A stretch of DNA of 64,000 nt. It comes from Pseudomonas sp. R5-89-07. GTDB lineage: Bacteria > Pseudomonadota > Gammaproteobacteria > Pseudomonadales > Pseudomonadaceae. Every line of letters begins with the position of its first letter. Position 1 is the first letter of the stretch. The stretch spans positions 2,604,001-2,668,000 of the forward strand of contig NZ_CP027727.1 in the NCBI RefSeq assembly GCF_003851685.1. Reading direction: 5' to 3'. The notes below the pieces were generated by a model, which was not told where the DNA came from, did no database searches, and saw only the letters and a program-made list of their open reading frames with translations. Made by a program: the position numbers and the translations under genes. This document shows positions 1 through 64,000 of this stretch, one piece after another.

Positions 1-581
1 CATTGGCCCTCGACCATCCCCATGCGGCATCGGGCTTGATCCTGGTGGCGCCCTTGACCCATCCCCAGCGCATGCTGCCGCTGGTCTTCCTGTCATTGGC
101 GGTACGCCCCGCCTGGCTGCGACGCTGGATGTCGCGCACCTTGACGGTGCCCGTCGGCCTGTTGACGCAAGGCTCGGTGGTCAAGGGTGTGTTCGCCCCC
201 GACGCCGCCCCGCCAGACTTTGCCACTCGCGGCGGTGGCTTGCTGGGCATGCGTCCCGACAATTTCTACGCAGCGTCTACCGAGATCAACCGGGTCAATG
301 ATCACTTGCCGGATATGCTCAAGCGCTACCCGCAACTGACACTGCCAATCGGCCTCATCTACGGCGCGCGCGATAGCGTGCTCGACTTTCAGAAACACGG
401 TCAGGGCCTGGCCAGCAAGGTTCCCGGGCTGAAGCTGCAGGTGGTGGAAGATCGTGGGCACATGTTGCCCATCACCGCGCCGGAACGAGTGGCGGCGTTG
501 GTTGAGCAGATCGCCAAACGGGTCCGACCTGCGCAAAGCACCACGGTGTTGCAGCCGTCGTTTGCCATGGCGAGCAAATAA
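1..581 (+). CDS. alpha/beta hydrolase, C-terminal part (cut by window start)
   Basis: This is the last 190 or so residues of an alpha/beta hydrolase whose N-terminus, with the nucleophile elbow, lies before the window. What is visible is the cap region and the end of the core fold. The acid loop reads YGARDSVLDF and the catalytic histidine sits in DRGHMLPITAPERV, the usual Asp and His arrangement of the family. It ends about 300 bases before alkB on the same strand, and similar hydrolases occur near alkane genes, but its substrate cannot be told from this fragment. The family call is firm; the specific function is open. Confidence 0.75.
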   Translation, partial: LALDHPHAASGLILVAPLTHPQRMLPLVFLSLAVRPAWLRRWMSRTLTVPVGLLTQGSVVKGVFAPDAAPPDFATRGGGLLGMRPDNFYAASTEINRVNDHLPDMLKRYPQLTLPIGLIYGARDSVLDFQKHGQGLASKVPGLKLQVVEDRGHMLPITAPERVAALVEQIAKRVRPAQSTTVLQPSFAMASK

Positions 582-733
582 ACATGCCGTTCGATACGCG
601 GTTCCAGCACGCCAACGCCTGCCCTAGACACCTGACCAAACGTCTTGAAAAGAGACTGTCCGGTCACCGAAAAAAGGCGTGGATAAACTAGTTGACGACC
701 TAACGATTCCGCGCTATTTATTTAAAAAAATTA

Positions 734-788
734 TTTCAATTTCTAATTTGAAACAGTTTTTGAAATGCCTAAGAGCGAATAAAATAAT
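734..788 (+). promoter_or_regulatory. candidate alkB promoter with upstream inverted repeat
   Basis: The 300 bases between the hydrolase and alkB (582-881) hold no gene. They contain an AT-rich stretch at about 690-800. An inverted repeat TTTCAA-N8-TTGAAA lies at 734-753. Directly after it a sigma70-like pair is seen: TTGAAA at 760-765, a 17-base spacer, and AATAAT at 783-788, which would start RNA near 795 and leave a leader of about 87 bases. The repeat sits just upstream of the -35 box, where an activator would bind. A near-identical repeat precedes fadE at 5191. No regulator gene for it is in the window. Confidence 0.5.
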
Positions 789-881
789 GAAAAAAACGCC
801 TTTTATCGCATGGTTGATTTCTCGCAGCACTCAGCGCTGCGCAACCCACTTGGCTGCCTTCGCATGCGTTCGGAGGTTGCC

Positions 882-2162
882 ATGAACCAGACCCTGGCAG
901 CTCCAAGCGTCTGGGCCGACGGCAAGCGTCACCTGTGGTGGCTGGGCATCATGCCCCTGGCAACCCCGCTGCTCTGCGGCGCCCTGGCTATCGGCACCGG
1001 TGTTCAGCAACTGTGGTGGGTCGGTGTTCTGGTCATTTTCGGCCTCATCCCCTTGATCGACGGCCTGTTGGGTGAAGATGTCAGCAACCCGCCTGAATCC
1101 GCCGTCAGCCACCTTGAATCCCAAAGCTACTACCGTTGGATCGTCTACACCGGCGTGCTGTTTGTGATCGCCTCTGTAGTGATCACCGGTTGGTTGGCCG
1201 CCGGCGGCATCGACTGGATCATCGGCGGCGGGCTATTGCATGCCACCGCCTCGTTCGATCCTTCGAGCTGGACGGCAAGAGCCGCTGCTTTCATCACCGC
1301 GCGCACCGAGTTGCACGGCGAAGTCAGTGTGTTTACCTATCTGGGCATGGCGATGTCCACGGGGGCCGCTACTGGCATCGCGATCAACACCGCCCATGAG
1401 CTGGGACACAAACCCAAGCCACTGGAAGTGTTCCTGGCCAAAGTCACCCTGGCGCCAACGTTCTACGGGCACTTCTACACGGAACACAATCGTGGCCATC
1501 ACGTGCGTGTGGCCACACCGGAAGATCCTGCCAGCTCACGCCTGGGTGAGAGCTTCTGGGCGTTCCTGCCGCGTTCGGTATGGTTCAGCGCGCGCTCGGC
1601 CTGGAACCTGGAACGCGAACGCCTGCGCAAACTTGGCCTGCCGGCCTGGCACTGGAAGAACGCCGTGCTCAGCGCCTGGATGTACAGCGTACTGCTGTGG
1701 GGCGCGATGATTGCCTGGCTGGGTGTGGCCGTGATCCCGTTCCTGATCATCCAGGGCATCTACGGTTTCTCGTTGCTGGAAGTGGTGAACTACGTTGAGC
1801 ATTACGGCCTCAAGCGCCAGAAACTGCCCAACGGCCGTTATGAACGGTGTTCGCCACGGCACTCCTGGAACAGTAATCGAATTGTGACCAATATCTTCCT
1901 GTTTCAATTGCAACGGCATTCCGATCACCACGCCAATCCCACGCGTAGTTATCAGTCGCTGCGCCATTTCGATGAGTCGCCACAACTTCCCTATGGTTAC
2001 GCAAGTATGATTGTATGGGCGTATGTTCCGTACTTGTGGCGGCGACGTATGGATCACCGTGTGTTGAATCATTATGCCGGTGATATAACCCTGGCTAATC
2101 TCCAGCCGTCACAGCGCTTGAAGTATCTGCAGAAATACAGCGGCAACGCTAAAACGTTTTAA
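882..2162 (+). CDS. alkB: alkane 1-monooxygenase (AlkB type)
   Basis: This 426-residue integral membrane di-iron hydroxylase oxidises the terminal methyl group of medium or long n-alkanes to a 1-alkanol, taking electrons from rubredoxin. All four AlkB histidine motifs are present: HELGHK near residue 172, EHNRGHH near 201, NYVEHYG near 303 and LQRHSDHH near 343, set among several hydrophobic spans. The ATG at 882 is chosen because CGGAGG stands 5 bases before it; an in-frame start at 810 has no such site and adds residues that do not look like AlkB. No rubredoxin or rubredoxin reductase gene is in the window, so the electron donors must be encoded elsewhere. The downstream genes fit alkane uptake and beta-oxidation. 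Confidence 0.95.
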   Translation: MNQTLAAPSVWADGKRHLWWLGIMPLATPLLCGALAIGTGVQQLWWVGVLVIFGLIPLIDGLLGEDVSNPPESAVSHLESQSYYRWIVYTGVLFVIASVVITGWLAAGGIDWIIGGGLLHATASFDPSSWTARAAAFITARTELHGEVSVFTYLGMAMSTGAATGIAINTAHELGHKPKPLEVFLAKVTLAPTFYGHFYTEHNRGHHVRVATPEDPASSRLGESFWAFLPRSVWFSARSAWNLERERLRKLGLPAWHWKNAVLSAWMYSVLLWGAMIAWLGVAVIPFLIIQGIYGFSLLEVVNYVEHYGLKRQKLPNGRYERCSPRHSWNSNRIVTNIFLFQLQRHSDHHANPTRSYQSLRHFDESPQLPYGYASMIVWAYVPYLWRRRMDHRVLNHYAGDITLANLQPSQRLKYLQKYSGNAKTF

Positions 2163-2242
2163 TTTGAAATAAAAAGCATCTTATCGATTGTAGTTCGAGC
2201 GAGATTTCGTCATCCGAAGTTTGCTAGTTTAGTTGCAATAAA

Positions 2243-2259
2243 GTTGTTACCCGAACAAC
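2243..2259 (+). promoter_or_regulatory. inverted repeat in the leader of the first praB-type gene
   Basis: GTTGTT-ACCCG-AACAAC is a perfect 6-base inverted repeat with a 5-base loop, 27 bases before the ATG at 2286. It overlaps an A-rich AACAACAATAA run and lies just before the ribosome site. It could be an operator or an RNA hairpin affecting translation. There is no direct proof of function. Confidence 0.3.
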
Positions 2260-2285
2260 AATAATTTCAAGGGAAGGGCGTACGC

Positions 2286-2780
2286 ATGCAATTAACTGCC
2301 AAGGTTACCACCCACATCGTTTTGATCGCATTGGGCTTGATGGTCTATCAGCAGGCTCAGGCGGCGCGTATTGAACCTGCCGGAAGCACCTTTACCGCCC
2401 AGGGCCCCATCAGCTTTTCCAAAGGCAAGCTGATCAGTGCCGACTGCACCATCAAGGTGGCCGGCAAGGTGGCGGCGGATGGGGCATCGGCGAATGTCGA
2501 CAAGGTTGAATTCGACGGCGGGCTTAAATGCAGCCGGGTAGAAGCCATCAACTTGCCCTGGGTATTGATCGCCAAGGATACCAAAAGCGGCTCGATGTCG
2601 AAGATCAGTGTGGATGTGCATGCCTTCGGCCTGGGCGGTAAGTGTGGCCCTTCAACGGCGGAAGGTACTTGGGACAACGCAACCGGAAAGTTAGAAGCCA
2701 TGGATGTACCGATTGGCGATGACTGTAGGATAAAGACGGTGTCGATCAAGATGCCGCCCAACTTTAAAGTTGTTGAATAA
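2286..2780 (+). CDS. PraB-like exported alkane oxidation activator, copy 1
   Basis: This is a 164-residue exported protein. An N-terminal signal peptide ends near AQA (residues 25-27), followed by a mature domain beginning ARIEPAGSTFTAQGP. It resembles the PraB family described in Pseudomonas aeruginosa as an extracellular activator of alkane oxidation, with a small disulfide-containing fold: cysteines occur in SADCTIKV, LKCSRVEA, GGKCGPST and GDDCRIKT. The motif LPWVL is shared with the next gene, so the two are diverged tandem paralogues. Its place straight after alkB supports an alkane role. The biochemical mode of action of the family is not established, and part of the family is linked to biofilm and surface properties. 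Confidence 0.7.
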   Translation: MQLTAKVTTHIVLIALGLMVYQQAQAARIEPAGSTFTAQGPISFSKGKLISADCTIKVAGKVAADGASANVDKVEFDGGLKCSRVEAINLPWVLIAKDTKSGSMSKISVDVHAFGLGGKCGPSTAEGTWDNATGKLEAMDVPIGDDCRIKTVSIKMPPNFKVVE

Positions 2781-2903
2781 TGCAAGAGCGATAAATGCAT
2801 TCAAGTTTGGCTGGAAAGGGAAGTTCTGCAGTTTCACCGTGACCTCTCGTTCGTGGCCATTACCCCTGGCGAAATAAATCGCCTTAATATGTGAGGAAAA
2901 ACA

Positions 2904-3389
2904 ATGAAAAGCTTGAAAACCCTCGTTTGTGCAACCTCGTTTGCAATGTGCTTCGGCGTCGCTTCGATGGCCAGTGCGGCTTCCGTCTCTCCGGACGGTC
3001 CGTTCTCGACCAACGCCGGCACCATCGTGGTGAAGTCGCCTTCGTCTTTTGGCGCGGCAGTGACCTGCGGCATCACTTTTACCGGCAACGTTAGCGGTGG
3101 CGTGGCCTCGATCAACGGCGCGACGCTGACCGGCGGCGGTCTGTGCGCCTTGCCAACGCTGACTAACCTGCCTTGGGTACTGACTGCTTCGACGGGCACC
3201 ACCGGCACCGTGACCAATGTCGGCTACAAGATCAGCTCGATTCCAGCCACCAACTGCGGACCAACCCCGATCGCCGTCACTTGGGCTGCAGGGACCAAAA
3301 CCCTTTCGGCCGCCAATCAGTCGCTGAGCGGAAACTGCACCGTGGTTTCGCTCAACGTTGTGGCCCCGACGCTGACGGTAAACCCGTAA
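2904..3389 (+). CDS. praB: PraB-like exported alkane oxidation activator, copy 2
   Basis: This 161-residue protein has a signal peptide cleaved after ASA near residue 26, and a small, Thr/Gly/Ala-rich mature domain with cysteines in VTCGIT, GLCALP, TNCGPT and GNCTVV. It is closer to typical PraB than the preceding copy, with which it shares the NLPWVL segment and the final NCT/DCR beta-strand. The ATG at 2904 follows GTGAGG. It lies between alkB and a FadL-type channel, so a role at the cell surface in alkane uptake or emulsification is likely. The gene symbol is by family resemblance only. Confidence 0.7.
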   Translation: MKSLKTLVCATSFAMCFGVASMASAASVSPDGPFSTNAGTIVVKSPSSFGAAVTCGITFTGNVSGGVASINGATLTGGGLCALPTLTNLPWVLTASTGTTGTVTNVGYKISSIPATNCGPTPIAVTWAAGTKTLSAANQSLSGNCTVVSLNVVAPTLTVNP

Positions 3390-3427
3390 GCGCGTGACTC
3401 CGTAAAGGGCTGATCACCCGTTGAACG

Positions 3428-3449
3428 CCGGCGCCACGGGAGGCGCCGG
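3428..3449 (+). terminator. hairpin after the second praB-type gene
   Basis: CCGGCGCC-ACGGGA-GGCGCCGG is a perfect 8-base stem with a 6-base loop, 39 bases after the stop codon. No T run follows, so it may be a weak terminator or an RNA-stabilising stem rather than a complete intrinsic terminator. Confidence 0.45.
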
Positions 3450-3576
3450 TCAAGGTCGCTTATCACCCATCCCTGATTGTCATACACCGTTCCAGTACAG
3501 GCGCTTTTGAACAACGTTCCATGGCTACACGACCCACCGGCAGGGGCCGGGCGCACATAATAATAGGGAGTACCGC

Positions 3577-5022
3577 ATGAATAATAAGAAACAACACGCT
3601 TACACGTTACTGGGGCTGGCCCTGCTGGGAGGCCTGGTCACTGCGGGACCTGTGGAGGCGGGCGGGTTCTCCACGCCCACGTATGGCGCTCCCGGTTGGG
3701 GGCGTGCATTCGGTGGCGGTTCTTTGTTCAAGAATGATCCCAGCGCCGCGTACAACAACCCGGCGGCCATGGCGTTCATCGATTCAACCATTGTGCAGCA
3801 GACCGTCGATTACGCCCGGATCAAGATCAAATACTCCGGCCAGGCGTATGACCATAACGGCAACCCGGTGACCAATACGCCAGTGCTCGATGACCAGGGC
3901 AACCTGGGTGATCCGACCCTCAATACCAATAATGGCGGCCAGGGCGGTTTCACCGCATGGCTACCCACCGGCTTCATGGTCATGCCCATCGGCGACCGCT
4001 TCGCTTTTGGCCTGAGCCAGGTCGTACCTCAAGGCATGAAAAGTACGTGGAACGAAAACTCAAAGCTGCGCGACTTCGCCGTCGACACCAAAATCGAGAC
4101 CATTGGCCTCACAGGCTCCCTGTCGTTCAAGGTCAATGATCAATTTTCGGTCGGTGGGGGCGCCATCGTTCAGCGCAGCCAGGGAAACGTCAGCCAGAAC
4201 GTTGATGTGTTGGCTGCCGCAGATGTCTCTCCCGGGCTTGGCGGCACCGGTTTTCCGACCGGTGTCGGGCATTCCTTGATACGCGTTAAAGTCGACAACA
4301 TCTCGGTGGGCTGGTTTGGTGGCGTTGTGTGGAAACCGACGCAGCAAGACACGCTGGGCTTGAATTATCACGCCAAGATCAAAAACAAAATGACCGGCAA
4401 GTACGACGTTTATACCGACGCCATCGGCCGTAACACAATGACCAACCCGATTGGTCCGAACGGAGAGACGCTGGTTGAAATGGCCTATCCTGGCCTCAAG
4501 CTGTTCCCGGATGGCGCGCATGCCAGTGCGCAGCTGGATATCCCGGCGACTGCCGCGATTGACTGGGTCCATCAGTTCAATGACCGCTGGACGCTGGGTG
4601 TGAGTGCCCAGTGGACGGAGTGGTCCTCGTTCAAGGACCTCACACTCAAGTCTCAGGGCTCGACCATTGTTGCCATCCCCTACAACTACAGAAACGCGTG
4701 GATGACCTCGATCGGCGGCGACTACAAAGCCACCGACGAGCTCACCCTGCGTGCGGGGGTGGCTTATGACCAGACGCCTACCCGGAACTCCACCCGTGAC
4801 CCGCGGATCCCTGACGGCGATCGTTATTTCCTGGCGTTTGGTGCCGGTTACGACATCAAGGCAGTGCCAGGCCTGTCAGTGGATGCCGCGTACTCGCACC
4901 AGTTCGTCGAAAAGGTCAATCTGAAAACCAAGAACGTCGATCGGCTCGGCGCCGCTCAACTGGACGGTAAGGCTGAGTCCTCAGGCGACGTCGTGAGCTT
5001 GTCGGCGACCTATAAGTTCTAG
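3577..5022 (+). CDS. FadL/TodX/OmpP1-family outer membrane transport protein
   Basis: This 481-residue outer membrane beta-barrel takes up long-chain fatty acids or hydrocarbons. A signal peptide (NNKKQ start, hydrophobic core, cut near VEAGG) is followed by the family's N-terminal plug signature GWGRAFGGGSLFKNDPSAAYNNPAAMA, here split as GRAFGGGS and NNPAAM. The last residues SLSATYKF end in phenylalanine, as expected for a barrel inserted by BAM. It is the natural importer for the AlkB and beta-oxidation enzymes around it. The codons right after the ATG form AAT-AAT-AAG-AAA repeats, and ATAATAATA precedes the ribosome site, so Hfq/Crc control is plausible. Confidence 0.9.
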   Translation: MNNKKQHAYTLLGLALLGGLVTAGPVEAGGFSTPTYGAPGWGRAFGGGSLFKNDPSAAYNNPAAMAFIDSTIVQQTVDYARIKIKYSGQAYDHNGNPVTNTPVLDDQGNLGDPTLNTNNGGQGGFTAWLPTGFMVMPIGDRFAFGLSQVVPQGMKSTWNENSKLRDFAVDTKIETIGLTGSLSFKVNDQFSVGGGAIVQRSQGNVSQNVDVLAAADVSPGLGGTGFPTGVGHSLIRVKVDNISVGWFGGVVWKPTQQDTLGLNYHAKIKNKMTGKYDVYTDAIGRNTMTNPIGPNGETLVEMAYPGLKLFPDGAHASAQLDIPATAAIDWVHQFNDRWTLGVSAQWTEWSSFKDLTLKSQGSTIVAIPYNYRNAWMTSIGGDYKATDELTLRAGVAYDQTPTRNSTRDPRIPDGDRYFLAFGAGYDIKAVPGLSVDAAYSHQFVEKVNLKTKNVDRLGAAQLDGKAESSGDVVSLSATYKF

Positions 5023-5044
5023 TAACGCGCCTGTGCGTGGTAAG

Positions 5045-5073
5045 CCGGGTATTTAGCGCATCTTGATACCCGG
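5045..5073 (+). terminator. hairpin after the FadL-type gene
   Basis: CCGGGTAT, a 13-base loop and ATACCCGG form a perfect 8-base stem 22 bases after the stop codon. There is no T run. It probably separates the FadL-type gene from fadE, which has its own upstream regulatory region. Confidence 0.4.
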
Positions 5074-5190
5074 TGCCCACTGATGCGCTGTTACAGAACA
5101 ATCTGCAGAACCTGATCGGAGCCACGCGACGGCTGCAATTGGGCTGACTCGTTCAGGCCAGAAATTTTTGGCCCAAGCATTAAATAAAAA

Positions 5191-5210
5191 TTTCAAAACA
5201 AAATTTGAAT
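5191..5210 (+). promoter_or_regulatory. inverted repeat upstream of fadE, matching the alkB repeat
   Basis: TTTCAA-N8-TTGAAT has the same arm sequence and the same 8-base gap as the repeat at 734-753 before alkB, with one changed base at the edge. It lies about 90 bases before the fadE ATG in an AT-rich stretch (5170-5220). The right arm could overlap a weak -35 (TTGAAT) with TAGTGT 17 bases further on. The shared site suggests one regulator for both genes. Confidence 0.45.
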
Positions 5211-5298
5211 TTGTCTTTCCGAGTTTGTAGTGTGGCTCTACGCCGTCGCTCAATCCGAGCGACCCACGCGGGTGTCACGAATCAAGTAGAGGTATCCC

Positions 5299-7824
5299 AT
5301 GGTTATCTGGTTATTGGTGGGTTTCGCCGCAGCGATAGTCCTGGCGTATCGACAAGCCGTTGCCACAGCGTGGCTGGGCGTTGGTCTGGTATGGCTGGCG
5401 GCTGGTTATCTGCTCAACGTAGTCGGTGCATTCGGCGTCAGCGTCGCGGCGGTGGTGGTGGTGCTACCGGCCTTGCTGCTGGCGATCAAGCCCCTGCGCC
5501 GTGCGCTGTTGACTAGCAAGGCCCTGGGGCTGTTTCGGACGATCATGCCGGCGATGTCCGACACCGAGCGGGCGGCCATCGAGTCCGGCACCGTGTGGTG
5601 GGACGCCGAGCTGTTCAGCGGCACGCCCAACTGGCAGCGCCTGCTGCGAGCCGCACCGGCCAGCCTGAGCGCCGAAGAGCAGGCCTTTCTCGACAATGAA
5701 GTCGAAACCCTGTGCGACATCGCCAATGACTGGGAAACCACTCAAGTATGGCAAGACATGTCCCCCGAGGGCTGGCAGTACACCAAGGACGCCGGCTTTC
5801 TCGGCATGATCATTCCCAAGCAGTACGGCGGCAAGGGCTTCTCCCACTACGCACACTCCCAGGTGGTGATGAAGCTGTCGACGCGCTGCTCGGCGGCGGC
5901 CATTTCGGTGATGGTGCCCAACTCCCTGGGCCCGGCCGAACTGTTGCTGCATTACGGCACTGACGCCCAGCGCGATTACTACCTGCCGCGTCTGGCGCGG
6001 GGTGAGGATATCCCGTGCTTTGCACTGACCAGCCCGTACGCCGGCTCCGATGCCGGGGCCATCCCCGACGTAGGCATTGTGTGCAAGGGCCTGCATGAAG
6101 GCGAGGAGGTGCTGGGCTTCAGGGTGACCTGGGACAAGCGCTACATCACCCTCGGCCCGATTGCCACGGTGCTGGGCCTGGCGTTTCGTGCCGAAGACCC
6201 GGACGGTTTGCTCGGCGTTGCGGGCTCACTGGGTATTACGTGCGCGCTGATTCCCACCGCCCATCCGGGGGTGAACAGCGGCCGTCGTCATTGGCCGCTG
6301 AACGCGGTATTCCAGAACGGCCCCACCACCGGCAAGGATGTGTTCATTCCGCTGGAGTGGGTGATCGGCGGCCGCGAACAAGTCGGCAACGGCTGGCGCA
6401 TGCTGATGGAATGCCTGGCGGCGGGCCGGGCGATTTCGCTGCCGTCGGCCAACGTCGGCCTGGGCAAGGTGGCGGTACGTGGCACCACGGCCTACGCCGC
6501 GATGCGTAAACAGTTCGGCCTGCCCATCGGCAAGTTCGAAGGCGTGCAGGCGCCGTTGGCGCGCATGGCCGGGCATCTGTATGCCTGTGATGCGGTGCGC
6601 AAGGTGTCGGTGGCGTCCCTGGATGCCGGCGAGAAACCTTCGGTCATCTCCGCCATCGCCAAGTACCACGTCACCGAGCGTGCGCGCATGATCGTCAACG
6701 ATGGGATGGACATTGTCGCCGGCAAGGGCATCTGCATGGGGCCCAACAATTTCCTGGCCCGTGCCTATCAGCAAAGCCCCATCGCGATCACGGTGGAGGG
6801 CGCGAACATCATGACCCGCTGCCTGATCATCTACGGCCAGGGCCTGATCCGCTGCCATCCCTATGTGTTCCGCGAAATGGAAGCGGCGCGCAACCCGGAT
6901 CGGCGCAAGGCCCTGGAGGCGTTCGACAGCGCGATGTTCGGCCATGTGAGTTTCGTGCTGGCCAATACCGTGCGCGCGGCGGTGCATGCGCTGACCGGTG
7001 GCCGACTGCTGGCTGCCCCGGCCAAGACCGACCCGGCGCTGGCGTCCTACTACCGCCAGGCCAATCGTCTGTCGGTGGTGCTGGCGTTGGTCTCGGACGT
7101 GTCCATGGGCGTGCTGGGAGGGACGCTCAAGCGCAAGGAAAGTATCACCGGGCGCCTGGGTGATGTGCTGTCGCAGTTGTACATCCTCTCCTGCGTGCTC
7201 AAGCGCTTTGAGGACGATGGCCGACCCCAGGCCGATTTGCCGCTGGTGCATTGGGCGGCCCAGGATGCCTTGCTGCGCGCCCATGAAGCACTGGCCGAGG
7301 TGCTCGACAATTACCCGTCCAAAGCTGCGGCAGCGGTGCTGCGCACCTTGAGTTTTCCATTCGGCATTCCTTTGCGCAAACCGTCGGATCGTCTGTTGGC
7401 GCAGGTTGCCGACGTGGTGCAAACCCCCGGCGAAACCCGCGACCGTCTGCTGGCCAATTCCTACATCCCCCGCCCGGAAATCGACAAGCTGGCCTATGGC
7501 GAACTGGGTTTTCGCTTGCTACCCCAAGTGGAGCTGATCGAGGCCCGGCTCAAGCCCGCCATCAAGCAAGGCCTGCTCGCGCCGATGCCGATCTCGTCTG
7601 CGGCCTTTACCGGCTGGCGCGTCAAGGCACGGGCGCTGGACCTGATCAGCGACGACGAAGACGCGTTGCTTGCACGCTATGTGGAATACGCCGATCACGG
7701 CATTCAGGTCGACGATTTCCCCCAGGACTTCGGTTTGCTGGAGGCCCTGCAACAGCGCAAGCAGGCGTTGGAACCCGCCCCGAAGCGTCGCAACAGCCAA
7801 AGCGAAAACGCCTCGGTGAACTAA
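5299..7824 (+). CDS. fadE: membrane-anchored acyl-CoA dehydrogenase
   Basis: This 841-residue FadE-type flavoprotein makes trans-2-enoyl-CoA from acyl-CoA, the first step of beta-oxidation. Its N-terminus has two or three hydrophobic spans in the first 75 residues, then the substrate and FAD domain with YGGKGFSHYAHS, TSPYAGSDAG and RAISLPSANVG, and the long C-terminal extension that marks FadE compared with ordinary 380-residue dehydrogenases. Length agrees with the E. coli enzyme (about 814). The ATG at 5299 is the first plausible start and has AGAGG before it. It follows the FadL-type gene and precedes the reductase, hydratase, thiolase and ligase genes, though a REP element separates it from them. 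Confidence 0.93.
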   Translation: MVIWLLVGFAAAIVLAYRQAVATAWLGVGLVWLAAGYLLNVVGAFGVSVAAVVVVLPALLLAIKPLRRALLTSKALGLFRTIMPAMSDTERAAIESGTVWWDAELFSGTPNWQRLLRAAPASLSAEEQAFLDNEVETLCDIANDWETTQVWQDMSPEGWQYTKDAGFLGMIIPKQYGGKGFSHYAHSQVVMKLSTRCSAAAISVMVPNSLGPAELLLHYGTDAQRDYYLPRLARGEDIPCFALTSPYAGSDAGAIPDVGIVCKGLHEGEEVLGFRVTWDKRYITLGPIATVLGLAFRAEDPDGLLGVAGSLGITCALIPTAHPGVNSGRRHWPLNAVFQNGPTTGKDVFIPLEWVIGGREQVGNGWRMLMECLAAGRAISLPSANVGLGKVAVRGTTAYAAMRKQFGLPIGKFEGVQAPLARMAGHLYACDAVRKVSVASLDAGEKPSVISAIAKYHVTERARMIVNDGMDIVAGKGICMGPNNFLARAYQQSPIAITVEGANIMTRCLIIYGQGLIRCHPYVFREMEAARNPDRRKALEAFDSAMFGHVSFVLANTVRAAVHALTGGRLLAAPAKTDPALASYYRQANRLSVVLALVSDVSMGVLGGTLKRKESITGRLGDVLSQLYILSCVLKRFEDDGRPQADLPLVHWAAQDALLRAHEALAEVLDNYPSKAAAAVLRTLSFPFGIPLRKPSDRLLAQVADVVQTPGETRDRLLANSYIPRPEIDKLAYGELGFRLLPQVELIEARLKPAIKQGLLAPMPISSAAFTGWRVKARALDLISDDEDALLARYVEYADHGIQVDDFPQDFGLLEALQQRKQALEPAPKRRNSQSENASVN

Positions 7825-7841
7825 AGGGATACACGGGGCAG

Positions 7842-7930
7842 TGTGGGAGGGGGCCTGCCCCCGATAGCGGTGTGTCAGCCCAAGCAGATGTGCCTGATAG
7901 ACCGCCATCGGGGGCAAGCCCCCTCCCACA
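7842..7930. repeat. REPIN (paired inverted REP element)
   Basis: Two inverted REP hairpins start TGTGGGAGGGGGCCTGCCCC and end with the reverse GGGGGCAAGCCCCCTCCCACA, about 89 bases in all. It separates fadE from the reductase gene. The left core has CCTG where most copies have CTTG. Confidence 0.9.
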
Positions 7931-7961
7931 TGTGATTGGGTTTTCAAGGCAGGATGGTGAT

Positions 7962-9305
7962 ATGAGTGACAGCTACCTTACTTTCGTCAATTCCCCCTGG
8001 GGGCGCCGTCTGGCCCAGGCCGTCGGCTTGCCGCAACCCTTGGCGCTGCAACGCCATCGCAGCGGTCAACCCGGTTTGGTCAACCCGGTCATTCTCGCTG
8101 GGGCAGGGCGCGTGGCGGAGCAAGTGCAACGCCTTTTCAGCGCCACTGAGACCGTGGTTGCCACCCCGGCAACCTCAAGGGCGCCGTCCACGGTGAAGGT
8201 GCAGGGCGCGGTGTTCGATGCCACGAGCGTGACCGACCTGCAGCACCTGGACGAGCTCTATACCTTCTTTCACTGCAACGCCAAGCGCCTGCGCCAACAC
8301 GCTCGCGTGGTAGTACTCGGCACCGCGCCGGAACACTGCCAGGACATCCCCCAGGCCGTCGCCCAGCGTGCGCTAGAAGGCCTGGTGCGCTCACTGGCCA
8401 AGGAGCTGCGCCGGGCGATCACCGTGCAATTGATCTACGTGGCGCCTGGAGCCGAAGGCGCGTTGGACAGCAGCCTGCGCTTCTTTCTGTCGCGTCGGTC
8501 GGCTTACGTGTCGGGGCAAGTGATACGCCTGCAAAAGCGCGTAGACAGCACTCCCGCGATCCTTTGGGACACGCCGCTCGCCGGCCGTCGCGCGCTGGTG
8601 ACCGGAGCCTCCCGTGGCATTGGCCTGGCCATCGCCCAGGTGTTGGCGCGCGACGGTGCCCACGTGGTGTGCATCGACGTGCCCCAGGCCCAGCAGGCAC
8701 TGCAAGAGGCCGCCGATAGCGTGAACGGCTCGGCGTTGCCCCTGGACATCACGGCGCCGGATGCCGCCGCGTTACTGCAGGCGCACGTCAGCCAGTACGG
8801 CGCCTTCGACGTGGTGGTACACAACGCCGGCATTACCCGCGACAAGACCATCGCCAAGATGACCGAAGCGGCTTGGCGCAGTGTGCTGGCGGTCAACCTT
8901 GAAGCGCCGTTGCAGCTCAGCCAGGCGTTGCTGGACCATCAGGGCCTGAACCCGGGCGGGCGCATTGTGTGCGTCTCGTCGATTTCCGGTATCGCCGGCA
9001 ACCTGGGGCAAAGCAACTACGCCACGTCCAAGGCCGGGGTGATCGGCCTGGTGCAGGGCCTGGCCCCACGTGCGGCGGCGCAGCAGGTGACGGTGAATGC
9101 CGTGGCGCCGGGGTTTATCGAGACGCAGATGACGGCGAAAGTCCCGCTGTTGATCCGCGAGGCCGGGCGGCGTATGAACTCCCTGTCCCAAGGCGGTCGA
9201 CCGGTCGACGTGGCCGAAACCATCGCCTGGCTGGCGCATCCGGCGTCCGGTGGGGTCAACGGTCAAGTGGTGCGGGTGTGCGGCCAAAGCCTGCTGGGGG
9301 CCTGA
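7962..9305 (+). CDS. FabG4-like 3-oxoacyl reductase (high-molecular-weight FabG)
   Basis: This 447-residue SDR enzyme has an extra N-terminal domain of about 200 residues before the catalytic SDR core, the layout of the long FabG4 type that prefers CoA esters and can use NAD. The core shows GASRGIGLAIAQ for the cofactor, NAGITRDKT, and the catalytic Ser with YATSKAG. It should interconvert (R)-3-hydroxyacyl-CoA and 3-oxoacyl-CoA. The ATG at 7962 is chosen over an in-frame one at 7872, because the earlier codons translate the REP element. It ends three bases before the MaoC gene, so the two are co-transcribed. Confidence 0.85.
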   Translation: MSDSYLTFVNSPWGRRLAQAVGLPQPLALQRHRSGQPGLVNPVILAGAGRVAEQVQRLFSATETVVATPATSRAPSTVKVQGAVFDATSVTDLQHLDELYTFFHCNAKRLRQHARVVVLGTAPEHCQDIPQAVAQRALEGLVRSLAKELRRAITVQLIYVAPGAEGALDSSLRFFLSRRSAYVSGQVIRLQKRVDSTPAILWDTPLAGRRALVTGASRGIGLAIAQVLARDGAHVVCIDVPQAQQALQEAADSVNGSALPLDITAPDAAALLQAHVSQYGAFDVVVHNAGITRDKTIAKMTEAAWRSVLAVNLEAPLQLSQALLDHQGLNPGGRIVCVSSISGIAGNLGQSNYATSKAGVIGLVQGLAPRAAAQQVTVNAVAPGFIETQMTAKVPLLIREAGRRMNSLSQGGRPVDVAETIAWLAHPASGGVNGQVVRVCGQSLLGA

Positions 9306-9308
9306 ACC

Positions 9309-10217
9309 ATGGACTATGTGACGCAGATCATCGACCCGCCGCCCTCGCGCGCCCAACTGTTGCTCGACGGTGTGCGTGGCTTGCGCAAACCCAAGCCTGA
9401 CACCGCGCCGTTATTGCCCAGGGAGCGCCTGGTACGCCCGGCAGTGGAGCTCTCGGGCGGCGCTATCACCGCCTATGGCCGTGCCTGTGGCTTTCGTCCG
9501 GAGCAGGGCGTGCCGCTGTCCTATCCTCATGTGCTGGCGTTCCCGTTGCACTTGATGCTGCTGACCCACCCCAGCTTCCCGTACCCGGCCAGCGGCATGG
9601 TGCATTTGGCCAATCGTATTCGCCAGCACCAACGCTTGCACGAAGGCCAGGCGCTGCGTCTGGAAGTGTTCTGCGAGCGCTGGGTCGCCCATCCCAAGGG
9701 GCAGGCGTTGAGCATCGCGACCCGTGCCTACGGCGCCGAGGCCCTGGTGTGGGAAAGCGACAGCCTGTACCTGCGCCGCGATGTGAAAAATCCCGTCGGC
9801 GAGCAGTGGGTGAATGCATTGCCCTTACAGGAAGACGGCTTGCTACGCACCCAGCGCTGGGTGTTGCCCGCCGATCTGGGGCGCCGGTTTGCCAAGGTCT
9901 CGGGGGACTTCAATCCGATCCATACCTCGCTGGTGGGCGCGAAGCTCTTCGGCTTTCGCCGCGCCATTGCCCACGGCATGTGGACCCTGGGCCGTGCGCT
10001 CGCCGCTCAGCAGCCGCCGGGCGGCCTGGACCGCGCCGAGGCCCATTGCGACTTCAAATTGCCGATTTTTCTGCCCGGCCAGGTGGCCCTGTGGAGCCGC
10101 CCTGTGACGGGCCCGCTACGTGAGTTCGAAGTGCGCAATGCCGCTGGCGACAAACCGCATATGCGTGGATTGCTGCTATGGGATCAAACGCCTGGAATGA
10201 GCGCCCTCTATGAGTGA
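9309..10217 (+). CDS. MaoC-family (R)-specific enoyl-CoA hydratase
   Basis: This 302-residue double hot-dog protein carries the hydratase-2 motif in its second half: GDFNPIHTSLVGAKLFGF followed by AIAHGMWTLGRAL, with the catalytic Asp and His of MaoC-type (R)-hydratases. It adds water to trans-2-enoyl-CoA to give (R)-3-hydroxyacyl-CoA. The gene overlaps the thiolase gene by 8 bases and follows the FabG-like gene by 3, so the three form one unit and suit each other: R-hydratase, R-specific reductase/dehydrogenase, thiolase. A role in feeding 3-hydroxyacyl units to other pathways is also possible. Confidence 0.87.
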   Translation: MDYVTQIIDPPPSRAQLLLDGVRGLRKPKPDTAPLLPRERLVRPAVELSGGAITAYGRACGFRPEQGVPLSYPHVLAFPLHLMLLTHPSFPYPASGMVHLANRIRQHQRLHEGQALRLEVFCERWVAHPKGQALSIATRAYGAEALVWESDSLYLRRDVKNPVGEQWVNALPLQEDGLLRTQRWVLPADLGRRFAKVSGDFNPIHTSLVGAKLFGFRRAIAHGMWTLGRALAAQQPPGGLDRAEAHCDFKLPIFLPGQVALWSRPVTGPLREFEVRNAAGDKPHMRGLLLWDQTPGMSALYE

Positions 10218-11508
10218 ATACAACTTCAATCCGCCGCCGACTCGACGCGTGGCGATCATCGGCGGCAACCGTCTGCCGTTTGCGCGATCCAACACCGCCT
10301 ATGCGCACGACAGCAATCAGGACTTACTGGTGGCCGCACTCCAAGGGCTGGTGGATCGCTACAACCTGCACGGTCAGTGCCTGGGTGAATTCGTCGCCGG
10401 CGCGGTGATCAAGCATTCGCGCGATTTCAACCTGGCCCGTGAATCACTGCTGTCGACCACATTGTCCGCGCAGACGCCGGCCTACGATGTGCAGCAAGCT
10501 TGCGGCACGGGCCTGGAAGCGGCGTTGCTGGTGGCCAATAAAATCGCCCTCGGCCAGATCGAGGTAGGCATCGCGGGTGGCGCGGACACCACTTCCGACG
10601 CGCCGATTGGCATCAATGAATCGTTGCGTCACACCTTGCTCGCGGCCAATCGGGCCAAGGGCATGGGCGACAAGCTGAAAAGCTTGCTGAAGGTGCGCCC
10701 GTCGATGTTCTTCAAGCCGCTGCTGCCGCGCAACGGCGAACCCCGCACCGGCCTGTCGATGGGCGAGCACTGTGAAGAAATGGCCAAGCGCTGGCACATC
10801 AAGCGCCTGGCCCAGGATGAGCTGACCCTGTGCAGTCATCAACGCCTCGACGCGGCTTACCAGCGCGGCTTCTTCGACGACCTGATCAGCCCCCATCGCG
10901 GCCTGGCCCGTGATAACAACCTGCGCAGCGATATCAGCCTGGAAAAACTCGCCAGCCTGGCGCCGGCGTTCGACCGCCAGAACGGCACGCTCACCGCCGG
11001 CAACTCAACGCCCCTGACCGACGGCGCCTCGGTGGTGCTGCTGGCCAGCGAAGCCTGGGCCGCCGCCAGTGGCTGGCCAGTGCTGGCCTACCTGCGCACC
11101 GGCGAAACGGCGGCGGTGAATTTTGTCGACGGCACCGAAGGCCTGTTGATGGCGCCGGCCTACGCCGTACCGCGCATGCTCAAGCGCGAAGGCCTGGGCC
11201 TGGCCGACTTTGATTTCTTCGAGATCCACGAAGCCTTCGCCGCCCAGGTGCTGTGCACACTCAAGGCCTGGGAAGACCCGGACTACTGCCGCGAGCGGCT
11301 TGGCCTGGACGCACCGTTGGGCGCCATCGACCGCACGAAAATGAACGTCAACGGCGGCTCGCTCGGCTGCGGTCATCCGTTTGCCGCCACGGGCGGCCGG
11401 CAACTGGCGGCATTGGCCAAGGCGATCCATGAGCGTGGCGGCGGTCGCGGCTTGATCTCCATCTGTGCGGCGGGCGGGCTGGGTATTACCGCCATCGTCG
11501 AAAAGTAG
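10210..11508 (+). CDS. acetyl-CoA C-acyltransferase (thiolase, FadI-like)
   Basis: This 432-residue thiolase cleaves 3-oxoacyl-CoA with CoA to give acetyl-CoA and a shortened acyl-CoA. The active-site cysteine is in VQQACGTGLEAAL near residue 98, the histidine motif is FEIHEAFAAQ, and the second cysteine is in GGSLGCGHPFAATGGRQ near the C-terminus. Length agrees with FadI-like thiolases (about 430). It overlaps the MaoC gene by 8 bases and is followed by the acyl-CoA ligase gene after 31 bases. Confidence 0.9.
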   Translation: MSEYNFNPPPTRRVAIIGGNRLPFARSNTAYAHDSNQDLLVAALQGLVDRYNLHGQCLGEFVAGAVIKHSRDFNLARESLLSTTLSAQTPAYDVQQACGTGLEAALLVANKIALGQIEVGIAGGADTTSDAPIGINESLRHTLLAANRAKGMGDKLKSLLKVRPSMFFKPLLPRNGEPRTGLSMGEHCEEMAKRWHIKRLAQDELTLCSHQRLDAAYQRGFFDDLISPHRGLARDNNLRSDISLEKLASLAPAFDRQNGTLTAGNSTPLTDGASVVLLASEAWAAASGWPVLAYLRTGETAAVNFVDGTEGLLMAPAYAVPRMLKREGLGLADFDFFEIHEAFAAQVLCTLKAWEDPDYCRERLGLDAPLGAIDRTKMNVNGGSLGCGHPFAATGGRQLAALAKAIHERGGGRGLISICAAGGLGITAIVEK

Positions 11509-11539
11509 CCCAAACCACAACAACAATAAGGACACTGCC

Positions 11540-13243
11540 ATGAACGCCATCAGCCTGGAACACAGCGAACGCATCTGGTTGAACGCCTACCTGCCCGGCG
11601 TGCCGGCGGACATCGATGCCGCTATCGAAGATTACCCTTCGTTGCGCGAAGTGTTCCTGGAGCACCTGGAGAAATTTCGCGAGCGGGTGGCGTATGTCAG
11701 CATCGGCACATCCATGACCTACGCAGACTGGCAGGTTCAGGGCAACGCCTTTGCCGCCTGGCTGCAGGGCCAGGGCGTGAAGAAGGGCGACCGCGTCGCG
11801 CTGATGATGCCTAATTGCTTGCAGTACCCCATCTGCCTGTTGGGCACGATCCTGGCCGGCGCGGTGGTGGTCAATGTCAACCCGCTGTACACCGCCCATG
11901 AACTCAAGCACCTGCTCAAGGACAGCGGCGCCGAGACCGTGGTGATCTTCGAAAACTTCGCCCACACCTTGGAAAAAGTCATCGTTGGCAGCAGCGTCAA
12001 GCGCGTGGTGGTGGCGGCCATCGGCGACTTGCTCGGCACCTTCAAGGGCGCGGCGATGAACTTCATCCTGCGCAGCGTGCAGAAGCAGGTGCCGGCCTTC
12101 AGGCTGCCCGGCGCGGTACGCTTCAACCAGGTGCTCAGGCAGGGGCGGGCGCTCACTTATCTGCCGGTCAGCCTGAACCGCGATGAACTGGCCTTCCTGC
12201 AATACACCGGCGGTACCACCGGCGATGCCAAGGGCGTGATGCTCAGCCATCGCAATATCATTGCCAACCTGTTGCAAGCCAAGGCCTGGGTCGGTGACCA
12301 ACTGGACCAGGACCAGCAGGAGACCAACGTCACCTTGCTGCCGCTGTACCACATCTTTTCCCTCACGGTGAACTGCCTGATGTTCATGTGCCTGGGCGGA
12401 CGCAATATCCTGATCGCCAACCCACGGGACGTGAAGCGGGTGCAGATGATCCTGCGCAAGGAGCGCTTCAACGGCATTGCCGGGGTCAACACGCTGTTCA
12501 ACGGTTTGCTGGAGAACAAGGAATTCTGCGCGCGGGACTTTTCCGACCTGCGCATGGTGATCGCCGGCGGCATGGCCACGCACACGGCGGTGGCCAAGCG
12601 CTGGAAGGAAGTCACCGGGTTGCCGATCATCGAGGGTTACGGGCTGACCGAGTGTTCACCGGTGGTGAGCATCAGCCCCATCGACATCAGCCGGATGCGC
12701 GAGATGGAATTCACCGGCAGCATCGGCGTGCCGTTGCCGTCGACCTGGGTGCGCTTCGTGCGTGAAGACGGCGAAATGGCCGAGGTCGGCGAGCAGGGCG
12801 AGCTGCAAGTGCGCGGTCCGCAAGTGATGCAGGGCTACTGGAAACGCCCCAGGGAAACCGCCGAAGTGCTGGACGCCGAGGGCTGGCTGTCGACCGGTGA
12901 TATCGGGGTGATGGATGAGCGTGGGTATATCCGGCTGGTGGACCGCAAGAAGGACATGATCCTGGTCTCGGGCTTCAACGTGTACCCGAATGAAATCGAG
13001 GATGTGGTGGCGATGCATCCCGGTGTGGCGGAAGTGGCGGCGATTGGCGTGGAAGATGGCGTGACCGGCGAGAGGGTCAAGATCATCGTGGTGCGCAAGG
13101 ACCCGAGCCTGACCCAGGCGCAGATTCTCGCCCATTGCCGGGAGTATCTGACCGGCTACAAGGTGCCGCGATACGTGGAGTTCCGCACCACTGAGTTGCC
13201 CAAAACCACGGTAGGCAAAGTGCTGCGCCGCGCCTTGCGCTAA
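11540..13243 (+). CDS. long-chain fatty acid-CoA ligase (AMP-binding)
   Basis: This 567-residue ligase activates fatty acids, here probably those made by alkane oxidation, to acyl-CoA with ATP. The P-loop motif is QYTGGTTGDAKGVMLSH, the A5 motif GYGLTECSPVVS, the A7 motif STGDIG and the A10 region PKTTVGKVLRR. It resembles FadD by length and motifs. The ATG at 11540 is chosen because AAGGA lies just before it; a longer in-frame reading would overlap the thiolase gene. The leader has an AACAACAATAAG run over the ribosome site, a candidate Hfq/Crc target. It closes the alkane and beta-oxidation group and is followed by a REPIN. Confidence 0.92.
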   Translation: MNAISLEHSERIWLNAYLPGVPADIDAAIEDYPSLREVFLEHLEKFRERVAYVSIGTSMTYADWQVQGNAFAAWLQGQGVKKGDRVALMMPNCLQYPICLLGTILAGAVVVNVNPLYTAHELKHLLKDSGAETVVIFENFAHTLEKVIVGSSVKRVVVAAIGDLLGTFKGAAMNFILRSVQKQVPAFRLPGAVRFNQVLRQGRALTYLPVSLNRDELAFLQYTGGTTGDAKGVMLSHRNIIANLLQAKAWVGDQLDQDQQETNVTLLPLYHIFSLTVNCLMFMCLGGRNILIANPRDVKRVQMILRKERFNGIAGVNTLFNGLLENKEFCARDFSDLRMVIAGGMATHTAVAKRWKEVTGLPIIEGYGLTECSPVVSISPIDISRMREMEFTGSIGVPLPSTWVRFVREDGEMAEVGEQGELQVRGPQVMQGYWKRPRETAEVLDAEGWLSTGDIGVMDERGYIRLVDRKKDMILVSGFNVYPNEIEDVVAMHPGVAEVAAIGVEDGVTGERVKIIVVRKDPSLTQAQILAHCREYLTGYKVPRYVEFRTTELPKTTVGKVLRRALR

Positions 13244-13266
13244 CGTGAGGCCACTGGTGATCCAAG

Positions 13267-13356
13267 TGTGGGAGGGGGCTTGCCCCCGATAGCGGTGTGT
13301 CATTCACTGCATGTGCTGACTGACACACCGCCATCGGGGGCAAGCCCCCTCCCACA
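13267..13356. repeat. REPIN between convergent genes
   Basis: A complete pair of inverted REP hairpins (TGTGGGAGGGGGCTTGCCCC ... CCCCTCCCACA) fills the space between the ligase stop and the stop of the oppositely oriented oxidoreductase. It may act as a two-way transcription barrier here. Confidence 0.92.
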
Positions 13357-13357
13357 T

Positions 13358-14473
13358 TTAGACTGAGTTCACATTGACCCAGCGATCTTGCTGAGCGGCG
13401 TGGCGAATCGCCGTCGCCAGCCGCTCTACCGCCCACGCCGCCTCGAAATCAGTGCCATGCGCACCTTGCCCCGCCAGCGCCATGATCAATTCCTGAACCT
13501 CCAGCGTCTTCAACTCGTTGTACCCCAACTGATGGCCCGCCGCCGGGCTGAACGCGGCGTAACCGGGCAGGGCAGGGCCGGCGAGCAGGCGCTGGAAGCC
13601 GTCCTGGCCGACGCGGCACAGGCGCAGTTCGTTCAAGCGCTCCTGATCGAACGCCAGGGTGCCCAGGGTGCCGCTGATTTCAAAACTCAGGTGGTTCTTG
13701 TAGCCATGCTTGAGCCAACTGCTGCTCACCGTGCCGCGCGCGCCATTGGCAAAACGCAACAGGGCGTGGACCTGATCATCCACGGCGATGGCCTTCAGTT
13801 CTTGGCTGCTTTTCAGGGCCGGCCGTTGCGCGTGGACGGTCTGGGTGTCGGCACACACGCTCACCACGTCGCCCATCAGGTAATGGGCCATCGACAGCAA
13901 ATGGCTGCCCAGGTCGGCCAGCGCGCCGCCAGCGTGTTCCACCTCGCAACGCCACGACCAGGGCGAGGCCGGATCGGCCATGAAGTCTTCGCTGAACTCG
14001 CCCTGGAAACTGATGATCTGGCCAAGCTCGCCACTGGCAATCATCTGCCGCGCCAGCACGATCATCGGGTTGTGCTGGTAGTTGTAGCCCACGCGTGTGA
14101 CTACCCCGGCTGCACTGGCGGCGCGACGCATGGCATCGGCCTGTTCCAGGCTGACGGCCAGCGGCTTCTCGCAATACACCGCCTTGCCGGCCGCAATCGC
14201 CGCCATGGCCATGGGGTAGTGCAGGTGGTTGGGGGTGGTGATGGCCACGACATCGACCGTGGGATCCTCGATCAATGCCTGCCAGTCGGCATGGGCCTGG
14301 GCAAACCCCCAGGCGCTGGCACAACGTTGCGCGCGCTCGGTGTCCGCATCGGCCAGCGCCGCCAGCTTGAGCGTGACAGGCAGTTCGAACACCGCCCTGG
14401 CATTGTTGAACGCCAGCGCGTGGGCGCGCCCCATGAAGCCTGTGCCGATCAAGCCGATTCCGAGTTCACGCAT
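13358..14473 (-). CDS. Gfo/Idh/MocA-family oxidoreductase, probably inositol-linked
   Basis: This 371-residue NAD(P)-dependent sugar or polyol dehydrogenase has an N-terminal Rossmann motif GLIGTGFMGRAHA, then ALADAD, TTPNHLHYPMA, and the family's EKPLAVS with the catalytic-site lysine, followed by the C-terminal beta-sheet domain with GGALADLGSHLL. The ATG at 14473 is preceded by AAAGGA; a start 20 codons earlier would include the operator. Two operator-like sites 29 bases apart lie upstream and match those between the iol regulator and iolC at 59.9 kb. This makes an inositol or inosose dehydrogenase the best guess, an inference from the operator, not from the protein alone. Confidence 0.85.
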   Translation of the reverse strand: MRELGIGLIGTGFMGRAHALAFNNARAVFELPVTLKLAALADADTERAQRCASAWGFAQAHADWQALIEDPTVDVVAITTPNHLHYPMAMAAIAAGKAVYCEKPLAVSLEQADAMRRAASAAGVVTRVGYNYQHNPMIVLARQMIASGELGQIISFQGEFSEDFMADPASPWSWRCEVEHAGGALADLGSHLLSMAHYLMGDVVSVCADTQTVHAQRPALKSSQELKAIAVDDQVHALLRFANGARGTVSSSWLKHGYKNHLSFEISGTLGTLAFDQERLNELRLCRVGQDGFQRLLAGPALPGYAAFSPAAGHQLGYNELKTLEVQELIMALAGQGAHGTDFEAAWAVERLATAIRHAAQQDRWVNVNSV

Positions 14474-14515
14474 CGCCGTGGTCCTTTGGATTATTGTTTT
14501 CAGGAGGCGTATTAA

Positions 14516-14560
14516 TGGAATAAATATTCGCAAAATTCAATAGATAGAATAAAAATTCAC
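14516..14560. promoter_or_regulatory. paired IolR/RpiR-type operator upstream of the oxidoreductase
   Basis: Two related sites, TGGAATAAATATTCGC (14516-14531) and TAGAATAAAAATTCAC (14545-14560), begin exactly 29 bases apart. They fit GGAA-N6-TTCC, the form known for RpiR-type inositol repressors. The 14474-14833 gap holds these sites and the repeat at 14578, and the leader of the YCF48-like gene. Nothing else is recognised in it. Confidence 0.6.
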
Positions 14561-14577
14561 CCTGCGTGCGACGACCC

Positions 14578-14629
14578 GATCGTTCCCACGCTCCGCGTGG
14601 TAATGCCGTCAGGGACGCTCCGCGTCACC
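14578..14629. repeat. second extragenic repeat type (CGTTCCCACGCTCCGCGTGG family)
   Basis: Two small hairpins in a row, CCACGC-TCC-GCGTGG (14586-14600) and GACGC-TCC-GCGTC (14614-14626), form a unit unlike the GTGGGAGG REPs elsewhere in the window. Similar units are common between genes of fluorescent pseudomonads. Confidence 0.6.
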
Positions 14630-14833
14630 TACCACCATCATTTCAGCTGATGCAGCTATATTCAGCCTGTGGCCAAACGCCGCCAGTTAACAAAAGATAA
14701 CGTAGCGCTGATTGTCAGACGATTCCAAAGCCCGATAGGATGGCCCGTGCTTGCCTCAGGCGCTCTAGATTGCAGGTTTCAGAGCCCCGCGCAAAGCACC
14801 GCGACCTAACAATAATAAATGGGAGAAAGGTCT

Positions 14834-15889
14834 ATGAGTGAGCCTGTCATGGGTTGGGTTGTTTGCCGCCCACGCGCCGCACGCACGCTTGCGTTGCTGG
14901 CCACAGCGCTCTCGCTGCTTGGAGGCGTCGCGTTACCCGGCGTCGCCCAGGCCGCCAGCGATACCCCCGCCGCGGCGGTGTTTGCAATCCAATCCCCCAA
15001 GGCCGCCAGAGGCCTGATGATCGACGTGGTCCACGCCGGCCAGCGCCTGGTGGCGGTGGGTGATCGCGGTCACATCCTCTATTCCGATGACCAGGGCAGC
15101 ACCTGGACCCAAGCCAAAGTGCCCACCCGGCAACTGCTCACGGCGGTGTTTTTCGTCGATGCCAAGCACGGTTGGGCAGTCGGCCATGATGCGCAGATCC
15201 TGGCCAGCAGCGACGGTGGCGCCAACTGGACCCAGCAGTACCAGGACCTCAAGCGCGAAGCGCCCTTGCTCGACCTGTGGTTCAACGACGCCAATCACGG
15301 TCTGGCCGTGGGCGCCTACGGTGCGCTGATCGAGACCAACGACGGCGGCAAGACCTGGGAAGACGTCAGCGAGCGCCTCGACAACGAAGACCAGTTCCAC
15401 CTCAACGCCATCGCCTCCGTCAAGGACGCCGGCCTGTTTATCGTCGGCGAGCAGGGCAGCATGTTCCGCTCCAGCGATGACGGCCAGACCTGGGAAAAAC
15501 TCGAAGGTCCCTACGAGGGCTCGTTGTTTGGCGTGATTGGCACCGCTCAGCCGAACACCCTGTTGGCCTACGGCCTGCGCGGCAACCTTTACCGCTCCAC
15601 CGATTTTGGCAGCACCTGGGAGCAGGTGCAGTTGAATGCGGCCCGTGGCGCCCTCGAATTCGGCCTGTCGGGCGCGACCCTGCTGGAGGACGGTTCCATC
15701 GTCGTGGTGGGCAATGGCGGCAGCGTGGTGGTCAGCCATGACGACGGCCAGAGCTTCAGCGTATTCAACCGCCCGGACCGTATTTCGCTGTCGGCGGTGA
15801 CGGCGGCAGGCAATGGAAATCTGATTCTGGCCGGACAGGGTGGTGTTCGCGTCGCCATGCCCACTGGCGCAGAACCGATAAAACAATAA
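14834..15889 (+). CDS. YCF48/Hcf136-like beta-propeller protein, exported
   Basis: This 351-residue protein has a long signal region (hydrophobic segment near residues 20-40, cut near AQAA) and then repeated BNR-type blades such as SDDQGSTW, SSDGGANW, TNDGGKTW, SSDDGQTW and STDFGSTW. It resembles the YCF48/Hcf136 propellers, which help assemble membrane complexes in photosynthetic organisms. In non-photosynthetic bacteria the family commonly sits beside an RND exporter, as here (15 bases to the next gene). The ATG at 14834 follows GGGAGAAAGG; the ATG at 14819 overlaps that site and is rejected. It may help assemble or serve the exporter, but this is inference. Confidence 0.8.
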   Translation: MSEPVMGWVVCRPRAARTLALLATALSLLGGVALPGVAQAASDTPAAAVFAIQSPKAARGLMIDVVHAGQRLVAVGDRGHILYSDDQGSTWTQAKVPTRQLLTAVFFVDAKHGWAVGHDAQILASSDGGANWTQQYQDLKREAPLLDLWFNDANHGLAVGAYGALIETNDGGKTWEDVSERLDNEDQFHLNAIASVKDAGLFIVGEQGSMFRSSDDGQTWEKLEGPYEGSLFGVIGTAQPNTLLAYGLRGNLYRSTDFGSTWEQVQLNAARGALEFGLSGATLLEDGSIVVVGNGGSVVVSHDDGQSFSVFNRPDRISLSAVTAAGNGNLILAGQGGVRVAMPTGAEPIKQ

Positions 15890-15904
15890 GAAGGCGGGGC
15901 AAGC

Positions 15905-18280
15905 ATGAGCAGTCATCACAACGATAAAGCGACCTTTCTTGAGCGCCTGATCTTCAACAACCGCCCGGCAGTGATCGTCATCTGCCTGCTGGTGAGCATT
16001 TTCCTGTTCTGGCAGGCGACCTTGATTCGCCCGTCCACCAGCTTTGAAAAGATGATCCCCCTCAAGCACCCCTTCATCGAAAAGATGATGGAGCACCGCA
16101 ACGACCTGGCCAACCTGGGCAACACCGTGCGTATTTCGGTGGAAGCCAGGGACGGTGACATCTTTACCCAGGCGTACATGGAGACCCTGAGGCAGATCAA
16201 CGACGAGGTGTTTTACATCTCCGGCGTCGACCGTTCGGGGCTAAAGTCGCTGTGGAGCCCCAGCGTGCGCTGGACCGAAGTGACCGAGGAAGGCTTTGCC
16301 GGCGGTGAAGTGATCCCGCAGAGCTACAACGGCTCGCCGCAAAGCCTCGACCAGTTGCGCAACAATGTGCTCAAGTCCGGCCAGGTCGGGCGGCTGGTGT
16401 CCAACGACTTCAAGTCGAGCATCGTCGATATCCCGTTGCTGGAGTCCTACCCGGATCCGCAGGACCAGGGCAAGTTGCTGGCCCTGGACTACCGCAAGTT
16501 CTCCCATGAGCTTGAAGAAAAAATCCGCGACAAGTTCGAAGCGCAGAACCCCAACGTCAAGATTCATATCGTCGGCTTCGCCAAAAAGGTTGGCGACCTG
16601 ATCGACGGCCTGGTGATGGTGGTCATGTTTTTCGGCATCGCCTTCGTCATCACCCTGATCCTGCTGCTGTGGTTCACCAACTGCCTGCGCAGCACCATTG
16701 CGGTGCTGAGTACCACGCTGGTGGCGGTGGTCTGGCAGCTCGGCCTGATGCACTTCTTCGGCTTCGGGCTCGACCCGTATTCGATGCTGGTGCCGTTCCT
16801 GATCTTCGCCATTGGTATTTCCCACGGGGTACAGAAGATCAACGGTATCGCCCTGCAGTCGAGCGAGGCGGACAACGCCCTGACCGCCGCGCGGCGCACC
16901 TTCCGACAACTGTTCCTGCCGGGCATGATCGCGATCCTCGCCGACGCGGTCGGCTTTATCACTTTGCTGATCATCGACATCGGCGTGATCCGCGAGCTGG
17001 CCATCGGTGCGTCCATCGGCGTGGCGGTGATTGTGTTCACCAACCTGATCCTGCTGCCGGTGGCGATTTCCTATGTGGGCATCAGCCCGCGCGCCATCGC
17101 CAAGAGCAAGAAAGACGCGAACCGCGAACACCCGTTCTGGCGCCTGCTGTCGAATTTCGCCAGCCCGAAAGTCGCGCCGGTTTCCATCGCGCTGGCGCTG
17201 GTGGCGTTTGGCGGCGGGCTCTGGTACAGCCAGAACCTCAAGATCGGCGACCTGGACCAGGGCGCGCCGGAGCTGCGCCCGGATTCGCGCTACAACAAGG
17301 ACAACAACTTCATCATCAGCAACTATTCCACCAGCTCCGACGTGCTGGTGGTGATGGTCAAGACGAAAGCCGAAGGCTGCTCGCGCTATGAAGCCATGGC
17401 GCCGATCGACCAGTTGATGTGGAAAATGCAGAACACCGAGGGCGTGCAGTCGGCGATCTCGCTGGTGACCGTGTCCAAGCAGATGATCAAGGGCATGAAC
17501 GAGGGCAACCTGAAATGGGAAACCCTGTCGCGCAACCCCGACGTGCTGAACAACTCCATTGCCCGCGCCGATGGCCTGTACAACAACAACTGCTCCCTGG
17601 CCCCGGTGCTGGTGTTCCTCAACGACCACAAGGCCGAGACCCTCGACCGTGCGGTGCATGCGGTGCAGGACTTCGCCAGGGAAAACAACAAGGAAGGCCT
17701 GGAATTTATCCTCGCCGCCGGTAACGCCGGGATCGAGGCGGCCACCAACGAGGTGATCAAGGAATCGGAGCTGATTATCCTGATCCTGGTGTACCTGTGC
17801 GTGGCCACCATGTGCATGATCACCTTCCGCTCGTGGGCGGCGACCCTGTGCATCGTGCTGCCCCTGGTGCTGACCTCGGTGCTGGGCAACGCGCTGATGG
17901 CGTTCATGGGCATCGGCGTCAAGGTCGCGACCTTGCCGGTGGTGGCGTTGGGCGTGGGCATCGGCGTGGACTACGGCATCTACATCTACAGCCGCCTTGA
18001 AAGCTTCCTGCGTGCGGGCTTGCCGTTGCAGGAAGCCTATTACCAGACGCTGAAGTCCACCGGTAAAGCCGTGCTGTTCACCGGCCTGTGCCTGGCCATC
18101 GGCGTGTGCACCTGGATCTTCTCTGCGATCAAGTTCCAGGCCGACATGGGCCTGATGCTCACCTTCATGCTGCTGTGGAACATGTTCGGTGCGCTATGGC
18201 TGCTGCCGGCGCTGGCGCGATTCCTGATCAAGCCCGAGAAGCTGGCGGGGCAGAAGGGTAATTCATTGTTTGCCCATTGA
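15905..18280 (+). CDS. MMPL/RND-family exporter
   Basis: This 791-residue inner membrane transporter has the two-fold RND/MMPL plan: one hydrophobic span near residues 20-40, a large periplasmic loop, a bundle of spans near 230-400, a second loop, and a second bundle near 620-780. DYGIYIYSRLES is the usual motif at the start of a transmembrane pair in this family. Its size (about 790 rather than 1,040) puts it with the MMPL/hydrophobe exporters, not the AcrB multidrug pumps. It forms a two-gene unit with the YCF48-like gene. Substrate is unknown; lipids, sterols or hydrophobic metabolites are typical of the family. Confidence 0.85.
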   Translation: MSSHHNDKATFLERLIFNNRPAVIVICLLVSIFLFWQATLIRPSTSFEKMIPLKHPFIEKMMEHRNDLANLGNTVRISVEARDGDIFTQAYMETLRQINDEVFYISGVDRSGLKSLWSPSVRWTEVTEEGFAGGEVIPQSYNGSPQSLDQLRNNVLKSGQVGRLVSNDFKSSIVDIPLLESYPDPQDQGKLLALDYRKFSHELEEKIRDKFEAQNPNVKIHIVGFAKKVGDLIDGLVMVVMFFGIAFVITLILLLWFTNCLRSTIAVLSTTLVAVVWQLGLMHFFGFGLDPYSMLVPFLIFAIGISHGVQKINGIALQSSEADNALTAARRTFRQLFLPGMIAILADAVGFITLLIIDIGVIRELAIGASIGVAVIVFTNLILLPVAISYVGISPRAIAKSKKDANREHPFWRLLSNFASPKVAPVSIALALVAFGGGLWYSQNLKIGDLDQGAPELRPDSRYNKDNNFIISNYSTSSDVLVVMVKTKAEGCSRYEAMAPIDQLMWKMQNTEGVQSAISLVTVSKQMIKGMNEGNLKWETLSRNPDVLNNSIARADGLYNNNCSLAPVLVFLNDHKAETLDRAVHAVQDFARENNKEGLEFILAAGNAGIEAATNEVIKESELIILILVYLCVATMCMITFRSWAATLCIVLPLVLTSVLGNALMAFMGIGVKVATLPVVALGVGIGVDYGIYIYSRLESFLRAGLPLQEAYYQTLKSTGKAVLFTGLCLAIGVCTWIFSAIKFQADMGLMLTFMLLWNMFGALWLLPALARFLIKPEKLAGQKGNSLFAH

Positions 18281-18296
18281 ATGGAACGCTGTCACG

Positions 18297-18328
18297 GGCC
18301 TTGCCGGGCGCTGCTGCCCGGCAAGGCC
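18297..18328. terminator. 13-base perfect hairpin between convergent genes
   Basis: GGCCTTGCCGGGC, loop GCTGCT, GCCCGGCAAGGCC. It stands 16 bases after the exporter stop and 16 before the toxin gene stop on the other strand, so it could end transcription from both sides. No T run is present. Confidence 0.6.
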
Positions 18329-18344
18329 TGGATTCAAGCGGTTG

Positions 18345-21300
18345 TCATGACCGCTTGGATGGCGTCGGGGCGATCTTCAGGAACACCGCGTCCAGGGGGG
18401 CTTCGATCAGCATGTAGATGATTTTGGTCACCGGGCTACTGCCGGGCTCCTTCAGGTTGTTCAAATATTCCTGCACGTGTTTTTTCAGCAGATCCTTCTG
18501 GGTGAATTTACGTTGGTCTCGTAGCTTCAAGTGCGCGCGGCTGTAGCCGGCCGGCGGTGTTTTGGCCGTTGGGTAGTGAAAGTGTGCGTACCACAGCACC
18601 TGCGGGGGTTTGGTGCGCTTGTCATACACCGCGTATTCGACGAAGAAATCCCCACTGAGGGTGGGCCGATCCGGGTCGGCGGCGCTGGTCAGGTTGATGT
18701 CGATTTCACCGTGCTCCCAGAGGTACGTGACGCTTTCCTGGGTCGGCCATTGCAGTTTGTAGGCTTTGCTGCACAGCTGTTGTCCCAGGCGCGTCAAGTC
18801 CCTGGCCTGGGCCCGGTACTCATCGATCAGGCCTTGCGCCGAGGGCTTGTCCGAATGGGCGCCGGCCAGCTCATCGGCGAGGGCGGTGAACTTTGCAGCG
18901 TGCTTGGTGAGCAGGGCATCCCAGTCGGCCGGGTTGACCTTTTGCCGCGTGGCGGGATCTTCGACTTTCTCACGCTGGGTGTTTATCTCGGCCTCAATGC
19001 CGCGGCGCTCGCTGATCAGTTCCTGGCCCTTGCTTCGAAGGGCCGCCAGTGACAACCCCGTCACGGCCGGTGGCGGCTCGGCTTCTTTCTCGGTCGTGTC
19101 GACCCAGCCATCCTCATGCTCTTCAAAGGCGGCAAGCACCTCACCGGTCAACGGGTCGGCTATTTGTATTTGTTCGTTGGGAACGCGTCCGCTGGCAGGT
19201 TTCACATCGCCAATGAAGTATTCTTTTTTGCGGGTCTTGAACAGCCGCTTTGTCGCTGCCTTGGGGCGCAGGGTTTTCGACACCGGCAGTTCTACCTCCA
19301 GTTCCTCCTGCTTGCGCACCACGGTTTCCAATTCGTTCTCGGCCAGGGCCTGGGCGTATTGCAGGCGTTCCAGAAGTCGCGTTGACGCCGCAGAGTCCAC
19401 GCGTGTGGAATCAAGGCCCTTGAGGGCCTGGAACGTCGTTTCATAGCGCCGATACTTTTCGAGGAGTGACTCGTAGAGATCCCGTTGCTCGTTGAGCGGG
19501 TAGTCGTTGCTGCTGCGTACCTCGATATGGGAGAGCGAGGTTTGGTCGAGGTCGAGGTCTTGCAGCCGGTCTGCGTACAGGCGTTCCTGCGGCGAAAGGA
19601 TAACCTGAGACATATCAATGCTCGCATGCGCCAGCGGCACCAGAGCGTAGAGTTTGAGGTTCGCGGAGAAAAACATCTGGGGCGCGCTGAACTTGTTCAG
19701 CCATTGATCACGTTTGGTTCGCCCGGCGGGTGAAAATTTCCCTAGCTGGTCGAGCAAGTCTTCCATCGAGGAGGTGGAGCGGGCCATGCGGTCCCATGTG
19801 TCAGCCCTCTCCAAGGATTTAGCGGTGTACTCTTCATAGTTGCTGCGGTCACCCAGGGCTGCTTCGATAATGGCCCTATGTACCATCTGGCGCATAGGTT
19901 CACCGGTTCTGGACACCTGGAGACCATTGAGCCACTCGCGTTCATATTCGTAGAGGCGAAGGGCATCCCCCAAGCTGCTCTCGAGTACCTCTTCCATTTT
20001 CTGAATGTGGGTGCCCGCACCTGCGACTTTGGTCAGTTCCTCGCCTAGCTTGAATTTCTCCTTGCGGGCGGCCAGCAACTTCGTGGCGCGCTCACTCAAG
20101 GTATCCAGCAGAATCCGATACTGGGTGGACCGTCGCTCATAATTCTGTATCTCAGTCTGGTGCCGCGAATCCAGCGCAGCTTTTTGCGCGGGGGTGGCCG
20201 CTTCCACGAGCTTCCACACTATCGTGAGTTTCCTGCGCTGCTCAGTAAGGTTCTGGCTGGCAATGGTCATTTGTTCGATGGATTGCTTGACCGGCGGTTC
20301 GAGCTCATCGCGGGTGAGAATATCGCTGGCTTGGACACGCGTGAGCAACTCTTGCATCTGCTCTCTGTTTTTCTGGCGCAGGTCGGCCAGTCGCTTCGGG
20401 CCACCGCCCAGCAGTTTCAAGCCCCGGTCCAGGCTCCAGTGGCCGCTGCCGTCGGTTTTGATCGGGATTCCCGGATGGTCGATTTTCACCGGGTGAATGA
20501 TAAACACCTCGCCAAATCCCGGCACGATGCTGATCCGGAACAGTAGGCTGCCTACTGATGCATGCAGCTGCCCGTCGATGCGATACAGGCCTTTATAGGC
20601 GCCGATCTCGATGGGCGCCGGTACCGGGTTGGGCCACGGCACGTTATAGCCCAGCAGCTTCTCCAACAGGCGCGCCGAGGCGTTGTCGCCGGCCAGCGAG
20701 CGATCGAAGTCCAGCAAGGTCTTGCCCGACCCCGGAGGTTCGGACGGCAGGCCTACCGCGCCGCGCTCGATCACCGTAGTCGTCGCCGGCATCGGGTCGT
20801 GCGACGGGCGCCTGAACGGCAACTTGGCGAGCGCCGGTTCGGTATCGATGCTTTCAGTCGGTTGCCGCGCGGGTGGTTCGCCCAATGATTGGTGGTGCAT
20901 CAGCAACATGCTGATGTTCATCAGCAAATCGATCCAGGCCAGTTCTCGGGCCGTCGGGTCTTTGCTTTCAAGCGCCGGCAGGTCGTGCTTGAGGCTTAGC
21001 ACCAGCTGCAACAGCCAGCCCACGGCGGCTATCGGTCCGCGTACCGCCATCAACAGCGTGTTGAAGCCCAGTTGCAGGCCTTCGAGGAGCCGCGCCCAGC
21101 GGCTTTCATCATTGGACGTGGACGCATTGTCAGCCCGGTCCAGCAATTGCTGGGCATCGCACCCGAAGAGATAGTCCAGCAGCTTGCCGCTGTTTTGTGC
21201 GTTGCGTATTTCGATGCCGCTTACATCATCGGCGCCCGTCAGTGTGGCTGGCGTTGGCACTTGGGGCAGAGCGTCGAAGTCCGAGCCTGTGCCAAAGCGC

Positions 21301-23258
21301 AGGTAGCGTGGCTCTTTGAATCCTCCGTCGTTGTAAATCGATTGAACACTGTCTTTCAGCCAGGTCAGCACGCTGTCTTGCAGCGCGCCAGGGGTGGCGA
21401 TGGCGGCCAGCAGGTCTGCGCGGCTGGCATATTCGTGCAGTGGGTCCGGATAGGCCGGGCGAAACAGCAGGTGTGGCCCGTGGTCCAGGTTCAGCGGCTC
21501 GATGATGAACATGTTCTGCACGACATCGGCGTCGGCCCCTGGTTTACGCAAGAGTGCCAGTGGTCGCATGACGATTTCGTCGCTGCCGACCCAGCGGTCT
21601 GCGCGGTCGGCATTGAGCACCGCGCTCACGCAGCGAAATCCACTGTGGGTCAGCCCGGCTTCGCCCTTGATTGCCAGTTCCAGCGCCTGGGTCTTCAGTT
21701 GCACAGGGCGCTGCTCACGGAACAGGCGCCGGCGTTTTTGCGCGACTGGGTTGTCGCCCTGCAGTTGCTGGCGAAGGTATTCAGGGTAGTTGTGGCCGAC
21801 ATTGACCCGTTGCACCAGTTGCAGGATGTAATCGGCGGTCAGCCAGTCTTCGAGCTCACGGTCACCGGTGTGGCCCAGTTCCAGGCGACCCTTGGGCGCG
21901 CCGGAAAGGTTTTTCAGCGCCAGCTCGACCAGGCTCATGTGCACCTGTTCGATGTAGCCTCCTTCCAGGGAGCCGACGGGAACATGGAACGTCAGCTTCA
22001 GGTCGGCGGCCTTGTAACCGCCAGCCAGCGCTTCCTCGCTGCAGCTGCGTTTGCCGTAGAGGTGCTCATTGCGGTCCAGGCACATTTGGTGTTCCAGATG
22101 GTTGGCCGCATAGGTCTCAATGGTATCCAGCGGGTCGAGGTCGTGATCGCCGAGGATCTGGCGCTTGATCACCGCTTGCTCAAGCAGGCATTGGTGGTAG
22201 GCAAAGCGATCTTGCGGGGTGGCTTGCTTTAGCCAGTCGGGCAAGGCGTCTTCGGTGACGGCACGGGACATGACCGGCACGTCGACCAAATCGCGCGCCG
22301 GATCCGTAAGGTCGGTGAAGACCTGCTCCAGCGCCGCCACACTCGAGTTGCCCGGCAAGGGCAGGGCGGCAAGATCCTCCAGGTGCTGGTTGAGGATCAA
22401 CGCGGCTTGCACCTCGAAGATATCGCCATCGGGCTCGTATTGCCGCCAGGTGATTTTATCGGCGATGAACCGCTCGTTCATGCGCGTACCCCAGGCCAGG
22501 CCGAAGGCATCCAGGCTGGCGAAGGATTCAATCCGCCCCGCCAGCCCGCACAGCAGCACCTGTGTGCCACTGACCAACAGAATGTCGCTGGACTGCACGG
22601 TCAGGTCGCTGCCGGCGCGTTCCAGCCGCGTTTCCAGGGTATAGGCGTGGATCCGGTTGCCCGGCTCTGGTTGGCGGGCGCGGTTTTCCCGGTCGGGATA
22701 GCGGGTCAGCACGCTCAGCATCTGCAAGTGTTGGCTATCGGCGCCCACGTCTTGCACGGCCGCACGACGCATACGGCCCTGTAGCACCTGCGCCAGCCAT
22801 CTCCAGCGGCTGTTGCCGGCGTTGCTCGATTGCCCCCAGTACGCGGCCAGGGCGTCCTGGAAACCGACGAAAATAATACGCGGCAGTTCCCCGATCAGTT
22901 GCGCGATCACCTGCAGGTCATAGTCGCGTGGCTGATCGGTGGTGTAGGTGAGCCGGGTACCGCTGGCGTCGCTGAGGTAGCAGTCCAGCCCGTCGCGTGC
23001 TGAAAGGTCGGGGAAGCTCCCTTCTGCGAGGTGGTCCAGCGCAATATCGAGCAGCGGAACGAGTGCGCGGCCGCCACCGGACCGCGGTTGTGCCAGGCGC
23101 AGGCTGTCGAGTGGTTGTGTCAGCGGTGGGTATTTTTCGCGCAGGTTATCGGCCAGCATCTTGGCGGTGACCGAGCGTAAGGTCGGGCGCGTGCGAAACT
23201 GCGCGGCAACCGATTGCTGGATGGGGTTGGCGGTGGGGGCTTGAGTCGGGTCAGGCAT
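18345..23258 (-). CDS. giant dermonecrotic-toxin-like protein (DUF6543 type), 1,637 residues
   Basis: A very large protein resembling the DUF6543/dermonecrotic-toxin-domain proteins of fluorescent pseudomonads. The N-terminal half has the family blocks PPLTQPLDSLRLAQP, FREQRPVQLKTQALEL, NMFIIEPLNLDHGPHLLFRPAYPDPLHE and SIYNDGGFKEPRYLRFG. A hydrophobic segment lies near residues 729-753 and a second near 771-788, which could insert into a membrane. Charged, coiled-coil-prone stretches follow near 950-1120, 1260-1320 and 1400-1430. No leucine-rich repeats or NEL ligase motif are seen, unlike many relatives, and no signal peptide. The ATG at 23258 is preceded by AAAGGAA; the reading frame extends 95 codons upstream, over the neighbouring gene and its promoter. 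No secretion or immunity gene is adjacent. The enzymatic activity, if any, is unknown. Confidence 0.7.
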   Translation of the reverse strand: MPDPTQAPTANPIQQSVAAQFRTRPTLRSVTAKMLADNLREKYPPLTQPLDSLRLAQPRSGGGRALVPLLDIALDHLAEGSFPDLSARDGLDCYLSDASGTRLTYTTDQPRDYDLQVIAQLIGELPRIIFVGFQDALAAYWGQSSNAGNSRWRWLAQVLQGRMRRAAVQDVGADSQHLQMLSVLTRYPDRENRARQPEPGNRIHAYTLETRLERAGSDLTVQSSDILLVSGTQVLLCGLAGRIESFASLDAFGLAWGTRMNERFIADKITWRQYEPDGDIFEVQAALILNQHLEDLAALPLPGNSSVAALEQVFTDLTDPARDLVDVPVMSRAVTEDALPDWLKQATPQDRFAYHQCLLEQAVIKRQILGDHDLDPLDTIETYAANHLEHQMCLDRNEHLYGKRSCSEEALAGGYKAADLKLTFHVPVGSLEGGYIEQVHMSLVELALKNLSGAPKGRLELGHTGDRELEDWLTADYILQLVQRVNVGHNYPEYLRQQLQGDNPVAQKRRRLFREQRPVQLKTQALELAIKGEAGLTHSGFRCVSAVLNADRADRWVGSDEIVMRPLALLRKPGADADVVQNMFIIEPLNLDHGPHLLFRPAYPDPLHEYASRADLLAAIATPGALQDSVLTWLKDSVQSIYNDGGFKEPRYLRFGTGSDFDALPQVPTPATLTGADDVSGIEIRNAQNSGKLLDYLFGCDAQQLLDRADNASTSNDESRWARLLEGLQLGFNTLLMAVRGPIAAVGWLLQLVLSLKHDLPALESKDPTARELAWIDLLMNISMLLMHHQSLGEPPARQPTESIDTEPALAKLPFRRPSHDPMPATTTVIERGAVGLPSEPPGSGKTLLDFDRSLAGDNASARLLEKLLGYNVPWPNPVPAPIEIGAYKGLYRIDGQLHASVGSLLFRISIVPGFGEVFIIHPVKIDHPGIPIKTDGSGHWSLDRGLKLLGGGPKRLADLRQKNREQMQELLTRVQASDILTRDELEPPVKQSIEQMTIASQNLTEQRRKLTIVWKLVEAATPAQKAALDSRHQTEIQNYERRSTQYRILLDTLSERATKLLAARKEKFKLGEELTKVAGAGTHIQKMEEVLESSLGDALRLYEYEREWLNGLQVSRTGEPMRQMVHRAIIEAALGDRSNYEEYTAKSLERADTWDRMARSTSSMEDLLDQLGKFSPAGRTKRDQWLNKFSAPQMFFSANLKLYALVPLAHASIDMSQVILSPQERLYADRLQDLDLDQTSLSHIEVRSSNDYPLNEQRDLYESLLEKYRRYETTFQALKGLDSTRVDSAASTRLLERLQYAQALAENELETVVRKQEELEVELPVSKTLRPKAATKRLFKTRKKEYFIGDVKPASGRVPNEQIQIADPLTGEVLAAFEEHEDGWVDTTEKEAEPPPAVTGLSLAALRSKGQELISERRGIEAEINTQREKVEDPATRQKVNPADWDALLTKHAAKFTALADELAGAHSDKPSAQGLIDEYRAQARDLTRLGQQLCSKAYKLQWPTQESVTYLWEHGEIDINLTSAADPDRPTLSGDFFVEYAVYDKRTKPPQVLWYAHFHYPTAKTPPAGYSRAHLKLRDQRKFTQKDLLKKHVQEYLNNLKEPGSSPVTKIIYMLIEAPLDAVFLKIAPTPSKRS

Positions 23259-23415
23259 GTGCAGGTTCCTTTGCAGGTGAATAAGGTTTCCTCCACGGTA
23301 AAGGCAGGCGCCGCGTGCGGTGTGGTAGCCCGCTATGGCCTGAGATCGCCATGTGTTTAGGCTTGAGCGGTAAACTGACCTATGATTGGCCCTTTGAACC
23401 TGATGAAAGACTGTG

Positions 23416-23703
23416 ATGACTAATAATCTGATGACCGTCCTGGCTGGCAGCGACATGCTTGAGGTCGACGGCCTGCACGCCTTCGATTTCACCCTTGATG
23501 AGGCGCAGCTTCTGATCACTGCCATGGACGGCCGCGAAAACAAAAACTGGCGTTTCAGCCTGGATCAGGTACGGGCCGCGACGTTCGATGAAACCTTGCA
23601 CAGCTGGATCATCGCGGATGACTCGGGCGAACACCGCCTTGTGTGCATGAGCGCGATCACCGGCAACAATAACGACGAGGACGAAACGGATGAACATGCG
23701 TAA
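23416..23703 (+). CDS. small acidic DUF5629-like protein
   Basis: This 95-residue acidic, cytoplasmic protein has the regular alternation MLEVDGLHAFDF, LITAMDGRENKNWRFS, AATFDETLHSWIIAD and EHRLVCMSAI, and ends in an acidic tail (NNDEDETDE). It resembles the small conserved Pseudomonas family named DUF5629; that label is tentative and the function is unknown. ATG at 23416 is preferred; a GTG one codon earlier is also possible. Its 3' end overlaps the lactonase start by 14 bases, implying translational coupling. Confidence 0.6.
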   Translation: MTNNLMTVLAGSDMLEVDGLHAFDFTLDEAQLLITAMDGRENKNWRFSLDQVRAATFDETLHSWIIADDSGEHRLVCMSAITGNNNDEDETDEHA

Positions 23704-24865
23704 ATTCTGGCCCCTGCTGATGGCGGGCAGTGTCGGCGCCATGTCGGTGCAAGCCGCGCCCGCCGACACCTATGAACTGCTGGTAGGCAGCTACACCGCC
23801 GGTACCAGCGAAGGCATCTACCGGTTGCAGTTCGACAGCCGCGCCGGGCAGTTCCAAGGCAAGCCGGTGCTGGCGGCAAAGGCGGCGAACCCGTCCTGGC
23901 TGACGGTCTCCAAGGACCAGAAGCACTTGTTCGTGGTCAATGAAAACGGCCCGGGCCAGAAGGACCCGGTCGGCCGCGTCAGCAGCTACAGCATCGACCC
24001 CCAGACCTTCCAGCTGACCTTGATCAACCAAGTGCAGAGCCTGGGCAATGAGCCGACCCATTCGAGCGTGGCCGGTGATGGCCGTTACCTGTTCGTGGCC
24101 AACTATTCGGTGCTGCAGGATCCGGGCGGCAGCCTGGCGATCCTGCCCGTCGACGCCCAGGGCAAGCTGTCGGCGCCGGTGCAGTTGAGCGGGCACCCGG
24201 CCAGCGGCGTCAACCCCGAGCGCCAGGCGTCCAACCATGTGCATTCGGTGGTCTCGTCACCGGACGGCAAGTACGTGTTCGTTCAGGACCTGGGGGCCGA
24301 CAAGATTTTCGCCTACCGCTACGACCCCAAGGCCAATCACGAGCTGCCGCTGACCCCGGCCGACCCGGCCGCCGTGCAGTTGCCACCTGGCAGCGGCCCG
24401 CGTCACCTGCTGTTCAGTGCCGACGGCAAGCACGCCTGGCTGACCACTGAAATGAGCGCGCAAGTGGCGGTGTTCGATTACCACGACGGCAAGCTGAGCC
24501 AAACCCAGTTGGTGGATTTTGCCGCCGGCCAGCCGGTGTCCGACAAGGCGGGAGCGGCCCTGCATGCGTCAAGCGACGGAAAGTTCCTGTATGTCAGCAA
24601 CCGTGGCACCACCAACCAGTTGCTGGTATTCAGCATTGACCCGGCCACCGCGCACCTGAAGGAACTGCAACGCCGTTCCGTCGAAGGCGATCACCCGCGT
24701 GAATTCAGCCTGGACCCCAGCGGCAAGTTCCTGCTGGTGGCCAACCAGAAAAGCAACGAAATCGTGGTGATCGAGCGCGACCCCAAGACCGGCCTGCTGG
24801 GTAAAACCGTGCAGAAACAGCCGATCGATGCGCCCAGCGACCTCAAGTTCCTGGTGCGTCAATAA
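23690..24865 (+). CDS. lactonase-family beta-propeller, exported (6-phosphogluconolactonase-like)
   Basis: This 391-residue protein has a signal peptide (MRKFWPLL..., cut near VQAAPA) and a seven-bladed propeller of the Pgl/YbhE lactonase family: YELLVGSYT at the start, NEPTHSSVAGDGRYLFVANYS, HVHSVVSSPDGKYVFVQDLG, GSGPRHLLFS and GDHPREFSLDPSGKFLLVANQ. The cytoplasmic Pgl hydrolyses 6-phosphogluconolactone; an exported relative more likely acts on gluconolactone or another lactone in the periplasm, which fits periplasmic glucose oxidation in pseudomonads. It overlaps the preceding small gene by 14 bases. A strong hairpin follows. Confidence 0.85.
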   Translation: MNMRKFWPLLMAGSVGAMSVQAAPADTYELLVGSYTAGTSEGIYRLQFDSRAGQFQGKPVLAAKAANPSWLTVSKDQKHLFVVNENGPGQKDPVGRVSSYSIDPQTFQLTLINQVQSLGNEPTHSSVAGDGRYLFVANYSVLQDPGGSLAILPVDAQGKLSAPVQLSGHPASGVNPERQASNHVHSVVSSPDGKYVFVQDLGADKIFAYRYDPKANHELPLTPADPAAVQLPPGSGPRHLLFSADGKHAWLTTEMSAQVAVFDYHDGKLSQTQLVDFAAGQPVSDKAGAALHASSDGKFLYVSNRGTTNQLLVFSIDPATAHLKELQRRSVEGDHPREFSLDPSGKFLLVANQKSNEIVVIERDPKTGLLGKTVQKQPIDAPSDLKFLVRQ

Positions 24866-24869
24866 GCCA

Positions 24870-24892
24870 CAGGCCCCGCTCGGCGGGGCCTG
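24870..24892 (+). terminator. hairpin after the lactonase gene
   Basis: CAGGCCCCGC-TCG-GCGGGGCCTG, a perfect 10-base stem with a 3-base loop, starts 5 bases after the stop codon. A short AT-rich stretch follows after about 8 bases, but not a direct T run. Confidence 0.6.
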
Positions 24893-25021
24893 AGCCGTTG
24901 TATTAATTGTATTGATAGCGGCTACTGTTTCAAAGCATTTCAAAGGTTCAACCCTCGGGCGTAAGTTGGGTTCCAAGGCCTCCAACGGCTACCCAACCAA
25001 ACGAACACGAGGGTTACCATC

Positions 25022-25201
25022 ATGAACTTCAATCTTTTCTCGATCATCGCCGCTTCCGCTGTTTCCGCGACCGTTGCACTGCCTGCCGCCGCCAGCGTTG
25101 AAGTCACCGGCAAAAAATCCAGCACCAGCGCCTACACCCAGAAATACCTGCAGCAAAGCGCCAATTTCTACGCAGCACTGGATCACAAAATCCAGCACTG
25201 A
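25022..25201 (+). CDS. small exported peptide, 59 residues
   Basis: This short gene reads MNFNLFSIIAASAVSATVAL then PAAASVEVTGKKS and ends with NFYAALDHKIQH. The first 24 residues make a clean signal peptide with an AAAS cut site, leaving a mature peptide of about 35 residues. ACGAGGG precedes the ATG. It lies alone between the lactonase terminator and a REPIN on the plus strand. Its base composition and codon use are like the neighbouring genes, so it is likely real, but no function is recognised. Confidence 0.65.
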   Translation: MNFNLFSIIAASAVSATVALPAAASVEVTGKKSSTSAYTQKYLQQSANFYAALDHKIQH

Positions 25202-25223
25202 GCATCACGCTACAGAAGCCCTA

Positions 25224-25312
25224 TGTGGGAGGGGGCTTGCTCCCGATAGCAGTTTGTCAGGCACTGCAGGTGTGACTGATGTACCGCTATCGGGAGCAAG
25301 CCCCCTCCCACA
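25224..25312. repeat. REPIN
   Basis: A complete inverted REP pair in which both cores carry the variant ...CTTGCTCCCGAT / ATCGGGAGCAAG... The matching change in both arms keeps the pairing, a sign that the structure is maintained or copied as a unit. Confidence 0.92.
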
Positions 25313-25329
25313 TAGGACCGAGTCGCGAT

Positions 25330-25923
25330 TTATGCTTTTGCCATGATCGATGTAAACAATGGCGACTCCAGAAACCGCTGCAACCACGCCTGTAGCCGTG
25401 GATATGGCGTGCCTGCAAACCACTCGCGATCGACATGGGCAAACTGGCGCACGAACGGTGCGACGGCCGCGTCCGCCAGGCTCAGGTGCGCGGCGAGCAA
25501 ATAGTCACGGTCCGCCAGCAAATCCTCCAGACGCTGCAAGAACACCTCGCCCTCGGCCCGATAATGCACCATCGGCTGTTCCGGGTAGCGCTCGGCGTAC
25601 TTGTATCGATTCAAGTGATGTTTGAACCCCTGATCATTCTCGGCGATCAACGCCAGCACCGCAGGGTCGCCTTGCAGCAGCCAATCGTCGGGATCGTTTT
25701 GCGCCAACGCCCACTGCATGATGTCCAGGCTTTCCTCGATCACCCGACCCTCCACACTCAACACCGGTACCGTGCCCTTGGGCGACAACGCCAGCATTTC
25801 GGCCGGCTTGGCCTTGAGGCTCACTTCGACGATGTCTACCGCTACGCCTGCATAGCGCAACGCCAACCGTGCGCGCATTGCATAGGGGCAGCGCCGGAAC
25901 GAATACAGCAGCACTTCGCTCAT
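25330..25923 (-). CDS. glutathione S-transferase family protein
   Basis: This 197-residue protein has a thioredoxin-fold N-terminus beginning VLLYSFRRCPYAMRARLAL, with RRCPYAMR matching the Cys-type active site of omega/beta-like transferases, then the cis-proline and glutathione site PKGTVPVL and VIEESLDIMQW, and an all-helical C-terminal half. It probably conjugates or reduces thiols. It overlaps the sbcC stop by four bases (ATGA) although read after it, so it belongs to the sbcDC transcript. Confidence 0.85.
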   Translation of the reverse strand: MSEVLLYSFRRCPYAMRARLALRYAGVAVDIVEVSLKAKPAEMLALSPKGTVPVLSVEGRVIEESLDIMQWALAQNDPDDWLLQGDPAVLALIAENDQGFKHHLNRYKYAERYPEQPMVHYRAEGEVFLQRLEDLLADRDYLLAAHLSLADAAVAPFVRQFAHVDREWFAGTPYPRLQAWLQRFLESPLFTSIMAKA

Positions 25924-28900
25924 TTGACCTCCAGGGTGCTCAAGCCGTTGCCCTGGCGTTTGACCTGGATCTGCACCGGGATGCGCTCGTGCATTTCCTG
26001 CACATGGGAAATCACCGCCACCTTGCGGCCCTGGGCCTGCAGGCCGTCGAGGGCGTCCATGGCCAGTTGCAGCGACTCGGGGTCCAGGCTGCCGAAACCT
26101 TCGTCGATAAACAGCGACTCGATCTTCAGTGTGCTCGACGCCATCGACGCCAGGCCCAGGGCCAGGGCCAGCGAGACCAGGAACGTCTCGCCACCGGACA
26201 ACGAATGTACCGAGCGCAATTCATCGCCCATTTCCGTGTCCATCACCAGCAACCCGAGCATGCTGCCGCCGCGTTTGAGGCGATAGCGGCGCACCAGTTG
26301 GTGCAATTGCACGTTGGCGTGGTGCACCAACAGGTCGAGGTTGTAGGCCTGGGCGATCTTGCGGAAGGTGTCGCCGGTGGCCGAACCGATCAGCGCACTC
26401 AGGCGCGCCCAGCGCTGCCACTCGTCATAGGCCCTGGCGATCTGCTCGGCGAGGGCGTGGTTGGCGTCCTGGCGCCGCTGGTCTTCGGCCTGGCGCGCGC
26501 GCAATTCGGCGCAGTGTTTCTCGCTGTCGGCCAGCTGCTGATTGAGCGCGGCGAGGGCGGCGTCCAACTGCTCGGCGTCGAGGTTGCCATTGTGCTGGGC
26601 CTGGTGCCCGGCGAGGCGTTCCTCGCGCTCGTGCAGCAGGACCTTGGCCTGTTCCACGGCCTTTTCGCTGTGTTGCACCTGTTGGCGCAGTTGATTGACC
26701 TGCGCCTCATCAAAGGCCAGCAGGTGGGCCAGGCCGTCGTCGTCCAGTTCCGGGTGCTGGGCGCGCCATTCGCCCAGGCGCACGTCGAGGCTTAGCTGTT
26801 CGGCGGCCAATGCCTGCTGGCGTTCCTGTTGGGCTTTAAGGTCGGCGGTCAGCTGGATGAGGGCATCGTGCAGCGCTTGCAGCTGCTGGTTGGCGTCGAC
26901 TTCACTTTGGCGTGCCTGGTCCAGCGCCTGGTCCAGTTGCAGTTGCCATTGTTCGGCACTGGCGTGGTCGCCCAGCAGGCCACTGAGTGTTTCCTGCGCG
27001 GCCTGTTGCTGCCGGGCCAGATCAGCCACCTGCTGCTGCGCCGCATCCAGTTGCTGCTGGCGATGCTGCTGATGGGTCTGTTCCTTCTCGATGGCCTGCT
27101 GGCGCTCGTGCTGCTCAGCCAACTCATCGCGCTGGTGGCTCAATTGGTCGAGGCGCTGGCTGACCTGCTGGTCCAATTGCATGAAGGTCGCCGCCGGTTC
27201 GCTGCGTAATCCCTCCAGCGTCTCGGCCGGCAACAGGCCGGCAAAGGCGTTGAGTTCGGCCTCGAGGCGTTCGTGGTCGCTGGCCAGTTCGCGCTGCTGG
27301 TCCACCAGCAACTGGCGGGCTTGCTGGCTGGCGTCCTGCGCAGCTTGCAACTGTTGCTGCAAACGCCCGGCGTTTTGCTGCAGGTTGAGCAGGGCGCCTT
27401 GGCGCTGTTCATCCTGGCTGATGCTTTGTGTGAGCTGATCGAGTTGCTGGGCCAGCCAGGCGCTGCGTTTGGCGGCATCCTGGTTGAGCAGGGCGGCGGC
27501 GAGCGGATGCGCGTGCAGGCTCGGCGTGAGGCCTTGCTGTTGCGTCGCCAGTTGCTCCTGCTGTTGCAGAAACTCCTTTTGCTGGGCGATCAAACCGCCC
27601 ACTTCGCCACGCAGTTCGGTGAGCCTTTCCTTGAGGCTGTCCACGGCTTTCTGCGCCGTGGCTTCTTCGTTCTCGTCATGCCGGCCGAGGCTCTGCAGCA
27701 GCGCTTCAGGCTGGTGATACGGGTGTTCATGGCTGCCGCACACCGGGCACGGCTGGTCATCCTGCAACTGCTCGCGCAACTCCTCGACGCTGGCACTGCG
27801 GGCCAGGCGCTGGCGTTCCAGCAACTGCTTGGTCACCGTCAGGGTCTGCTCGGCCACGGCCAGTTCGGCCTTGGTGTGCAGGCCGGTCTGGTTCAGTTGT
27901 TCGCGTTGCTGCTGCGCGTGGGCCAGTTTTTGCGTGAGGGTGGCCGCCTGTTGATCCAGCTGCTGCTGGCTGTCCCATAGGCGCGTGAGGTCTTCGAAGG
28001 CGCGTTGCTGCTTGCGATTGTCTTGCAACAGGCTGGCGAGCAGCTGGATCTGCTCGGCGACGGCCTGCGGTTCGGCGCCGGCTTCCTGATACAGCAGGTT
28101 CAGCGCGTCGCGTTGCTGGGCGAACTGTTCGGCGGCGGCGGTGGCGCGCGCCTCAAGCTGCGCCAGCTCGGCCTGGCCCTTGTTCAGGCGATTGCCGACC
28201 AGCACCAACTGCTGCAGGCGGTCGCGGTAGGCGCTCCAGGCATCGCTCAACGGGGCAAGGTCGGCGCTGCGCTCAAGCTCGGCGGCCAGGCGTTGCAGGC
28301 GCTCGGCGACCTCGGCCTGTCTGGCTTGCAGGCCCGTGAGCAAGGCCTGGCCTTCGCTGCAGGCGCTTTCGTGCTGCTGCTTGTCCTCGGTGCGCTTGGT
28401 CAGCTCTCGGGTCAGGTGGGCGAGGGTGGTCTGTGCGTCGAAGGCTTGGCGCAACAAGGGCGCGGCGTTCGTCTGGTGGTGCTGGGCTTGGGCAAGTGCC
28501 GATCGGGCGCTGGCCTGCTGCTGTTGCGCCTGTTCCTGGCGGCTGTGCAGCGCGGTTTGCTGGTCAAGGTGCTGTTGAATCTGCTCGGCGAGCGGGGCCA
28601 GCAATGCGTCGAGTTCCGCGCGGCGTACGAAGTAGTGGCGCTGCGGGGCGAGCTGTTCCAGGCGCGTTAAATCCTGGCGTTGCTGGCCTTGGCTGTCCCA
28701 GTGTTGTTGGGCGTGTTGCAACTGCTCGGCGGCGCTTTGCTGGCGCTCCTGCCATTCGCCCAGTTCCTTGAGCCAGGTGTGTTGCAGCTCCAGCTGCTTG
28801 AGTTGGGCCTGCTGGCTCTTGAGCTGTTGTTGCGCCTGGGCCAGTTGCTGGTCGAGTTCGGCGCGGGCTTCGGGCGCCAGCGGCACCACGCCGGTGGCCT

Positions 28901-29558
28901 GGTCCTGCAACTGCTTGTGGGCGTCCCTGGCGTCCCTGGCCTTGTCGAAGGCGTGGCGCCCAAGCTGGGTGTAGAGCGCGGTGTCGGTGAGTTTTTCCAG
29001 CAGTTCGCTGCGCTCGTTGTCGTTGGCCTTGAGAAAGGCGCTGAACTCGCTCTGCGCCAGCAGCACGGCGCGGGTGAACTGCTCGAAGTTCAGGCCCAGG
29101 GCCAGTTCCAGCTGGGTCTTGTATTCGGTTTTCTGGCTGGCCAGCAGTTGCTCGCTGTCCAGGTCGATCAGGCTTTGGCGGCTGGCCTGCAACTTGCCGC
29201 TGGCCTTGTCGCGGGCGCGGTTGGCTTCCCAGCGCGCGCGGTAACGGCGGCCGCTGACACCGACGAAATCCACCTCGGCATAGCCGCCGCCGGTACCGCG
29301 ACGCAGCAGGGTGCGGGCATCGCCGATGGAAATATCGCTGTCGGCGTCCGGCATCTTCGCCTGGCCGGTATCGCCCAGGCGCGGCACCGCACCAAACAAC
29401 GCCAGGCACAAGGCATCGAGCAAGGTGCTTTTACCGGCGCCGGTGGGCCCGGTGATGGCGAACAGACCGGCGCTGGCCAGCGGTTCGGCGGTGAAGTCGA
29501 TTTCGAACGGCCCGGCCAGGGAGGCGAGGTTTTTCAGGCGGATCGCGAGGATCTTCAT
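25920..29558 (-). CDS. sbcC: exonuclease subunit SbcC (Rad50-like ATPase)
   Basis: This 1,212-residue SMC-like ATPase works with SbcD to open DNA hairpins and trim broken ends. The Walker A motif GPTGAGKST is at residues 36-44. Long glutamine-rich coiled-coil arms flank a zinc hook with CPVCG at residues 604-607. The ABC signature LSGGE is near 1,119 and Walker B (LFIDEGFGSLD) follows. Length and layout are complete. It overlaps sbcD by four bases (ATGA). The Gln/Leu-rich arms make its plus-strand complement unusually open in all frames, which should not be read as genes. Confidence 0.96.
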   Translation of the reverse strand: MKILAIRLKNLASLAGPFEIDFTAEPLASAGLFAITGPTGAGKSTLLDALCLALFGAVPRLGDTGQAKMPDADSDISIGDARTLLRRGTGGGYAEVDFVGVSGRRYRARWEANRARDKASGKLQASRQSLIDLDSEQLLASQKTEYKTQLELALGLNFEQFTRAVLLAQSEFSAFLKANDNERSELLEKLTDTALYTQLGRHAFDKARDARDAHKQLQDQATGVVPLAPEARAELDQQLAQAQQQLKSQQAQLKQLELQHTWLKELGEWQERQQSAAEQLQHAQQHWDSQGQQRQDLTRLEQLAPQRHYFVRRAELDALLAPLAEQIQQHLDQQTALHSRQEQAQQQQASARSALAQAQHHQTNAAPLLRQAFDAQTTLAHLTRELTKRTEDKQQHESACSEGQALLTGLQARQAEVAERLQRLAAELERSADLAPLSDAWSAYRDRLQQLVLVGNRLNKGQAELAQLEARATAAAEQFAQQRDALNLLYQEAGAEPQAVAEQIQLLASLLQDNRKQQRAFEDLTRLWDSQQQLDQQAATLTQKLAHAQQQREQLNQTGLHTKAELAVAEQTLTVTKQLLERQRLARSASVEELREQLQDDQPCPVCGSHEHPYHQPEALLQSLGRHDENEEATAQKAVDSLKERLTELRGEVGGLIAQQKEFLQQQEQLATQQQGLTPSLHAHPLAAALLNQDAAKRSAWLAQQLDQLTQSISQDEQRQGALLNLQQNAGRLQQQLQAAQDASQQARQLLVDQQRELASDHERLEAELNAFAGLLPAETLEGLRSEPAATFMQLDQQVSQRLDQLSHQRDELAEQHERQQAIEKEQTHQQHRQQQLDAAQQQVADLARQQQAAQETLSGLLGDHASAEQWQLQLDQALDQARQSEVDANQQLQALHDALIQLTADLKAQQERQQALAAEQLSLDVRLGEWRAQHPELDDDGLAHLLAFDEAQVNQLRQQVQHSEKAVEQAKVLLHEREERLAGHQAQHNGNLDAEQLDAALAALNQQLADSEKHCAELRARQAEDQRRQDANHALAEQIARAYDEWQRWARLSALIGSATGDTFRKIAQAYNLDLLVHHANVQLHQLVRRYRLKRGGSMLGLLVMDTEMGDELRSVHSLSGGETFLVSLALALGLASMASSTLKIESLFIDEGFGSLDPESLQLAMDALDGLQAQGRKVAVISHVQEMHERIPVQIQVKRQGNGLSTLEVK

Positions 29559-30796
29559 GGCTGTTCGCCCTCCTGTTGCACTTCCTGGAGCAGCACGGCG
29601 AAGTCCTTCAAGGTCTGTTCGTCCACTTCGCTGCCGTAGCTGTCCTGCCAGGCGCGGCTGAACAGCTCCTGGGGCGTGAGCTGGTCGAGTTCGACCAGGC
29701 GGCCTTCGTCGCCGTCTTCGCGCGGGCCAATGCCTGCGTATTCGGCGGCGATGCGCACCAGGCGCACGGCCTTGCCTTGCAGCGCGGTTTCGATCTGCTG
29801 GCGCAGGTCTGGCTGCGGTTCGTCGAGCAGCACCCGCACTTCCAGCCAGGGGTGACGCTGGGTTTCAGCGAGCAGGTCGATGTCGGGCAGCTCGGCCAGG
29901 GCCTTGAGAATATCCGCCAGCGGCGCCGCCTCCAGGCGCTGCAGGTTGACCGAGCGCGGAATCAGCAGCGGTTCGACGCTGACCAGCCTTTCGCCCTGAA
30001 ACAGCACGTCGAGAATTTGGTGCTTGTAGCCGATTTCGGAAAACGACAGCGGAATTGGCGAGCCGCTGTAGCGAATGCGCTCTTCGCCATTCACCTTTTG
30101 CGGCTTGTGCAGATGGCCCAGGGCAACGTAGCCGACACTTCTATCGAACAGGCTGGCCGGCAGCGCCTCGGCATTACCGATGATCAGGCTGCGCTCGGAG
30201 TCTTCCGACACCGAACCCCCGGCCATGTGCGCATGGCTGATGGCAATCAGCGCCTGGCCTTTGTTGCGCTTGGCGTTGGCGGCGGCAATCAGCCATTCAT
30301 GCACCTGGCCGATACCGCGCAGGTAGTCATCGCCCAGGTGTGCGCCGGTGACTTCCGCCGGCCGCAGGAAGGGCAGCGCCAGGCACCAGGCGGCGATCTT
30401 GCCTTTGGCGTTCGGCAGAGGGATCAGCAGGCGTTCGGCATCCAATTGGCCGTCATCCAGCCACAGCACGCGGCCCAACGCATGGGTGCGCAGACGGCGC
30501 ATCAGCGGGGCGGGCAGTTCGATGCGCGAACCGGAGTCATGATTGCCGGCAATCATCACAATCGTCAGGTTCGGGTTTTGTTCGTGGGCGCCGATGATGA
30601 AGTCATACAGCCGCTCCTGCGCCTTGAGCGGCGGGTTGACCGTGTCGAAGATATCGCCGGCGATCAGCAGCGCATCCGGGCGCTCGGCCTTCAACTGGCC
30701 GAGCAGCCATTCAAGGAAACAGGCGTGTTCGAAGTCGCGTTCCTGGCCGTGCAGGTTTTGCCCAAGGTGCCAGTCGGAGGTATGAAACAGACGCAA
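29555..30796 (-). CDS. sbcD: exonuclease subunit SbcD (Mre11-like nuclease)
   Basis: This 413-residue calcineurin-type phosphoesterase is the nuclease partner of SbcC. Metal-binding motifs are in order: HTSDWHLGQ, LIAGDIFDTVNPP, IAGNHDSGSR, and AISHAHM. The start codon is TTG at 30796, preceded by GGAG, which agrees with the conserved start of the family at the first residues RLFHTSDWHLG. It leads the sbcD-sbcC-gst unit, with a REPIN just upstream. Confidence 0.96.
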   Translation of the reverse strand: MRLFHTSDWHLGQNLHGQERDFEHACFLEWLLGQLKAERPDALLIAGDIFDTVNPPLKAQERLYDFIIGAHEQNPNLTIVMIAGNHDSGSRIELPAPLMRRLRTHALGRVLWLDDGQLDAERLLIPLPNAKGKIAAWCLALPFLRPAEVTGAHLGDDYLRGIGQVHEWLIAAANAKRNKGQALIAISHAHMAGGSVSEDSERSLIIGNAEALPASLFDRSVGYVALGHLHKPQKVNGEERIRYSGSPIPLSFSEIGYKHQILDVLFQGERLVSVEPLLIPRSVNLQRLEAAPLADILKALAELPDIDLLAETQRHPWLEVRVLLDEPQPDLRQQIETALQGKAVRLVRIAAEYAGIGPREDGDEGRLVELDQLTPQELFSRAWQDSYGSEVDEQTLKDFAVLLQEVQQEGEQP

Positions 30797-30876
30797 GGCG
30801 AACTCCGTGGAGAAGATGAAAAGGAGGGGAGTTTACCTGTTATGCGAACACGCTGCTTCAGGCGGCGCAGGTCAAG

Positions 30877-30965
30877 TGTGGGAGGGGGGTTGCTCCCGAT
30901 GGCGGTGTGTCAGTCAATACACCTGTCAGTGATCGATTGCCATCGGGGGCAAGCCCCCTCCCACA
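30877..30965. repeat. REPIN upstream of sbcD
   Basis: A complete inverted pair with small differences between arms (GGGGGGTTGCTCCCGAT on the left, ATCGGGGGCAAGCCCC on the right). It lies between the batD stop and the sbcD start, 80 bases from the latter, and probably limits read-through from the bat operon. Confidence 0.9.
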
Positions 30966-31069
30966 AGGATTTTGCGTTATGCCTGGGGCTGCAGGCACTC
31001 GAAGGCCCGGTCCGCCAAAGTGCGGGCCATTTCCAGCAGGCGATGCGGGTCAACTGTGGCGTCAGGAGA

Positions 31070-32710
31070 TTACTTGGGGTAGAGCGGCGGCAAGCTGGTG
31101 GTGTCGGTGGCCGGGTCTTGTTGGCGCTCGGCCACGGGGATGGCCTTGATCGCCCGCCACAGGTCTTCACCCAGCCAGTACTGGCCGCTTTCGCTGTATA
31201 ACGCGCCGTTCAAGCCGTCGAGTGCATCCGACAATGGCACGAACCGCGCCGCCATGTCGGCCAGGGTTTCCGGTTGCTGCCGGGCCCAGGCATCCAGGGC
31301 CTGGCGGGTGGCCTGGGGGTCGTTGGCCTGGGTGGCGCGCTTGAGGTCGTCGAGCAGAGTGCGTGGGCTCGGGCCGGTTTGCGCGGCGCGCTGCACGGCG
31401 GGTTGGCGGCGGGCGCGCCACCACAGGCCGAAGCCCAGCAAGGTGGTGCAGGCCAGCAGCAAGGTGCTGAGCTGCCAGAGCCACAGGCGCTCGTCATCCG
31501 GCGCGGTGATGACGGTCGGCGTGGCGGGCGTGTCCACCACCAGGCTCGGGTTGATCGCCACCTGCAAGGTGCGAGCGGGCAGGGTGGTGCGTTCAAGGTG
31601 GTCTTCGTGGGTGTTCCACCACACCACTTCCACCGCGGGCAGTTCCAGCGCACCGGCACGGGTTGGCACCAGGGCCTCGCGGTCCTCGCGGCTGCCGATC
31701 AGGCCGCGGTCGCTGGTCTGGTTGCCCAGTACCGGCTGATCCGGGTAGCGCCGCAGGCCGTTGACCTCAGTGCTGGGCAGCGCCGGCAGTTGCGCGCTGG
31801 ACAGGCCCTCGACCTTGACCGTGAGGCTGCGCGTCAGCGAGTCCCCGACCTGCACATGCTCGGGCGTGGGGTTCCAGGCTTCGTCCAGGCTCAGGCTGCG
31901 CGCCGGCAGCCATGGCGTGTCGGCGGGGTAGAACTCGGGCTTGGGCTTGACCGTCAACGCAAGCGGCGCCGAACTTGCGTGGATCAGCTTGCCCGGTTTG
32001 GTGCCTTGCAGCGTGTTCTCCTGAGGCGGTCGTGATTCCACCAAAGTGGCGCTGAACGTCTGCGCCGCAATCGTCAACGCGCCGCTGTGCTGCGGGTAAA
32101 TGGCATAGCGGGTTTCGATCACGCCATGGCGAATACTGTTGATGACTTTTTCATAAGTGCGCGACTCGCCCAGTTGCTCCACGCGCGCGTCGGGGATTTG
32201 CAGTGGCGTAAGGCTGCTGTCGTCATACAGCGACACCGAGTGGTACACGCGCACGGTCAACAGGGCCTGGGCCTGCACATAGACGCTGGTCTGGTCGAGG
32301 CTGGCTTCGACAAACACCGGCGCCAGCTCGGCGCTGGTGTTCTGGCTGGCGGTCTCTACAACCTGCAGGGTGATCGGCTGGGTCGTAAGTTCGCCCACTT
32401 GCAGCGGCGGGATCACCACGGTGCCGTTTTCCCGGGGCAGCAGGGTGATGATCCAGCGCGTGGTGGCGTGGTTATCGCCGCCCAGGGTGGTGAGCTGGTT
32501 GATCTGGCGCGTGCCGCTGACTTCGAACTGCGCATCCAGGGGTGACAGGTCGGGCTTGCCGAACTGGGTCACATCGCTGGATTCCACCGTCAGTTCCACC
32601 GTTTCCCCGGAGTTGAGCCGGCTGCGGTCGACGCTGGCGACCAGGTTCGCCGCCTGGGCGTGGCCTGCCGACAATGCGAGCATGAGCAGAAGGGTGGTGC
32701 GGCGGCTCAT
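31070..32710 (-). CDS. batD: BatD-like membrane protein (oxygen tolerance family)
   Basis: This 546-residue protein has a signal peptide (LLLMLALSAGHAQA), a large periplasmic part with repeated beta-rich domains (VDRSRLNSGETVELTVE, LPRENGTVVIPPLQVG, DQTSVYVQAQALLTVRVY), one membrane span near residues 425-445 and a short cytoplasmic tail ending LPPLYPK. It is the last gene of a six-gene operon with MoxR and von Willebrand A proteins and overlaps the gene before it by four bases. The family is tied to stress tolerance and complex maturation, but its exact job is not known. Confidence 0.85.
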   Translation of the reverse strand: MSRRTTLLLMLALSAGHAQAANLVASVDRSRLNSGETVELTVESSDVTQFGKPDLSPLDAQFEVSGTRQINQLTTLGGDNHATTRWIITLLPRENGTVVIPPLQVGELTTQPITLQVVETASQNTSAELAPVFVEASLDQTSVYVQAQALLTVRVYHSVSLYDDSSLTPLQIPDARVEQLGESRTYEKVINSIRHGVIETRYAIYPQHSGALTIAAQTFSATLVESRPPQENTLQGTKPGKLIHASSAPLALTVKPKPEFYPADTPWLPARSLSLDEAWNPTPEHVQVGDSLTRSLTVKVEGLSSAQLPALPSTEVNGLRRYPDQPVLGNQTSDRGLIGSREDREALVPTRAGALELPAVEVVWWNTHEDHLERTTLPARTLQVAINPSLVVDTPATPTVITAPDDERLWLWQLSTLLLACTTLLGFGLWWRARRQPAVQRAAQTGPSPRTLLDDLKRATQANDPQATRQALDAWARQQPETLADMAARFVPLSDALDGLNGALYSESGQYWLGEDLWRAIKAIPVAERQQDPATDTTSLPPLYPK

Positions 32711-34446
32711 CGAGTCTTGTCCTGATGTTGTTGCTGTTCGTACCAGAATTTACGTCGCAGCAGTTCACCGGGGTTGTCCGGGATCTGCTGCAGCCATTGC
32801 TCCAGCGCCTGGCGTTGCTCGCCTTCGAGGCTGGTATCGGCAGGGCGTAGCGGCGGCGTGGTGGTTTGTTCGTCGCCCAGTTCGCTGCCGGGCACTTCGT
32901 TACTGCCGGTTGGTGGCGTGGCGGCGGTGTCGGTCGTGCCGTTGCCGGCCTCGCCCTGGCCCTGGGAGGATTGCTCGCCGCCCTTGGCGTTTTGCCCGTC
33001 AGCGCCCGGTTGCGCAGTTTGGCCGGGTTGGGTGGTTTCGTCATCCTGGTTTTTTTCCGGTTCGTCGGGCTCCGATTGCGCTTGCTCCTGGAGCAGACGT
33101 TCAACCAGCGCCTTGTTTTTCAGGGCCGGTTGCAGGTCGGGCTGGGCTTCCAGGGCCTGTTCGTAGGCATCGATCGCCGCTTCCAGCGCGCCGGACCTGG
33201 CCAGGGCATTCCCCCGATTGTAGTGGGCATAGGCGTCGTCACCTTCGGCAAAGCGCTTGATGGCCTCGGCATAGTTACCGGCCTGGTACAGGGCCACGCC
33301 TTGCCATTGGCGGTCCTGGAAGCGTTCGGCGGCCTCGGCGGGGCGCTTTTTCTTGAGCAGGTACTGGCCTTGCTGGTCGGGGCGCAGCCACAGGTCCTGG
33401 AATTCGAAGGCGTAGCTGGGCTGCGGTGCGGCCATCAACAGCAGCGGCAGGCAAAACAGCCAGCCGCGGCGCCCGGCACAGGCGGCCAACAGCAGCAGCG
33501 GCAGGAGCAGCCAGTAGCCCTGATCGGCCCAGGTGTCCAGGCGCAGTAGCTGGCCGTCGTCGCGCAGGGCTTGCGGCGGGTCGAGCACGCCGAGTTGCCG
33601 CAGGTCTTTCTCGTCCAGGCGTGCGGCCCGGTAGCGGCCGCCCATTTCGCTGGCAAAGGCCTTCAAGGTCGGGCTGTCGAGGCGTGGGATCAGGATCGCG
33701 CCCTGTTCATCTTTCAAGAATTCGCCGCTTTCCTGGGTCACCGGCGTGCCTTCACGGCTGCCGATGCCGAGGATCGACAAGCTCGGCGCCTGGCTGCCTT
33801 GCAACAGCAGCCGGATACCCTGGCGCTCCTGCTTGGACAGCGACGAGCCGATCAGCAGCAGGCGCCCCTGGCCGAGGCCGCCGTGCTTGAGCAGCGCCAG
33901 GGCCTTTTCCACCGCCAGGTCGGCGCGGTGGCCGGGCTCGGGCATGATCGAGGGGCGCAGCGCTTCGAGCAGGTTGCGGCTGGTGGCCAGGTCATCCGAT
34001 AGCGGCACCAGGGTGTGGGCGCTGCCGGCATACACGACGATGGCGGTTTGCGCATCGGTGCGCGCTTGCAGCAAGTCATACAGCTTGCGCCGCGCCTGTT
34101 CGAGGCGGTTGGGCGGGCTGTCGGTGGCGAGCATTTGCGGGGTGAGTTCCAGCAGCACCACCAACGGGTCGGAAGGCTTCTGGCTGAGTTGTTCAACCCG
34201 TTGCCAACTGGGCCCCAGCAGCGCGAGCAACGCCAGCAGCCAGGCGATGCCCAGCACCACCCAGGGGGATTTGCTTTCGCGGCCGTTGCCGCCACTCAGC
34301 AGCACGGCATGGAACGCCGGCGGCAGGATGATCTGCCAGCGCCCGGCGCGCTTTTGCCGGTGCCACAGCTGCCACAGCAACCAGCCGAGCAGCGGCAGCA
34401 GCAACAGCCACCAGGGGCGCAACCAATGTGGCCACAAGGCGATCAT
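32707..34446 (-). CDS. batB: BatB/BatC-like VWA and TPR membrane protein
   Basis: This 579-residue protein combines a von Willebrand A domain (residues about 80-300), membrane spans at the N-terminus and near 310-345, and a TPR segment near 365-450 (FQDRQWQGVALYQAGNYAEAIKRF, AHYNRGNALARSGALEAAIDAYEQAL, in part) with an acidic, Gln/Gly-rich tail. The metal-site motif expected as DxSxS reads LELTPQM, so the usual metal ligands are missing. The ATG at 34446 overlaps the batA stop as ATGA, better than an in-frame ATG 14 codons earlier. The C-terminal TPR corresponds to BatC of other bacteria, fused to BatB here. Confidence 0.82.
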   Translation of the reverse strand: MIALWPHWLRPWWLLLLPLLGWLLWQLWHRQKRAGRWQIILPPAFHAVLLSGGNGRESKSPWVVLGIAWLLALLALLGPSWQRVEQLSQKPSDPLVVLLELTPQMLATDSPPNRLEQARRKLYDLLQARTDAQTAIVVYAGSAHTLVPLSDDLATSRNLLEALRPSIMPEPGHRADLAVEKALALLKHGGLGQGRLLLIGSSLSKQERQGIRLLLQGSQAPSLSILGIGSREGTPVTQESGEFLKDEQGAILIPRLDSPTLKAFASEMGGRYRAARLDEKDLRQLGVLDPPQALRDDGQLLRLDTWADQGYWLLLPLLLLAACAGRRGWLFCLPLLLMAAPQPSYAFEFQDLWLRPDQQGQYLLKKKRPAEAAERFQDRQWQGVALYQAGNYAEAIKRFAEGDDAYAHYNRGNALARSGALEAAIDAYEQALEAQPDLQPALKNKALVERLLQEQAQSEPDEPEKNQDDETTQPGQTAQPGADGQNAKGGEQSSQGQGEAGNGTTDTAATPPTGSNEVPGSELGDEQTTTPPLRPADTSLEGEQRQALEQWLQQIPDNPGELLRRKFWYEQQQHQDKTR

Positions 34447-35531
34447 CGACGCCTCCGCAAGCGCAGGCGCTTGAGGCGCTGGCGCCATTCAGGGCTCTGG
34501 GGCAGGAACATGCCCTTGCTCGACAGTTTGTTATACAGCCGCTGCAAGGCGTTGTTCGGCCAGCGCTCCTGCACCACCAGCAACAGGCTGAGGATCAATG
34601 CCAGGGCCAGAGGGCCGCTGTATAAGGCGTGGGCGGGGCGGGCCTGAGTGGGTTGCTGTTCGACCGGCTCCAGCGTGTCGAGGGTTGCCTTGATCTGCTC
34701 CAGCTCCTTGCCATCTCGAGCGCGGAAATACTGCCCGCCAGTCGCCTCGGCGATTGCCCTGAGCGCCGGTTCGTCGAGGTCCAGGCTCGGGTTCACGCCG
34801 AGAATGCCCAGCGAACCGGTTTGCTCGGGGTCGGCGCCGATGCCGATCGGGTAGATTTTCACGCCTTCTTCGGCGGCCAGGCGCGCGGCGGTGAGCGGGT
34901 CGATCTGCCCGGCGTTATTGGCGCCGTCGGTCACCAGAATCAACACGCGGCTTTGCGCCGGGCGCTGGCGCAGGCGCTTCAAGGCCAGGCCGATGGCGTC
35001 GCCGATTGCCGTGTTCTTGCCGGCAATGCCGATGCGCGCTTCGTCCAGCCAGGTGCGCACGGTGCGCCGGTCGAAGGTCAGCGGCGCCTGCAGATAGGCT
35101 TGGCTGCCAAACAGGATCAGGCCCACGCGGTCGCCTTCACGGCTTTCAAGAAAATCCCCGAGCAGGTGCTTGACCAGGGCCAGACGACTGACGTCCTCGT
35201 CCTGCCAGTGCATGTCGGGAAAATCCATGGAGCCGGACACATCCACCGCCACCAGCAAGTCGCGGCCACTGGCGGCAATCGGCAACGGCTCGCCCAGCCA
35301 TTCGGGGCGCGCGGCGGCGGTCAACAGCAGCAGCCACAGCACCACGAACGGTGCCTGCTGGCGCCAGCCCGGCAGGTTCACTCGGGCGCGGCGCCGGGCC
35401 AGGCTTTCGAGGTCGTTGAGGTAGCTGACCTTCAAGGCGGGTTCGCCACTGTCGGCCACCGGCAGGATAAGGCGCATCAGCCATGGCAACGGCAGCAGGA
35501 CGAAAATCCACGGCCAGGCGAACTCAAACAT
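34443..35531 (-). CDS. batA: BatA-like VWA membrane protein
   Basis: This 362-residue protein has two N-terminal membrane spans (residues 5-25 and 60-75), a von Willebrand A domain with a full metal site (VDVSGSMDF, later NTAIGDAIG and LVTDGANNAG) and a C-terminal span near 310-330. The intact DxSxS site contrasts with the degenerate one in the following BatB-like protein. It overlaps the DUF4381 gene by 8 bases and batB by 4. It likely forms a membrane complex with the other Bat proteins, run by the MoxR ATPase. Confidence 0.87.
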   Translation of the reverse strand: MFEFAWPWIFVLLPLPWLMRLILPVADSGEPALKVSYLNDLESLARRRARVNLPGWRQQAPFVVLWLLLLTAAARPEWLGEPLPIAASGRDLLVAVDVSGSMDFPDMHWQDEDVSRLALVKHLLGDFLESREGDRVGLILFGSQAYLQAPLTFDRRTVRTWLDEARIGIAGKNTAIGDAIGLALKRLRQRPAQSRVLILVTDGANNAGQIDPLTAARLAAEEGVKIYPIGIGADPEQTGSLGILGVNPSLDLDEPALRAIAEATGGQYFRARDGKELEQIKATLDTLEPVEQQPTQARPAHALYSGPLALALILSLLLVVQERWPNNALQRLYNKLSSKGMFLPQSPEWRQRLKRLRLRRRR

Positions 35532-36018
35532 GTTTGCGGATCCAGGTGTCGACGGCTTGGGTCAGGCCGGCGATGGCCTTGTCGTCGAGTTTGCATTCAG
35601 GCTTGTAGGCGCCTTCCACCAGCACCATCCAGCGCGTGAGGCCGGCGGCGGGGCAGCGGTTGTCAAGAAACGCCAGCCATTTGCGGCCGTTGAGGGTGTG
35701 GCTCTGGCTGTAGGGGTAGTCGTTGCGGCACAGGCGCTTGAGCAGGCCATTGAGCTGTTGCAACCAGGCGCCGGCGGGCGCGCCGTCGTAGGGTTTGGGC
35801 ATCAGCGCCAGCTCGGCCAGGGCCGCGATGCGCAGCGGGTCCAGCGGTTGTTCGACGCGGGCCACGGGGCGTCGCGTGGGCAGGAAGCGGCGCAGCCACC
35901 ACAGGCCCCAGCCAAGCAGCGGGATCACCAGCAACAGCAGCCACCAGCCCGGCGCGGGCGGCCAGAAGCCGATGGGCGGTGGCGCGATCAGCGGTTGCAG
36001 TTGGTCGAGGCTGCTCAT
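35524..36018 (-). CDS. DUF4381 membrane protein of the bat operon
   Basis: This 164-residue protein has one strong membrane span (WWLLLLVIPLLGWGLWWL, residues about 26-43), a basic linker and a cytoplasmic helical part with LKRLCRNDYPYSQSHTLNGRKW as family landmark (read as LCRNDYP and LNGRKWLAFLD). The ATG at 36018 forms an ATGA overlap with the stop of the DUF58 gene; longer in-frame readings would run inside that gene. Function is unknown beyond its constant place in MoxR/Bat operons. Confidence 0.82.
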   Translation of the reverse strand: MSSLDQLQPLIAPPPIGFWPPAPGWWLLLLVIPLLGWGLWWLRRFLPTRRPVARVEQPLDPLRIAALAELALMPKPYDGAPAGAWLQQLNGLLKRLCRNDYPYSQSHTLNGRKWLAFLDNRCPAAGLTRWMVLVEGAYKPECKLDDKAIAGLTQAVDTWIRKHV

Positions 36019-36947
36019 TGTTTTTTGACCGGGCGTTGCGGGTTGAGGTATTCGCGCAGTTGCTCGACCATTTCGCTCTGGGTGCTCAGTGGCATCAACA
36101 ATACGCGCAGTTTTTGCGCGAGCAGTTCCCAGCGGGCAATGCGTGCTTCGGCCTGGGCCTTGTAGGCCTGGCGCAATTCGTAGTTGAGCGTGTCCAGTTC
36201 CAGTTGCGCACCGCGCTGCGCGAAACGCAGCAACCCGGCGGCGGGCAGGGCGTGGTCCAGCGGATCGGAGATGGGCAGCAGCAACAGGTCGCAATGGCGT
36301 GACAGCAGGCTCAACTGTTGCTCGGCGCCTTCAGTGAGTGCCCGTTCATCGCAGATCACAATGCCCAGGCTGCCGGGGCGCAGCACTTCGCGGCCACGGC
36401 GCAGGGCCATGCCCAAGGCGTCGGCTTCCGGGCGGCTTTCGGTGTTCAGGCTCTGGTTGACCCGCACCAGGCGGTTCAGCAGTTGCAGCAGGCTTTGCTT
36501 GCTGCGCCGGGGTTTGATTTCGTAGTGCTCGCTGTCGCCGAACACCAGGCCGCCCACGCGGTCGTTATGCCCCAGCGCCGCCCAGCCGATCAGGCTGGCG
36601 GCTTGGGCGGCCAGCACCGACTTGAACATCTGACCCGAGCCGAAAAACAGCCGGCAGCTTTGCTCGACCATGATGAAAATCGGCCGCTCGCGCTCTTCGT
36701 GGAACAGTTTGGTGTGCGGCTCCTGGGTGCGCGCCGTCACGCGCCAGTCGATGGTGCGTACGTCGTCCCCGGCCTGGTACACGCGCACCTGGTCGAAGTC
36801 CACACCGCGCCCGCGCAGCTTGGAATGGTGCAAGCCGATCAGCGGGCTGCGCTGGCCGGGGGTGGAAAACAACTGCACTTCGCGCACGCGATGGCGCATC
36901 TCGATCAGCTCGCTGAGCGTGACGTGGATACCCGCGCTCGCGTTCAT
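36015..36947 (-). CDS. DUF58 protein of the bat operon
   Basis: This 310-residue protein carries the DUF58 signature GRGVDFDQVRVYQAGDDVRTIDWRVTAR (seen as GDDVRTIDWRVTAR) followed by a VWA-like fold (FIMVEQSCRLFFGSG, VICDERALTEG). DUF58 proteins pair with MoxR ATPases in nearly all bacteria and probably form their target or adaptor. The ATG at 36947 is chosen; a TTG at 36956 that overlaps the moxR stop is an alternative with nine more bases. Confidence 0.87.
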   Translation of the reverse strand: MNASAGIHVTLSELIEMRHRVREVQLFSTPGQRSPLIGLHHSKLRGRGVDFDQVRVYQAGDDVRTIDWRVTARTQEPHTKLFHEERERPIFIMVEQSCRLFFGSGQMFKSVLAAQAASLIGWAALGHNDRVGGLVFGDSEHYEIKPRRSKQSLLQLLNRLVRVNQSLNTESRPEADALGMALRRGREVLRPGSLGIVICDERALTEGAEQQLSLLSRHCDLLLLPISDPLDHALPAAGLLRFAQRGAQLELDTLNYELRQAYKAQAEARIARWELLAQKLRVLLMPLSTQSEMVEQLREYLNPQRPVKKQ

Positions 36948-36952
36948 CGGCT

Positions 36953-37912
36953 TCAAGCGACGGCAACAACGTCAAGAATGCGCTGCACCACGCGGTCTTG
37001 GTCAACGCCTGCGGCTTCTGCTTCGAACGACAGAATGATGCGGTGGCGCAACACGTCGAACAGCACCGCCTGGATATCCTCGGGGCTTACGAAGTCGCGC
37101 CCGGCCAGCCAGGCATGGGCGCGGGCGCAGCGGTCCAGGGCGATGGAGCCGCGCGGGCTGGCGCCATAGGCAATCCACTCGGCCATTTCCGGGTCGAACT
37201 TGGCCGGAGTGCGTGTGGCCATGACCAGTTGCACCAGGTATTCCTCCACCGCATCGGCCATGTACAGGCCGAGGATTTCCTTGCGTGCGGCGAAGATCGC
37301 CTGCTGGCTGACGCGACGCTCGGGCTTGGTTTCGCCATTGAGCGCTTCGCCACGCGCCTGTTGCAGGATGCGCCGTTCGACGGCGGCGTCCGGGAAGCCA
37401 ATCTTGACGTGCATCAGGAAACGGTCGAGCTGGGCTTCCGGCAGCGGATAGGTGCCTTCCTGCTCGATGGGGTTTTGCGTGGCCATCACCAGAAACAGTG
37501 GCGACAGCTCGTAGGTGCTGCGGCCCACGCTGACCTGGCGCTCGGCCATGGCTTCGAGCAAGGCCGACTGGACCTTGGCCGGTGCGCGGTTGATTTCATC
37601 CGCCAGCACCAGGTTATGAAAGATCGGCCCTTGCTGAAACACGAAACTGCCGGTTTCCGGACGATAGATCTCGGTGCCGGTGATGTCGGCGGGCAACAGG
37701 TCGGGGGTGAACTGGATGCGATGGAACTGCGCTTCGATACCTTCAGCCAGCTCTTTGATCGCCTTGGTCTTGGCCAGGCCCGGCGCGCCTTCCACCAGCA
37801 TATGGCCATCGGCGAGCAGGGCGATCAGCAGGCGATCGATGAGTTTTTCCTGGCCGAGAATCTGCGTAGAAAGAAAGGTTCGCAGCGCAAGCAGCGCTTC
37901 ACGATGTTCCAT
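36953..37912 (-). CDS. MoxR-family AAA+ ATPase
   Basis: This 319-residue ATPase has Walker A GAPGLAKT near residues 40-47, Walker B LVLADEINRAP, sensor 1 MATQNPIEQEGTYPLPEAQLDRF and the C-terminal lid, all typical of MoxR. MoxR proteins act as chaperones that load metals or cofactors and mature partner proteins. It is the first gene of the six-gene minus-strand operon moxR-DUF58-DUF4381-batA-batB-batD, whose members overlap or abut. Confidence 0.93.
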   Translation of the reverse strand: MEHREALLALRTFLSTQILGQEKLIDRLLIALLADGHMLVEGAPGLAKTKAIKELAEGIEAQFHRIQFTPDLLPADITGTEIYRPETGSFVFQQGPIFHNLVLADEINRAPAKVQSALLEAMAERQVSVGRSTYELSPLFLVMATQNPIEQEGTYPLPEAQLDRFLMHVKIGFPDAAVERRILQQARGEALNGETKPERRVSQQAIFAARKEILGLYMADAVEEYLVQLVMATRTPAKFDPEMAEWIAYGASPRGSIALDRCARAHAWLAGRDFVSPEDIQAVLFDVLRHRIILSFEAEAAGVDQDRVVQRILDVVAVA

Positions 37913-38098
37913 CGATGACGGTTCCTGGAAAGATGAGCCCGGGTGTCAGGGAAAAACACCGGCCTGGGGCGCTTACTTTAATGCATCGCGGGGTGTGGCG
38001 ACTAACGGCGTAACGGGTATTTTTGGCAAAACTTGTAGGATTTTTGTGTAGGGGGTGTGCTTTCTGCTGTGAACGCCCTCAAGGTGGATGAGGACCAC

Positions 38099-38188
38099 TG
38101 TGGGAGGGGGCTTGCCCCCGATGACGGTGGGTCAGTCAATATTTCTGCTGGCTGGCACACCGCTATCGGGGGCAAGCCCCCTCCCACA
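38099..38188. repeat. REPIN between moxR and a small gene
   Basis: A complete inverted REP pair in the 37913-38205 gap. The left arm is followed by GATGACGG and the right arm preceded by CGCTATCGG. It lies about 190 bases upstream of moxR and just after the stop of the 117-residue gene on the same strand. Confidence 0.92.
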
Positions 38189-38205
38189 TTGGATTTGTGG
38201 TGGTC

Positions 38206-38559
38206 TTAAATTCGGCTATAGGTGCCGGTGCCTTTGAGGATGTTCTGCAGGGTTTGCTCCACTTCGGCCATATCCGAGGCGGCAGTGGCGTGAGTGATCT
38301 GCAGTTGATCCTTGCCCCCCAGTGCATCGGTGTCGCCGGCTGCCAGCTCGATCAGCAAAGTGGAGTCGCTCAAGGTGACTTTCAGCCCATCCAGGGTCGA
38401 AGGCTCGTAATCCCAGGTCAGTTCCACCTCGTCTTCATCCGGGTAGCGGCTGAGCATGAACATCTCGCCGTTCTTGCCGTGGCAGCAGAGCATGGCCATG
38501 TTGTCTTCTTCGTCGTCACACGGCGTGGCCATCAGGGCGTCGGTTTTGAGTTGCAGCAT
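38206..38559 (-). CDS. conserved hypothetical acidic protein, 117 residues
   Basis: A small acidic protein starting MLQLKTDALMATPCDDEED, with AMLCCHGKNGEMFMLSRYPDEDEVELTWDY and a C-terminal helix AEVEQTLQNILKG. It has no signal peptide or membrane span and no recognised domain. The cysteine pair CC near residue 25 and the alternating strands suggest a small beta-rich fold. ATG at 38559 is preceded by AGGA; longer in-frame readings (to 38931) have no ribosome site and look non-coding. It reads away from gdhB. Confidence 0.6.
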   Translation of the reverse strand: MLQLKTDALMATPCDDEEDNMAMLCCHGKNGEMFMLSRYPDEDEVELTWDYEPSTLDGLKVTLSDSTLLIELAAGDTDALGGKDQLQITHATAASDMAEVEQTLQNILKGTGTYSRI

Positions 38560-39053
38560 GGGGAATCCTGTCTGGGGTAGGGCGTTACGCAGGCAATTGT
38601 GCCATTGCGGCGAATTTTGTGCTGCATTGTGTGTCAGACCGGCTGTATGACCTGACGGACCAAACCAGTCATTTTCGATACCGGCGAGCGCGAATGTCGC
38701 TGGTTTTTTTCCTCGTAAACGGCTGGTTGCACAAGTCGCAACCCAGCGCCTGCTTACCGATGACCGAATATGTCGCAGCACCGCAAGCAGTGGGCTTCCT
38801 ACACTCGTTAAGCTGCGCAACGGATGTGCCCCGCGCCAGGCGCCTGACCTGCCCGTCGTACCGTCACCCGGCAAGGTGTGCATCTTGTGGAAGTTGTATG
38901 TGACCTGACTGTCTTGTCCAGCTTCACCCACCTGTCACTCTGATTGGTTTATGGTGCTTGTCATCCATACCAGCGAACTGAGCTGACGGTCTCCCCGCAA
39001 GGGGATAACACGCGACGCTTCCATCAATAACAAGCCCAAGCGGAGTACCACAG
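38560..39053. other. 494-base gap between divergent genes
   Basis: No gene is supported here; open frames in it have poor codon use and no ribosome sites. It must hold the promoters of the small minus-strand gene and of gdhB. A hairpin GGTTGC-ACAAGTC-GCAACC lies at 38725-38743. GCGGAG is the ribosome site of gdhB near 39040. No clear operator is seen. Confidence 0.5.
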
Positions 39054-42000
39054 ATGGCGTTCTTCACCGCAGCCAGCAAGGCCGACTTCCAGCATCAACT
39101 GCAAGCGGCACTGGCGCAGCACATCAGTGAACAGGCACTGCCACAAGTGGCGCTGTTCGCTGAGCAATTCTTCGGCATCATTTCCCTGGACGAACTGACC
39201 CAGCGTCGCCTTTCCGACCTGGCCGGTTGCACCCTGTCTGCCTGGCGCCTGCTTGAGCGCTTCGATCACACCCAACCGCAAGTGCGGGTCTACAACCCCG
39301 ATTATGAACGTCATGGCTGGCAGTCGACCCACACCGCGGTCGAAGTGCTGCACCATGACCTGCCCTTCCTGGTGGACTCGGTACGTACCGAGCTGAACCG
39401 CCGTGGCTACAGCATCCACACCCTGCAGACCACCGTGCTCAGCGTGCGCCGTGGCAGCAAGGGCGAGTTGCTGGAAATCCTGCCCAAGGGCACCCAGGGC
39501 GAAGGCATCCTGCAAGAATCGCTGATGTACCTGGAGATCGACCGCTGCGCCAACGCCGCCGAACTGAATGTGCTGAGCAAAGAGCTCGAGCAGGTACTGG
39601 GCGAAGTGCGCGTGGCCGTGGCCGATTTCGAACCGATGAAAGCCAAGGTCCAGGACCTGCTGGCCGGTGTCGACGCCAGCGCGTTCGTGATCGACGGCGA
39701 AGAAAAAGCCGAGATCAAGAACTTCCTCGAATGGCTGGTGGGCAACCATTTCACCTTCCTTGGCTACGAAGAGTTCGTGGTACGTGACGAGGCGGACGGC
39801 GGTCATATCGAATATGACGCCAGCTCTTTCCTCGGTCTGACCAAGCTGCTGCGCGCCGGCCTCACCGCCGAAGACCTGCGCATCGAAGACTACGCCGTCG
39901 CCTACCTGCGCGAGCCGAGCGTGCTGTCGTTCGCCAAGGCGGCACACCCGAGCCGCGTGCACCGCCCGGCGTATCCGGACTACGTGTCGATCCGCGAGAT
40001 CAGCGCCGACGGCAAGGTCATCAAGGAACACCGTTTCATGGGCCTGTACACCTCCTCGGTGTACGGCGAAAGCGTACGGGTGATCCCTTACATCCGCCGC
40101 AAGGTCGCGGAAATCGAACGCCGTTCGGGCTTCCAGGCCAAGGCGCACTTGGGTAAAGAGCTTGCCCAAGTGGTTGAAGTATTGCCGCGTGACGACCTGT
40201 TCCAGACCCCGGTCGATGAGCTGTTCAGCACAGTGATGTCGATCGTGCAGATCCAGGAGCGCAACAAGATCCGCGTATTCCTGCGCAAAGATCCGTATGG
40301 CCGTTTCTGCTACTGCCTGGCCTACGTGCCGCGTGACATCTATTCCACCGAAGTGCGCCAGAAGATCCAGCAAGTGCTGATGGATCGCCTGAAAGCCTCG
40401 GACTGCGAGTTCTGGACGTTCTTCTCCGAATCCGTGCTGGCCCGCGTGCAACTGATTCTGCGGGTAGACCCGAAGAACCGCCTGGACATCGACCCGCTGC
40501 AACTGGAAAAAGAAGTGGTGCAGGCCTGCCGCAGCTGGCAGGACGACTACGCCAGCCTGGTGGTGGAAAGCTTCGGCGAAGCGCAAGGCACCAACGTGCT
40601 GGCCGATTTCCCGAAAGGCTTCCCCGCTGGCTACCGCGAGCGTTTCGCCGCGCATTCGGCCGTGGTCGACATGCAGCACCTCAACAGCCTGACCGAAGCC
40701 AATCCGCTGGTGATGAGCTTCTACCAGCCGCTGGGCCAGGTCTCCGGCCAGCGTGAGCTGCATTGCAAGCTCTACCACGCCGACACGCCGCTGGCGCTGT
40801 CCGACGTGCTGCCGATCCTGGAAAACCTCGGCCTGCGCGTGCTGGGCGAGTTCCCGTACCGCCTGCGCCACGCCAATGGCCGCGAGTTCTGGATCCATGA
40901 TTTCGCGTTCATCGCCGCCGAAGGCGTGAACCTGGATATCCAGCAGCTCAACGACACCCTGCAGGACGCGTTCGTGCATATCGTCCACGGCGATGCCGAA
41001 AACGATGCGTTCAACCGCCTGGTACTCACCGCTGGCCTGCCGTGGCGCGACGTGGCGCTGCTGCGCGCTTACGCCCGTTACCTCAAGCAGATCCGCCTGG
41101 GCTTCGACCTCGGCTACATCGCCAGCACCCTGAACAACCACACCGACATCGCCCGCGAGTTGACGCGGTTGTTCAAGACCCGTTTCTACCTGGCGCGCAA
41201 GCTCACCGCCGACGACCTGGAAGACAAGCAGCAGCGTCTGGAACAAGCGATCCTCAGCGCCCTGGACGACGTTCAGGTGCTCAACGAAGACCGCATCCTG
41301 CGTCGCTACCTGGACCTGATCAAGGCCACACTGCGCACCAACTTCTACCAGACTGACGCCAACGGCCAGAACAAGTCGTACTTCAGCTTCAAGTTCGACC
41401 CGCGCGCCATCCCTGAACTGCCCAAGCCGGTGCCGAAGTTTGAAATCTTCGTCTACTCGCCGCGGGTTGAAGGTGTGCACCTGCGCTTTGGCAACGTCGC
41501 TCGCGGTGGCCTGCGCTGGTCAGACCGTGAAGAAGACTTCCGTACCGAAGTGCTCGGCCTGGTAAAAGCCCAGCAAGTGAAGAACTCGGTGATCGTGCCC
41601 GTGGGCGCCAAGGGCGGCTTCCTGCCGCGTCGCCTGCCATTGGGCGGCAGCCGTGACGAAATCGCGGCCGAAGGCATCGCCTGCTACCGCATCTTCATTT
41701 CCGGCCTGTTGGACATTACCGACAACCTGAAAGACGGTGCCCTGGTACCGCCGGCCAACGTTGTGCGCCATGACGACGATGACCCGTACCTGGTCGTGGC
41801 TGCGGACAAGGGCACTGCGACCTTCTCCGACATCGCCAACGGTATCGCCATCGACTACGGCTTCTGGCTGGGCGACGCGTTCGCCTCCGGTGGTTCGGCC
41901 GGTTACGACCACAAGAAAATGGGCATCACCGCCAAGGGCGCGTGGGTGGGTGTGCAGCGTCACTTCCGTGAACGCGGCATCAACGTGCAGGAAGACAGCA

Positions 42001-43922
42001 TCACTGTGGTCGGCGTCGGCGATATGGCCGGTGACGTGTTCGGTAACGGCTTGCTCATGTCCGACAAGCTGCAACTGGTCGCGGCCTTCAACCACCTGCA
42101 CATCTTCATCGACCCGAACCCGAACCCGGCGACCAGCTTCGTCGAGCGCCAGCGCATGTTCGAACTGCCGCGTTCGGCCTGGACCGACTACGACACCAGC
42201 ATCATGTCCGAAGGCGGCGGTATCTTCTCGCGCAGCGCGAAGAGCATTGCCATCTCGCCGCAGATGAAAGAACGCTTCGACATCCAGGCCGACAAGCTGA
42301 CCCCGACCGAACTGCTCAACGCCTTGCTCAAGGCGCCGGTGGACCTGTTGTGGAACGGCGGTATCGGTACCTACGTCAAGGCCAGCACCGAAAGCCACGC
42401 CGACGTGGGCGACAAGGCCAACGACGCGCTGCGCGTCAATGGCAACGAGCTGCGCTGCAAAGTGGTGGGCGAGGGCGGTAACCTGGGCATGACCCAACTG
42501 GGTCGTGTGGAATTCGGCCTCAATGGCGGCGGCTCCAACACCGACTTCATCGACAACGCCGGTGGCGTGGACTGCTCCGACCACGAAGTGAACATCAAGA
42601 TCCTGCTCAACGAAGTGGTGCAGGCCGGTGACATGACCGACAAGCAACGCAACCAGTTGCTGGCGAGCATGACCGACGAAGTCGGCAACCTGGTGTTGGG
42701 CAACAACTACAAGCAGACCCAGGCCCTGTCCCTGGCGGCGCGCAAGGCTTACGAGCGTGCTGCCGAGTACAAGCGCCTGATGAGCGACCTGGAAGGCCGT
42801 GGCAAGCTGGACCGCGCCATCGAGTACCTGCCGACCGAAGAGCAGCTCATCGAGCGCGCCTCCAATGGCAAGGGCCTGACGCGTCCGGAGCTGTCGGTGC
42901 TGATTTCCTACAGCAAGATCGACCTCAAGGAAGCGCTGCTCAAGTCGCTGGTACCGGACGACGAGTACCTGACCCGTGACATGGAGACCGCGTTCCCGCC
43001 GAGCCTGGTGGCCAAGTTCTCCGAAGCCATGCGTCGCCATCGTCTCAAGCGCGAAATTGTCAGCACCCAGATTGCCAACGACCTGGTCAACCACATGGGC
43101 ATCACCTTCGTTCAACGACTCAAAGAGTCGACCGGCATGAGCCCGGCGAACGTGGCGGGCGCCTATGTGATCGTGCGCGACATTTTCCACCTCCCGCACT
43201 GGTTCCGTCAGATCGAAGCCCTGGACCACCAGGTGTCCGCCGATGTGCAACTGGAGTTGATGGATGAACTGATGCGCCTGGGCCGTCGCGCCACGCGCTG
43301 GTTCCTGCGCAGCCGTCGCAACGAGCAGGACGCCGGGCGTGACACTGCACACTTCGGTCCGCACCTGGCGGCGCTGGGCCTCAAGCTCGACGAATTGCTC
43401 GAAGGCCCGACGCGTGAGGGCTGGCAGAACCGTTACCAGGCCTACACCCAGGCCGGCGTACCGGAGTTGTTGGCGCGCATGGTTGCAGGTACGACACACC
43501 TGTACACCCTGCTGCCGATCATCGAAGCCGCCGACGTGACCGGGCATGACGCCGCCGAGGTGGCCAAGGCCTACTTCGCCGTCGGCAGCGCCCTGGACCT
43601 GCCGTGGTACCTGCAGCAGATCAGCGACCTGCCGGTGGCCAACAACTGGCAGGCTCAGGCCCGCGAAGCCTTCCGCGACGACGTGGACTGGCAGCAACGG
43701 GCGATCACCATTTCGGTACTGCAAATGGCTGACGCGCCACAAGACATGGAAGCCCGCGTGGCCCTGTGGCTTGAGCAGCACCAGGACATGGCTGATCGCT
43801 GGCGCGCCATGATGGTGGAAATCCGTGCTGCGGTTGGCACCGACTACGCCATGTATGCGGTGGCCAACCGGGAGTTGCTGGACCTGGCGTTGAGCGGCCA
43901 GTCGGTGCTGCAACCGGCTTGA
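39054..43922 (+). CDS. gdhB: NAD-dependent glutamate dehydrogenase, large (180 kDa) type
   Basis: This 1,622-residue enzyme oxidises glutamate to 2-oxoglutarate and ammonia with NAD, mainly for catabolism of glutamate and arginine. The N-terminal half has ACT-like regulatory regions; the catalytic core near residues 815-1,200 contains GGLRWSDREEDFRTEVLGLVKAQQ (seen as GGLRWSDREEDF), VPVGAKGGF, ADKGTATFSDIAN and GVGDMAGDVFGNG; a long C-terminal helical part follows. Length fits the Pseudomonas enzyme (about 1,620). It is transcribed alone and ends 18 bases before a REPIN. Confidence 0.96.
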   Translation: MAFFTAASKADFQHQLQAALAQHISEQALPQVALFAEQFFGIISLDELTQRRLSDLAGCTLSAWRLLERFDHTQPQVRVYNPDYERHGWQSTHTAVEVLHHDLPFLVDSVRTELNRRGYSIHTLQTTVLSVRRGSKGELLEILPKGTQGEGILQESLMYLEIDRCANAAELNVLSKELEQVLGEVRVAVADFEPMKAKVQDLLAGVDASAFVIDGEEKAEIKNFLEWLVGNHFTFLGYEEFVVRDEADGGHIEYDASSFLGLTKLLRAGLTAEDLRIEDYAVAYLREPSVLSFAKAAHPSRVHRPAYPDYVSIREISADGKVIKEHRFMGLYTSSVYGESVRVIPYIRRKVAEIERRSGFQAKAHLGKELAQVVEVLPRDDLFQTPVDELFSTVMSIVQIQERNKIRVFLRKDPYGRFCYCLAYVPRDIYSTEVRQKIQQVLMDRLKASDCEFWTFFSESVLARVQLILRVDPKNRLDIDPLQLEKEVVQACRSWQDDYASLVVESFGEAQGTNVLADFPKGFPAGYRERFAAHSAVVDMQHLNSLTEANPLVMSFYQPLGQVSGQRELHCKLYHADTPLALSDVLPILENLGLRVLGEFPYRLRHANGREFWIHDFAFIAAEGVNLDIQQLNDTLQDAFVHIVHGDAENDAFNRLVLTAGLPWRDVALLRAYARYLKQIRLGFDLGYIASTLNNHTDIARELTRLFKTRFYLARKLTADDLEDKQQRLEQAILSALDDVQVLNEDRILRRYLDLIKATLRTNFYQTDANGQNKSYFSFKFDPRAIPELPKPVPKFEIFVYSPRVEGVHLRFGNVARGGLRWSDREEDFRTEVLGLVKAQQVKNSVIVPVGAKGGFLPRRLPLGGSRDEIAAEGIACYRIFISGLLDITDNLKDGALVPPANVVRHDDDDPYLVVAADKGTATFSDIANGIAIDYGFWLGDAFASGGSAGYDHKKMGITAKGAWVGVQRHFRERGINVQEDSITVVGVGDMAGDVFGNGLLMSDKLQLVAAFNHLHIFIDPNPNPATSFVERQRMFELPRSAWTDYDTSIMSEGGGIFSRSAKSIAISPQMKERFDIQADKLTPTELLNALLKAPVDLLWNGGIGTYVKASTESHADVGDKANDALRVNGNELRCKVVGEGGNLGMTQLGRVEFGLNGGGSNTDFIDNAGGVDCSDHEVNIKILLNEVVQAGDMTDKQRNQLLASMTDEVGNLVLGNNYKQTQALSLAARKAYERAAEYKRLMSDLEGRGKLDRAIEYLPTEEQLIERASNGKGLTRPELSVLISYSKIDLKEALLKSLVPDDEYLTRDMETAFPPSLVAKFSEAMRRHRLKREIVSTQIANDLVNHMGITFVQRLKESTGMSPANVAGAYVIVRDIFHLPHWFRQIEALDHQVSADVQLELMDELMRLGRRATRWFLRSRRNEQDAGRDTAHFGPHLAALGLKLDELLEGPTREGWQNRYQAYTQAGVPELLARMVAGTTHLYTLLPIIEAADVTGHDAAEVAKAYFAVGSALDLPWYLQQISDLPVANNWQAQAREAFRDDVDWQQRAITISVLQMADAPQDMEARVALWLEQHQDMADRWRAMMVEIRAAVGTDYAMYAVANRELLDLALSGQSVLQPA

Positions 43923-43939
43923 TGCCTTGGTGAAACACC

Positions 43940-44028
43940 TGTGGGAGGGGGCTTGCCCCCGATAGCGGTGAGTCAGTCACGTAGGTGGTGACTGACACTC
44001 TGCTATCGGGGGCAAGCCCCCTCCCACA
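43940..44028. repeat. REPIN after gdhB
   Basis: A complete inverted REP pair with GGGGGCTTGCCCCC on the left and GGGGGCAAGCCCCC on the right. It lies between the convergent gdhB and GntR genes, 18 bases after the gdhB stop. Confidence 0.93.
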
Positions 44029-44037
44029 TTTGGCTCT

Positions 44038-44739
44038 TCATTTATTTGAAGGCCAGCGGTGTTTGAGCAATTTGCTTTCCAGGTGATCCAGGTGCTGGGT
44101 CATCAACCCCACCGCCGTACTCGTGTCCCGCTGCTCCATCGCATCCACAATCGCCACATGCTCCTGCCACGCGCAATACGTGCAGGCTTTCGCTTCGTAT
44201 TGGGCAATGACCAAGGACGTCAGCGGCACCAGGCTGTTGAGGAACTGTGCCAGTGGGCCGTTTCCGGCGATGGTGGCCAGCAGCAGGTGAAACTCCCCCG
44301 ACAAACGAATCGCCGGCCCGCGCTGGTCGCGCTCGATGCATTCGCGTTCGCGGCTGATCAGGTCCCGTAGCTGACGTCGCTGTGCGCCGGTAGCCTGGGC
44401 GCAGGCCAGTTGCACCACGGTGATCTCTGTCATGCGCCGCGCTTCGAGGATCTGCCGCGTCTGTTGGGCATCCGGCGCCGCCACTTGGGCGCGTTGGTTG
44501 GGGCGCAGGATGATCACTTGTTGGTGGGAAAGCTTGGCCAGCACCCGGCGAATCACACTGCGGCTTACGCCAAAGGTTTCACCCAGGCTTTCTTCGGTAA
44601 AGCGACTGGCCGGGGCGATGCGCTGTTCGAGGATCGCATCGAACAGGCGAGGGTAGATGTCATCGACCGAAGGCTTCTTGCCCGCCACCAGGCGCAGTGC
44701 GGGGAGGATGGGGTTGCGTTGCAGCGCGGGAGCGTTCAT
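44038..44739 (-). CDS. GntR-family regulator with FCD domain
   Basis: This 233-residue regulator has an N-terminal winged helix-turn-helix (DAILEQRIAPASRFTEESLGETFGVSRSVIRRVLAKLSHQ, seen as GETFGVSRSVIRRVL) and a C-terminal FCD ligand domain with metal-type histidines (EFHLLLATIAGN, QEHVAIVDAM, LMTQHLDHLE). It stands 18 bases downstream of a second GntR gene, so both come from one transcript. The FCD type usually senses a small organic acid or amino acid. Its target is unknown; the neighbouring DctA-type transporter is the obvious candidate. Confidence 0.85.
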   Translation of the reverse strand: MNAPALQRNPILPALRLVAGKKPSVDDIYPRLFDAILEQRIAPASRFTEESLGETFGVSRSVIRRVLAKLSHQQVIILRPNQRAQVAAPDAQQTRQILEARRMTEITVVQLACAQATGAQRRQLRDLISRERECIERDQRGPAIRLSGEFHLLLATIAGNGPLAQFLNSLVPLTSLVIAQYEAKACTYCAWQEHVAIVDAMEQRDTSTAVGLMTQHLDHLESKLLKHRWPSNK

Positions 44740-44757
44740 GGCCGTTCTCCAAAAATA

Positions 44758-45459
44758 TCAACTGCCCAGATGGTCGTCCGGGATGTTCAAGCGAATACCC
44801 ATGCGCAGACCTTCCTGCAGGATGTGCCGACGCATCTCGGCACTGGCCAGGGCGCTGTTTTTGTTGCGGATGGCGCGTACCACCGCCTCGTTTTCGCGCA
44901 GGCGCTCGGCCAGATGTTCGGGGGAATTGCGCAGCACCTGGGCGCTTTGCTTGAGCGCGTTGCTGGTTTGTTGCACCACGTTCTGGAAGATCGGGTTGGA
45001 GGTCAGGGCGAACAGTTCTTCGTGAAAGTCGATATAGGCGTTCATGCCGGCTTCGGCATCCTCGGCCTCGAGGGCTTCGCGCATGTCCATCAGGGTCAGG
45101 CGCAGTTGGCCGATCTCCTTGCTGCTGATGGACTGGGCGACCAGGCCGACGATGAAGGGTTCGAGGGTGTAGCGCAGTTGCAGGATGTCTTCCAGGCTGG
45201 CATCCGCCACGGCGTCGCTCGACTGCGGCTCGCTGACGCTGGTTTCCAGCACTACCACGCCTTTGCCAGGCATGGAGCGCACCAGGCCGAGGGTCTCCAG
45301 CACAATCACCGCTTCGCGCAGGCTCGGCCGGCTGATGCCCAGCTGTTCGGCCAGTTCACGCTGGCCGGGCAGCATTTCGCCACGCCGCCACTGGCCGCGC
45401 GCCAGGGCGGCGCGCAGTTTTTCTACCACTGAATTGACGACGGTCGAGGTGCTGATCAC
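44758..45459 (-). CDS. FadR/GntR-family regulator
   Basis: This 233-residue regulator begins at GTG 45459, seven bases after AAAGGAGG; an upstream TTG in the same frame lies before that ribosome site and is rejected. It has a FadR-type winged helix (EMLPGQRELAEQLGISRPSLREAVIVLETLGLV, seen as QLGISRPSLREAV) and an FCD domain with ligand histidines (AYIDFHEELFAL, MRRHILQEGL). Together with the other GntR gene it lies beside the dicarboxylate-type transporter, whose promoter region contains a GGTC-N-GACC site of the kind FadR-group regulators bind. Confidence 0.85.
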   Translation of the reverse strand: MISTSTVVNSVVEKLRAALARGQWRRGEMLPGQRELAEQLGISRPSLREAVIVLETLGLVRSMPGKGVVVLETSVSEPQSSDAVADASLEDILQLRYTLEPFIVGLVAQSISSKEIGQLRLTLMDMREALEAEDAEAGMNAYIDFHEELFALTSNPIFQNVVQQTSNALKQSAQVLRNSPEHLAERLRENEAVVRAIRNKNSALASAEMRRHILQEGLRMGIRLNIPDDHLGS

Positions 45460-45513
45460 GTCTACGCCTCCTTTAAATTGCAAATGCGATTGCCAGGTTG
45501 ATGATGAACAAAA

Positions 45514-45602
45514 TGTGGGAGGGGGCTTGCCCCCGATAGCGATTTACCAGTTGATGATTCTGTAACTGAAACACCGCCATCGGGGGCAAGCCCCCTCCCA
45601 CA
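45514..45602. repeat. REPIN between the transporter and the GntR genes
   Basis: A complete inverted REP pair. It begins 54 bases upstream of the GTG of the FadR-like gene and ends 16 bases after the stop of the transporter gene, all on the minus strand. Confidence 0.92.
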
Positions 45603-45618
45603 TTGGTCTATGTCATTT

Positions 45619-46929
45619 TCAGAATTCCTGATGCGCCGGTAATACCGGTTTCTTGGCCTGGAAGGCATAGCCTTGCTGGCCGTCCAGCACCTTGTTGGCG
45701 CGCTGGATATCGATGTCTTTTTCCCAGCGGGCAATGGCCACGGTGGCGACGCAGTTGCCGATCAGGTTGGTCAGGGCTCGACCAATCCCCATGAACCAGT
45801 CCACCGCCAGTACCAGCACCAGGCCGACCACCGGAATCGCCGGGATCGCCGTGAGCGTGGCCGCCAGAATCACCAGCGCCGAGCCCGGAATACCGTGGGC
45901 ACCTTTGGAGGTGATCAACGATACCAGCAGGATGGTCAGCAAGTCGGTCATCGACAGCGGGGTACCGGTCGCATTGGCGATAAAGACGATGGCCAGGGTC
46001 AGGTAGATGGAGAAGCCGTCGAGGTTGAACGAGTAGCCGGTGGGGATCACCAAGCCAACGGTGGAGCTGCCGATGCCCAGGTGCTCGAGCTTGCGCATGA
46101 TTTGCGGCAACACGGCGTCGGAGGAAGCCGTGCCCATCACGATCAGCAGCTCTTCACGCAGGTACTTGAGCAGCGGCAGCATGCGCAGGCCGGACAGGCG
46201 CATCACCAGGCCCAGGATCAGCCCGACGAAGGCAAAGCAGGTCAGGTAGAACAGGCCCACCAGGCTGCCCAAGTGTTGCAGGGAGTCCAGGCCGTAGGTG
46301 CTGGTGGTGAACGCGATGGCGCCGAACACGCCGATCGGCGCCAGGCGCACGATCATGCCCATAATGCGAAAGATCACATGGCTCAGTTCGTTGATCAGCC
46401 GCGAGATGCCCGAGGCCGCTTCACCCACCAGGTTCAGCGCGCTGCCGAACAGTACGGAGAACAACAGCACCTGCAGCACGTTGTTGTCGGCAAAGGCACC
46501 GATCACCGAGTTGGGGATCAGCTCCATCAGGAACTGGCTGGTACCGCGGATGTGCTGGCCCTTGTCGGCCAGTTCATTCAGGCCGGCGGAGGAGAGCTGA
46601 TCCAGATGAATATTGGCGCCGCTGCCGATGCCGGTGCTGAAGGCCATGATCAGGCCGAGCACCAGGGCCACGGTGGTCAGCACTTCAAAGTAGATCACTG
46701 ACTTCAAGCCAATGCGTCCGACTTTCTTCAAGTCGCCGGCGCCGGATATGCCGCTGACCACCACGCAAAACACGATCAGGCCGATCAGCATTTTGATCAG
46801 CTTGATAAAGCCGTCACCCAGGGGTTTGAGTTGCGAGGAGAATTCGGGAAGGGCCAGGCCGCAAATGACGCCAAGCATCAGGCCAATCACGACTTGCAGG
46901 AAAATCGAACGCGAGCACCATCTGAGCAT
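45619..46929 (-). CDS. dctA: DctA-type dicarboxylate/amino acid:cation symporter
   Basis: This 436-residue inner membrane carrier has the sodium:dicarboxylate symporter layout: eight or more hydrophobic spans, the loop with GTASSDAVLPQIMRKLEHLG (a variant of the SSSxxLP motif), VIPTGYSFNLDGFSIYLTLA (seen as PTGYSFNLDG) and the NCVATVAIARWE motif near the C-terminus. It takes up C4-dicarboxylates such as succinate, fumarate or malate, or related acids. No Shine-Dalgarno-like sequence precedes the ATG at 46929; a hairpin CCCTGG-TGGTT-CCAGGG lies just upstream at 46951-46967. Tandem GntR genes follow it. Confidence 0.9.
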   Translation of the reverse strand: MLRWCSRSIFLQVVIGLMLGVICGLALPEFSSQLKPLGDGFIKLIKMLIGLIVFCVVVSGISGAGDLKKVGRIGLKSVIYFEVLTTVALVLGLIMAFSTGIGSGANIHLDQLSSAGLNELADKGQHIRGTSQFLMELIPNSVIGAFADNNVLQVLLFSVLFGSALNLVGEAASGISRLINELSHVIFRIMGMIVRLAPIGVFGAIAFTTSTYGLDSLQHLGSLVGLFYLTCFAFVGLILGLVMRLSGLRMLPLLKYLREELLIVMGTASSDAVLPQIMRKLEHLGIGSSTVGLVIPTGYSFNLDGFSIYLTLAIVFIANATGTPLSMTDLLTILLVSLITSKGAHGIPGSALVILAATLTAIPAIPVVGLVLVLAVDWFMGIGRALTNLIGNCVATVAIARWEKDIDIQRANKVLDGQQGYAFQAKKPVLPAHQEF

Positions 46930-46978
46930 GGGAAGGATCTCTATTCGGTGCCCTGGTGGTTCCAGGGCTTAATTGTTG

Positions 46979-47082
46979 TGGTCTTACCGGTAAGTCCAGT
47001 GCGGGGCCAGTCTACGCTCGGTTTTTTTCAAACTACAAGCAAATATTCGGTGGTTGATGGGCTGCGGTCTGACCAGTTGGTC
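46979..47082. promoter_or_regulatory. candidate FadR-type operators in the dctA control region
   Basis: The 46930-47162 gap between divergent dctA and tag holds a CGGTCTGACCA site at 47065-47075 (GGTC-N-GACC core), overlapping GACCA-GT-TGGTC at 47071-47082, and a 12-base palindrome CTTACCGGTAAG at 46983-46994. The first two fit the operator form of FadR-group GntR proteins, two of which are encoded next door. The link is an inference. Confidence 0.4.
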
Positions 47083-47162
47083 GGCAAGTGCGATGCTTGA
47101 GCGGTTGGCGGGGCAGAATTTTTTTTGCGTATCATCCGTGCTCGGTAGGCGAGAGGTGACAG

Positions 47163-47792
47163 ATGGATCCAACAGGACTGACAACGGACGACGCCGGACG
47201 CACCCATTGCGCCTGGCGCAACGCCGCGCCGCAATATCTCCATTACCACGACCATGAATGGGGCGTGCCCGTGGCGGACGACGTCCAGTTGTACGAGAAG
47301 ATCTGCCTGGAGGGTTTTCAGGCGGGAATGGCGTGGATCACCATATTGCGCAAGCGCCAGCAGTTTCGGCAGGCATTCGACGGCTTTGATTTTCACAAGG
47401 TGGCGCAATATGGCGAGGCGGATATCGAACGCTTGATGAACGATCCCGGTATCGTGCGCAACCGGGCGAAGATTGTTTCCACCATCAACAACGCACGCCG
47501 GGCCTGCGAGCTGGTGAGCGAGACCGGTTCGCTGGCGCGTTGGCTGTGGTCGTTCGAGCCCGGCCCACAGGAGCGCCCGGCCGTGGTGGACCTGGCGTAC
47601 TGGACGGCCAACCCGACGTCGGCGGCGTCGGAGCGGTTATCCAGGGCCCTGAAGAAACGTGGCTGGACCTTTGTCGGCCCGACCACGATGTATGCGCTGA
47701 TGCAGGCGATGGGGATGGTCAATGATCACCTGCACGGTTGCGTCTGCCGTGAGCGCATCGATGCGCTGCGCGACCAATTTCAACGACCCTGA
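47163..47792 (+). CDS. tag: DNA-3-methyladenine glycosylase I
   Basis: This 209-residue glycosylase removes 3-methyladenine from alkylated DNA. It has the family start CAWR with zinc cysteine C16, YHDHEWG with H29, LEGFQAGMAWITILRKR, and the C-terminal zinc ligands in NDHLHGCVC. The spacing of C16 and H29 equals that of C4 and H17 in the E. coli enzyme, so the extra N-terminal dozen residues are an extension. It is transcribed away from dctA. Confidence 0.95.
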   Translation: MDPTGLTTDDAGRTHCAWRNAAPQYLHYHDHEWGVPVADDVQLYEKICLEGFQAGMAWITILRKRQQFRQAFDGFDFHKVAQYGEADIERLMNDPGIVRNRAKIVSTINNARRACELVSETGSLARWLWSFEPGPQERPAVVDLAYWTANPTSAASERLSRALKKRGWTFVGPTTMYALMQAMGMVNDHLHGCVCRERIDALRDQFQRP

Positions 47793-47815
47793 GTCACTGA
47801 ACGCACGCCGATGCG

Positions 47816-48970
47816 TCAGAGGTATTTGAGCCAGGTGATATCCCTGCGCCGCGCCTTCAGCCCGGCAAACCAGCGTACCGGCAGGTACAACGCCAGTGGC
47901 AGCGCCATCGCGGCCAGCCACACGGCGCCAATGCTGTCGAAGCCGAAGTAATCGCCGTGATCAAGCCCAAACAGCGCCACAGCAGTGACATACAGGATTT
48001 TCAGCACATACAGGTGCAACAGATAAAAGAACATCGGCGCCGCGCCAAATACCGCAAGGATGCTGATCCAGCGTTTCTGCCCAGCCCGTTCGAATGCCAG
48101 CAGCAATAGCAAGCCGATGCCCAGCGTCAGCGCCAGGAACAACAGCGAAGGTGGGTATTTGGTGATGTTGAAGAAGCTCATGCCTGTCTGCACGGCGCTT
48201 TCATAGGCGTGCCAGGGTTTTTCGCCATACCCGTTGGCCACCCGCAGCAGTACAAAACCCAGCAACGCGCCTGCACCCGCCAGCAGCAAATAACGCTGGC
48301 GCACGGCGGGCAGCGCGGCCGTCGCAAACCAAGGGCCGAGGCCGTAGCCCAGGGCGATCACGCCGATCCATGGCAGCACCGGGTAAGTCACGCGCAGGCG
48401 CAGGCTGTCTGACACCTCGATCCAACTGCGCTCATGCAGGATCGACCACACAACCTGAAGTGCCGAACCGTGTGCGAAATGCACGCCATCGAGCAGGTTA
48501 TGCCCGGCAATGGTCGCCAGCGCCAAGGCGATCAGCAGCGGGCGCGACAGCCATACCAGCGCGGCGAGGGCGATCATGCTGACCCCAATCGCCCAGATCA
48601 CCTGCAGGTAAATCACACTGGGCGGTAACTGGAAGGTCCAGGCGAAGTTGACCAGGGTGAACTCCAGCACCACCAGAAACAGCCCGCGCTTGAATAAAAA
48701 TGCCGACACCGCGCGCCGACTTTGGTATTTCTGACCATACAGCCAGGCCGACAAACCGGTGAGCAGCACAAACACCGGGGCGCAAAGATGGGCGAGGGTG
48801 CGGCTGAAAAACAGCGCCGGCTCGGTGGTGTCGATGCTCATCGGGTCGCCCACTTGGCGGTGCAGCAGGAAGGTTTCGCGTACGTGGTCGAGCAGCATGA
48901 ACAGGATCACCAGGCCGCGCAGGGCGTCGATGGAAAGCAGGCGAGGGCGTGGCGCAACAGCATCAGTCAT
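47816..48970 (-). CDS. DUF1624 membrane protein (heparan N-acetyltransferase-like)
   Basis: This 384-residue protein has about ten hydrophobic spans and the N-terminal signature SIDALRGLVILFMLLDHVRET, seen as DALRGLVILFMLLDH, which marks the DUF1624/HGSNAT-like acyltransferase group. A loop with SMIDTTEPALFFSRT-like wording (SIDTTEPALFFSRTLAHLC) follows. The protein probably transfers an acyl group across the inner membrane, but no substrate can be named. Transcribed alone, convergent with tag and divergent from the DUF924 gene. Confidence 0.8.
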   Translation of the reverse strand: MTDAVAPRPRLLSIDALRGLVILFMLLDHVRETFLLHRQVGDPMSIDTTEPALFFSRTLAHLCAPVFVLLTGLSAWLYGQKYQSRRAVSAFLFKRGLFLVVLEFTLVNFAWTFQLPPSVIYLQVIWAIGVSMIALAALVWLSRPLLIALALATIAGHNLLDGVHFAHGSALQVVWSILHERSWIEVSDSLRLRVTYPVLPWIGVIALGYGLGPWFATAALPAVRQRYLLLAGAGALLGFVLLRVANGYGEKPWHAYESAVQTGMSFFNITKYPPSLLFLALTLGIGLLLLLAFERAGQKRWISILAVFGAAPMFFYLLHLYVLKILYVTAVALFGLDHGDYFGFDSIGAVWLAAMALPLALYLPVRWFAGLKARRRDITWLKYL

Positions 48971-49067
48971 GGGAACGGTTCACAAGGCCGGGCGAAAAAG
49001 AGGCGTTATCCTATAACATTAACCGGCACATTGCCGCGCCGCGAAGGCGAACTTATCGGAGGCACGA

Positions 49068-49619
49068 ATGACCACTTCAGACACACAATCGGCCGAGGCC
49101 GTCATCGAGTTCTGGAAACAGGCGGGCCCAAAGCGCTGGTTTGCGAAGGACGACAGGTTCGACGCGCTGTTTCGCGACACCTTCTACGCCACGCACCTGC
49201 AAGCGGCGCGGCGCGAGCTGGAGGATTGGCTGGAATCGCCCCACGGCGCACTGGCCTTGTTGATCCTGCTGGACCAGTACCCGCGCAACGCGTTTCGCGG
49301 TACCGCGCATATGTTCGCCACCGACCCACTGGCGCGCCTGTATGCACGGCGGATGGTGGACGCCGGGTTGGACGCCTTGATCGAGCCCGGGCTGCGCGCG
49401 TTTTGTTACCTGCCGTTCGAACACTCGGAAGACCCGAAGGACCAGCAACGCTCTGTCGTGCTTAACCAGCCTCTGGATGCCAGCACCTACCGCTGGGCCA
49501 AGGAGCACGCGCGAATCATCGAGCGGTTTGGGCGGTTTCCCCATCGCAATGCGGTGTTGGCAAGAGAAACCACGGATGAAGAACACGACTTCCTCAGCGC
49601 TGGAGGCTTTGCGGGTTAG
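49068..49619 (+). CDS. DUF924-family protein
   Basis: This 183-residue soluble, mostly helical protein has the family landmarks VIEFWKQAGPKRWFAKDDRFD (seen as IEFWKQAGPKRWF), LILLDQYPRNAFRGTAHMFA and FCYLPFEHSEDPKDQQRSV. DUF924 proteins are TPR-like and widespread in proteobacteria; their function is not established. AATTATCGGAGG-type ribosome site (CGGAGG) precedes the ATG. Confidence 0.85.
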   Translation: MTTSDTQSAEAVIEFWKQAGPKRWFAKDDRFDALFRDTFYATHLQAARRELEDWLESPHGALALLILLDQYPRNAFRGTAHMFATDPLARLYARRMVDAGLDALIEPGLRAFCYLPFEHSEDPKDQQRSVVLNQPLDASTYRWAKEHARIIERFGRFPHRNAVLARETTDEEHDFLSAGGFAG

Positions 49620-49718
49620 GCCAGCGCTATTCCCATCAGGAATGCCCCCATAAAAACAGCGCATTGTCTTTATTTCCCCGGATCTCGTAGCGTTAGGCCT
49701 CATTCAAGGAGATCGCCC

Positions 49719-50351
49719 ATGAGCCACCTTCCGCTGCGCCTCTACGTTGATTCGCTGTACACCAGCCCCTACGCGATGTCGGTGTTCGTCGCCTTGCGCG
49801 AAAAGGGCTTGGCATTCGAAACCGTGCCGTTGGACCTGGACGCCGGCCAGCATCAGGCCGCGGGATACGCTCGCTTGTCGCTGACCCAGCGGGTGCCGAC
49901 GTTGGAGGAAGGCGAGTTCTCCCTATCGGAATCTTCGGCAATCACTGAATACCTGGATGAGGCCTACCCCGACACCCCCATTTACCCGGCTGACAGGCAG
50001 CAGCGGGCGAGGGCTCGACAGGTGCAGGCGTGGCTGCGCAGCGACCTGCTGCCGATTCGCCAGGAGCGTTCGACCCTGGTGGTGTTCTGCGGTCAACAGA
50101 TGCCGCCCTTGTCGCCAGTGGCGCAGGCGGCGGCCGGCAAGTTGATCAGTGTGGCGCAGCAATTGTTGGCGGGTAACCCGCATTACTTGTTCGGCAACTG
50201 GTCGATCGTCGACGTGGACCTGGCCGTGATGCTCAATCGCCTGATTCTCAATGGCGACGCCGTGCCTGCCGAGCTGGTGGCCTATGCCCGGCGCCAGTGG
50301 CAACGGCCGTCGGTGCAGGAATGGGTCAACCAGCCACGCCCTGGGTTGTAA
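49719..50351 (+). CDS. yfcF: YfcF-type glutathione transferase
   Basis: This 210-residue protein closely follows E. coli YfcF: an N-terminal thioredoxin fold (LYVDSLYTSPYAMSVFVALREKGL), then RVPTLEEGEFSLSESSAITEYLDE and a C-terminal helical domain with RARARQVQAWLRSDLLPIRQERST and LFGNWSIVDVDLAVMLNRLILNGD. The family uses glutathione in transferase and peroxidase reactions and helps against oxidative stress. AAGGAG precedes the ATG. Its end overlaps the convergent 90-residue gene by 26 bases. Confidence 0.9.
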   Translation: MSHLPLRLYVDSLYTSPYAMSVFVALREKGLAFETVPLDLDAGQHQAAGYARLSLTQRVPTLEEGEFSLSESSAITEYLDEAYPDTPIYPADRQQRARARQVQAWLRSDLLPIRQERSTLVVFCGQQMPPLSPVAQAAAGKLISVAQQLLAGNPHYLFGNWSIVDVDLAVMLNRLILNGDAVPAELVAYARRQWQRPSVQEWVNQPRPGL

Positions 50352-50598
50352 CGGGTTCGTTGATTTGCGCGACACGCCGGTCCAGGTCCTCCCAGTCCGC
50401 CATGCCCAGCACGCGGGTGGTGTTCAAGCCACGCAGGTAACCGCGCAGTTGCTGGGCGCTGGCGGATTGCTCGTCGGCGTCACGGGTCGGGTCCAGCAGG
50501 ACGTTTTCATAGTCGACCAGGTACTCGGCGACGCGCTCGCGAAACTCTGGCAGTACAGCTTCGCGGATGCGGTCGAAGGTTTTCTGGTGAGGCTTCAT
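50326..50598 (-). CDS. conserved hypothetical protein, 90 residues
   Basis: A small soluble protein that begins MKPHQKTFDRIREAVLPEF and contains YLVDYENVLLDPTRD, SASAQQLRGYL and MADWEDLDRR. It is charged and helical and has no known domain. AAGGA lies 7 bases before the ATG. Its C-terminal coding region overlaps the end of yfcF on the other strand. Confidence 0.65.
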   Translation of the reverse strand: MKPHQKTFDRIREAVLPEFRERVAEYLVDYENVLLDPTRDADEQSASAQQLRGYLRGLNTTRVLGMADWEDLDRRVAQINEPVTTQGVAG

Positions 50599-50740
50599 GG
50601 CACGGTCCTTATAGTTTTATGGGGCTGGGCTGCCTGACACTATCGGTTCAAATGATAGTCACCATCAAGGATCACAAGTTCTGTTTTTATGGCAAAAGCG
50701 CAAAATCCGCTCATCGAAACGCTGCTCAAGGAAATGCGCG

Positions 50741-51385
50741 ATGAGGACGATAATCCAGTTTGCTTTGATGACCCTGATGCTTGGCAGCGCAGTGCTGGCC
50801 AACCCGGCGATTGCCGATGAGCTGCGTACAGGCCATTTGCTGCCCCTCGTCGGTAGCGTAAACTCCCTGCAGCGTGCGCAGTCGGTGGGGGTGTTGTACA
50901 GCGAAAACACGCGGGACAACCAGAACTACCTTGAGCGCTACCATGCCATGGCCATGAATGGCGCGAAGGATGCCCTGGATGGGCGTATTCGCCAGGCGTT
51001 CGTCAACAGCTCCGATCCAGAACTGGCCATCGACTGGCTGATGAACTCCCTGCAGGGCACGTTCGTCTCGGTAACTGTCTACCCCAGCCTCGATGATCTG
51101 GTGCAGGCGCATCCGGACGTGGTGGTGGTGCTCGATACCCATAACCAGTTGCTGACCCAGCGCAATGACGTAGTCGAGGCGCGCTTTACCGCGCGGTTCT
51201 ATGACGCCGACCTGCAATACATCGCCAAGGCCGAAGGCTCGGTGGATAGGCAAGTGCCGTCGGTATGGGTGCATGACAAGTCAGCACTGGAAGTTGCCGC
51301 GCAGATCGAGCAGCAGCGAGATGTACAACAAGATGCCTTGAAGCAGTTCGATGCATCGCTTAAAGCCCTGGTCCGCGCCGGTTGA
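50741..51385 (+). CDS. exported hypothetical protein, 214 residues
   Basis: A signal peptide (RTIIQFALMTLMLGSAVLA, cut near NPAIADE) leads into a mature domain with VGVLYSENTRDNQNYLERYH, LNSLQGTFVSVTVYPSLDD, DVVVVLDTHNQLL and ARFYDADLQYIAKAEG. The pattern suggests an alpha/beta periplasmic fold, but no family is recognised. AAGGA stands 9 bases before the ATG. The lipoprotein gene follows after 44 bases, so the two may be co-transcribed. Confidence 0.7.
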   Translation: MRTIIQFALMTLMLGSAVLANPAIADELRTGHLLPLVGSVNSLQRAQSVGVLYSENTRDNQNYLERYHAMAMNGAKDALDGRIRQAFVNSSDPELAIDWLMNSLQGTFVSVTVYPSLDDLVQAHPDVVVVLDTHNQLLTQRNDVVEARFTARFYDADLQYIAKAEGSVDRQVPSVWVHDKSALEVAAQIEQQRDVQQDALKQFDASLKALVRAG

Positions 51386-51429
51386 TACGCGGATCGACAG
51401 GGATCTATTGGTTATTTTCAGGAATGTCT

Positions 51430-51771
51430 ATGCGCTCTTTTTTCGCCCCGGCCCTGGCCTCTGCTTCCTTGCTGTTGACCGGCTGTATCACGGCTCCGAA
51501 CGCTCCCTCGCTGACCTTGCAGACCGCCAAGACACCTGAAGGCTATGTGCAGTGCGTATTGCCCAAGCTTGAAAAGCACGGCATCACCTCCACCGTGACC
51601 CAGAACTCGCGTCACGCCAAGGTGCTGTTGACCAGCAAGATCGCGGCCGATGATGTGCTGGAAGCGTACAAGTCCCAGGACGGCACCAAAGTGTTCCTGT
51701 ATGAGCGCAAGCCCCTGGCTTCGGCGCTCAAGCCATCGCGCCTCGAGCAGGCGGCGCAGGACTGCAAGTAA
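51430..51771 (+). CDS. small lipoprotein, 113 residues
   Basis: A lipoprotein signal with lipobox LLTGC (cysteine near residue 18) is followed by a short domain with LPKLEKHGITSTVTQ, LTSKIAADDVLEAYKSQDGTKV and YERKPL. The ATG at 51430 is chosen because AGGA lies 6 bases before it; an ATG two codons earlier directly abuts that site. Function is unknown. It follows another exported protein gene on the same strand and is closed by a REPIN. Confidence 0.7.
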   Translation: MRSFFAPALASASLLLTGCITAPNAPSLTLQTAKTPEGYVQCVLPKLEKHGITSTVTQNSRHAKVLLTSKIAADDVLEAYKSQDGTKVFLYERKPLASALKPSRLEQAAQDCK

Positions 51772-51795
51772 CCCCCGGATCACACTGACACAAAA

Positions 51796-51883
51796 TGTGG
51801 GAGGGGGCTTGCCCCCGATAGCGGTGTATCAGCCATACATAACTGACTGACACGCTGCCATCGGGGGCTAGCTCCCTCCCACA
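51796..51883. repeat. REPIN
   Basis: A complete inverted pair; the right arm reads GGGGGCTAGCTCCCTCCCACA, two changes from the common form, which weakens its own hairpin. It separates the convergent lipoprotein and creatininase-type genes. Confidence 0.88.
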
Positions 51884-51899
51884 TTAGATGCGCAGTGAT

Positions 51900-52646
51900 C
51901 TAGGGTTTTGCTTCGTTGCTGAAGCTGTTCACCGTCTTGATCAGCCCCTGCGCCGCCAGCGCTACCAATTCACCGCCTTTTTCCACCGTCGCCAACGCCG
52001 GGTCCGAGCCCATGCGGCCGTCGGGGAAGCGTGCGCGGAAGTCCAGCGCTTCGCGGATCGGGCCGGTGTTGGCGATTTTCGGCGAATAATCGGCGGACTT
52101 GATCGAGTCCGGATAGGCCCATTGCGTCACTGCAATCTCCGACGGCGTGGCGTGACTGCCATGGCCCACCGGGAACTGGCGCTGCGCCAGGTCGGTGACG
52201 CCCTCCAGATCCCACCAGTTGACCAGCTTCAGCGCGAACCCGGCCGGGCGGCGGGCATAGCTGGCCTCGGCATAGAGTTCGGAAAACGCCGCTTCGATGG
52301 TGGCGATATTGCCGCCGTGGCCGTTGAGGAACAGGATCTTGTCGAAACCATGCCCGGCCAGCGAGCGCACCCAGTCGCCAATGGCGGCGATAAAGGTGGA
52401 AGGGCGCAGCGAGATGGTGCCGGGAAAGCCCAGGTGGTGCTGGGCCATGCCGATGTTGAAGGTGGGGCCGACCAGGATATCGGCAGTCTTCTGCGCCTCG
52501 ACGGCGATGATCTCCGGGCACATCCAGTCAGTGCCCAGCAAGCCGGTGGGGCCGTGTTGCTCGTTGGAGCCGATGGGGATCACCACCGTGCGGCTGCGCT
52601 CCAGAAACTGTCCGATCTCGATCCAGGTGGATTTGTGTAGAAGCAT
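51900..52646 (-). CDS. creatininase-family amidohydrolase
   Basis: This 248-residue enzyme has the family metal sites: IGSNEQHGPTGLLGTD with E29, H31 and D40, and ILFLNGHGGN further on, followed by a C-terminal domain. Creatininase-fold enzymes open cyclic amides or related rings, e.g. creatinine or formamide intermediates of riboflavin-type pathways. The substrate here is not indicated by the neighbours, an L,D-transpeptidase gene upstream and a lipoprotein gene downstream on the other strand. Confidence 0.87.
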   Translation of the reverse strand: MLLHKSTWIEIGQFLERSRTVVIPIGSNEQHGPTGLLGTDWMCPEIIAVEAQKTADILVGPTFNIGMAQHHLGFPGTISLRPSTFIAAIGDWVRSLAGHGFDKILFLNGHGGNIATIEAAFSELYAEASYARRPAGFALKLVNWWDLEGVTDLAQRQFPVGHGSHATPSEIAVTQWAYPDSIKSADYSPKIANTGPIREALDFRARFPDGRMGSDPALATVEKGGELVALAAQGLIKTVNSFSNEAKP

Positions 52647-52676
52647 GCGACGCTCTCTCTTATCGGTGGGGACAGG

Positions 52677-53405
52677 CTATCCGCCACGGATTGTACGACT
52701 ACTCGCCACCTGTTGGGGTTTGCAGTTCAGATACGCCGAAGACTTCAACCAGCGCTGGTCGGGGTACCACGAGAACATGAACTGCCCATCCTTGAGCTTG
52801 TCCACCACTTGGCGGGCGACTTGCGGGCGCACCGCCGGGCAGCCCTGGCTGCGGCCGATACGGCCTTCGCGCTTGCTCCATAGCGGGCTGACGTAGTCGG
52901 CGGCGTGAATCACGATGGCGCGGTCGCGGGCCTGGTCATTGAAGCCAGGCTCCAGGCCGTCCATGCGCAGCGAGTAGCCGTGGGTGCCGAGGTAGCTTTC
53001 CTGGGTGCGGAACAGGCCCAGGCTGGACTGGTGGCTGCCCTCGAGATTGGAAAACTGGGTGGCGAAGTTTTCGCCCGACTTGGCGCCGTGGGCCACCAGG
53101 TCGCGCAGGACCAGGGTCTTTTTGCGCAAATCGAAAATCCACAGCCGACGGGCGGTCGAGGGCTGGGAGTAGTCAATCACCGCCAGGCGATCGGAGCGTT
53201 CCTCGCCATTACTGACGGCGCACTGCACCGCGCTCAGGGCACTTTTGAGAACGATGGGATTGAGTTCTGGAGCCGAGCGCGCCAGGCTGCTATACAAAGA
53301 AGGAAGGGGGCCGTTGGCGGCGAGCGCAACATTGCTCAGTAACGCCAGGCTCCCGGTGATCAAGCCCAGTTTGGTCAGGCCGAGCCGGCGCATAAAAGTC
53401 AGCAT
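52677..53405 (-). CDS. murein L,D-transpeptidase catalytic-domain protein
   Basis: This 242-residue exported protein has a signal peptide (GLITGSLALLSNVALAANG) and one catalytic domain with VIHAADYVSPLW and GRSQGCPAVRP, the histidine and cysteine of an L,D-transpeptidase-like active site of the YkuD-related 'catalytic domain family'. It probably forms or trims peptidoglycan crosslinks. It is divergent from, and 24 bases away from, the larger L,D-transpeptidase gene, so the two share a promoter region. Confidence 0.82.
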   Translation of the reverse strand: MLTFMRRLGLTKLGLITGSLALLSNVALAANGPLPSLYSSLARSAPELNPIVLKSALSAVQCAVSNGEERSDRLAVIDYSQPSTARRLWIFDLRKKTLVLRDLVAHGAKSGENFATQFSNLEGSHQSSLGLFRTQESYLGTHGYSLRMDGLEPGFNDQARDRAIVIHAADYVSPLWSKREGRIGRSQGCPAVRPQVARQVVDKLKDGQFMFSWYPDQRWLKSSAYLNCKPQQVASSRTIRGG

Positions 53406-53429
53406 CTACAGTCGAGTCCCCGCTGTGGA

Positions 53430-55046
53430 GTGGAGCTAAGTCAATTGTTCAAAAAACACGCATGTTACTTGAGCATTTGCCTGCTCGTTACACCATTGGT
53501 CGCCACAGCCGAAGCGCTGCCGGTGGAGCCATTGCCGGTCACAACGCCAGCCCCGGTGGATCTGGCGCCGCTGCAACAGGCGCTGGCGCAGTTGCCCAGC
53601 GTCTGTCCCCAACTCGCGCCGCGTATCGATGCGGCCGCACAGGCGCGTCTGCAAGCCTTTTACCAGCAGCAGGGCGACACGCCGTTGTGGTCGGAAGATG
53701 AGCGTCGGCAAGCCTTGCACAGCCAGTTGCTGATGCTGGCCGACGACGGTCTCGATCCCACCCACTATAGCTTGCCTTCGCTGGATGCCAGGGCCAACGT
53801 GCTGTGCAGCGATATCGCGGTCAGTCAGCAGTACCTGCAAGCCCTGCAGGATTTGCACTACGGGCGCCTGCAGCAATCGCGCTTCGAACCGCTCTGGCAC
53901 TCCCAGCCGCCTGCCGTCGATCCCAACACGGTCGTGCTGGCCTTTGCCGCCACCGGCTTGCGCGACATGGCCCTGGCGTTCGATCAGGCGCGCCCCAGCG
54001 CGGATTTGTATCGCAGCCTGCGTAATGCCTATTCCAGCGTGCGCCAGCAGCCGCTGCCGCAATGGGAAGCGGTCGGTGACGGGCCGCTGTTGCGTCCCGG
54101 CATGGAAGACCCACGGGTGCCGCAATTGGCGCGTCGGCTCCACAGCGGCGGTTACCTCGCCGTCGAACCCAAGGGCAGCGGCAAGCAGTACCGCCCCGAA
54201 CTGGTCGCTGCGGTCAAGGCGTTCCAGCTCAGCCACTCGTTGCAGTCCGACGGTGTGATCGGCACCGGCACCGTGGCCGAACTCAATATCAGCCCGGCGA
54301 TGCGCCGCGACCAGTTGCGCATCAACCTGGAGCGGTTTCGCTGGCTGGCCCAGGACCTGGAGCCCGAAGGCGTGGTGGTCAACGTCGCGGCCGCGCAACT
54401 GAGCGTGTATCAGAGCGGCATCCCGGTATGGCAAACCCGCCTGCAAGTAGGCCGCGCCGAGCGCCAGACGCCGCTGCTCAAGTCGCGTATCACGCGGTTG
54501 ACCCTCAACCCGACCTGGACCATCCCGCCCACCATCATGCGCGAGGACAAGCTGCCGGCCATTCGTCTCAACCCCGAGTACCTGCGCCAGCAGAACCTGC
54601 AAGTGCTCGACGCCGCAGGCCACCCGCTGACACCGGATCAGGTCGACTGGGCGCGCCCCGGCAATATCCTGCTGCGTCAGGAGGCGGGGCCGCGTAACCC
54701 GCTGGGCAAGATCGTGATGCGCTTTCCCAACCCGTATTCGGTGTACCTGCATGACACGCCGAGCCAGCCGCTGTTTACCAAGGGGCCGCGGGCGTTCAGT
54801 TCGGGATGCGTGAGGGTCGAACAGCCGCTGCTGTTGCGCGACCTGCTGGTGAGCCCGGCTGAACGCACGCGCACCGATGAGTTGCTGGCGACCGGTATGA
54901 CCCATGAGTTCAGGCTGGCCACGCCGGTACCGGTGCTGCTGGGGTACTGGACAGTGGAAGTGGATCGCCAGGGCAGCCTGGTGTATGCGCCGGATATCTA
55001 TGCCCGCGACCCGGTACTGATCAAGGCGATGGGTACTGTGCTGTAG
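53430..55046 (+). CDS. L,D-transpeptidase of the YcbB/LdtD type
   Basis: This 538-residue periplasmic enzyme makes 3-3 crosslinks in peptidoglycan. It has a signal peptide (LSICLLVTPLVATAEA), an N-terminal scaffold domain, a peptidoglycan-binding segment (VAAVKAFQLSHSLQSDGVIGTGT, near residue 255-280), and a YkuD domain with YLHDTPSQPLF and SSGCVRVEQPLLLRDLL, the catalytic histidine and cysteine of the family. GTG at 53430 is given; TTG at 53445, nine bases after GGAG, is as likely and gives a shorter N-terminus. It ends just before two REPINs. Confidence 0.9.
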   Translation: MELSQLFKKHACYLSICLLVTPLVATAEALPVEPLPVTTPAPVDLAPLQQALAQLPSVCPQLAPRIDAAAQARLQAFYQQQGDTPLWSEDERRQALHSQLLMLADDGLDPTHYSLPSLDARANVLCSDIAVSQQYLQALQDLHYGRLQQSRFEPLWHSQPPAVDPNTVVLAFAATGLRDMALAFDQARPSADLYRSLRNAYSSVRQQPLPQWEAVGDGPLLRPGMEDPRVPQLARRLHSGGYLAVEPKGSGKQYRPELVAAVKAFQLSHSLQSDGVIGTGTVAELNISPAMRRDQLRINLERFRWLAQDLEPEGVVVNVAAAQLSVYQSGIPVWQTRLQVGRAERQTPLLKSRITRLTLNPTWTIPPTIMREDKLPAIRLNPEYLRQQNLQVLDAAGHPLTPDQVDWARPGNILLRQEAGPRNPLGKIVMRFPNPYSVYLHDTPSQPLFTKGPRAFSSGCVRVEQPLLLRDLLVSPAERTRTDELLATGMTHEFRLATPVPVLLGYWTVEVDRQGSLVYAPDIYARDPVLIKAMGTVL

Positions 55047-55067
55047 AACTGAATGGCCCGATACCCA

Positions 55068-55156
55068 TGTGGGAGGGGGCTTGCCCCCGATGGCGGCGTG
55101 TCAGTCAAGCATGTACCCGCTGACCCCCCCTCATCGGGGGCAAGCCCCCTCCCACA
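55068..55156. repeat. REPIN, first of a duplicated pair
   Basis: A complete inverted pair whose right flank is followed by a degenerate copy of the sequence that ends the histidine kinase gene (see 55240). It starts exactly 172 bases before the second REPIN. Confidence 0.92.
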
Positions 55157-55239
55157 TTGGATCGGCGTGTCTTCACAGGGTTTTTTCCGGCTCTAGTTGC
55201 AGCTGTGCAAGCAGGGTCGGGGGCCCACCCACGGGCAAG

Positions 55240-55328
55240 TATGGGAGGGGGCTTGCCCCCGATGGCGGAGTGTCAGTCAAGCATGTATCCGCTGACACAC
55301 CCTCATCGGGGGCAAGCCCCCTCCCACA
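55240..55328. repeat. REPIN, second of a duplicated pair
   Basis: A complete inverted pair with left edge TATGGG instead of TGTGGG. Its interior (CAGTCAAGCATGTATCCGCTGACA) closely matches that of the first copy, far more than REPINs elsewhere in the window do, which shows recent duplication rather than independent insertion. Confidence 0.92.
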
Positions 55329-55354
55329 GTGGATTGGTGTGCTCTTGACTGGAT

Positions 55355-56746
55355 TTATTCCGGCATCAATTGCTGGCGGCATTCCAGCGCCAGGCGTGCG
55401 CCGCCCAGTTCGCTGGTGCCGACGTCCAGCCTGAAGCCGTGCAGGTTGATGATCGCCGCCACAATCGACAGGCCCAGGCCGAACCCGCCTTGCTGATCAC
55501 TTTCATCGACCCGATAAAAGCGCTGGAATACCGAAGCGCGTTCGGCTGCCGGAATGCCCGGCCCCGAGTCGAGCACTTCGATGCGTGTGCTTCCCAGGTC
55601 ATTGACCGCGCGCAGGATCACTTTGCCCTCGGGCGGGGTGAACTTGATCGAGTTGCTGAGCAGGTTGGCCAGGGCCTCGAACAACAGGGCGCGGTCGCCG
55701 GTAATCCAGGGCAGTGAATCCGGCGTCTGCAGCAGCAGTTCCAGCTCGCCTTCTTCCGCCAGGGGCAGGTAGAAGTCGTGCAGTTCGCGCAGCAGCGGCA
55801 GTGGGTCCATCAACAAAAAGCCCGAGCGACGCTGGTGGTCTTCCAGTTCGGAAATGCGCAGCAAACCGCGAAAGCGTGCCATCAGGGTATCGGTTTCGGC
55901 AATCGCGTCATCCAGCTTCACGGCGTGCGCCGAGTCCTCCTCCGCTTGTTGCTTGATGCGGTAAAGCTGCGCCCGCAGGCGCGTCAGTGGCGTGCGCAGA
56001 TCGTGGGCGATGTTGTCGCACACGCCCTTGACCTCGTTCATCAGCTTCTCGATGCGGTCGAGCATGGCGTTGACGATGGCCGCCAGCATGTCCAGTTCAT
56101 CGCGCCGGTCGGACAGCGGCAGGCGGTGGGTCAGGTCGCCGGCGACGATGGCTTCGGCGCTCGCCTGGATCTTGCGAATGCGTCGCAGCGGACGCCGGCG
56201 CAGCAAGTGCCAGCCAGCGGCGCCGGGGATGATGGTCAGCGACAGTGCCCACAGCAGGGCATGCCAGATGATCCGGGTCACGCCGAACAGCGAACCGTTG
56301 GCGCGCACCAGCACCAGCCAGCGGCCGTCTTCGGTGTGGGTGGCCACGGCGTCGCAGCTGTCCTTGGGCAGTTTCGGGTCGTCGGAGTCGACGCAGTTGG
56401 CCAGGGCGTGGATCTTGCCATCCAGGGGCAGGTCGGGCGGCACCGCACGGATCGGCCCGCTCAAGGGACGGAATTGCTCATCGAACAGGCCATAGGCATC
56501 CACGCCCTTCATGTCGAAGGTCATGCTGGTGGTCAGCGCGTCCACCAGCTCTTCGCCGTCGAAATGCTGGAACAGATGCTGGCGCTGCATCAGCGAATGG
56601 CGCGACAGGTCGCTCAGATAGCCCGACACTTCGTAATACAGCACCCCCATGAGGATGCAGCTCCAGGCCACGAACAGCGAACTGTACAGCGCCAGCAACC
56701 GGCTGCTGGAAGAGCGCCAGCCCTTAGAGGGGTTCAGCAATGACAT
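55355..56746 (-). CDS. sensor histidine kinase
   Basis: This 463-residue inner membrane kinase has one span near residues 17-37, a periplasmic sensor of about 130 residues (with DSDDPKLPKDSCDAVATHTED), a second span near 155-175, a HAMP region (AEAIVAGDLTHRLPLSDRRDELDML), the phospho-histidine at H248 in DNIAHDLRTPLTRL, and the ATPase boxes VLDSGPGIP and GGFGLGLSIV. Its start overlaps the response regulator gene by 23 bases. The sensed signal is unknown. A degenerate copy of its 3' end is found further on, between the two REPINs. Confidence 0.92.
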   Translation of the reverse strand: MSLLNPSKGWRSSSSRLLALYSSLFVAWSCILMGVLYYEVSGYLSDLSRHSLMQRQHLFQHFDGEELVDALTTSMTFDMKGVDAYGLFDEQFRPLSGPIRAVPPDLPLDGKIHALANCVDSDDPKLPKDSCDAVATHTEDGRWLVLVRANGSLFGVTRIIWHALLWALSLTIIPGAAGWHLLRRRPLRRIRKIQASAEAIVAGDLTHRLPLSDRRDELDMLAAIVNAMLDRIEKLMNEVKGVCDNIAHDLRTPLTRLRAQLYRIKQQAEEDSAHAVKLDDAIAETDTLMARFRGLLRISELEDHQRRSGFLLMDPLPLLRELHDFYLPLAEEGELELLLQTPDSLPWITGDRALLFEALANLLSNSIKFTPPEGKVILRAVNDLGSTRIEVLDSGPGIPAAERASVFQRFYRVDESDQQGGFGLGLSIVAAIINLHGFRLDVGTSELGGARLALECRQQLMPE

Positions 56747-57407
56747 ATCCCGAGCCTCGTACCGTGCGAATCAGCGGCGTGAGGCCCGGCGGGTCGATTT
56801 TCTTGCGTAGGCGACCGATGTGCACGTCGATCAGGTTGGTGCCGGGGTCGAAGTGATAACCCCAGACTTCCTCGAAGATCATCATCCGCGACAGGATCTG
56901 CCCGGTGTTGCGCATCAGGAATTCCAGCAGCTTGTACTCGGTGGGCAGCAGGCTCAACGGCTGCTCGGCGCGGCTGGCTTCGCGGCTGATCAGGTTCAAT
57001 TCGAGGTCGGCCACGCGTAGCGCGGTTTCGAATTCCTTGACCGTGCTTTTACGCCGCAACAGCACTTCGACGCGGGCGGCCATTTCGTCGGACGCGAAGG
57101 GTTTGGTCAGGTAGTCATCGCCGCCGGCGCGCAGGCCACGTACACGTTCATCGACGTCGGAGAGGGCGCTGATCATCAGGATCGGCGTCGACACCCCGAT
57201 GGTCCGCAGCGTGGTGACGATGGCCAGGCCATCCAGTTCGGGCAGCATGCGGTCGAGGGTGATCAGATCGTAATCACCACTCACGGCACGGACCAGGCCT
57301 TCGCGGCCATTGTCCACCCAGTCTACGTCCAGTCCATGGCTACTCAGCTCGGCGACGATCTCGCGAGCCGTTACGGCGTCATCCTCGATGGTCAAAATGC
57401 GGGTCAT
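56724..57407 (-). CDS. OmpR-family response regulator
   Basis: This 227-residue regulator has a receiver domain with acidic residues EDD at 8-10, the phosphorylation site D52 (LITLDRMLPELDG), the switch threonine region PILMISALSD and K in DYLTKPF, and an OmpR/PhoB winged helix ending DVHIGRLRKKIDPPG and TVRGSGYVIAEP. It is the first gene of a two-gene unit with the kinase. A 15-base inverted repeat lies about 40-90 bases upstream and could be its own operator. Confidence 0.93.
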   Translation of the reverse strand: MTRILTIEDDAVTAREIVAELSSHGLDVDWVDNGREGLVRAVSGDYDLITLDRMLPELDGLAIVTTLRTIGVSTPILMISALSDVDERVRGLRAGGDDYLTKPFASDEMAARVEVLLRRKSTVKEFETALRVADLELNLISREASRAEQPLSLLPTEYKLLEFLMRNTGQILSRMMIFEEVWGYHFDPGTNLIDVHIGRLRKKIDPPGLTPLIRTVRGSGYVIAEPL

Positions 57408-57447
57408 AGGATTACCTGGTGAGCGTTCACACTAGAAGTGGGAGGCA

Positions 57448-57499
57448 TTTTGCCAAGAAGTTGCTGAATGTTTCCTAAATAAAACTTCATTTGGCAAAA
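57448..57499. promoter_or_regulatory. long imperfect inverted repeat upstream of the response regulator
   Basis: TTTTGCCAAGAAGTT (57448-57462) and AACTTCATTTGGCAAAA (57483-57499) form arms of 15 bases with a two-base bulge and a 20-base centre. It lies 41 bases upstream of the response regulator ATG (minus strand). It could be an operator for autoregulation or an RNA hairpin in the leader. Confidence 0.4.
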
Positions 57500-57528
57500 C
57501 CGGTACTTCCAAGCCTTGCCCAATTCAG

Positions 57529-57617
57529 TGTGGGAGGGGGCTTGCTCCCGATATAGGTGGCTCATTCTGTGAATGCTTACCTGATACACCGCTATCGGGG
57601 GCAAGCCCCCTCCCACA
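57529..57617. repeat. REPIN between the two-component and membrane protein genes
   Basis: A complete inverted pair; left core CTTGCTCCCGATATAGG, right core TATCGGGGGCAAG. It lies in the 390-base gap 57408-57797 that also holds the inverted repeat at 57448, a sigma54-like site at 57729, and an AT-rich leader at 57680-57720. Confidence 0.9.
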
Positions 57618-57728
57618 AGGAATGCATAACGCCCGCTCCCTACAGGCAATTCTTGCAACTTGCATGACTTCACGAAGTTCAATTTAGTTAAGTTGCTGAA
57701 ATATAAGAATTTTATTTTGAGTCTGCGC

Positions 57729-57744
57729 TGGCACGCTGCCTGCA
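57729..57744 (+). promoter_or_regulatory. candidate sigma54 promoter
   Basis: TGGCACG-CTGCC-TGCAC fits TGGCAC-N5-TTGCA with one mismatch, and keeps the GG and GC pairs 10 bases apart. RNA would begin near 57756, leaving a leader of about 42 bases before the ATG at 57798. Roughly one such match is expected by chance in a window this size, so the site needs proof. Confidence 0.35.
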
Positions 57745-57797
57745 CTGTCCTTTTTGAGACTTGTAACACTATTTTTCATGCCTGGAGCAAAACAACA

Positions 57798-58703
57798 ATG
57801 ATCACATCCTCATCCACGCTGCAAGAGTCGAGCGCGCTCTCCGGGGTTTCCTGGGGGGCGATTTTTGCCGGTGCCGCTGCGGCGGCGGCGTTGTCCCTGA
57901 TCCTGGTGCTGCTGGGCTTTGGCCTGGGTTTTTCGGCGGTGTCGCCCTGGGCTGACAGCGGCATGAGCGCCAAGGGGCTTGGCATTTCCACGATTGTCTG
58001 GCTGGCCTTTACCCAAATCGTCGCGTCTGGCCTGGGCGGCTACATCGCCGGCAGGTTGCGTGTGAAGTGGGCCAATATGCATGGCGACGAGGTGTACTTT
58101 CGCGATACCGCCCACGGCTTCCTGGCCTGGGCCGTGGCGACACTGATCACGGCGATGCTGGTGGTCGGTTCGGTCAGCAGCGTGGTCAGCGGCGGCGTGA
58201 AAGCCGGCGCCAGCGTTGCCTCGGGCGCCGCCAGCAGCATGAGCCAAGCTGCCGGCAGCGCAGCAAAGGGCGCTCACAGTGGTGATTTCGGTTACTACGT
58301 CGACAGCCTGTTCCGCGACGACCGCCCGGCAGCCGTCAGCGATGACGCCGCCCATGCCGTGGTCGGCCGCATTTTTGCCCGTACCCTGAGCAATGATGGC
58401 CAACTGGCGCCGGAAGACCGTACCTACCTGGCCCAGTTGATCAGCCAGCGCACCAACCTCAGCCAGGCCGATGCCGAAGCACGTATCGACAAGGTGTATG
58501 GCGATGCCCGCAAAGCCATCGAAGACGCCAAAGTCAAAGCCAAGCAAGCCGCTGACACGGCTGCAAAAGTGGCTGCCTACACCTCGCTGTGGACCTTCGT
58601 TGCGCTGCTGATCGGTGCGTTCTTCGCCAGCTTCGCCGCCACCTTCGGCGGTCGCCGCCGGGATGCCGTGGTGTACGTCGAAACCGAAAACTACGTTCGT
58701 TAA
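57798..58703 (+). CDS. membrane protein of unknown function, 301 residues
   Basis: A membrane protein with an Ala/Gly-rich N-terminus (GVSWGAIFAGAAAAAALSLILVLLGFGLGF), spans near residues 15-45, 65-90 and 115-135, a soluble middle (YYVDSLFRDDRPAAVSDDAAHAV, FARTLSNDGQLAPEDRTYLAQLIS), a helical region with lysines (KAIEDAKVKAKQAADTAAKVAAYTSLWTF) and a last span near 265-285. Similar sequences are often labelled PhnA-like without evidence. ATG at 57798 is preceded by GGAG and an AAAACAACAA run. A 24-residue membrane peptide gene follows after 15 bases. Confidence 0.75.
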   Translation: MITSSSTLQESSALSGVSWGAIFAGAAAAAALSLILVLLGFGLGFSAVSPWADSGMSAKGLGISTIVWLAFTQIVASGLGGYIAGRLRVKWANMHGDEVYFRDTAHGFLAWAVATLITAMLVVGSVSSVVSGGVKAGASVASGAASSMSQAAGSAAKGAHSGDFGYYVDSLFRDDRPAAVSDDAAHAVVGRIFARTLSNDGQLAPEDRTYLAQLISQRTNLSQADAEARIDKVYGDARKAIEDAKVKAKQAADTAAKVAAYTSLWTFVALLIGAFFASFAATFGGRRRDAVVYVETENYVR

Positions 58704-58718
58704 TTCAAGGAGAACATC

Positions 58719-58793
58719 ATGCGCTCATTACTGCTGTGGTTCCTCGGCGTGCCGATTCCGGTGATCATCCTGATCGCGATCTTCATGCACTAA
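58719..58793 (+). CDS. 24-residue membrane peptide
   Basis: A tiny gene with AAGGAG 8 bases before its ATG. The peptide begins MRSLLLWFLGVPIPVIILI and ends AIFMH, one hydrophobic span with a PIP kink. It starts 15 bases after the 301-residue membrane protein gene and is probably translated from the same RNA, perhaps as a partner. Similar short peptides occur in other proteobacteria, but no function is known. Confidence 0.6.
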   Translation: MRSLLLWFLGVPIPVIILIAIFMH

Positions 58794-58814
58794 ACCCGAG
58801 CCAGCTCGGTCTCT

Positions 58815-58842
58815 TGTGGGAGGGGGCAAGCCCCCTCCCACA
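58815..58842. repeat. collapsed REP hairpin
   Basis: A single perfect 28-base palindrome, TGTGGGAGGGGGCA then AGCCCCCTCCCACA, in which the outer arms of a REPIN are joined and the interior lost. It lies 21 bases after the small peptide gene and may serve as its terminator. Confidence 0.88.
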
Positions 58843-58848
58843 TTTGTT

Positions 58849-59757
58849 TCAGTCGTCAAACCCAACCTGCTCGTGAATCTCATCCACCTTCAGCTCCAAC
58901 CGATACGCCACCGCAATGAACAACGCCTGGCACAGGCACAAGGTCGCGCTCAACGAGCGGAAGGCAAACGACGACCCCTCATTGACCAACAACACCGCGT
59001 TGGCCCGCTTGGCCAACGGCGACAAGTTACTGTCGGTGATGATCAGCGTTTTAGCCTGGTGATGCTGGGCGATGCGCAGGCAGTGTTGGGTCTCTTTGCC
59101 GTAGGGCGTGAAGCTGATGGCGATCACCAAGTCATTGGCGCGCACGCTGCGCATCTGTTCGCGGTAGCTGCCGCCCAGGCCGGAGATCAGGTGAATGCGC
59201 TTGTTGGTGTGCTGCAGGTTGTACACCAGGTAGTCGGCCACCGCGAACGAGCGGCGTACGCCGACCACGTAGATATTGTCGGCATTCACTACCAGGTCCA
59301 CGGCCTTGTCGAAGGCCACGTCGTCGAGCTCCATGCCCAGGCGCTCAATGCCGGACAACGTCGCGTTGACGCACTCGCGCGCCAGGTCGCCGCCGCTGGC
59401 CTTTTGCGACTTATTGGCGATCATGCTGCGGATGCGCTGCTGGTAGTTCTGCACCGGCGTGGTCTTGTGGGTATACGCCTCGCGAAACAGCGCCTGCATC
59501 TCACTGAACCCGCTGAAGCCGAAACGCTGGGAGAAGCGCACGATGGCCGAAGGGTGCACTTCGCATTCCCGGGCGATATCGCTGATACGGTCGACCATGA
59601 TGCGGTCGCTCTGCTGGCTCATGTAACTGGCGATGCGCTTGAGTTGGCGCGGCAGGCTTTCGTATTCGTCGGTGATCAGCTGCAACAGGCGTTCGGCATT
59701 GATCGGAGGGCTGGCGATTGTATCTTCCAGGTTGGTCTCGGGATCGGTGCGGGACAT
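58849..59757 (-). CDS. iolR: RpiR-family regulator of the inositol cluster
   Basis: This 302-residue regulator has an N-terminal helix-turn-helix (MSQQSDRIMVDRISDIARECEVHPSAIVRFSQRFGFSGFSEMQALF, seen as ECEVHPSAIVRFSQRFGF) and a C-terminal SIS sugar-binding domain (GVRRSFAVADYLVYNL, VIAISFTPYGKETQHC). It lies divergent from iolC, with two operator-like sites in between, which fits an RpiR-type inositol repressor. The ATG at 59757 is preceded by AAGGA; the longer in-frame reading starts inside the intergenic region. The name iolR is by position and family. Confidence 0.85.
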   Translation of the reverse strand: MSRTDPETNLEDTIASPPINAERLLQLITDEYESLPRQLKRIASYMSQQSDRIMVDRISDIARECEVHPSAIVRFSQRFGFSGFSEMQALFREAYTHKTTPVQNYQQRIRSMIANKSQKASGGDLARECVNATLSGIERLGMELDDVAFDKAVDLVVNADNIYVVGVRRSFAVADYLVYNLQHTNKRIHLISGLGGSYREQMRSVRANDLVIAISFTPYGKETQHCLRIAQHHQAKTLIITDSNLSPLAKRANAVLLVNEGSSFAFRSLSATLCLCQALFIAVAYRLELKVDEIHEQVGFDD

Positions 59758-59902
59758 GGGCAATCCTTCTGGCGTGTTCGTCTGGTGCGCTGATGGGTGG
59801 CGCAAGTCTACAGGGTAGGCGCAAAAAAATACCTCGGCATCACGGCCCGCGTGGGCTGCTGAAACGATGCACGCCGGCTGCCGCAACATTATGACGGCTT
59901 AT

Positions 59903-59947
59903 TGGAAAAAATATTCCACTAAAAATAATTATGGAATAAATATTGAT
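59903..59947. promoter_or_regulatory. paired RpiR-type operator between iolR and iolC
   Basis: TGGAAAAAATATTCCA (59903-59918, perfect five-base arms) and TGGAATAAATATTGAT (59932-59947) start exactly 29 bases apart, fitting GGAA-N6-TTCC. The same pair, at the same spacing, occurs upstream of the oxidoreductase gene at 14516-14560. Expected to be bound by the divergent RpiR-family protein. Confidence 0.7.
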
Positions 59948-60041
59948 TGCCGCCGCCGGACGTTCTAGTCTGCTCCCACCAAGAGCGTTTGCCGTCGTCA
60001 TGGCGGCACAGCGCAGGCTGATAAAAATAACAGGAGCCAGC

Positions 60042-61979
60042 ATGGGCCAGACTCGTTTTGCCAGTGGGCGTCAATTGGATCTGATTTGCCTCGGGCGCCT
60101 GGGCGTCGACCTCTATGCGCAGCAAGTAGGCGCGCGGCTTGAGGACGTGTCCAGCTTTGCCAAATACCTCGGCGGTTCCTCCGCCAATATCGCCTTCGGC
60201 ACCGCGCGGCTGGGGCTCAAGTCGGCGATGCTCAGCCGTGTGGGCGACGACCACATGGGCCGCTTTCTCGTGGAATCCCTGGCCCGTGAAGGCTGCGACG
60301 TCAGCGCGATCAAGGTTGACTCGGAGCGCCTCACCGCCCTGGTGCTGCTCGGCCTCAAGGACCGCGAAACCTTCCCCCTGGTGTTCTACCGCGAAAACTG
60401 CGCCGACATGGCCTTGCGCGCCGAGGACATCAGCGAAGCTTTCATTGCTTCCAGTAAAGCGCTGCTGATCACCGGCACCCATTTCTCCACCGATGGCGTG
60501 TACAAGGCCAGCCTCCAGGCGCTGGATTACGCCGCCAGGCACAACGTCAAACGCGTGCTCGACATCGATTACCGCCCCGTACTATGGGGCCTGGCCGGCA
60601 AGGCGGACGGCGAAACCCGCTTCGTTGCCGACCAGAACGTCAGCCAGCATGTGCAGAAGATCCTGCCGCGTTTCGACCTGATCGTCGGCACCGAAGAAGA
60701 GTTCTTGATCGCCGGTGGCAGTGAAGACCTGCTCGGCGCGTTGCGTACCGTGCGCGAACTGACCCCGGCGACCCTGGTAGTCAAGCTCGGCCCGCAAGGC
60801 TGCACGGTGATCCACGGCGCCATTCCACAGCGCCTGGAAGACGGTGCGATCTACCCCGGCGTGCTCGTGGAAGTGCTCAATGTGCTGGGCGCCGGCGATG
60901 CCTTTATGTCGGGCTTTCTCAGTGGTTGGCTCAATGACGCCACTGATGAACGCTGCAGCCAGTTGGCCAATGCCTGCGGCGGCCTGGTGGTGTCGCGTCA
61001 CGCCTGCGCACCGGCCATGCCGACACCCGCCGAGTTGGAGTACCTGTTCAGCAGCCCGGTACCGATCACCCGGCCGGACCAGGACGCAACCCTGCAACGC
61101 CTGCACCGCGTCAGCGTGCCGCGCAAAACCTGGAAGCAGCTGTTCGTGTTCGCCTTCGACCATCGCTGGCAATTGGTGGACCTGGCGCAGAAAGGTGGCC
61201 AGGACTTGGCGCGCATCAGTGATGCCAAACAATTGTTTATCCAGGCCATCGAACGCGTCGAGAAGAAACTGGCTGATCAAGGCGTAGAAGCCGACGTCGG
61301 CCTGCTCGCCGACCAGCGCTTCGGTCAGGACGCGCTCAATGCGGCCAGCGGCCGCGGCTGGTGGATCGCCCGCCCGGTGGAAGTACAGAACGCGCGGCCG
61401 TTGGCGTTCGAACACGGTCGCTCGATCGGCAGCAACCTGATCGCTTGGCCTCAGGAACAGATCATCAAGTGCCTGGTGCAATTTCATCCCGATGACGAAC
61501 CGCTGCTGCGCCTGGAACAGGAAGCGCAACTCAAGGCGGTGTACGAGGCCTCGATCGTCAGCGGCCACGAACTGCTGCTGGAAGTGATCCCGCCCAAGGA
61601 TCACCCCTCAACCCACCCGGACGTGCTCTACCGCAGCCTCAAGCGCCTGTACAACCTGGGCATCTACCCGGCCTGGTGGAAGATCGAGGCGCAATCGGCC
61701 GAGGACTGGAAAAAGCTCGACGAACTGATCCAGGAGCGCGATCCGTACTGCCGCGGCGTGGTGCTGTTGGGGTTGAATGCGTCGGCCGAATGCCTCGCGG
61801 ACGGTTTCCAGCAAGCCAGCCAGAGTACGACGTGCCGAGGGTTTGCCGTAGGCCGCACGATCTTCCAGGAACCGAGCCGCGCGTGGATGGCGGGGGAGAT
61901 TGATGATGAGACCCTAATCCAGCGCGTCCAGGCCACCTTCGAACAGCTTATTACCGCCTGGCGCAGCGCCCGAAATTAA
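60042..61979 (+). CDS. iolC: 5-dehydro-2-deoxygluconokinase fused to DUF2090 aldolase-like domain
   Basis: This 645-residue two-domain protein joins an N-terminal PfkB-type kinase (LGGSSANIAFGTARLG near residue 40-55, AGDAFMSGFLSGW near 285-297 with the catalytic aspartate) to a C-terminal DUF2090 domain from about residue 355 (LFVFAFDHRWQLVDLAQKG). The kinase phosphorylates 5-dehydro-2-deoxygluconate in myo-inositol catabolism; the second domain resembles the aldolase step that cleaves the product, usually IolJ. The ATG at 60042 follows CAGGAG. It is the first gene of the plus-strand cluster. Confidence 0.9.
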   Translation: MGQTRFASGRQLDLICLGRLGVDLYAQQVGARLEDVSSFAKYLGGSSANIAFGTARLGLKSAMLSRVGDDHMGRFLVESLAREGCDVSAIKVDSERLTALVLLGLKDRETFPLVFYRENCADMALRAEDISEAFIASSKALLITGTHFSTDGVYKASLQALDYAARHNVKRVLDIDYRPVLWGLAGKADGETRFVADQNVSQHVQKILPRFDLIVGTEEEFLIAGGSEDLLGALRTVRELTPATLVVKLGPQGCTVIHGAIPQRLEDGAIYPGVLVEVLNVLGAGDAFMSGFLSGWLNDATDERCSQLANACGGLVVSRHACAPAMPTPAELEYLFSSPVPITRPDQDATLQRLHRVSVPRKTWKQLFVFAFDHRWQLVDLAQKGGQDLARISDAKQLFIQAIERVEKKLADQGVEADVGLLADQRFGQDALNAASGRGWWIARPVEVQNARPLAFEHGRSIGSNLIAWPQEQIIKCLVQFHPDDEPLLRLEQEAQLKAVYEASIVSGHELLLEVIPPKDHPSTHPDVLYRSLKRLYNLGIYPAWWKIEAQSAEDWKKLDELIQERDPYCRGVVLLGLNASAECLADGFQQASQSTTCRGFAVGRTIFQEPSRAWMAGEIDDETLIQRVQATFEQLITAWRSARN

Positions 61980-61990
61980 ATCAGATCAAA

Positions 61991-62017
61991 TGTGGGAGGG
62001 GGCAAGCCCCTCCCACA
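61991..62017. repeat. collapsed REP hairpin inside the iol operon
   Basis: TGTGGGAGGGGGCAAGCCCCTCCCACA, a single hairpin one base shorter than the one at 58815. It lies between iolC and iolE and could tune RNA stability or translation within the operon. Confidence 0.87.
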
Positions 62018-62062
62018 TAAAGCAGATTTTCAGTGTTAGTTGAAAACAATAAAGGTGCAGCC

Positions 62063-62950
62063 ATGCCCGCAATCCGAATTGGCATCAACCCGATCTCCTG
62101 GAGCAACGACGACCTGCCGGCCCTGGGCGGTGAAACGCCGCTGAGTACGGCCTTGAGCGAAGGCAAGGAGATCGGCTACGAAGGTTTTGAACTCAACGGC
62201 AAATTCCCCAAGGACGCCAAAGGCGTCGGCGACGTGCTGCGGCCCTACGATCTGGCGCTGGTCTCCGGCTGGTATTCCAGCCGCCTGGCGCGTCGTTCGG
62301 TGGCCGAAGAAATCGACGCCATCGCCGGCCACGTCGAGTTGCTCAAGCAGAACGGCGCAACCGTGCTGGTGTACGGCGAAGTCGCCGATTCGATCCAGGG
62401 TTCGCGCATCCGTTTGATCGAACGCCCACGCTTTCACAGCGAGCAGGCGTGGCAGGCGTATGCCGACAAACTCACTGAGCTGGCGCGTTTCACCCTGTCC
62501 CAGGGCGTACGCCTGGCCTACCACCACCACATGGGCGCCTATGTCGAGTCCCCCGAGGATATCGACCAACTGATGAAACGCACCGGCCCGGAAGTCGGCC
62601 TGTTGTTCGACTCGGGCCACTGCTACATGGGCGGCGGCGAACCCCTTGAGGTGCTGCGCAAACACATCGGGCGCATCTGCCACGTGCATTTCAAGGACGT
62701 GCGCAAGCCTGTGGTGCAACTGGCGCGCAACCAGATGTGGAGCTTTCCTGACTGCATCGTCAACGGCACCTTCACCGTACCCGGCGATGGCGACATCGAT
62801 TTTGCCGAGCTGCTCGATGTGCTGGTGGCCGCCAATTATGAGGGCTGGCTGGTGGTCGAGGCCGAGCAGGACCCGGCCGTGGCGCCCAGTTATGTTTATG
62901 CGAAGAAGGGCTATGACACCTTGCGTGCGCTGCTCAACGAGAGGACTTAA
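62063..62950 (+). CDS. iolE: myo-inosose-2 dehydratase
   Basis: This 295-residue TIM-barrel enzyme converts 2-keto-myo-inositol to 3D-trihydroxycyclohexane-dione, the second step of inositol catabolism. It begins with RIGINPISWSNDDLPALGG and has the metal-site segments EGFELNGKFP, YHHHMGAYVES, LFDSGHCYMGGG and CHVHFKDVRKP. The ATG at 62063 follows AAAGG within an AAAACAATAAAGG leader run. It ends two bases before iolB. Confidence 0.93.
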   Translation: MPAIRIGINPISWSNDDLPALGGETPLSTALSEGKEIGYEGFELNGKFPKDAKGVGDVLRPYDLALVSGWYSSRLARRSVAEEIDAIAGHVELLKQNGATVLVYGEVADSIQGSRIRLIERPRFHSEQAWQAYADKLTELARFTLSQGVRLAYHHHMGAYVESPEDIDQLMKRTGPEVGLLFDSGHCYMGGGEPLEVLRKHIGRICHVHFKDVRKPVVQLARNQMWSFPDCIVNGTFTVPGDGDIDFAELLDVLVAANYEGWLVVEAEQDPAVAPSYVYAKKGYDTLRALLNERT

Positions 62951-62952
62951 CC

Positions 62953-63741
62953 ATGAGCTTGCTGGTCAAGAGCAATACACGCGGGCAAACCATGGTCGCC
63001 CTGGAAGCAGGGCGCCTGGAATACGTGGGTTTTTCCGCTTACCGCCTGAGCCTGGGCGAGACCCTGCCGGTCAGCGCCGGCGACAAGGAACTGTGCCTGG
63101 TGCTGCTCAGTGGCCGGGTGAACATCGAAGGCGAGGGCTTCGACTGGCAGAACCTGGGGGATCGCCAGTCGGTGTTCGAAGACAAATCGCCGTTTGCCGC
63201 CTACCTGCCGCCCGGCACCACGGCGCAAGTCACGGCCTTGAGCGACGTGCAGATTGCGGTGTGTGCCGCGCCCGGTGCGCCGGGTTACGAACCGCGCCTG
63301 ATCCGCCCCGAACAATGCAAGCGCAGCGTGCGCGGTAAAGGCGCCAACACCCGCTACGTGTGCGACATCCTGCCCGACAGCGAGCCGGCGCATTCGCTGC
63401 TGGTGGTGGAGGTGCGCACGCCGTCCGGGCATTCGTCGAGCTACCCGCCGCACAAGCACGACCTTGATGACTTGCCGCACCAGAGCTTTCTGGAAGAGAC
63501 CTATTACCACCAGGTCAACCCGCCCCAGGGCTTCGTGTTCCAGCGGGTGTACACCGACGACCGCAGTATCGACCAGGCCATGGCCGTGGAAAACAGTGAC
63601 CTCGTGGTGGTGCCCAAGGGCTATCACCCGGTCAGCGTACCGTACGGCTACGAGTCTTATTACCTGAACGTGATGGCCGGGCCCAAGCGCGCCTGGCATT
63701 TCCATAACGACCCGCAGCACAGTTGGCTGCTGGACCTCTGA
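62953..63741 (+). CDS. iolB: 5-deoxy-glucuronate isomerase
   Basis: This 262-residue cupin converts 5-deoxy-glucuronate to 5-dehydro-2-deoxygluconate in the inositol pathway. Landmarks are NTRYVCDILPDSEPAHSLLVVEVRTPSGHSSSYPPHKHD (metal histidines in PPHKHD), FLEETYYHQVNPPQGFVFQRVYTDD and the final histidine in AWHFHNDPQ. Length agrees with the family (about 270). It starts two bases after iolE and is followed after 27 bases by an iolI-like gene. Confidence 0.95.
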   Translation: MSLLVKSNTRGQTMVALEAGRLEYVGFSAYRLSLGETLPVSAGDKELCLVLLSGRVNIEGEGFDWQNLGDRQSVFEDKSPFAAYLPPGTTAQVTALSDVQIAVCAAPGAPGYEPRLIRPEQCKRSVRGKGANTRYVCDILPDSEPAHSLLVVEVRTPSGHSSSYPPHKHDLDDLPHQSFLEETYYHQVNPPQGFVFQRVYTDDRSIDQAMAVENSDLVVVPKGYHPVSVPYGYESYYLNVMAGPKRAWHFHNDPQHSWLLDL

Positions 63742-63768
63742 ACGGTATTGCACGGGAGAACAACAATA

Positions 63769-64000
63769 ATGAAGTCGCCGCTACGTTTCGCCCTTAACCG
63801 CATGGTCGCGCCCAACCTGTCCCTGCCGGACTTTATCCAGTTGGCCGCGTCGCTCAAGTGCGACGCCATCGAGATCCGCAATGACCTCAAGGACCGCCAG
63901 ATCGAATACGGCACACCTGCCAGCCGCGTGCGCGAGCTGTGCGCGGTGCACGGCATCACGGTGCTGTCGATCAACGCGCTGTACCCCTTTGACGTCTGGA
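63769..64000 (+). CDS. IolI-like TIM-barrel isomerase, N-terminal part (cut by window end)
   Basis: Only the first 77 residues are in the window: MKSPLRFALNRMVAPNLSLP, then FIQLAASLKCDAIEIRNDLKDRQIEYGTPAS and CAVHGITVLSINALYPFDVW. This is the start of an AP-endonuclease-2-like barrel as in IolI, the inosose isomerase. The ATG at 63769 directly follows AACAACAATA, which overlaps the start codon. The rest lies beyond the window. Confidence 0.8.
   Translation, partial: MKSPLRFALNRMVAPNLSLPDFIQLAASLKCDAIEIRNDLKDRQIEYGTPASRVRELCAVHGITVLSINALYPFDVW

Follow-up and report, generated by a model that had tools for sequence, protein, structure and literature searches.

The closest described systems to the one reported here are bacterial inositol regulons under IolR, known to us from the accessible parts of the cited sources. 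In Caulobacter crescentus and other alphaproteobacteria, IolR palindromes lie before iolC and before the ibpA-iatA-iatP transporter, as they do in the Pseudomonas genome analysed here (PMC2597717). Caulobacter idhA also carries a GGAA-N6-TTCC palindrome, the target genes occupy non-contiguous loci and the iolC promoter contains two motifs of this form, the last two traits being shared with Pseudomonas (PMC2597717). Mutation of motif 1 raises iolC expression, and mutation of motif 2 has no effect in rich medium (PMC2597717). The two systems differ in that about 59 bp separate the Caulobacter iolC motifs, whereas the Pseudomonas sites are AT-rich and spaced 28-29 bp, and in that the Pseudomonas regulon includes a further dehydrogenase as a predicted target (PMC2597717). 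The word Pseudomonas is absent from the main text of the Caulobacter paper. In Salmonella, at least two IolR sites are present in most iol promoters, again as here; the two sites are of unequal affinity, and oligomer binding has been proposed (PMC5349611). Neither 'palindrom' nor 'spaced' appears in its main text, and a comparable spacing rule is absent from the accessible portion. The model cited for S. meliloti has IolR released by DKGP, a keto-sugar phosphate (PMC8877191).

Two further systems bear on the dehydrogenase itself. Bacillus subtilis IolX is an inositol-induced scyllo-inositol dehydrogenase under a repressor, as we predict for the gene described below; its repressor is IolQ, whereas the pathway's own RpiR-type IolR is the predicted one in Pseudomonas (PMC5504672). 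The iol cluster of P. extremaustralis resembles ours in comprising iolR, iolC/J, E, B, D, G1, G2 and ibpA/iatA/iatP; the accessible part of that report names only two iolG copies, and a distant dehydrogenase and an operator are absent from it (PMC11065229). A mutant-fitness study of 11 bacteria covers myo-inositol and IolC-DUF2090 fusions and, in the part available, does not name our gene (PMC9007349). Across the accessible portions of the open-licence literature on IolR, inositol dehydrogenases and PQQ inositol dehydrogenase, we found neither this gene under IolR nor paired operators of this kind in Pseudomonas.

The window, that is, the whole stretch of 64,000 nucleotides analysed (G000:C1:2604001-2668000), belongs to a 6.0-Mb genome in a single contig. 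It contains a dehydrogenase gene, here called ox, and the start of an inositol cluster. The relevant features are as follows.

13358..14473, minus strand: ox, a Gfo/Idh/MocA dehydrogenase of 371 aa resembling Pl-scyllo-IDH (open reading frame and domains)
14516..14531, minus strand: candidate operator site proximal to ox, TGGAATAAATATTCGC on the plus strand (direct reading, pair scan, matrix)
14535..14540, minus strand: TTGAAT in the DNA separating the ox sites, a possible -35 element
14545..14560, minus strand: candidate operator site distal to ox, TAGAATAAAAATTCAC on the plus strand, 29 bp from the proximal one (direct reading, pair scan, matrix)
58849..59757, minus strand: iolR, an RpiR-family regulator of 302 aa with HTH_6 and SIS domains
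59903..59918, plus strand: first candidate operator site of the iolR-iolC intergenic region, TGGAAAAAATATTCCA (direct reading, matrix)
59932..59947, plus strand: second candidate iolR-iolC operator site, TGGAATAAATATTGAT, 29 bp from the first (direct reading, pair scan, matrix)
59943..59971, plus strand: possible iolC promoter TTGATT-N17-TAGTCT, proposed by eye and overlapping the second iol site
60042..61979, plus strand: iolC fused to a DUF2090 aldolase domain
62033..62950, plus strand: iolE, myo-inosose-2 dehydratase

The iolR gene is opposite in orientation to iolC-DUF2090 and iolE. Beyond the window, iolE is followed by iolB, iolD, an IolG gene scoring 574 bits against a model cut-off of 540, a second Gfo/Idh/MocA gene and a sugar-type ABC transporter. 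A third pair of sites precedes this transporter 4.7 kb beyond the window (L092:9715, TAGAATAAAATTCTA, and 9743, TGGAAATTATTTTCCA), spaced 28 bp start to start. A chemotaxis receptor gene lies after the transporter (L092 14600-16282). The neighbours of ox are a FadD-like acyl-CoA ligase (11465-13243) and a YCF48-like protein (14819-15889); since both are unrelated and lie on the opposite strand, ox appears to be monocistronic.

An earlier sequence-only reading had placed four operator-like sites at 14516, 14545, 59903 and 59932, with the two sites of each pair starting exactly 29 bp apart. Direct reading confirmed all four positions and both spacings, and the best copies, 14516 and 59932, have 13 bases in common, TGGAATAAATATT. 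The consensus offered with them was too strict, and not every site fits it. The left half of site 14545 is AGAA where the consensus has GGAA, the right half of site 59932 is TTGA where it has TTCC, and AWAAWA does not hold for the middle six bases of every site. The strict pattern GGAANWWWWWNTTC, whose spacing is one base too long, has no match in the window.

We then scored sites with a weight matrix derived exclusively from iolR-iolC sites, taken at 30 loci and amounting to 5 distinct 16-mers plus their complements. Both ox sites, with scores of 17.90 and 15.65 (the latter for 14545), came third and fourth out of the 63,985 positions scored in the window, preceded only by the iol pair itself; the top position in 20 first-order Markov windows reached 15.46, below either of them. 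A lone IolR-like site, TAAAAAAATTATTTCA, lies at 723-738 of the window, upstream of an open reading frame at 810-2162, and scores 15.56 against 15.65 for 14545. Across the genome, single-site matches with up to 2 mismatches numbered 54, compared to 32 in the control, and five other single GGAAWWWWWWTTC places had no second site at 29 bp, as judged by eye in about 45-60 flanking bases on each side. Single sites are weak evidence; the signal is carried by the pair and its conservation. With no mismatches, the fixed-spacing pair pattern matches exactly two places in the 6.0-Mb genome, ox and iolR-iolC. The next-best pair-like place (1927510) has 2 mismatches, and the reversed-pattern control gave 1 forward match at up to 3 mismatches.

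The ox pair is conserved in orthologues. We scanned the best 80 of 227 confirmed ox loci, one of which (L085) had no upstream DNA, leaving 79; spacing was taken from the two top-scoring matrix positions inside 110 bp, the sole assumption being that they lie at least 14 bp apart. It was 29 bp in 76 orthologues, 28 bp in two and 34 bp, with a weak second site, in one. The proximal site was centred 48-52 bp upstream of the start codon in 77 of the 79, and by eye the DNA flanking the pair drifts while the pair is kept. At 30 iolR loci, the iol pair was spaced 29 bp in 28 and 28 bp in two. These data bear on whether both pairs could be chance AT-rich palindromes in intergenic DNA. The motifs are short, intergenic stretches are AT-rich and position 723 scores nearly as high as 14545; against this, the exact pair is found at just two places in 6 Mb and is spaced 28-29 bp in 78 of 79 orthologues. 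Chance was rejected on the conservation of the pair and on the genome-wide pair scan, and we give it practically no weight.

We also read by eye 13 ox upstream regions from genomes without the pattern pair at ox. Six, all from genomes at a greater distance, had one strong site alone (G020, G068, G085, G152, G182 and G184), five had a good proximal and a degenerate distal site (G023, G051, G132, G196 and G198), and the remaining two (G008 and G149) had no visible operator in the 150 bp before ox.

A TTG is found a few bases before the proximal ox site in 78 of 79 orthologues. If this TTG in the spacer is a -35 element, the proximal site would cover the ox promoter; we regard that promoter as putative, because a sigma-70 consensus scan of the ox upstream DNA reported none. 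At iolC, the consensus scan likewise did not report the promoter at 59943..59971 and gave a different site, 59902-59929; the diverged loci L209 and L210 contain a comparable TTGATT-N17-TAGCCT.

The distribution of ox follows that of the inositol pathway. In a sample of 199 Pseudomonas genomes (ox and IolR orthologues cut at E below 1e-150, iolC at E of at most 1e-50), ox was present in 91 and IolR in 104: both occurred in 91 genomes, IolR alone in 13, ox alone in none and neither in 95. The latter include a genome that carries two IolR fragments only (G034). Compared with iolC, ox was detected in 91 of 93 positive genomes, the exceptions being G037 and G129, and in none of 106 negative ones; the iolC match of G051, an assembly with 9% contamination, is a 106-residue piece. 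The Fisher test of this co-occurrence ignores relatedness among genomes, and its value overstates independence because the genomes are related. Twelve of the 13 genomes with IolR alone lack iolC, and the other, G037, has iolC without ox. Outside the genus, 184 other genomes from the class sample yielded no ox-like protein at E 1e-90, and a 'near'-mode search of a plasmid collection found no plasmid copies.

The IolR homologue of the twelve iolC-less genomes (G011, G019, G033, G036, G055, G062, G074, G097, G098, G111, G150 and G162; loci L205-L208 and L213) is 82-85% identical to IolR. Four upstream regions read near it lacked an operator of this kind, and scanning whole genomes for single sites yielded 1-mismatch places only. 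This looks like an IolR that has been orphaned or put to another use; the G019 copy has a chemotaxis receptor gene nearby.

With up to 1 mismatch, the 29-bp pair was retrieved in 79 of the 199 genomes, every one with iolR and ox. Forward pair places totalled 153, compared to 2 in the reversed control (summed by hand); 152 of them had positions and were classified by hand. Of these, 73 were at ox (counting overlapping registers in G058 and G160 and two places beside incomplete ox copies in G169), 64 between iolR and iolC, and 12 at the transporter promoter, 144-431 bp before the binding-protein match on the iolC contig. Only three lay elsewhere (G008, G048 and G186). The pair is not common at unrelated genes in this sample, which leaves the shared-operator claim standing: 149 of 152 places fall at these three kinds of promoter. 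In G169, the partial extra ox copies with operator pairs alongside are on contig C20 (6902-9968), and the full ox is on C14.

The same scan addresses the alternative that the sites belong to another regulator of AT-rich sites and resemble the iol operators by coincidence. Single sites are not rare, as the counts of 54 and 32 above indicate, and more distant RpiR proteins are also present in these genomes. However, the 95 genomes without an IolR orthologue contain neither ox nor, at up to 1 mismatch, a single 29-bp pair, and the pair is otherwise nearly confined to inositol promoters. We consider another regulator very improbable.

In some relatives, ox lies in or next to the inositol cluster. 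Its start is about 1 kb from that of iolR in four genomes (G047, G088, G105 and G167), 14 kb in G008 and 19 kb in G149; in the other 23 same-contig cases listed, which are part of all, the starts are 28 kb to 819 kb apart. G008 and G149 hold the two most diverged ox proteins, 65 and 68% identical. In both, ox is located behind the transporter permease of the iol cluster, within about 150 bp and on the same strand, and the iol pair is also present, with a spacing of about 28 bp by eye. An ox gene inside the cluster and without an operator fits an origin, or there an ending, in the inositol operon; apart from that operon, ox would need operators of its own. The regulator shared between ox and the inositol genes, which the sequence-only reading had proposed, is supported by the conservation of the pair, the co-occurrence of ox, iolR and iolC, the specificity of the pair and the position of ox in these relatives.

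The closest solved chains to ox are 5ya8 and 6ktj, both of Pl-scyllo-IDH (E values of 7e-97 and 5.9e-96), followed by 4gqa, 4fb5 and 6a3f. The last of these, recorded as a 'putative dehydrogenase', we take to be levoglucosan dehydrogenase. Among NCBIfam models, the best for ox is levoglucosan dehydrogenase (NF052479), at 303 bits against a cut-off of 650, and the IolG models score 139.7 against 355 (TIGR04380) and 57.2 against 540 bits (NF052679); none of the three cut-offs is reached. According to the accessible part of its description, Pl-scyllo-IDH (LgdA, Paracoccus laeviglucosivorans), which is homologous to ox over the full length, uses K106, D191 and H195 in catalysis and contacts its substrate through Y135, Y163 and E165 (PMC5969746). 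R178, in a flexible loop, and H318, contributed by the neighbouring subunit, are special to that enzyme, which oxidises scyllo-inositol, with the lower Km, as well as myo-inositol and L-glucose (PMC5969746).

We aligned 111 Pseudomonas sequences: the window's own protein, 79 and 29 orthologues (with possible overlap), and those of G008 and G149. The counterparts of the catalytic triad (K103, D187 and H191) are present in all 111, the lysine not being independent in 29, whose reading frames were chosen by the words EKPLA and GTGFMG. R175 and H314, corresponding to R178 and H318, and the counterpart of E165 are likewise kept in 111 of 111. Both tyrosines of a GYNY motif, either of which may correspond to Y135, are invariant (111/111). 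The Y163 contact is not kept, being F160 in every sequence, and because of this the substrate of ox may differ from that of the Paracoccus enzyme. Homology to a characterised scyllo-inositol dehydrogenase and retention of nearly its whole active-site set support the earlier designation of ox as an inositol-linked dehydrogenase.

An IolR-regulated ox might instead act on something other than free inositol, such as L-glucose, a glycoside, an anhydrosugar or a similar inositol-derived or co-occurring compound. This would be in line with the levoglucosan dehydrogenase model as the best NCBIfam match, with the Y163-to-F change in all 111 sequences and with the use of L-glucose by the Paracoccus enzyme, as given in the part of the source available (PMC5969746). 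However, 6a3f has Q and L, by eye, at the positions of E165 and H318 of Pl-scyllo-IDH, both of which ox keeps, and ox accompanies iolC in 91 of the 93 genomes that have it. We regard a substrate other than free inositol as rather unlikely. Since the inositol cluster of this genome already has two Gfo/Idh/MocA genes, ox may also be redundant or use another isomer.

Because the paired switch of the cluster is kept before ox in dozens of species, ox is very probably an extra inositol enzyme under IolR. As a whole, the reading we consider very likely is that of a monocistronic, IolR-repressed inositol dehydrogenase, probably acting on scyllo-inositol. Binding, repression, inducer and substrate are predicted here from sequence. 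In the absence of inositol, the RpiR-type IolR (58849-59757) would sit on the two GAA-N6-TTC sites covering the ox promoter, with the same occupancy at the iolR-iolC and transporter promoters, whose sites are also about 29 bp apart. An intermediate of inositol breakdown would release IolR, and the dehydrogenase would be made together with the pathway. Ox would then oxidise one of the inositols, most likely scyllo-inositol and next myo-inositol, and the resulting inosose would enter the IolE step. By analogy, the regulatory logic described for Caulobacter, Salmonella and S. meliloti would fit the ox pair. The second site need not matter, because mutation of one of the two Caulobacter iolC motifs had no effect, according to the accessible part of that source (PMC2597717).

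At two of the three pair places elsewhere (G048 and G186), the promoter belongs to a periplasmic binding protein of sugar type, whose gene diverges from that of a PQQ membrane dehydrogenase.

L220 (G186) 2504-2544, L221 (G048) ~2456, and L226-L233: extra paired operator before the second binding protein

Close orthologues of this second binding protein (72-100%) are present in 8 of 199 genomes; it is absent from the window's genome, where the best matches reach 49-53%. The operator pair is readable by eye before the gene in seven of the eight, in some with a degenerate half, and in the eighth (G149) the gene is inside the iol operon, behind a LamB-like porin. The PQQ dehydrogenase is found beside it at four of eight loci, which reach about 1.5 kb on either side. 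In G186, the operator place is near pqqF. The window's genome has a PQQ dehydrogenase paralogue (G000:C1:2357146-2359542), 61% identical to the one in G186, with one internal TAA that is also present in four of eleven other genomes searched. We offer only as a tentative possibility that fluorescent pseudomonads have a scattered IolR regulon, typically with two operators about 29 bp apart, to which some species add the second binding protein, in a part of these species divergent from the PQQ dehydrogenase. If true, a periplasmic route of inositol oxidation would exist beside the cytoplasmic one, with an IolR oligomer bridging both sites.

The addition of ox to the known RpiR-type IolR regulon is well supported and solid, and not surprising in kind. 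Through it, a gene present in 91 of 199 sampled Pseudomonas species gains a pathway, a predicted regulator and a probable substrate class. A simple operator rule, a pair of sites spaced 28-29 bp, picks out inositol genes that lie away from the cluster and is relevant to the use of plant and soil inositol by plant-associated pseudomonads.
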